DNA from: Victivallales bacterium
GTDB taxonomy: Bacteria; Verrucomicrobiota; Lentisphaeria; Oligosphaerales; Oligosphaeraceae
NCBI GenBank assembly: GCA_017615955.1
Contig: JAFZZD010000731.1
Span: 1 to 22,115 of the forward strand
DNA length: 22,115 nt
Reading direction: 5' to 3'
Shown here: positions 1 to 22,115 of the stretch, one piece after another
How the letters are laid out: each line of letters begins with the position of its first letter
Numbering within the stretch: position 1 is the first letter of the stretch
Translations under genes and position numbers: made by a program
Notes under the pieces: generated by a model
Databases searched by the model: none
What the model saw: the letters and a program-made list of their open reading frames with translations, nothing else
What the model was told of the DNA's origin: nothing

Positions 1-1
1 A

Positions 2-439
2 TTCAGCTTCATCCGGCAGACGGCGACACGCATCGAGCCGCGCCCGTATGAGGTGGAGGACTGGGAGGAAGACCCAGAGACGCACGAGCGTCGCAAGACA
101 GGGACGCACACCGAATGGCGCGACACGGAGATCCAGGTGGACGCAAGCTACATCCAGGTGCTTGACTGGACATACACGCCCATCCCAGAGCCTGAGCCAG
201 TCCCATTGCCGACAAGATTCACCAAGGGGACGCTGCTGGAGGCTTTGCGCGGGTGCGGTCTGTATGATCAGGCAAAAACGATCTACGCCAGCGACCTTGA
301 TTTGCAGATCGCCTGGGCGGGATTTGCCGACATTGATCTTCAGTATCCAGCCGCGCAGTCCATAATGCAGCAGTATCCAGAGCTTTTCAGCGCGGCCAAT
401 GTGGAGCGGCTTCTTGCATGGATCAGGGACAACGAGTAG
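2..439 (+). CDS. Tail-region protein, 5'-truncated (hypothetical)
   Basis: The reading frame is already open at base 2 and has no convincing start inside the window, so the gene begins upstream. A GTG at 53 is in frame but has no reason to be the true start. The visible 145 residues have an acidic, aromatic N-terminal part, a proline-rich hinge at about residues 59-70 (PIPEPEPVPLP) and a compact helical C-terminus rich in Leu, Ala and Gln. I do not recognise a family. It sits just upstream of small membrane proteins that look like a lysis cassette, where tail-fibre or tail-fibre-assembly genes normally end in lambda-like phages. A role at the distal tail is therefore inferred from position only. 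Confidence 0.6.
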   Translation, partial: FSFIRQTATRIEPRPYEVEDWEEDPETHERRKTGTHTEWRDTEIQVDASYIQVLDWTYTPIPEPEPVPLPTRFTKGTLLEALRGCGLYDQAKTIYASDLDLQIAWAGFADIDLQYPAAQSIMQQYPELFSAANVERLLAWIRDNE

Positions 440-449
440 GGGAATGCGG

Positions 450-671
450 ATGGGAAACAGCATGGCGCAATATGGCTTCAAGGTGCTTATGACAATTCTG
501 CTGGGCATCATAGCTTATGTCTGGCAGGGGAACGCAACCAAGCTGGCAGAACTGGAGAAATCCGTCGTGCAGCTACGCTTCGACATTATAGAGATGAGGG
601 CATCAATGCTATCAAAACAGGATGTCCAGGAAATTGTCAACGCGGAATTGCTGAAGAGAGGTTTACCATGA
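450..671 (+). CDS. Small one-helix membrane protein, candidate holin or lysis accessory
   Basis: This 73-residue protein has a hydrophobic segment at about residues 9-26 (FKVLMTILLGIIAYVW), followed by a charged heptad-like helix (LAELEKSVVQLRFDIIEMRASM) and a basic C-terminus. One membrane helix plus a coiled coil is common among small phage lysis-module proteins, but no diagnostic motif is present. The frame is open back to an ATG at 399. The ATG at 450 is preferred because AGGGGA (438-443) lies 6 nt upstream, whereas the ATG at 444 directly abuts it. The stop overlaps the next start (ATGA at 668-671), so the two are probably co-translated. The holin assignment is inference. Confidence 0.55.
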   Translation: MGNSMAQYGFKVLMTILLGIIAYVWQGNATKLAELEKSVVQLRFDIIEMRASMLSKQDVQEIVNAELLKRGLP

Positions 672-823
672 AAGAAGCAAGAAATTTCTATTTTACCTGC
701 GGCGCACTGCTGATTGTGATTGTGATGTCAGGCATCTACGGCATAGTGAAGGCCGATGAATGCAGACGGCTGGCGCTGGAGAATGCGCTGCTTAAAGTGC
801 AACTGGCGACAAGACCTGAATAA
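668..823 (+). CDS. 51-residue one-helix membrane protein, candidate holin or spanin-like
   Basis: The frame runs from an ATG that overlaps the previous stop to a TAA that overlaps the next start (TAATG). Residues 7-27 are strongly hydrophobic (FYFTCGALLIVIVMSGIYGIV). A short charged tail with a leucine/alanine repeat and one cysteine (C32) follows. There is no lipobox, so it is not an obvious Rz1-type lipoprotein. Two consecutive one-helix proteins in tightly overlapping genes after the tail genes suggest a lysis cassette, but no endolysin is visible. The coupled overlaps on both sides are the main support for its being a real gene. Confidence 0.55.
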   Translation: MKEARNFYFTCGALLIVIVMSGIYGIVKADECRRLALENALLKVQLATRPE

Positions 824-1185
824 TGCTGAAGCGCCGCGAGTTTGAAGACGCCAGCAGGGGCCGCGTCTATGTTCTTGAAGCCCCGCTCCGGTTTACTGTG
901 AAGGGGCTGGCGCTTGAAGTGCCCGAGGGCTTTGAATCTGACGGGTGCTCATGTCCCAGATGGCTTTGGCCGCTGTTCTCGCCAGCAAGGGAAGCCAGAT
1001 ATCTTGAGGCCGCAATATGCCACGACTACTTGTATGCAACACACGCAGTATCACGCAAGGACGCCGACAAGTGGTATAGGGACGCGCTGAGGGAAGCCGG
1101 ATGCACTGCGGCCACGGCATACGCTGGATATTTGGCACTTAGGCTTTGCGGCGGCAGTCACTGGGATAATTCCACAGAAATTTGA
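823..1185 (+). CDS. DUF1353-family phage protein
   Basis: The 120-residue product matches the phage DUF1353 pattern: a beta-rich N-terminus ending in GFESDGCSCPRWLWP (usual form GF-x-TD-x-ASVP), then AAICHDYLY (the conserved HD-W/Y-LY motif, H67-D68), then RKDADKWYRDAL and a glycine-rich C-terminal AGYLALRLCGG. The function of the family is unknown. It is common in tailed-phage genomes near tail or lysis genes, and its conserved His/Asp pair has prompted suggestions of an enzymatic role. The start overlaps the previous stop by one base. The stop TGA (1183-1185) lies inside the -35 box of the following RNA promoter, so this gene ends exactly where the next transcription unit begins. Confidence 0.8.
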   Translation: MLKRREFEDASRGRVYVLEAPLRFTVKGLALEVPEGFESDGCSCPRWLWPLFSPAREARYLEAAICHDYLYATHAVSRKDADKWYRDALREAGCTAATAYAGYLALRLCGGSHWDNSTEI

Positions 1186-1210
1186 CAAGACAGAAAACCG
1201 AATATATTAA
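1182..1210 (+). promoter_or_regulatory. Sigma70-type promoter of the solitary-repeat RNA
   Basis: A perfect -35 box TTGACA (1182-1187) is followed after 17 bp by TATTAA (1205-1210). A slightly better -10, TATATT (1203-1208), sits at 15-bp spacing. Either predicts transcription starting near 1215-1218, immediately at the 5' end of the CRISPR-like repeat. The -35 box overlaps the stop codon of the upstream gene. The promoter appears constitutive; I see no operator dyad over it. Confidence 0.75.
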
Positions 1211-1216
1211 GCGGCT

Positions 1217-1249
1217 GTCAGCATCCTTTTAATTTCTACTCTTGTAGAT
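1217..1249 (+). CRISPR. Single type V-A (Cas12a) direct repeat, no array
   Basis: The 33-nt element begins GTCA, continues GCATCCTTTT and ends with the invariant Cas12a handle AATTTCTACTCTTGTAGAT. The Acidaminococcus-type full repeat as I remember it begins GTCAAAAGACC, then T-rich. The phage copy therefore keeps the GTCA start, the CC-T(4) junction and the whole 3' half, and is about 2 nt shorter with changes only in the 5' half that Cas12a trims away. No second copy and no cas gene were found in the window. Conservation limited to the Cas12a-binding half argues for selection on binding. Confidence 0.85.
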
Positions 1250-1292
1250 GATATATGGGTGCTGTGAGTTGAAACGCCTTAGACAAGGCCGG

Positions 1293-1322
1293 GGCCATTG
1301 ATGCAGCGTCAATGGCCTTTTT
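1293..1322 (+). terminator. Rho-independent terminator of the solitary-repeat RNA
   Basis: A perfect 9-bp stem GGCCATTGA (1293-1301) / TCAATGGCC (1309-1317) encloses the 7-nt loop TGCAGCG and is followed by five T (1318-1322). It ends the small RNA and separates it from the gene starting 15 nt downstream. Confidence 0.9.
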
Positions 1323-1337
1323 ACTGAAGACGCCGCA

Positions 1338-2216
1338 ATGAAAATCAAGTGCCCATACTGCAAGCAGTCATACGATCTGACAGATGCCGACATCCAGGCA
1401 TTCGCCGGACAGAGCCTGCAATGTGAACAATGCAGCAGGGCATTCAGCCTGCAGGAAGCGATGCCCGCCGTGGAAGAATACCTGAAGCTGTTGAAATGTC
1501 AGCAGCGCCTTGCTGATGCCAGGGGGAATGTTGCCACGGCAAAGACAGCGCTGAAGGAATGCGGGAAGACGGGCACGGGCGACTACTTTGACGAGGGGCG
1601 CTTCGACAGGGCCGCCGCCGAAATGGAACTTGACGCAATGCGCTGGGATCTGGACAGGCTGAAGGAGGATGCGGCTGAAGCGAAGCAGCTTTATCAGGCG
1701 GCAAAAAGCGACCTTCCCAAAATCAGGGAAAGCAAAAGCATATATGCAGTCCAAATGTATGACCTGTTTGAACGTGGATTCCTGAAGGCCCCGATATCAG
1801 CTGATGACAAGGAGCGCATTCTGCGATATATCCAGATGGGAAATTGCACGGACATGCTGGAGGAAATCACGCACAACAAGGCGCTGTGGTATTGCCTGAC
1901 AGGGGAATATGCAGCGATCTGCGACAAGCTGTGCGCAAGGTATTTGCCCATGCTGGGGCATGATTACACCGAGGATGGGACGATCACGGACAAGCAAGCG
2001 GCGCTTTTGGTTAAATTTGGGCTGGAGGCTGGACAGGTGGAAAAGATCAGCAAGCAGGATGCAAGCTGGCTGATTACGATGATACTGAACAAGGACGGCG
2101 AGGCGCTTGACGGCTGGCTGTACGAATTCAGGCACTGCGAGAACAAAACTGCATTGCTGGCGATGATCCAGCGATTCAGCGCGGCCCCCGTGGTCATTCC
2201 CCCGCCTAAAGACTAG
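1338..2216 (+). CDS. N-terminal zinc-ribbon protein with coiled coil, unknown function
   Basis: The 292-residue product starts with an MJ0042-type zinc ribbon: CPYC at residues 5-8 and CEQC at 29-32, with the intervening YDLTDADIQ...GQSLQ pattern typical of that motif. A long charged helical stretch (about residues 45-130) follows, then an all-alpha C-terminal part without recognised motifs, ending in a proline-rich tail. It starts 15 nt after the terminator of the solitary-repeat RNA and has no good Shine-Dalgarno sequence, so expression probably depends on read-through or an unseen promoter. It lies in the stretch between lysis and integrase genes where temperate phages often carry accessory (moron) genes. 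A link to anti-defence is speculation from position alone. Being DNA-, RNA- or protein-binding is all the zinc ribbon permits. Confidence 0.75.
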   Translation: MKIKCPYCKQSYDLTDADIQAFAGQSLQCEQCSRAFSLQEAMPAVEEYLKLLKCQQRLADARGNVATAKTALKECGKTGTGDYFDEGRFDRAAAEMELDAMRWDLDRLKEDAAEAKQLYQAAKSDLPKIRESKSIYAVQMYDLFERGFLKAPISADDKERILRYIQMGNCTDMLEEITHNKALWYCLTGEYAAICDKLCARYLPMLGHDYTEDGTITDKQAALLVKFGLEAGQVEKISKQDASWLITMILNKDGEALDGWLYEFRHCENKTALLAMIQRFSAAPVVIPPPKD

Positions 2217-2270
2217 CGCGGGGCCAGGGAATCGCCCACTGAAGAAAAAAAAATCAAAAATAATCAAAAT

Positions 2271-2326
2271 AATTACGCCATTTTATTTGCACTAGTCACG
2301 ATTAGTGTTATATTATTGGCGTAATT
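2271..2326. other. Putative phage attachment site (attP) for the serine integrase
   Basis: This 56-bp imperfect palindrome is centred between 2298 and 2299. The outer arms AATTACGCCA (2271-2280) and TGGCGTAATT (2317-2326) are perfect 10-bp inverted repeats. The inner arms CACTA (2290-2294) and TAGTG (2303-2307) share the same centre, and 19 of 28 positions pair symmetrically. The two central bases, AC, are not self-complementary. Large serine integrases use attP sites of about 50 bp with this design, usually beside their gene; here the integrase starts 47 bp downstream. The same sequence could be an operator, since promoter-like elements lie within it. Confidence 0.55.
2287..2314 (+). promoter_or_regulatory. 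Possible integrase promoter within the dyad
   Basis: TTGCAC (2287-2292) and TATATT (2309-2314) are separated by 16 bp, with the inner dyad CACTA/TAGTG covering the spacer. The -10 is good and the -35 matches only in its TTG. If it is real, integrase bound to attP would repress its own transcription. Confidence 0.35.
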
Positions 2327-2373
2327 GTTGACAATCTAGGGAAATTTTCAAGGGAATCAAGGAGAAAAGGACA

Positions 2374-4128
2374 ATGAAGAACGCGATAATCTACGCCAGG
2401 CAGAGCTTCGGGAAGGAAGAAAACAGCCTTAGTATTGCGGAGCAGGTCCAGTCATGCAAGGACTATGCGCAGGCCCAGGGGATGAAGGTGCTGGCAGTCT
2501 TCCAGGACAGCAACTGCTCCAGTGAACTTTATCCAGACTGCGAGGAAGGCCGCGCCCAGTGCAAGCTAGACAAGGCCTTTCAGAAATGGCAAAGGGACCA
2601 GCGGACGCCTGGGCGCAAGGAATTCAAGAAGGGGCTCGGCGATGCCTTCAATTTCATAGAGCAGCGCCATCCCGACTGCCTTATCGTCTATAACCGCAAT
2701 AGGCTCGGGCGGGTGGTCATGGACTCCCAGCTAAACAAATTCTTTAATCAGTTTTTCAAGGAACATGGAACACGCCTCGCCTGCTTGCAGGAGAATCTCG
2801 TAATGGACCTACGCAAGGATTCACCAATGATGCAGCTGTTTATGGAAATGAAAAACCAGATGGATGATATGTCACTTGAGGAAAAAAAGGCGGCTTCCAT
2901 TGCGGTTAAGAACAGGCTGAAGGATGAGCGCAAAATCTATTCAAGGGCATACGCCGTGCTGTGGGACAAGACGGCCAAGAAGATTTCATTCGATCCAATT
3001 GGCGTGGAAGTCGTGAAAGAGATCTTCAAGATGTTTCTGGCCGGGGCAAGTTGGAACGGACTTATGAACTGGCTGAACATGAACAAAAAGAACCTTGTCA
3101 ATGTCTGTGGGAAACGCACGGCGAAGCAATGGTACATAACAAATGTAATTCATATGATCCAAAATCCCGTGTATTGTGGTTACAGCTACGACACGCAAAA
3201 GGTATTGGGGAAGATCGCAAATCTTGAAGGTGACGCTCCCATCAGCTATCTTGACTGGAAAAAGGCGCAGGAGCTGTGCAAGGAGCGCACGGCATACAGC
3301 AGAGACGCACATCCTGAGACGAACTCCAGGACGGGCTACAACCTGAACGGCCACAAGAACAGAGCCGAGACGGAGCTTCGCTTCCATCCATACACGGGGC
3401 TTATCTACTGCCCCTGCGGAAGGCGCATGATTCACCGCATGGACCACGGAAAATCCATCTATGAATGCAGGAACGGCAGAGACCACACTGGCGCACGTCT
3501 TCAGATGGACGCCAGTTTCATCAAGGCCATTGAGGCACTTATGAAGCTTCGCCTTTGGGAGGTCACGGCAAAGGCCCAGGCTGGCCAGTCAGCCGAGGCC
3601 CGCATTGCAGACCTTACGGCGCAGCTTGACCAGATTAACCAGAAGCGCCAGCGCATGTTCGATCTCGCCACGGAGGGCGAGCTGGGCGGCGAATTCAAGG
3701 CCCAGTTTGATGCGCTGAAGGTCAGACGCGCTGAAATCGAGGAGGCCTTGAACGTTGCCAAGGCCGAGCAGGATCAGGACTGGAAGGCTGTTGCCTGCGC
3801 CTGCGTGGCGAAATACACGGCGCTTGAGGCTGGCACGCTTGACCATCTTGAATATAAAGAGGTCCTGAATGCCACAATCAAAAAGATTACAGTCCAGGCA
3901 GACAAACTGGAGGTCATTCTCTGGGATGATGCCAAAATCGACATTCAGAGAATCACCACGGACAAGCGGGGGCATAAGGTGGTCGAGGACATAGGGGACA
4001 TTCCCCTCCCCAATGATGATTTTATGAATCGTCAGGGAAAACGGATCATTCTTATGAATTCTAAATCAAGGATAATCAAGTCGGTTTCGGCAGACTGGGA
4101 CGACGGCGAATGCCACATTTCCTACTGA
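2374..4128 (+). CDS. Large serine recombinase (phage integrase)
   Basis: This 584-residue site-specific recombinase should integrate the phage at a bacterial attB and, with a directionality factor, excise it. The N-terminal resolvase domain (about 1-185) carries the YARQS motif with the nucleophile candidate S11, the downstream NRNRLGR helix and a long alpha-E helix (DDMSLEEKKAASIAVKNRLK). The recombinase domain (about 190-330) contains WYITNVIHMIQNPVYCG, the usual TVxxILxNPxYxG motif. A Cys-rich ribbon (YCPCGRR...YECRNG) and a coiled coil (about 405-470) follow, typical of large serine integrases. An insertion of about 30 residues lies between the catalytic DSNCS and the RKEF segment. The start is supported by AAGGAG (2359-2364), 9 nt upstream. 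A 56-bp dyad resembling attP lies just upstream. Confidence 0.93.
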   Translation: MKNAIIYARQSFGKEENSLSIAEQVQSCKDYAQAQGMKVLAVFQDSNCSSELYPDCEEGRAQCKLDKAFQKWQRDQRTPGRKEFKKGLGDAFNFIEQRHPDCLIVYNRNRLGRVVMDSQLNKFFNQFFKEHGTRLACLQENLVMDLRKDSPMMQLFMEMKNQMDDMSLEEKKAASIAVKNRLKDERKIYSRAYAVLWDKTAKKISFDPIGVEVVKEIFKMFLAGASWNGLMNWLNMNKKNLVNVCGKRTAKQWYITNVIHMIQNPVYCGYSYDTQKVLGKIANLEGDAPISYLDWKKAQELCKERTAYSRDAHPETNSRTGYNLNGHKNRAETELRFHPYTGLIYCPCGRRMIHRMDHGKSIYECRNGRDHTGARLQMDASFIKAIEALMKLRLWEVTAKAQAGQSAEARIADLTAQLDQINQKRQRMFDLATEGELGGEFKAQFDALKVRRAEIEEALNVAKAEQDQDWKAVACACVAKYTALEAGTLDHLEYKEVLNATIKKITVQADKLEVILWDDAKIDIQRITTDKRGHKVVEDIGDIPLPNDDFMNRQGKRIILMNSKSRIIKSVSADWDDGECHISY

Positions 4129-4212
4129 AAAAGGGAGTCAATTTTCTGAACCCCCCGAATTTTTTAACGCTATATCATAAATGTAGAAACACTTTCAAAC
4201 TGGAGGTGAGAT

Positions 4213-4428
4213 ATGGAAGACACCAACATCAACATCAAAGAAAAGCATGAGGCCACACTGAAGACCTGGCTTTGCAGGAAGGAAGTTGCCGACATGCTGG
4301 GAGTGCATCCATACACGATAGGCCGCTGGGAGGCGCAAGGGAAGATTCGACCAGTGCGCTTTTCAAGGCGGCTTTATCGGTATGATGCGGAGACTATCAG
4401 AGAATTCGCACAAAAGGGCATCAACTAA
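4213..4428 (+). CDS. Excisionase/MerR-like HTH DNA-binding protein
   Basis: This 71-residue protein consists almost entirely of a winged-helix HTH_17-type domain: LCRKEVADMLGVHPYTIGRWEAQGKIRPVRFSRRLYRYDAETI, with the helix-turn-helix at about 24-43 and the wing at about 44-58. Such small proteins act as excisionases (recombination directionality factors) or as transcription regulators. It is the first gene after the integrase and has a strong ribosome-binding site (GGAGGTGAGAT before the ATG), so excisionase is a natural guess. A second protein of the same fold lies at 4852-5082, and either could be the directionality factor. Confidence 0.75.
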   Translation: MEDTNINIKEKHEATLKTWLCRKEVADMLGVHPYTIGRWEAQGKIRPVRFSRRLYRYDAETIREFAQKGIN

Positions 4429-4444
4429 ACGAGAGGCACTGAAA

Positions 4445-4702
4445 ATGAAAAAGACTTTCACTAAGAAGAATTTTACGGCGAAACAGCAGTATGTTGGCAA
4501 GTTCGATGCGGTCATTGGAAACGTGACCATGACCATTGCCAGCGGTAAGTACCTGGCAGAAATGGCGCATCTTGACGAGACCCCATTCAACGCATGGCTT
4601 CGCGGCAGGGAAATCGAACCTGTCATGAAGATCTCCCAGAATGCCTGGTTTTACGATTATCGAGGGACAGTGGATGCGATGACCGCCTCGGGGCTGCTTT
4701 AG
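4445..4702 (+). CDS. Small basic protein, hypothetical
   Basis: The 85-residue product has a lysine-rich N-terminus (MKKTFTKKNFTAKQQ) and a mixed body with WLRGREIEP and AWFYDYRGTVDAM. I recognise no domain. The ATG at 4445 is chosen because GAGAGG (4431-4436) lies 8 nt upstream; the longer in-frame start at 4382 would run far into the HTH gene. It sits 16 nt after that HTH gene and directly before a perfect hairpin, closing a small operon behind the integrase. A role in early control or as a recombination partner is possible but unsupported. Confidence 0.6.
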   Translation: MKKTFTKKNFTAKQQYVGKFDAVIGNVTMTIASGKYLAEMAHLDETPFNAWLRGREIEPVMKISQNAWFYDYRGTVDAMTASGLL

Positions 4703-4712
4703 GACAAGAAAA

Positions 4713-4748
4713 AGGCTCCTGGCGAAAAAGACAAAAAACCAGGAGCCT
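4713..4748. terminator. Perfect hairpin, T-tract on the minus strand
   Basis: AGGCTCCTGG (4713-4722) and CCAGGAGCCT (4739-4748) form a perfect 10-bp stem with a 16-nt A-rich loop. On the + strand it is followed only by ATATTTA. On the - strand the stem is followed by TTTTT, so it should terminate leftward transcription best. It could serve both directions weakly. Confidence 0.65.
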
Positions 4749-4851
4749 ATATTTAGGGAAACTGCTTGAAATATAGCTTGTTTTTTAGCTTTTGAAGAAT
4801 ACCAATGACTACAAGTTTTACGCTATGGCAATAGCAAGGAGGAATGTTGAA

Positions 4852-5082
4852 ATGACCGACATAATCACTGTCGAAATCCCTAGGCTGCTGACAGGTAACC
4901 AGGCCTGCGCCCTATTGGGCATCCACCGCAACACTTTACGCAGGTGGGAACGCTCGGGGCTTATCACGCCAATTAAGTACAATGTCAATTGCTACAGGTA
5001 CAGGGCCGACGAGGTCGCGGCGCTGGCGTGTGGAGAGGTCAGGACCTGGGATTTGAAAGAAAATGAGAATGCCCCGCGCTGA
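4852..5082 (+). CDS. Second HTH_17 / MerR-like DNA-binding protein
   Basis: The 76-residue product has an HTH core LTGNQACALLGIHRNTLRRWERSGLITPIKYNVNCYRYRADEVAAL, which aligns with the protein at 4213-4428 (bait motifs LG-x-H-xx-T-xx-RWE and YRY). The ATG at 4852 is preferred because a full AAGGAGG (4836-4842) lies 9 nt upstream; a TTG at 4792 extends the frame but has no such site. It is the last gene before the replication protein, and the arms TTCTA (5151-5155) / TAGAA (5162-5166) lie between them. Candidate excisionase, regulator of replication or lysogeny regulator. Confidence 0.75.
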   Translation: MTDIITVEIPRLLTGNQACALLGIHRNTLRRWERSGLITPIKYNVNCYRYRADEVAALACGEVRTWDLKENENAPR

Positions 5083-5184
5083 CCTGTCAGGGAATTGGCA
5101 GCGCAGGGCACCGGGAAGCATCGGCAGAAATGACGCCGCCTTTGCATTCCTTCTAATAATATAGAAGCGTCCAGAGGAAAAACA

Positions 5185-7950
5185 ATGGAAAAAATAGATT
5201 TTAAAGGTAGTGGAGCATTTGAGCAGGCAGTTAACCGTTATATGGAACTTTCGCAAGGTGACGGGCGGCATAGGGCCAGAATGAGTGTGGCGACCAATGC
5301 GTATTATGCTGGGTACACCGATTATGACAGCCTGCTAGACGTGCTGGAGAAAGTCTGCAAGAACAACGTGGAGAGGAACGGCGGCGAGGTGGACCATGCC
5401 GACTGCGAAAACACCGCGAAACATGTTATCCAGCAAGCCGAAAATGGCGATGACGAATGGCGCGGGAATTGCCGTGAAGACAGTCCGGCCCAGCTTAAGC
5501 GCATTCAGCAAGCCGAACTGGCCCAATGGAAAAAATATGTGGCAAGCATGATGGACAGTGGGGCGCCTGAAAGCTACGCCGCCATAATGCAGCACACGAC
5601 CGACAACCAGCTTGACGGCGATTTCAGAAAAGCGCTGGGGCTGATCTGGACGGATCCTGACGCAGTGTACCATGTGGGGGCATTGAATGGCGAATTGGAT
5701 ATGCTGGGAACCTGGTGCCGCGATGATATTGCGGAGAGCGCTTTGAACTATCTGGATACGCACATGACATTTAACCCGCTGGGGGACAAGAAGGGCGACC
5801 ACGGCTATACATCCAAGAAAGATAACAATGTGAGATCAATTGACTGGCTGCTGCTTGAAATGGACGAGCCGCTGACGGAGACAAAAGCTACGCCCAAAAC
5901 CTGGGAGTGGTATGATGAGGTATTCGGCCAGCAGGCGCAGTATTGGAACCACATTAAGGAACTGGGGGAGCTTCCCATCGGCGCAATCATATACAGCGGC
6001 GGGAAGTCAATTCACGTACTTGTGGCTGTGAAGGCCACGGTCTCGGAATTGAGGGACCGCAAGCCAGCCCTTCGGCGCCTGTTTACATCACTGCATCTTG
6101 ACACGGCGAATCTAGACGGCGGGGCGCGTCATGTCAGGATCCCCAATGGCATTCGCCGTTTCATCAGGAATGAGGATGGAACCCTCGCCGACATCGGCGC
6201 GATGGTCATTGAGGGGAAAATAAGCAGGCGCGATGTATGGCACATTCCAGACAGTGACATACTTGAACGGCGTCAGCTGTGTCTGTACATTGCGGATTCA
6301 ATGGAGCATATTTCGCTTGAAGACCTTGAAGGCCGTCTCCATAAGATCGTTAGCAGCTTTGCCCCAGCAATCCCATTGCCAATGTGCAGAATTCCCATAA
6401 AGGACAAGGACGGCAAGGATACCGGAAAATTCAATGTGGAGTATGACTGTCTGAAGTGGAGACCGTTTCTGAAGGCGGCTGGGGTTTCGCTTGTAGAATA
6501 CATGCCTAAGGCATACAGCATAATGATAACTGATGAAATGGGCGTCTCGCGCCTTGTAGAACCAATTGACGCGCTGAACCACCTATATAAATGCATCTAT
6601 GATCGCGACCCCGAACTGGCAGATCGCTTCCATGCCGCCAGGTGCAAGACGCTTGCCAGCAAGGACCTGGCGCAGTATGCACTGGCGAAGCATGATTTCA
6701 GACCACCGAGGGACACGCGGGAGGCCGTGCTAGTGCCTTTTGCAAACGGAATGCTGGAGATAACCCGCGACGGAGCAATGCTTCATGATGATTACATGGA
6801 ATATGATGTGCTACTTGATGGCGAAGGCCCAAAGCAGCAGGCACTGGCCAGGGAATGGCGTGAAGCAGACGGCAAAGGCGAATTTGAAACCTTTGTTGAA
6901 AGGGCCTGCGGCAGTGAGGAAAACAGCCCAGTTTGGCAGGATAGAAAAAAGGCTATAATGTCTTTGCTGGGCTATCTTGTATCACAGCACAAAGAAGCCG
7001 TGAATTATCTGTGCGTGATCACCGAGGAGACCATGACCGAAAACGACGGCGGCACAGGCAAAAGCATCATATTGAAGGCGCCTGGATATTGGCGGCGCCG
7101 ATTCGAGATCGGCAAGAAGGTCATGAACGACACGCCTCGCTTCATGTTTTCAGGCATAAAGGGGACATTGCCTGACTACATACATTTCGATGACGCTCCC
7201 GCCAGGTTCGACTACACGCAGTTTTTCACAATGACAACTAGCGGTATAGAAATAGAGCATAAGGGGCAGGACATCCAGATGATATGCATGGAAGCCGCGC
7301 CGAAATTCTGCCTTGCAACAAACTATTATCCAAGGGGTGTGGGCAATTCCTTCCAGCGCCGACTGAAGCTGTACGAAATCAGCAACCATTATGGAAAGCA
7401 TGACGGTAAGGAGATTAGCCCATACACTGAATTCGGGCATAGTCTTTATGATGATTGGGACGATGAAGAATGGGCCAGATTCGATGGCTTCATGACAAGA
7501 TGCGTGAAGCAATACATATGCGAAGGCCTGCTGGAGTATAGAGGAGAAAACACCATTGAAAAACAAATTGCCGTGAACATTCCCGCCGACATGGTGGAAT
7601 TCTACGACGATTTCACCGAAAGCCACGGAAACGGCATTTTCGTGGAGAACAGCGATTTGGAAAAGGCCTGGACAAATTGGAAGTCAGGTGGGCAGCATAG
7701 CATGTGTGCAAATTGGTCCGTCCATGCGCTTAAGCGATACCTTCAGGATTATTGCAGAATCGCTGGCGTGAAGTACACCGAGGAAACAAAGACAAGAAAG
7801 ATCAAGGGGAAAGTTGTTCGGGGCTTCTATCTGGAGACAGCCCAGAAGCAGGCTGATGAGACGCCAGCGGAGATGCCCGAAGCAAACACGCCAAAGACGA
7901 AGCCAACAATGTACATGGATGGCATCGGGTATGTGCCCATCATTGAATAA
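5185..7950 (+). CDS. Replicative primase-helicase (AEP primase + SF3/D5-type helicase)
   Basis: This 921-residue two-part replication protein should make primers and unwind DNA at the phage origin. The primase half (about 150-350) shows the three archaeo-eukaryotic primase motifs: an acidic motif LLLEMDEP (D227, E228), SxH in GGKSIH (S275, H277), and LDTANLD...RHVRIPNG (D306-G322). The helicase half (about 560-800) has the Walker A NDGGTGKS (G622-S627), the Walker B-like IHFDD and the sensor-like CLATNYYPRG followed by an arginine-rich SFQRRLKLYE. This resembles virulence-associated E/D5/P4-type primase-helicases. The start is an ATG preceded by AGAGGAAAAAC. A terminator follows 14 nt after the stop, and then the iteron array, the usual partner of such a protein. 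Confidence 0.88.
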   Translation: MEKIDFKGSGAFEQAVNRYMELSQGDGRHRARMSVATNAYYAGYTDYDSLLDVLEKVCKNNVERNGGEVDHADCENTAKHVIQQAENGDDEWRGNCREDSPAQLKRIQQAELAQWKKYVASMMDSGAPESYAAIMQHTTDNQLDGDFRKALGLIWTDPDAVYHVGALNGELDMLGTWCRDDIAESALNYLDTHMTFNPLGDKKGDHGYTSKKDNNVRSIDWLLLEMDEPLTETKATPKTWEWYDEVFGQQAQYWNHIKELGELPIGAIIYSGGKSIHVLVAVKATVSELRDRKPALRRLFTSLHLDTANLDGGARHVRIPNGIRRFIRNEDGTLADIGAMVIEGKISRRDVWHIPDSDILERRQLCLYIADSMEHISLEDLEGRLHKIVSSFAPAIPLPMCRIPIKDKDGKDTGKFNVEYDCLKWRPFLKAAGVSLVEYMPKAYSIMITDEMGVSRLVEPIDALNHLYKCIYDRDPELADRFHAARCKTLASKDLAQYALAKHDFRPPRDTREAVLVPFANGMLEITRDGAMLHDDYMEYDVLLDGEGPKQQALAREWREADGKGEFETFVERACGSEENSPVWQDRKKAIMSLLGYLVSQHKEAVNYLCVITEETMTENDGGTGKSIILKAPGYWRRRFEIGKKVMNDTPRFMFSGIKGTLPDYIHFDDAPARFDYTQFFTMTTSGIEIEHKGQDIQMICMEAAPKFCLATNYYPRGVGNSFQRRLKLYEISNHYGKHDGKEISPYTEFGHSLYDDWDDEEWARFDGFMTRCVKQYICEGLLEYRGENTIEKQIAVNIPADMVEFYDDFTESHGNGIFVENSDLEKAWTNWKSGGQHSMCANWSVHALKRYLQDYCRIAGVKYTEETKTRKIKGKVVRGFYLETAQKQADETPAEMPEANTPKTKPTMYMDGIGYVPIIE

Positions 7951-7964
7951 CGTATCAGCCGCGA

Positions 7965-8003
7965 GAAAGGCCCTGGGGCTTATGCTCTGGGGCTTTCTTT
8001 TTT
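7965..8003 (+). terminator. Rho-independent terminator after the primase-helicase gene
   Basis: GAAA-(G)-GCCC (7965-7973) pairs with GGGCTTTC (7990-7997), an 8-bp stem with one bulged G, followed by six T (7998-8003). It isolates the replication gene from the non-coding origin region. Confidence 0.85.
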
Positions 8004-8025
8004 GTTTCATTTAACGCATAATCAA

Positions 8026-8332
8026 GGTAACAATGAAGGTAACATTTCCCCGTTTCTGATTGTTACCACGACAACAGGAATTGTTACCTTTTACGGAAAC
8101 ATCTGGAAAACACCGCAAAAGGTAACAAAAAACGGGGCCATTCCCATTGATTGTTACCTTTTGTTACCTGAATTGTTACTTGCTAAATCTACTATTTTGA
8201 CCTTAAACACAACAAAGGTAACAAAGGTAACAAACAAAATAAACTCTTAGCGTGGCGAGAGAAAAAACACCGTCTTATACTGTTTTTGGGAAATATATAA
8301 AGAAGTTGGATTTTTTTGTTACCTTTGTTACC
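8026..8332. repeat. GGTAACA iteron array
   Basis: There are eleven exact copies of the 7-mer GGTAACA and one degenerate copy. On the + strand they start at 8026, 8038, 8121, 8217 and 8226. As TGTTACC on the other strand they start at 8061, 8082, 8152, 8162, 8317 and 8326. The degenerate copy TGTTACT is at 8174. The tandem pair AGGTAACAAAGGTAACAAA (8216-8234) is mirrored exactly by 8315-8333, and CCCCGTTT (8048-8055) by AAACGGGG (8129-8136). Such paired direct and inverted short repeats beside a primase-helicase gene are typical binding sites of a replication initiator. Confidence 0.85.
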
Positions 8333-8405
8333 TGGCCTTCCGGATGTCCCAGAATGCAACTTTTTCACTGGGCAGTACACCATTCTAATTCTGGTACTCT
8401 CCAGC

Positions 8406-8441
8406 GCCTCCAGTTATCCACACTTGCCAGCAGATGGAGGC
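8406..8441. promoter_or_regulatory. DnaA box (TTATCCACA) inside a hairpin loop
   Basis: TTATCCACA (8414-8422) matches the DnaA box consensus exactly. It is enclosed by the perfect inverted repeat GCCTCCA (8406-8412) / TGGAGGC (8435-8441), so that it lies in the 22-nt loop of a potential hairpin. Together with the iterons this supports origin function and use of host DnaA. Between 8442 and 8540 I see only an AT-rich promoter-like TTATATATAA (8471-8480) and the next ribosome-binding site. Confidence 0.6.
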
Positions 8442-8540
8442 ATTCCCTTCGTATTCGCCGCCAATGGCCTTTATATATAAGGAATAGGGGCGCAGTCTCC
8501 TCAGTGGACGCTTCGCCTTCAGTGGGAGGCCTTGCATCAG

Positions 8541-9014
8541 GTGACATCAACAACACTTACGCCAGATCTGATAGAATACGCCCGAACCTACTGCGAATGC
8601 AAAATTAGAGAAAAGCGTGTGCCTACGATGACGGCAGAGCGTCTGGAGGACATGACATCAGCGGCATTGGAAGTGCTGTGCCGCCGCTGGCCACAATACG
8701 ACCCGTCAAGAAGCGGTCCACGGACATTCATCTGCATCGTCCTGCGGAATGCCCTGCGCAATGCGTGGGATCACTACTGGCGCGTATATGGCAGGGAGGA
8801 GCCGCTGGAGGAGGCCACGGAAACGGCCCAGTCCGTGACGGATGCCGAATGCGTCGAGCGTCTTATGCCGCCAGGCATCCAGCGTGAAATCTGCCTAATG
8901 CGGGCGGCTGGCGCAACGATCCACGGCATTTGCAGACGGCTGGACTGCTCCAGGGCAACAGTCCACAGGGCGCTGGACGCTCTATACAGGAGACTTACCA
9001 ATAATGAGGAATAG
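8541..9014 (+). CDS. Sigma-70-like transcription factor
   Basis: The 157-residue product looks like a small two-domain sigma factor. A region-2-like helical stretch (about 27-80) contains LEDMTSAALEVLCRRWPQYD, then PSRSGPRTFICIVLRNALRN, matching the YDPxRGxFxTFxxxxxxN pattern. An acidic linker and a region-4-like HTH (about 115-152: IQREICLMRAAGATIHGIC, then RRLDCSRATVHRALDALYRRL) follow. It could redirect host RNA polymerase to phage late promoters, or be a non-sigma HTH regulator. GTG at 8541 is favoured (GGGAGG 11 nt upstream); TTG at 8532 is only 2 nt from that site. It is the first gene after the origin and heads the operon leading into the packaging genes. Confidence 0.65.
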   Translation: MTSTTLTPDLIEYARTYCECKIREKRVPTMTAERLEDMTSAALEVLCRRWPQYDPSRSGPRTFICIVLRNALRNAWDHYWRVYGREEPLEEATETAQSVTDAECVERLMPPGIQREICLMRAAGATIHGICRRLDCSRATVHRALDALYRRLTNNEE

Positions 9015-9981
9015 CACGGCGCGGCAGATGCGCCAGACAATCCAGCAGCACGGCCAGCAGCTGGCAGATGAGATCCAAAAGCTGATGCGCCAGGATGCCG
9101 AACAACTGGCCAGCGGCGAGACATTGCTTTCGTCCAGGTATGGCGAGTGCCCGTTTTCAGTGCTGAACACCAATACAGGCCGCTGGCGGGGCCGCGAAAG
9201 AGAATACAAGGACATTGGATTGCAGAGCGGCTGCGGTCGTGACGTGGAGCTGTACAACACGGGCGGGTCGCTGGCAGTGAAGCGCTTCGCCACGGGAACC
9301 AGCGTTTTCTCTGCGCATCTGTGCGAACTGGTATATGACTGGTACTGCCCAGACGGCGGCAGTGTGCTGGATCCTTTTGCTGGCGGCAGTGTTCGCGGCA
9401 TTGTGGCAGGAATGCGCGGCCATTCATACACCGGCATCGACATCCGGCAAGAACAGATAGATGCTAACCTGGCGCAGGTGGAATCAATGGCAGACCGCCT
9501 GGTAACACGGCCCCAGTACATATGCGGCGATTCACGCGCCCTACTGGATGACGTGCAGGGACAGTATGACCTTGTTTTCACGTGCCCGCCATATGGTGAC
9601 CTTGAGGTTTACAGCAAGCTCGAAGGCGATATAAGCAACATGAGTTATCATGATTTCATTCAGGCGTATTGCGACATAATCAAGAAAAGCTGCGGCAAGC
9701 TGAAAGAAGGCTGCTTCGCCGTCTTCGTTGTTGGTGATTTCAGGGACAGTAAAGGATTCCTGCAAGGCTTTGTCCCAGACACTGTATATGCTTTTCAGCT
9801 GGCGGGAATGAACTACTATAATGAAATGATACTTGAAACCCCCGCCGGAACTGCTCCAATGAGGGCAAAGCAGTTTGACGCAAGCAGGAAGATACTGAAG
9901 ATTCATCAGAATGTGCTTGTTTTCTGCAAGGGCAGACCCGACAGGCGCAATTTCAGGAAGTTTGATGGAGGGGACGGATGA
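9004..9981 (+). CDS. DNA methyltransferase (N4-cytosine/N6-adenine type)
   Basis: This 325-residue protein should transfer a methyl group from S-adenosylmethionine to an exocyclic amino group in DNA. The SAM-binding motif I is SVLDPFAGGSVRG (D123-S129) and the catalytic motif IV is TCPPYGD (C194-Y197). The C-terminal KILKIHQNVLVFCKG is characteristic of this superfamily. Motif I precedes motif IV, with no separate recognition domain between. An N-terminal helical extension of about 75 residues has no known role. No restriction endonuclease is nearby, so it is an orphan enzyme, probably protecting phage DNA or marking it. It overlaps the sigma-like gene by 11 nt and shares ATGA with the following PLP-fold gene. 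Confidence 0.85.
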   Translation: MRNSTARQMRQTIQQHGQQLADEIQKLMRQDAEQLASGETLLSSRYGECPFSVLNTNTGRWRGREREYKDIGLQSGCGRDVELYNTGGSLAVKRFATGTSVFSAHLCELVYDWYCPDGGSVLDPFAGGSVRGIVAGMRGHSYTGIDIRQEQIDANLAQVESMADRLVTRPQYICGDSRALLDDVQGQYDLVFTCPPYGDLEVYSKLEGDISNMSYHDFIQAYCDIIKKSCGKLKEGCFAVFVVGDFRDSKGFLQGFVPDTVYAFQLAGMNYYNEMILETPAGTAPMRAKQFDASRKILKIHQNVLVFCKGRPDRRNFRKFDGGDG

Positions 9982-10766
9982 CAGGTGACATACACGAGTT
10001 AACCCCCGTGGAGCGCCACGGGGACGTATGGCTGAAGCGTGATGATCTTTTCCAGATATTCGGCGCCTGCGGAGGGAAGGCCCGTGCCGCATATGCGCTG
10101 ATAAGGCAGGGGCTGGATCTGGGATTTGATACCTTCGTGACGGCAGGGAGCAGAGAATCTCCACAGTGCGAACTGGTGTCGGCGATCTGCGAAGGGCTGG
10201 GCGTGAACGCAATTTGCGTGATGCCCCGTGGCAAGGAGACAAGCATAATCAGGAACATCGGCAGAAATAGCCACACTGAACTAGTCAGGGCCAAGCTCGG
10301 CTACAACACCTATATAATCCATATGGCAAAGAAGCTGGCGCAGGAACGCGGCGCATTCTACATTCCGTTCGGTATGGAATGCTGGGATAACATCAGAATG
10401 ACCATGAGCCAGGCGGCGAACATCCCAGACAATACAGGACGTGTAGTCGTGCCCGTGGGAAGCGGAATGACGCTGGCGGCACTGGTGAACGGCCTTCACC
10501 TGATGGGCAAGCGGATTCCAGTGCTGGGAATTCAGGTGGGGAAGGACCCGCGTAAAATCCTGGACAAGTATTTGTTTGAAGCTTGTCGAGACAACTACCA
10601 GATCCAGACGGCCCCCATGGACTATCACACCGCATGTGACGGCGTGGCCATTGATGGAATCCCGCTGGACAGGATATACGAGGCCAAGTGCAGACCATTC
10701 CTGCAAGGTGGAGATTGTCTATGGATAGTGGGTCGCAGACAGGAGGCCAGCAATGGGGACGATTGA
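9978..10766 (+). CDS. PLP-dependent fold-type II enzyme homologue (ACC deaminase / D-cysteine desulfhydrase-like)
   Basis: The 262-residue protein resembles the pyridoxal-phosphate enzymes that act on D-cysteine or 1-aminocyclopropane-1-carboxylate. VWLKRDDLFQIFGACGGKAR aligns with the family's KRDD...GGNKxRK motif, placing the Schiff-base lysine at K34. VVPVGSGMTLAAL (about 155-167) matches the glycine-rich PLP phosphate loop (GSGGT). At 262 residues it is shorter than the usual 320-340. Its start overlaps the methyltransferase stop by four bases, so the two are translationally coupled. This suggests a joint role in DNA base modification or in supplying or removing an amino compound. The substrate cannot be told from sequence. 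Confidence 0.75.
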   Translation: MTGDIHELTPVERHGDVWLKRDDLFQIFGACGGKARAAYALIRQGLDLGFDTFVTAGSRESPQCELVSAICEGLGVNAICVMPRGKETSIIRNIGRNSHTELVRAKLGYNTYIIHMAKKLAQERGAFYIPFGMECWDNIRMTMSQAANIPDNTGRVVVPVGSGMTLAALVNGLHLMGKRIPVLGIQVGKDPRKILDKYLFEACRDNYQIQTAPMDYHTACDGVAIDGIPLDRIYEAKCRPFLQGGDCLWIVGRRQEASNGDD

Positions 10767-10950
10767 TAGATTCAAGAACTGGCTGAAGGAGAAATTAGCG
10801 CTTCAGTCTGAAATCGTCTGCATCAACTGGAATTGCAAGCACCGAAGGGCCGACAGTTTCGCCTGTAATTTGAAGCAAGTTGTAATAGACAAGAACGGCA
10901 TATGCAGTGACTATGAGGAGGCGGCGAATGGCAGGAGGGATGAACATTGA
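10753..10950 (+). CDS. Small four-cysteine protein, probably metal-binding
   Basis: The 65-residue product has a basic amphipathic N-terminus (IDRFKNWLKEKLAL) followed by four cysteines, C23, C28, C38 and C51, spaced C-x4-C-x9-C-x12-C, in the context WNCKHR...ACNLKQVVIDKNGICSDYE. This arrangement suggests a zinc or other metal site. I do not recognise a named family, although small cysteine proteins with a final GxCxDYE are common in phage genomes. AGGAGG (10741-10746) lies 6 nt before the ATG. The gene overlaps its neighbours on both sides, within the operon leading to the terminase genes. Confidence 0.65.
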   Translation: MGTIDRFKNWLKEKLALQSEIVCINWNCKHRRADSFACNLKQVVIDKNGICSDYEEAANGRRDEH

Positions 10951-11185
10951 TACTCTGGCGGCATTAATTGGCAAGGTCGTGTACATCGGCGGCAGTCCCG
11001 TTGGTGTGATTACACAGGTGGAGCCGCTCGGCCCTGGCCCAGAGACGCTACCACTGGTGACGTTGACACTGGTCGCGCTGGACATTCCCGCGCCGGATCC
11101 CGCCGCCGTGGGGGAGGTCCCCTGCCCTGAAGGTACTTTGAAGGGGGGTGGGGGGTATGTTTTGGGTGAGCCTGCCGCCAAATGA
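10928..11185 (+). CDS. Small proline/glycine-rich protein, hypothetical
   Basis: The 85-residue product has a beta-rich core (LIGKVVYIGGSPVGVITQVEPL, LPLVTLTLVALDI) and a low-complexity Pro/Gly tail. The ATG at 10928 is preferred over GTG at 10907 because AGGAGG (10916-10921) sits 6 nt upstream. It overlaps the previous gene by 23 nt and its stop overlaps the small terminase start (ATGA). No family is recognised. Position just before the terminase suggests a head or packaging accessory, by inference only. Confidence 0.6.
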   Translation: MAGGMNIDTLAALIGKVVYIGGSPVGVITQVEPLGPGPETLPLVTLTLVALDIPAPDPAAVGEVPCPEGTLKGGGGYVLGEPAAK

Positions 11186-11706
11186 TTTTGAACGGGAAGT
11201 GTTGGAAAACAAGCGTTATGAAAACCAAGTCAAGAACCAAAACGCCAAGCGCCGTGGAGCTTAAGCAGATCCGCGTCTCGGGCTGTGCGCTGGCGGCGTG
11301 CCTGGGAATTGCCAGGAACAGCGTCACGCAATACGACCAGCAGGGACTTTTCAAGGCTGGACCTGATGGGACATATCCGCTAGTTGAATGCATCCTTGCC
11401 TTTGTGGACCGACTGCGCAAGCGGGATCAGCGCAAGTCACGCAACAGCCTTGATGATGAACTGCAATTCTGGAAGACGGAAAAAGTCAAGCAGCAAGTGA
11501 AGACATGGCGGCAGCAGCGCGACCGTGATATAGCGCTTGCCATACTGGACGGACTGAAGGGCACTGCGGCGCGGGTCCGTGACGCGCTGAAGGGCACTGC
11601 GGCGGCTGACGCACTGGACGCACTGGCGGCGGCAATTGACGCCACGGACCTTGACAGGATCTCTGACATTGTGGAAGGCGGCGAGGATGACGGAGAGGAA
11701 GACTGA
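11182..11706 (+). CDS. Terminase small subunit (Nu1-like)
   Basis: The 174-residue protein should recognise the packaging site and recruit the large terminase. The N-terminal winged helix (VSGCALAACLGIARNSVTQYDQQGLF followed by YPLVECILAFVDRLR) is the Nu1/MerR-like DNA-binding domain. A middle basic helix (FWKTEKVKQQVKTWRQQRDRDIALA) and an acidic tail (EGGEDDGEED) follow, as in lambda Nu1, where the C-terminal part contacts GpA. It starts within the previous stop, and its own TGA overlaps the large subunit ATG. An ATG at 11218 is an alternative start. Confidence 0.85.
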   Translation: MILNGKCWKTSVMKTKSRTKTPSAVELKQIRVSGCALAACLGIARNSVTQYDQQGLFKAGPDGTYPLVECILAFVDRLRKRDQRKSRNSLDDELQFWKTEKVKQQVKTWRQQRDRDIALAILDGLKGTAARVRDALKGTAAADALDALAAAIDATDLDRISDIVEGGEDDGEED

Positions 11707-13574
11707 TGCGCGTGAATGAATCTATCTTCGCAGACGCGGCGGCGGCTTTTGCTTCCAGACAGCTGATCAGGGCGCTTCGGCCCGCCGTGCATGAAAACAT
11801 CCGCGCATGGTGCGAAAGAAACATTGACCTGTCGTATGACCATACATCCAGCGCAACAGGCCTTGTCAGACTGTATCCTTACCAGATAGAGCCGCTGAAC
11901 GCCTGCGATGATCCGCAATGTCAGGAGGTCACCTTGCAGATGGGCCAGCGCCTGGGCAAGTCTTCCATCTGGAAATACGCGATGCTGAAGCGTGTGCATG
12001 ACGGCGGCTGCTCCGGTCTGATAGTATATCCAAGCCTTGACCTGGCGATCAAGACGAACACCGACACTGTTGTCCCATTGCTTCAGACGTTGCCTGACGC
12101 GGCCCGTGACCTTGCCAGCCGAGGCAACAAGAAGAAGGCAAGTTTTCATCTTCCCAGTCAGTCAAGCATAATCTATTTCCAAGGCGGCGGCGCCCAGATT
12201 ATATCCAGCACGGCTAATTTCACAGTGCTTGACGAATCGGACTACATAGAATTGCAGAATGCCGATGAGGAACAGAAAAACATGTCGCAGATCAAGGCGC
12301 TTCGCCTTAGAATGCAATCATTCCAGCATAGAATGATGATTGTATGCTCCAGCCCCAGCCAATACGGGGGAACTGTGCACGTGAACTGGAACAGGGGAAG
12401 CCGTGGCGAATGGCATTTGCGCTGCTTGCATTGCGGCGAACCTTCGCCGGTCAGCAAGCTTGCATTCTATCTTGACGGGGACAAGTGGGCTGGGCTTCAA
12501 TGGCAAAAGAACGAAAACGGCGAAGTGATCGAGGATTCAATTGTATGGATATGCCCGCACTGCGGCAACGTGCATCATTATCAGGACGCATGGAAGATGA
12601 ACGAGGACGGGCTGTACATCCATCAGCGCCCATCAAACATATTGCACAGATCTTTTCAAGTTGGAGCACTGGCGAACCCGACATTGTGGACATGGCGTGA
12701 AATCGCCCAGGCGCAGGAAGATGCCACGGACGGGGACGGAAAAAAGTATTTGTGTAATACAATTCTAGGCATTCCATACAAGCACAGGGCCGAAGGAGAT
12801 TCCAGCGTGTCAACGGAGGACGCGAACCGCCGCCGCCTGATAGAATACCCCAGTGACCTTCAGGACCGGCTTTCGATAGTTGTCATGGCCACGGATCAGC
12901 AGAAAAGCGAACTGGGCGGGGCGAAGTATTATGTGTCTGTTGTCAGGGGCTGGGACGATGAAGGCAACAGCTATCTACTTGACTGCGGCACGGACAACAG
13001 CCTGGCGGCGCTGGAGCAGCGCCTTGAAGGAATCTACCACGGCCATAAGGTCAGTTTATGCCTTATAGACAATGGCGGCTTCGACAACACCGATGACCTA
13101 GACCCATTCATCAAGGCGCATCCATCGGCATATTATTACAAGGGCCAGTCGGCTAAGCATCTTGACAATATGAAGCTCAGACCTTCAGCAACACAAAAGA
13201 AGCTGATACTATTTGACGCGCTGAAATACCAGGTGAGGCTGCTGGACCTGCTGTACAGTCCGAAGCGGCCAAAGGGCTATGGATGGTATTTGCCCCCAAC
13301 GCCTGATGAAACCTATTTCCAGCAGCTGTGCTCCGTGAAGCCGAATACAAGGATGTCCAAGGACAGCAACGGATATGAATATGCGAACTGGGCGGCATTC
13401 GGCGGGGCGCGGCGCGATTTCTTCGATGCCGAGAAAATGTGCCTTTGTGCGCTTGATTTGGCCGTGGACTATCTACCGCCGAAGCAGTTTGCCCGTGGAA
13501 GGCTCCCAGTATTTGCCGCGAGAGAAAAGGTCATAGAGGCAATCCGGGCAAGGAAGCAACAGGGCACTGTTTAA
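11706..13574 (+). CDS. Terminase large subunit (GpA family)
   Basis: This 622-residue packaging motor cuts concatemeric phage DNA and pumps it into proheads. The ATPase domain carries the Walker A variant GQRLGKSS (G80-S87) and the Walker B FTVLDESD (D176-E177), then the SSPSQYGG coupling motif. A zinc-binding insert with CLHC and CPHC pairs (about 239-285) is typical of GpA-type terminases. The C-terminal nuclease domain starts at about residue 395 with VMATDQQKSE, equivalent to the GVDVQ acidic motif, and contains LIDNGGFDND-like acidic residues near 450. Length and motif order fit lambda GpA. GpA enzymes usually generate cohesive ends, so a cos site is expected but was not identified. Confidence 0.93.
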   Translation: MRVNESIFADAAAAFASRQLIRALRPAVHENIRAWCERNIDLSYDHTSSATGLVRLYPYQIEPLNACDDPQCQEVTLQMGQRLGKSSIWKYAMLKRVHDGGCSGLIVYPSLDLAIKTNTDTVVPLLQTLPDAARDLASRGNKKKASFHLPSQSSIIYFQGGGAQIISSTANFTVLDESDYIELQNADEEQKNMSQIKALRLRMQSFQHRMMIVCSSPSQYGGTVHVNWNRGSRGEWHLRCLHCGEPSPVSKLAFYLDGDKWAGLQWQKNENGEVIEDSIVWICPHCGNVHHYQDAWKMNEDGLYIHQRPSNILHRSFQVGALANPTLWTWREIAQAQEDATDGDGKKYLCNTILGIPYKHRAEGDSSVSTEDANRRRLIEYPSDLQDRLSIVVMATDQQKSELGGAKYYVSVVRGWDDEGNSYLLDCGTDNSLAALEQRLEGIYHGHKVSLCLIDNGGFDNTDDLDPFIKAHPSAYYYKGQSAKHLDNMKLRPSATQKKLILFDALKYQVRLLDLLYSPKRPKGYGWYLPPTPDETYFQQLCSVKPNTRMSKDSNGYEYANWAAFGGARRDFFDAEKMCLCALDLAVDYLPPKQFARGRLPVFAAREKVIEAIRARKQQGTV

Positions 13575-13630
13575 AATTTAACCAATATCAGCGGCATCGT
13601 CTGTATATAATCGGCAAGGATAAAACGCCC

Positions 13631-13909
13631 ATGCCGATTAACACAGATTCAAATATAGATCCCCTGCGCAGACGTGCCATAGATCGCCTGTTGAAGAAAA
13701 GACAGGCACTGAACCAGGCGGCAGACGAGCTGGCAACAATGCCAGCATCCTACGGGATAACGGGGTCCGTCTCTGTAACAAATCAAAAGATAGCGGACCT
13801 GAAGGCCGAAGTGTCTGAAATAGACCTGCAAATCAAGCGCCTTCTAGTGGGGTCGCCTCCGGGCTTTTCTTTGTCATACCCCGACTACCGCTGGAGGTTT
13901 GACCTGTGA
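13631..13909 (+). CDS. Small head-tail joining protein (gpW-like by position)
   Basis: The 92-residue protein has a helical N-terminus (LRRRAIDRLLKKRQALNQAADEL), a short Gly-Ser beta segment (GITGSVSVTNQK) and a second helix (IADLKAEVSEIDLQIKRLL), an order similar to lambda gpW. It lies between large terminase and portal, exactly where lambda W is. The C-terminal YPDYRWRFDL extension is extra. The 56-nt gap before it contains a TATAAT (13606-13611) without a -35 partner. Sequence similarity to gpW is weak, so the assignment rests mostly on order. Confidence 0.6.
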   Translation: MPINTDSNIDPLRRRAIDRLLKKRQALNQAADELATMPASYGITGSVSVTNQKIADLKAEVSEIDLQIKRLLVGSPPGFSLSYPDYRWRFDL

Positions 13910-15522
13910 AAAGACATCCAGACACTAAACGTCAAATTTCCACCACTGGTGGAAAATCTTCCAGCACCGCTAAAAAAATGACCAGTCCCCAGAATACGGC
14001 ACTGGCACTGGCGAACATGCGCAAACTGCTGGGGTATATGGCAGTGCAGACGCTTACCGCACGATATGACAGCTTGCAGCGCCGCAACGATCCTACAAGG
14101 CCGCGTCTTCAGATAAGGACCGACCTTACAGAAACCGAGCAATGGTTTAGCGCGGAGCGCCGCCGCCAGGCCTATGCGCAGTGCGATGAGCTTAACGACA
14201 ACACCAGCGTCGGCAGCAGCATTGACACGGCCTGTCGCCTGACAATCGGGGACAAGCTGGAACCTGTTTTCACTGGCGAGGACAGCGAATACTGGCAAGC
14301 CGCCTGGGAAGAGTGGGCGCGGCACTGCGGTCATGCTGAAGATGAGGACTGGCACACAATGCTCGGCATTGCGCTACGGGCAGTGCTTAAGCATGGTGAC
14401 TGCCTTTGCGTGTGTGACCCCATGTTGACCGGCGGCAAGCTTAGGATATGGGACGCCGACCAGATATGCAGCATAACAGGCTTCGACCAATGGCTGGCAG
14501 ACCGTGGAGCGCCCCAGGACTGGCGGCAGGTGGAGGGCGTGGTCATGGACGCCGAGGGCCGTGTGCAGGGATACTTTGCAACAAGCCTTAGAAACCGGGA
14601 TGCGGTCAGCCCGGATGACGCGATATATCTGCCCCGTGGCGTGGCGCTTAGGCTTTCGCTGAAGCGCAAGATAACTGAATACAGGGGTGAACCTACTGCA
14701 ATCCTACGCCAGGAGCAAGTCAGCGCCGACAGCAAGGATCTGCTTAAGTCAGAGATTCAGAGCGCCCGTCTTGCTTCAGAGCTTTCACTTGTCGTGAAGC
14801 AGTCACCGGGCTTCGATTCGTCTGGCATCGGCGGCATTCTTGAGGGCTTCGGCGGCGATGACAAGAACAAGCTTACGGAGGGCACGGAGATCACCGACGC
14901 CGACCTGGCACTGCTTACTGAGGCTGCAAGGGACAGCAAGACCTTTGCCGCATTCGGCGACAGGGCCGCCATTGCGAATGTCCCGGCTGGCACGGACATC
15001 CAGAATCTTACGCCACAGCGCCCGTCTAATCAGGTGATGGCCTGGCAGGGAATGTTAGACACGGCCTGCGGAAAGTCACTGGGCATGATGTCTTGCCTCA
15101 GTAACGGCACGGCGAACAACAGTTATTCCAGCGGCGAGATCGAACTGGAAATCAGCTGGGCGGCATTCAGGGAGTATGCCAAGATGCTGTCAAGGCTAGT
15201 TGACTACTGCGCCGCACGGATATGCCCGCATCAGCGCTATGAGATCAGCTACACTGAACCAATTGCAATCGACGCGGAAAAGCTTGAAAAGGTGGAGAAT
15301 CTGCGCCTCCAGTCCGGACGCTCAACACTGAGGGAACAACTGGGGCCGTCATACAAGCGCCAACTAGAACAGCTTGCCTACGAGAAGAAGCTGCTTGAGA
15401 GGCTGGACCTTACAAACCTGGCGCCATTCTGGCAGACAACATCAGGCCAGCCCATACAGGAGCAGACCCCAGGCGTGACGGCCACGGCGCAGGAGCAGGA
15501 CATGACGGAGGGCAACCCATGA
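13906..15522 (+). CDS. Portal protein, lambda (gpB) family
   Basis: The 538-residue protein should form the dodecameric portal ring at the head vertex. Recognisable segments include the RRQAYAQCDELNDNTSVGSSIDTACRL region (compare lambda portal R-x-R-x-L-x-RNN-x-x-A), HGDCLCVCDPM, and GVALRLSLKRKITEYRGEP, which replaces the family's H-x-F...QxRGVP motif. SYSSGEIELEISWAAFREYAKML precedes a helical C-terminus. The start is GTG with GGAGG (13893-13897) 8 nt upstream, overlapping the previous stop (GTGA). The Pro/Gln-rich C-terminus ends inside the ATG of the protease gene (ATGA). Confidence 0.9.
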   Translation: MKRHPDTKRQISTTGGKSSSTAKKMTSPQNTALALANMRKLLGYMAVQTLTARYDSLQRRNDPTRPRLQIRTDLTETEQWFSAERRRQAYAQCDELNDNTSVGSSIDTACRLTIGDKLEPVFTGEDSEYWQAAWEEWARHCGHAEDEDWHTMLGIALRAVLKHGDCLCVCDPMLTGGKLRIWDADQICSITGFDQWLADRGAPQDWRQVEGVVMDAEGRVQGYFATSLRNRDAVSPDDAIYLPRGVALRLSLKRKITEYRGEPTAILRQEQVSADSKDLLKSEIQSARLASELSLVVKQSPGFDSSGIGGILEGFGGDDKNKLTEGTEITDADLALLTEAARDSKTFAAFGDRAAIANVPAGTDIQNLTPQRPSNQVMAWQGMLDTACGKSLGMMSCLSNGTANNSYSSGEIELEISWAAFREYAKMLSRLVDYCAARICPHQRYEISYTEPIAIDAEKLEKVENLRLQSGRSTLREQLGPSYKRQLEQLAYEKKLLERLDLTNLAPFWQTTSGQPIQEQTPGVTATAQEQDMTEGNP

Positions 15523-16583
15523 AATATCTGGAACTGCGCGGCGTGATGGTTGATGGCGTTTTGCCGCCTGACAGCAAGGAGCGTGAATGGCTGACGGGAT
15601 GCACCGAACTTGCCAAGGCCATAACGGACACTGATGACGACCTGACCTTGACAATTAACAGTTATGGCGGCTCCGTCGCTGGCGGCATAGAAATCACATG
15701 CGCCCTGCATGACTGGATGGCCAGGAAGCCTTATCGCCTGAATATCCAGCTGGAAGGGATTTGCGCAAGCTCGGCGGCAAACATTCTGGCGCGGATTCCA
15801 GCGGGGGCAACTGTCACGGCGCATCCAGAATCCATGATCATGTATCACTCCTGCAACGCCCTAGTGGAAGGATCCCCAGACCAGCTGAGGGATAACGCAA
15901 ACCGCATGGATAAGTACAATGCCGTGATAATCGCATCCCTTTTGCAGCGCACATCCCTTGACCCCGCAGCAGTGGAGACCTGGTTTGAATCAGGGCGCGA
16001 GGGATGGCTTACCGGCCTTGACGCGCTGAAGTGCGGTCTCGTGGATGAATTGACTGAAGATCTGATTTCGCCAGCCCCCTTGATGCCTCCCCGTGAAGAA
16101 GGCACGGATCAGGGCTGGCAATATGCGGCGATTGCCGCAATAGCAACCAAATACAAGGAGCAGGCAATGGCCATTGACAAGAAGATCATTGAAAAGGAGG
16201 TCGAGATCGAGAATCCCGAGCCTGAAAAAGTTGAAACTCTTGAACCAGTCCCAGCCGAAGAGGAAATCAAGACCGAAGAGGAAATCAAGGCTGAAGACGA
16301 AACCCGCATTGAAGTGAAGGAAGATGACGAACTGGCGGCGCTTAGGGCGGAGAATGAGGAATTGAAGAAGGAACTTGAGGCGCTGAAGGCAACCTGCGAC
16401 AAGCTGACCGCTGGGCTTAAGGCCAAACCACAGCCGCCAGCGCCCAGGAAGGACTTTGCCCAGCTTGTCAAGGAGATTCCAACAGACCTGACGCCCAGGC
16501 AGTATGCCCAGCGATTCACGGCCCTGAAGCAGGAGCATAAGGCCGAATATGATGCTTACATGCAGGCGCACAAAAGAGCATAA
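15519..16583 (+). CDS. Prohead protease (ClpP/S14-like) fused to scaffold domain
   Basis: Residues 1-190 form a ClpP-like serine protease: INSYGGSV (46-53, oxyanion region), GICASSAANILA with catalytic serine S85, MIMYHSC with H110, and GLVDEL at the end of the fold. Residues about 217-354 are highly charged and helical (EE/KK repeats, a coiled coil over about 270-300), with the RQYAQRF...EYDAYMQAH C-terminus typical of scaffolds. This is the lambda C/Nu3 arrangement, where the protease shares its C-terminus with the scaffold and matures the head. It overlaps the portal gene by four bases and precedes the capsid gene by 20 nt. An internal start for the scaffold is listed separately. Confidence 0.9.
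   Translation: MKYLELRGVMVDGVLPPDSKEREWLTGCTELAKAITDTDDDLTLTINSYGGSVAGGIEITCALHDWMARKPYRLNIQLEGICASSAANILARIPAGATVTAHPESMIMYHSCNALVEGSPDQLRDNANRMDKYNAVIIASLLQRTSLDPAAVETWFESGREGWLTGLDALKCGLVDELTEDLISPAPLMPPREEGTDQGWQYAAIAAIATKYKEQAMAIDKKIIEKEVEIENPEPEKVETLEPVPAEEEIKTEEEIKAEDETRIEVKEDDELAALRAENEELKKELEALKATCDKLTAGLKAKPQPPAPRKDFAQLVKEIPTDLTPRQYAQRFTALKQEHKAEYDAYMQAHKRA
16167..16583 (+). CDS. Nested scaffold protein (Nu3-like), in-frame internal start
   Basis: The ATG at codon 217 of the protease gene (16167) has AAGGAG (16155-16160) 6 nt upstream, a better site than many true starts in this window. It would yield the 138-residue charged coiled-coil C-terminal part alone. In lambda, Nu3 is made exactly this way from within gene C. 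The product would guide capsid assembly and then be removed by the protease. Not proven, but site and domain boundary coincide. Confidence 0.65.
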   Translation: MAIDKKIIEKEVEIENPEPEKVETLEPVPAEEEIKTEEEIKAEDETRIEVKEDDELAALRAENEELKKELEALKATCDKLTAGLKAKPQPPAPRKDFAQLVKEIPTDLTPRQYAQRFTALKQEHKAEYDAYMQAHKRA

Positions 16584-16603
16584 CCACAATAGGAGATATA
16601 CAC

Positions 16604-17536
16604 ATGCTTACAACCATTGAACGTCGAGCCGACCTTGAGGCGATCCCAGTTTCATTCCCAGACCCCTTCCTCGTTGAAAAGCTGGCCCCGTATTTCCCCA
16701 GGGGACAGGAAGGCGGCACCATCTACTACCAGACCTTGAAGGAGGCCCCCGTCGCCCAGTACAACCGCAATACAGCGGCGCTTGCAGACATAAGCTCCAC
16801 AGTCATTGCGGCGGCTACAACTACCTTCGCCTGCAAAGAAGTCAGGGCGCGTATATCCATGAGCTATGACCAGGTGAGGGGCTATTATGACCAGGCATCA
16901 TGCGACATAGCGATGGCCAGACTTGCCAAAAGGGCTTTTTATCTGAAGCTGGAAGGACTGTGCGCAAATGCCCTGCTTCATCCAACAGATACCGCACTTG
17001 ACGCAAGCACTGACCCAGTGGGCGTGATCGATGCCGCCGCTGCTGACCTGCGCGACAAGGCTTTTGGAAGTGGAAGGATCGGGCTTACACTGAGCCACTA
17101 CAATTTCGCGGCCCTGAAGAAGAACCAGGCAATCATTGAGAGAATGAAGGCAACCGGCGTGATCGTTGACGGACTAAGCCCCCGTTATGTCACGGCGGAG
17201 CAGCTGGCCGCTGTTTTTGGCGTGGATGAGGTCCTTGTCGGGGCCGACATCAGCTGGCGCCACGGCATAACCACGGCAGCGGACAAGGGGAACTGCGCCT
17301 TGTCAGTGCTTCCATCCCGTGAAGTTGACTGCGCGGAGGAACCCCAGTGGGCAAGGACGCTGATCTTTGACTGGGACGGCGAGGCCGAGCACTACATACT
17401 TGAGGAATTCCCGAACCCCCTGAACGATTCCATCAACATGGATGCGAAGGGCCTTGTTGATTTCAAGGTCCTGAACGCCAGCATGGCAGTCCCCATCAAG
17501 CTTTTTGACGTGGACGATAGCAGCTCCAGTGACTGA
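16604..17536 (+). CDS. Major capsid protein (lambda gpE-like)
   Basis: The 310-residue protein lies directly after the protease/scaffold gene and has the expected size and order for an HK97-fold lambda-E-type capsid: TTIERRADLEAIPVSFPDPFL at the start, a GGTIYYQ...APVAQYN stretch, then a mixed alpha/beta core (VGVIDAAAADLRDKAFGSG, YVTAEQLAAVFGVDEVLVG) and a C-terminal beta strand KVLNASMAVPIKLFDV. A good ribosome-binding site (AGGAGA, about 10 nt before the ATG) fits high expression. No separate gpD-like decoration gene is present between scaffold and capsid. Confidence 0.87.
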   Translation: MLTTIERRADLEAIPVSFPDPFLVEKLAPYFPRGQEGGTIYYQTLKEAPVAQYNRNTAALADISSTVIAAATTTFACKEVRARISMSYDQVRGYYDQASCDIAMARLAKRAFYLKLEGLCANALLHPTDTALDASTDPVGVIDAAAADLRDKAFGSGRIGLTLSHYNFAALKKNQAIIERMKATGVIVDGLSPRYVTAEQLAAVFGVDEVLVGADISWRHGITTAADKGNCALSVLPSREVDCAEEPQWARTLIFDWDGEAEHYILEEFPNPLNDSINMDAKGLVDFKVLNASMAVPIKLFDVDDSSSSD

Positions 17537-17859
17537 TGGACTGGGTGGGCGTCATAAGGCAAGTGCACTCCCTCCTGGAAAACCAGGAGGGGCTTAAGGC
17601 CGTTTTCTCCTGGCAGGGAAAGACCTGTCACGGCGTGAAGACGGCGCTTAGGCGCGAAGATGTCGCAACCGACGCGGGGCTGGCAGGTGACTACACGTTT
17701 TCTCTGCTATGTCCCGCCGGTCAGTTTGACGGAGTGCCATTGCCACGACCCCGCCTGGACAAGCTGGAAGTTGACGGCCAGCAGATGCGCGTCCTTGCCG
17801 TGGAACAGGACAGCGTGAAGGCAACGCTTAGGCTGCATCTGGGGAGCGTGACCGAATGA
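17536..17859 (+). CDS. Head-tail connector candidate
   Basis: The 107-residue protein begins with a short helix (VGVIRQVHSLLENQEGL) followed by mainly beta strands (KAVFSWQGKTCHGVKTAL, DYTFSLLCP, DKLEVDGQQMRVLAVEQDSVKATLRLHLG). This is the usual look of lambda FII-type head-closure or head-tail joining proteins. Its ATG overlaps the capsid stop (TGATG) and its stop overlaps the next gene. The function is inferred from fold impression and order. Confidence 0.6.
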   Translation: MDWVGVIRQVHSLLENQEGLKAVFSWQGKTCHGVKTALRREDVATDAGLAGDYTFSLLCPAGQFDGVPLPRPRLDKLEVDGQQMRVLAVEQDSVKATLRLHLGSVTE

Positions 17860-18458
17860 CCGTGAACTGTGACATGCAGGGAAGCTTGCTGGATACGCTT
17901 GCCAGGATGAAAAAGATTCCCATAGGCAAGGTAATCCGCAACGCTGGCAGGGACTTTGCGCGTGAAGCATACAAAATAACCCCTACCGCGCAGATAAGCA
18001 AGTCACCTTATTATCGCTACTTTGACCAGCGCGATCAAAAATGGCATTACCTACACGAAAGCCAAGTCGTTGAAAGCTACACGACCAAAAGGGGACTGAC
18101 AAGGAACAGGATACGGCAGGGCGCGAAAGACGCATTCGGCAAGCTGAAGAAAGTGAAGATTGCAAAAGGCTGGAGCAAGGCCAGCTGGATTGGAGTTTTC
18201 AAGGCATTGGGTTTGCCCCCGAAGGCAAAAGGCAGTTTGCCTGTTGCCGTGGAGCAGCTGTCAGACGCCACAATGACGGAAACCGCGTGGATGGCTGAGA
18301 TAGTCATTGCCGATGACATACGTTTTAACCATTTCGGCAACGGCGCGGACGGCGGCACTGCTGACAGGATAGCAAAGGCGGGTTATGATGCAGCGGCAAG
18401 GAACATAAACAAGGAAATCGACCGCCTAATGAAACGCAGATGGGAGGGCGGCAAATGA
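17856..18458 (+). CDS. Tail completion/minor tail protein (gpZ or HK97 gp10-like)
   Basis: The 200-residue basic protein has an N-terminal helix with the pattern GKVIRNAGRDFAREAYKITPTA, reminiscent of the HK97-gp10/gpZ family, which places a helix before an APVDTG-like segment. A long lysine-rich middle and a C-terminal WMAEIVIADDIRFNHFGNG then TADRIAKAGYDAAARNINKEIDRLM helix follow. It lies between the connector and the tail terminator, the lambda Z position. Overlaps are ATGA at the start and ATGA into the next gene. Confidence 0.65.
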   Translation: MTVNCDMQGSLLDTLARMKKIPIGKVIRNAGRDFAREAYKITPTAQISKSPYYRYFDQRDQKWHYLHESQVVESYTTKRGLTRNRIRQGAKDAFGKLKKVKIAKGWSKASWIGVFKALGLPPKAKGSLPVAVEQLSDATMTETAWMAEIVIADDIRFNHFGNGADGGTADRIAKAGYDAAARNINKEIDRLMKRRWEGGK

Positions 18459-18883
18459 CGGCACCGGCAATTCAGATCAGAGAGGCCATAACAGCCCATC
18501 TTAGATCCAGGGCGCAGCAATTCACGCTCCCCGTGACCCCTGACCAGATACGCGGCACGCTTGATTTATCAGGCACTCCAAGGGGCTTTTACGGAATAGT
18601 CATTGCCGCCGAAGACCTAGGCGACCATGCAGGGAACACGGGCCGCGTATTGGTGGACATCAGGCCGTCAATAACAGTCTTCAGTCACCTTGAAGAAGAT
18701 CTGGACGGGCAGACCTGCGACACGCTTACCACGGACATACTGAACCTGATGCAGAGCATAACATACACGCTGAACGGCTGGCAGGTCGCCTGGCGCGGGA
18801 ACTGGACGATAACCGACACTGCAATCAATGACAGTTTTCGGCAGAACATACTTACAGCAACCATTCCAATTGTAAAGCAATAG
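18455..18883 (+). CDS. Tail terminator candidate (gpU-like)
   Basis: The 142-residue protein has an N-terminal helix (IQIREAITAHLRSRAQQF), a central beta region (GFYGIVIAAEDL, GRVLVDIRPSITVF), a helix (CDTLTTDILNLMQSI) and final strands (LNGWQVAWRGNWTITDTAIN). This matches the alpha/beta layout of tail terminator proteins that cap the tail tube. The ATG at 18455 is favoured over 18440, because GGGAGGG (18442-18448) is 6 nt upstream and the start overlaps the previous stop. Confidence 0.65.
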   Translation: MTAPAIQIREAITAHLRSRAQQFTLPVTPDQIRGTLDLSGTPRGFYGIVIAAEDLGDHAGNTGRVLVDIRPSITVFSHLEEDLDGQTCDTLTTDILNLMQSITYTLNGWQVAWRGNWTITDTAINDSFRQNILTATIPIVKQ

Positions 18884-18897
18884 CAAGGAGCACACAC

Positions 18898-19233
18898 ATG
18901 CCCAACTACACATTCGGCATCGCAACCTCGGCCAAGGCCGATTGGCTTATGCAGTCACTGACCAAAAACAACCAGGCGCAGGAGGCGCTTGCACTCAATG
19001 GCGCAGGGGAACCCGTGGTCGCACACTACTACCAGAAAGTGAACGAGAACAGCTTCGAGGCGATAATCCCGACATCGGAATCCACGATCCCAGAAGTGGG
19101 GGACATATTCACCTTTGACGGCAAAAGCTATTATGTCTCGGCTGTGACGGAAACCCAGAGCAACACGGACTTTGTGAAATACAGCCTTACAGTCAAGCGC
19201 TTTGTCACAACAAACCTTCCGGCGACAGTATAG
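18898..19233 (+). CDS. Small tail protein, candidate tail tube protein
   Basis: The 111-residue, mostly beta protein (NYTFGIATSAKADWLM, NSFEAIIPTSESTIPEVGDIFTFDGKSYYVSAVTE, KYSLTVKRFV) is unusually short for a lambda gpV-type tube protein, which is about 246 residues. It sits between the tail terminator and the tail chaperone, where the tube gene belongs. It has a strong AAGGAG ribosome-binding site and is followed at once by a strong terminator, a common sign of a highly expressed structural protein. A minor tail or adaptor role remains possible. Confidence 0.55.
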   Translation: MPNYTFGIATSAKADWLMQSLTKNNQAQEALALNGAGEPVVAHYYQKVNENSFEAIIPTSESTIPEVGDIFTFDGKSYYVSAVTETQSNTDFVKYSLTVKRFVTTNLPATV

Positions 19234-19250
19234 ACACAATCCACCCCATA

Positions 19251-19283
19251 GGCCCGTGGCATCAGTGCTGACGGGCCTTTTTT
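19251..19283 (+). terminator. Rho-independent terminator after the tail tube candidate
   Basis: GGCCCGT (19251-19257) and ACGGGCC (19271-19277) form a perfect 7-bp GC-rich stem with a 13-nt loop, followed by six T (19278-19283). It should reduce transcription into the chaperone and tape-measure genes, setting a high tube-to-tape ratio. Confidence 0.88.
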
Positions 19284-19286
19284 CCA

Positions 19287-19844
19287 ATGATGACAGATAC
19301 TTTCACAGTGCCTGGCCTGCATAGCGAGGAAGACATGCGGGGAGAGCTGGAGCAGATGATCCACGGCGGGGACGTGTCCTTGACGCTGGGGACGCTGATG
19401 CAGCTTGTACTTGTCAGATCTCCTTATGTGCTGGGCGGGGAATTGTCCAGGGCCGACCTTGACTGCGCATACCGGCTGATCCCCCATGGCAGACTAAACA
19501 AGCGCCAGTTTCATGATCAGCTTGTCAAGGACCTTGCCACGGCATGGCGGGCCTATGACATAATCTCCCCAAACCAGGACAACCGCCCCAGCGGCAGGGA
19601 AAGTCAAGTTGACTTGTTTTCCCCCGAATGGCTCGCGGATACAATTGCAATGGCTTGCCAGGCGATGCCGAGCCTGACATATGAGCAGATCCTATGGGAG
19701 ATCCCGCTGGCGATGACATTGCATCTGGCAGTGTCCACGGCAAGGCGGCAGGGGACCATAACGGAGCGCCCGGCAGACATTGGCGCGGCGCTGGAAAAGC
19801 TGAAGCAGATGAAGGAAAACACACATGGCCAAGGTAACGCTTGA
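19287..19844 (+). CDS. Tail assembly chaperone candidate (gpG-like)
   Basis: The 185-residue protein upstream of the tape measure is mostly helical with an acidic N-terminus. WEIPLAMTLHLAVSTARRQG then TITERPADIGAALEKLKQM recalls tail chaperones that coat the tape measure. The ATG (19287) lies 4 nt after the terminator T-run and has no ribosome-binding site. The in-frame ATG at 19335 has GAGGA (19326-19330) upstream and may be the true start, giving 169 residues. The gene overlaps the tape measure by 20 nt. There is no room for a T-like frameshift extension as in lambda G-T. Confidence 0.6.
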   Translation: MMTDTFTVPGLHSEEDMRGELEQMIHGGDVSLTLGTLMQLVLVRSPYVLGGELSRADLDCAYRLIPHGRLNKRQFHDQLVKDLATAWRAYDIISPNQDNRPSGRESQVDLFSPEWLADTIAMACQAMPSLTYEQILWEIPLAMTLHLAVSTARRQGTITERPADIGAALEKLKQMKENTHGQGNA

Positions 19845-21615
19845 AGCTGTAATATCGGCGACATCCAAGGGGCTGCAAAACGCGATGAACGCGGCGCGGC
19901 AGGCAGTCCAGTCGGCCAGCGCCAAGATGAAACAGTCCATCAGCTCCATTGGGGACGCATTCGACAGGCCAATAGGCAAAAGCAGGGAGCTTAAGGATTC
20001 TATGCAGCAGCTGAGCGGCGGCGAACTTAAGCAGCTTATGGGCGGGCTAACTGGCATGGCTGGCAAGATCGGCATAATAATTGCCGGATTCAAGGCGATG
20101 GGCGGCATGGTGAAGACGTATGTACTGGACCCCATCTTGAACGCGGGGAAGGAGCTACGCGAATGGTCGAAGTACATTGCCAGCGGCACTGTCAAGCAGT
20201 CCCAGTCCAACAGATCACGCTTCGACGCGCTTGAGGCCGAGCTTAAGGAATACGCCAGGCTGCTCCAGCAGTACAATCAGACAAGATCCGCCGTGAACAA
20301 GAACGCGCTGGACACGCAGCAGCGCAAACTTGCAGGATACGGCGTGGACATAAACCCAAACAACGCCGGGGCAGTTATCAAGGAGCAGATGTCCTACGCC
20401 AAGAACGGCAGGATAGAGGCGCTGAAGGCAGAGATCAAGGCAACTGAAGACCTTCGGGAGCAGCTGGACAAGGAATACAGGGAGCTTGACAGGTACTCCC
20501 CCGCATCCCTTGACGAAAAGGCACGCCGCGACACACGCAAGGTGGAGATAGCGAAGGAACGCGGCGGGATTCAGGATACGCTGCTGGAACTGCGGGCGCA
20601 GCTGAGGCAGGCCGAGAAATCCAATGCATACGGGGACTTGAAGGCAGAAATCAAGGCGCAGGCCACGGACTATGCACGGGCGCAGGCGGCGCAGAAAGGC
20701 GCGGCTGACCGTGAACGTGACAGATACATGGCCAATTGGAAAAATGACCTGGCCGATGCCGAGGACGCGACAGGCTTCGCCGCAAAAGTGCGCAAGGCGC
20801 GTGAACGCCAGCTTGAAGCCGTGGACAAGGGGGCTGACTGGGAGGAGGCCAGACTTGCCGCCGAGAAGGAGATCACGCAGGCCGTGAACGAGACATACAG
20901 GAATTTCCTGGCGGCGCAGCGTGAACGCATCAAGGCAGTAAGCGACGCCGCCAGACAGGAGGCAAGCGCCAGAAACAGACTTTTCCAGGCACGGCAGGCC
21001 TATATCAAGGCGATCCAGAGCAATGCGGCAGAGGAGGCCGCGGAGGCCAGGGACAAGAAGCGGAAACGTCTTGAGGATCAGAAATCAGACTTTGGCTTTG
21101 ACAGGACGAAGCCGCTGACCCGCGAGGAACGCAGAAACCGCAAATTGGATGCGGCCATTTCAGACAAGCAGGCCAGGGAAGACGCGGGGGAGCGTGTTGT
21201 CTATACCCGCCGCGAAAAGGAGCGGATGCGCCAGCGTGAACAGCTGGACAGGCAGACTCGCAAGCTTGATAGGGAAGACAGGAAGCAGCAGCGCGACCAA
21301 AGCAGGCAGTCACGGGATGATGCTTTGAGCGGCGCGGCAAGGGATCTGGCCGAGGCGCGTTTTTCATACGGGGACGCGAGGAGGAACTCCGCCAGCGCGA
21401 GGCGCAATCTGGGAAGGCTTAAGACCGCTGATCAGGTACAGAATATGCTGAAGGGCAAGGCCGATGCAGTTAACGCCAGCTTTGTGGGGACTGGGCTTAA
21501 GGCCCCAGGCGTGAAGGGATCCAGCGCCCAAATGTCCCAGGTGTACACGGGCCAGCTGAATCAACTGCATAGGGATCTCCAGACCATAATGCAACGCGCC
21601 TACATAGTTAGATAG
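19825..21615 (+). CDS. Tape measure protein
   Basis: The 596-residue protein is almost entirely helical, with extended coiled-coil and charged repeats (AEAR/RKLDREDRKQQRDQSRQSRDD) and a hydrophobic segment at about residues 67-100 (GGLTGMAGKIGIIIAGFKAMGGMVKTYVLDPIL), the normal composition of tape measures. It fixes tail length and is ejected with the DNA. At the usual 0.15 nm per residue it implies a tail of roughly 90 nm. The start is supported by AAGGA 8 nt upstream. It is the first large gene after the chaperone. Confidence 0.82.
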   Translation: MAKVTLEAVISATSKGLQNAMNAARQAVQSASAKMKQSISSIGDAFDRPIGKSRELKDSMQQLSGGELKQLMGGLTGMAGKIGIIIAGFKAMGGMVKTYVLDPILNAGKELREWSKYIASGTVKQSQSNRSRFDALEAELKEYARLLQQYNQTRSAVNKNALDTQQRKLAGYGVDINPNNAGAVIKEQMSYAKNGRIEALKAEIKATEDLREQLDKEYRELDRYSPASLDEKARRDTRKVEIAKERGGIQDTLLELRAQLRQAEKSNAYGDLKAEIKAQATDYARAQAAQKGAADRERDRYMANWKNDLADAEDATGFAAKVRKARERQLEAVDKGADWEEARLAAEKEITQAVNETYRNFLAAQRERIKAVSDAARQEASARNRLFQARQAYIKAIQSNAAEEAAEARDKKRKRLEDQKSDFGFDRTKPLTREERRNRKLDAAISDKQAREDAGERVVYTRREKERMRQREQLDRQTRKLDREDRKQQRDQSRQSRDDALSGAARDLAEARFSYGDARRNSASARRNLGRLKTADQVQNMLKGKADAVNASFVGTGLKAPGVKGSSAQMSQVYTGQLNQLHRDLQTIMQRAYIVR

Positions 21616-21627
21616 GAGAATTGAATC

Positions 21628-21972
21628 ATGCCGGTTTATACTTACGCGGGATATGAGCTGACCAAGCAGAAAGAGGAATTCGAGTACCGCAGGACATACA
21701 GCCTTGTCGGCGGCATCTTCAGTCAGATGAAGCGGCGCAGCGTTATAACCATGACCTGGGAGGCAACGCTTACGGACGCCAGCCCATATGCGCCAGCCGC
21801 CTACAACCATGACCAGGGCTACCCAGGCTCCCAGAATCCTGGCAACCTGCGCGAAGCCGATGGCTGGCGGCTGTATTCCGTGGACTATGGCAAATCGTTG
21901 TCGCAGCCAATGTCAAAAGTTGTCTATGAGACATGGGTAAAAACAGGCCCATGGCAGACAATCACCGAATAA
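21628..21972 (+). CDS. Small tail protein, hypothetical
   Basis: The 114-residue protein is beta-rich with many aromatics (VYTYAGYELTKQKEEFEYRRTYS, WRLYSVDYGKS, VYETWVKTGPWQTI). AGGAGA precedes the ATG. It is 12 nt after the tape measure, where lambda-like phages place distal tail or minor tail genes (gpM-like). I recognise no family, so the tail role is from position. Confidence 0.6.
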   Translation: MPVYTYAGYELTKQKEEFEYRRTYSLVGGIFSQMKRRSVITMTWEATLTDASPYAPAAYNHDQGYPGSQNPGNLREADGWRLYSVDYGKSLSQPMSKVVYETWVKTGPWQTITE

Positions 21973-21982
21973 GGGGGCCGCA

Positions 21983-22115
21983 ATGTATCTGGGCAAAAGC
22001 AACATAACGCAGCTGAAGGACAACCAGATCGCAGGCGCGGCCACGATAAACCCGATTGTTGACTTTATCAACGGGATCCGCACGTCCTCCGGCGATTACA
22101 TAGATCTGAACCCCA
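21983..22115 (+). CDS. Tail-region gene, 3'-truncated by the window
   Basis: An ATG preceded by AAGGGGGCC opens a frame that stays open to the last base. The visible 44 residues begin MYLGKSNITQLKDNQIAG and continue through TINPIVDFINGIRTSSGDYIDL. It starts 10 nt after the previous stop, on the same strand. The product is unknown, probably a minor tail or tail-tip protein from order. Confidence 0.55.
   Translation, partial: MYLGKSNITQLKDNQIAGAATINPIVDFINGIRTSSGDYIDLNP

Follow-up and report, generated by a model that had tools for sequence, protein, structure and literature searches.

RNA anti-CRISPRs (Racrs) of types I-C and V-A are each known experimentally and inhibit their respective systems, as described in PMC10651486. 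The published type V-A examples, RacrVA1-3, are solitary intergenic V-A repeats on mobile elements that mimic the Cas12a repeat, and V-A Racrs inhibit Moraxella bovoculi Cas12a (Camara-Wilpert et al. 2023, PMC10651486). The same source describes RacrIF1 as acting via an aberrant subcomplex, and RacrIC1 as a solitary I-C-type repeat beside AcrIC5 on one bicistronic RNA. In type I-C systems, Cas5c is reported to cut the repeat 11 nt before the spacer, with one Cas5 remaining on the hairpin (PMC3727216, PMC5965380). A crRNA-like RNA that engages Cas proteins, CreR, is described for V-A systems, where it recognizes the cognate cas promoter (review PMC12737573).

Here we analyze a candidate RNA unit in a phage sequence of 22,115 nucleotides, the whole of which is referred to as the window. 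The unit resembles RacrVA1-3 as a solitary intergenic V-A repeat on a mobile element, with putative mimicry of the Cas12a repeat; set against their published description rather than their sequences, it differs in that its V-A element is a bare handle in the loop of an I-C repeat. It likewise shares a solitary I-C-type repeat with RacrIC1, but a V-A handle is inserted in the I-C loop and a second hairpin, here called the plug hairpin, follows the I-C tag. As a crRNA-like RNA that may engage Cas proteins it also recalls CreR; unlike CreR, its guide had no target at a cas promoter in the cas12a loci we searched. Our favored interpretation, which we consider probable, is that the unit encodes a repeat-mimic RNA of dual type that would decoy both Cas5c and Cas12a.

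Results

The window derives from a temperate phage, with genes for a DUF1353 protein, a serine integrase, excisionase-like HTH proteins, a methyltransferase, terminase, portal, protease and capsid, along with a primase-like ORF (weak match) and a sigma-like ORF. No cas family was recognized among the window ORFs scanned (20 against PHROGs, 10 against Pfam and 10 against NCBIfam), and the unit sits among phage genes of this mobile element with no cas genes beside it among those ORFs. Immediately downstream of the unit lies an ORF whose N-terminal zinc-ribbon matches in Pfam and NCBIfam fall below the curated cut-offs. The integrase had no match among INPHARED phages; one relative of the integrase is named Lentisphaerae (27%), and one of the terminase Victivallales (59%). 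Among 387 drawn genomes from the phylum of G005, a Kiritimatiellae metagenome-assembled genome (MAG), the closest terminase is that of G275 (58% over residues 189-619). We take the order of G275 as the host order and infer that it is Victivallales. Elsewhere in the phage, a PALP/threonine dehydratase-like ORF (9978-10766) adjoins a DNA methyltransferase ORF.

Table 1. Features of the candidate unit and its surroundings in the window
Feature	Position	Strand	Basis or remark
DUF1353 phage ORF	823-1185	+	Upstream of the unit
-35-like TTGACA	1182-1187	+	Sequence; overlaps the DUF1353 ORF stop codon
Alternative -10, TATATT	1203-1208	+	15-nt spacer
-10-like TATTAA	1205-1210	+	17-nt spacer after TTGACA; predicted start ~1217 (prediction only)
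Type I-C-like repeat split by an inserted loop, GTC-arm-loop-arm-GTGAGTTGAAAC	1217-1275	+	
I-C-like stem, 5' arm CAGCATCC	1219-1226	+	Fold; pair probabilities 0.966-1.0
Cas12a (V-A) handle TAATTTCTACTCTTGTAGAT, nested in the I-C-like loop	1230-1249	+	
26 nt between V-A handle and plug hairpin ("linker" of the sequence-only reading)	1250-1275	+	
I-C-like stem, 3' arm GGGTGCTG	1257-1264	+	Fold
I-C-like 3' tag GTGAGTTGAAAC	1264-1275	+	
Plug hairpin GCCTT-AGAC-AAGGC	1276-1289	+	Begins at the first base past the I-C tag
Intrinsic terminator	Stem 1293-1317, T5 1318-1322	+	9-bp core stem, 13 pairs in fold
ORF with weak N-terminal zinc-ribbon match	1338-2216	+	Starts 16 nt past the terminator
Serine integrase	2374-4128	+	

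An earlier sequence-only reading had described promoter-like hexamers, a handle, a linker, a hairpin and a terminator at this locus, and all of these lie where it placed them, give or take a base (Table 1). The promoter and terminator were assigned by inspection and folding. A consensus scan of the window lists neither the TTGACA/TATTAA promoter, because TATTAA lacks the final T that the scan requires, nor the 1293-1322 terminator, probably because its stem runs into the T tract. The hexamers and their spacing put the predicted start at the beginning of the repeat, which gives a candidate RNA of about 106 nt (1217-1322, predicted start to terminator end). Rfam held no match for the unit.

The V-A handle is exact and is the only match in the window at three or fewer mismatches, where shuffled sequences led us to expect none; it also conforms to the pattern AAUUUCUACU-loop-GUAGAU with a 5-bp stem. 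The exact 20-mer is rare, occurring in five stretches of IMG/VR and nine of a collection of 84,980 species genomes. Three of the IMG/VR stretches (L001, L003, L005) contain one common unit of TTGACA, TAGAAT, handle and terminator, and the other two (L002, L004) have in common an AT-rich context without such a promoter-handle-terminator unit. A looser scan returned at least 112 stretches. Its 120 handle matches formed 78 clusters, 51 of them intergenic, and 17 of the latter had both promoter-like and terminator-like flanks (a figure that counts L022 twice and L034 three times). With a scrambled control pattern that preserved the stem, there were 25 matches in 10 clusters, 2 intergenic and none with both flanks. 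The terminator stem of L113, L087 and L048 begins 4-8 bases after the handle and so leaves no room for a guide, which argues that such units are decoys. The sequence-only reading proposed a solitary mimic of the V-A repeat flanked by promoter-like and terminator-like sequences, and in this it is supported: the element is of the published Racr kind, with one exact handle in the window.

A second handle scan, with A at the first position, yielded at least 81 stretches. Across the 46 intergenic units of the TAATTTC set, a good -10 element ends 3-8 nt before the handle in 14 contigs, as against 3-7 at other offsets. The AAATTTC set showed this spacing in 5 of 35 and no peak, and only 1 of its 38 intergenic clusters had a sigma70-type promoter with a terminator under the rule of this analysis. 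Since the spacing was not repeated in the second set, we make no general claim about it. Many of the 78 and 61 handle clusters from the two scans are probably chance or coding matches.

Several of these loci have features of separate interest. Three different phage V-A units (L001, L087, L113) have (C/T)TACTGTCGTA in common in the loops of their terminators, and CTACTGTCGTAG is the stem-loop of a genuine V-A repeat in genome G158 (L175). On the minus strand of the phage contig L034, a stretch of about 500 bp contains three separate handle units with promoter-like flanks. At 3700-3840 of L118, from a Kiritimatiellae MAG without a Cas12a match, a solitary exact handle with a terminator has likely phage genes on one side and a tyrosine integrase on the other; it has a possible outer stem GGCGTA/TGCGCC.

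The sequence on either side of the window handle reads as a type I-C repeat. GTC-AGCATCC and GGGTGCT-GTGAGTTGAAAC frame an 8-bp stem with the Cas12a handle inside its loop, and in the predicted fold 1219-1226 pairs with 1257-1264 around the handle (pair probabilities at least 0.966). The motif GTGRRTTGAAAC occurs once in the window, within the tag (mean expectation 0.02; 2 of 100 shuffles have one). Judged by features drawn from I-C repeats of the order of G275, the interval 1217-1275 has a 5' GTC, a hairpin stem, a 3' GTGRRTTGAAAC and an 11-nt handle. The short apical loop of host I-C repeats, a few nucleotides long, is replaced here by a loop of 30 nt that holds the V-A handle, and for this reason we class the element as an I-C variant rather than a plain I-C repeat. 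Two details of the sequence-only reading are not supported: the GTCA...CC that it took for the drifted 5' half of a V-A repeat reads as part of an I-C repeat, and the 26 nt that it took for a plain linker carry an I-C arm and the GTGAGTTGAAAC tag. A drifted V-A 5' half was rejected on alignment as well, as seven V-A repeats from the phylum of G005 have no invariant column 5' of the handle. GTCAGC, or a near match to it, happens to be present in both the window and the V-A repeat of genome G188.

The outer stem could instead serve only to clamp or stabilize the handle of a Racr directed at V-A systems alone, its I-C likeness being accidental. In line with such a clamp, it is the 5' leader that closes the I-C stem in the prediction, and the handle fold depends on it too (handle-stem pair probabilities at least 0.97 with the leader and about 0.2 without it). 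Moreover, the arms by themselves are only modestly significant: when the leader, or leader and linker, were shuffled, the observed energy was reached in 11-85 of 3000 shuffles across six tests. However, the GTC, the arms, the 12-nt tag and the plug hairpin all stand in I-C register, and the same I-C combination recurs beside V-A handles of other phages. We regard an accidental likeness as unlikely.

This recurrence came from the second handle scan, which contained phages with an I-C-like repeat ending in GTGGATTGAAAC or similar directly before the handle. Of 205 handle matches (the window, L001-L113 and L241-L321, with near-identical copies included), 11 have an I-C-like tag at a distance of -90 to +110, where 0.16 would be expected. 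The tag pattern was written after the window and L250-type sequences, which are its source, were known; L054=L085=L086, L289 and L306 were found by the tag search itself. Elsewhere in this 1.78 Mb of sequence there are only three tags, each of them without a handle on its own strand in the surrounding 6 kb; the 25 control loci, which total 196 kb, contain one. In the class to which the uncultured Bacteroidetes MAG G003 belongs, none of 395 genomes has the tandem pattern. INPHARED phages gave no match to the L268 or L054 units and, for the window unit, just two fragments at E 0.6.

The 11 tagged matches amount to eight distinct sequences. The handle is nested within the I-C stem in two, the window and the group L054=L085=L086, and follows the I-C repeat in tandem in six (L250, L252, L268, L289, L281 and L271=L306); all have the I-C-like tag beside the V-A handle, as in the window. 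A GTC-arm...arm-GTG stem with 5-8 consecutive pairs is present in seven of the eight, and the arms mostly differ, with the same inner arm letters in L252 and L289; L271/L306 is without the GTC and is the weaker tandem unit. Each unit's own arms pair over at least 4 bp (7 of 7) and swapped arms rarely do (4 of 42), although the GTC chosen was the best-pairing one upstream, a choice that flatters the stem lengths and favors the units in this swap test. When the other units were folded, a handle stem was likely in each but L252 (0.32-0.38). The minimum-energy structure of L250, for which the folded stretch extended beyond the terminator, does not contain the I-C stem. The L054 handle overlies a 66-aa antisense ORF.

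At the first base past the I-C tag, the position at which an I-C guide would start, six of the eight dual units have a perfect 4-5-bp hairpin. These are the window and five of the tandem units; L054 and L271 are without it. Host I-C repeat junctions show such a hairpin in 5 of 102 cases, and random 24-mers in 571 of 20,000. The predicted plug hairpin is thus a link between the window unit and the tandem family.

We also considered whether the 26 nt after the handle might act as a guide for Cas12a in the manner of CreR, with either a host gene (the cas operon, for example) as the target of repression or a rival phage as the target of attack. A precedent lies in the V-A genome G188, where the 8-nt seed of a native solitary repeat matches TTTG-ATATGTTT in the region upstream of cas. 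The window seed GATAT overlaps this G188 site over 5 nt and has TTTT as its PAM. However, across the upstream regions of ten cas12a loci, from genomes other than the true host, 5 nt was the best match of the window seed with a TT-type PAM, at two sites. An 18-nt guide start had one match in IMG/VR, in a repeat tract without a T-rich PAM and chance-like, and none in plasmids. Among the 20 of 61 phage matches listed, the only guide matches were of 17 nt (E 8) and did not start at the seed. Moreover, the guide consists of the I-C arm and tag, which are predicted to be paired. With no target in IMG/VR, plasmids, phages (matches listed) or the ten cas12a upstream regions, we rejected a guide RNA with a recognizable target, and a CreR-like role in general appears very unlikely.

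The G188 repeat is of interest in itself. At ~6770-6880 of L173, this host solitary V-A repeat lies about 1 kb upstream of cas12a, and its guide start ATATGTTT matches a TTTG-ATATGTTT site beside TATAAT, 69 nt downstream. It is likely a CreR of the G188 lineage, as judged from its sequence; no such solitary-repeat unit was listed for the other nine cas12a upstream regions examined.

Absence of the unit from the closest relative examined would suit an inert relic, or a scar of recombination between two CRISPR arrays. This relative (L180/L194), with a 77% TerL, has the DUF1353 gene (54% identical) and the integrase (38%), but the unit and the zinc-ribbon ORF are absent. The sequence-only reading had named a decayed repeat in related phages as evidence that would count against it; besides L194, which is without the unit, four relative records, all possibly fragments, have no handle at three or fewer mismatches. 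The pattern of presence and absence points to an accessory element and not to decay, and the unit together with the zinc-ribbon ORF looks like an accessory insert between the DUF1353 gene and the integrase. Against a relic, both modules, the plug hairpin and the terminator fit into the 106 nt that follow the promoter-like hexamers. These parts recur in other phages, and there too the arms of a unit pair with each other. We judge a relic highly improbable.

Both CRISPR types occur in the inferred host order, to which our comparison of repeat type with host type is confined. Csd1/Cas8c was found in 11 of its 47 genomes, and a V-A handle array, adjoining cas12a, in one (G188, which has no Csd1 match); none of the genomes examined from this order had both systems together. 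Class-wide, Cas12a scored above the cut-off in 8 of 197 genomes. The readable I-C repeats of the order have the form GTC-stem-GTGAATTGAAAC, -GTGGGTTGAAAC or -GTGGATTGAAAC, so that the window tag varies at the same two positions. Spacer matches stayed at chance level: for 197 V-A-type spacers (14 loci, several phyla) compared with 17 sequences, the best match was 15 nt (14 on the window), and for 60 I-C spacers compared with 11 sequences it was 15 nt exact or 18 nt with one mismatch. A Racr against I-C alone, with an irrelevant loop insert, would fit the commoner system of this order, but chance would not be expected to yield the exact 20-nt Cas12a handle, and the I-C/V-A pairing recurs in other phages, which makes this explanation scarcely credible.

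Discussion

Our computations show that the two motifs are present, are predicted to fold jointly and recur side by side in other phages, and that both CRISPR types occur in the inferred order; from these results we infer transcription, protein binding and inhibition by the dual-type decoy. The unit would be transcribed into an RNA that mimics two CRISPR repeats, the 5' part being an I-C repeat hairpin and tag with the Cas12a handle within the hairpin loop. In a host with an I-C system, the stem and tag would be bound by Cas5c, which, by analogy with the cleavage described in PMC3727216 and PMC5965380, would cut after 1264 to leave an 11-nt 5' handle (1265-1275). A hairpin would then occupy the guide position of the cleaved product, and Cas5c, Cas7 and Cas8c may be drawn into dead-end complexes. 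In a V-A host, Cas12a would bind its handle and be left with the I-C arm and tag as a "guide"; as this has no known target, Cas12a would be sequestered.

RNA anti-CRISPRs are already known, and what would be new is the combination of two types. Those that we found in print each mimic one repeat type, and none with two repeat types is described in the open PMC literature searched or in the main text of PMC10651486 (supplementary tables apart); single modules of some loci may be listed in its supplement. With one handle (three or fewer mismatches) and one I-C tag, the window has the solitary repeat typical of a Racr. The SRUFinder rule, which serves detection and is not a definition, calls for a full-length repeat at 90% or more coverage and identity and 41.1 bits (PMC10651486). 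Aligned to the G188 repeat, the unit falls short of it (21 of 36 nt, 95%, 34.2 bits). With the As-type V-A repeat, in what we take to be its sequence, 23 of 35 nt align at 100% (46.1 bits, 66% coverage), which passes the bit limit and fails that for coverage. The published rule needs near full-length repeats, and neither a handle of 20 nt by itself nor an I-C repeat in two parts would pass it.

We lean, with some reserve, toward a broader proposal: that one phage RNA would disable two unrelated CRISPR classes, through a class 1 I-C decoy whose loop carries a class 2 Cas12a handle, and that it belongs to a wider family of multi-type Racrs, tandem and nested, which is spread over diverse phages and would be missed by searches for single full-length repeats. 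If this is true, phages pack counter-defences against two CRISPR classes into an RNA of ~106 nt, and an I-C tag beside a V-A handle offers a simple rule for finding more of them. It also raises the questions of whether Cas5c tolerates a large loop, whether Cas12a binds a handle enclosed by a stem, and whether such units go with hosts that alternate between I-C and V-A.

Some of the other phage units contain additional repeat-like elements. In L054, L085 and L086, a bare V-A handle (loop GCG) and a hairpin precede the nested module of V-A handle within I-C repeat, so that three repeat mimics lie within one apparent transcript. L250, L252, L268 and L281 have a further hairpin between the V-A handle and the terminator, possibly a third repeat mimic; some of these hairpins open with GTC and close with GTGG or GAGGATT.
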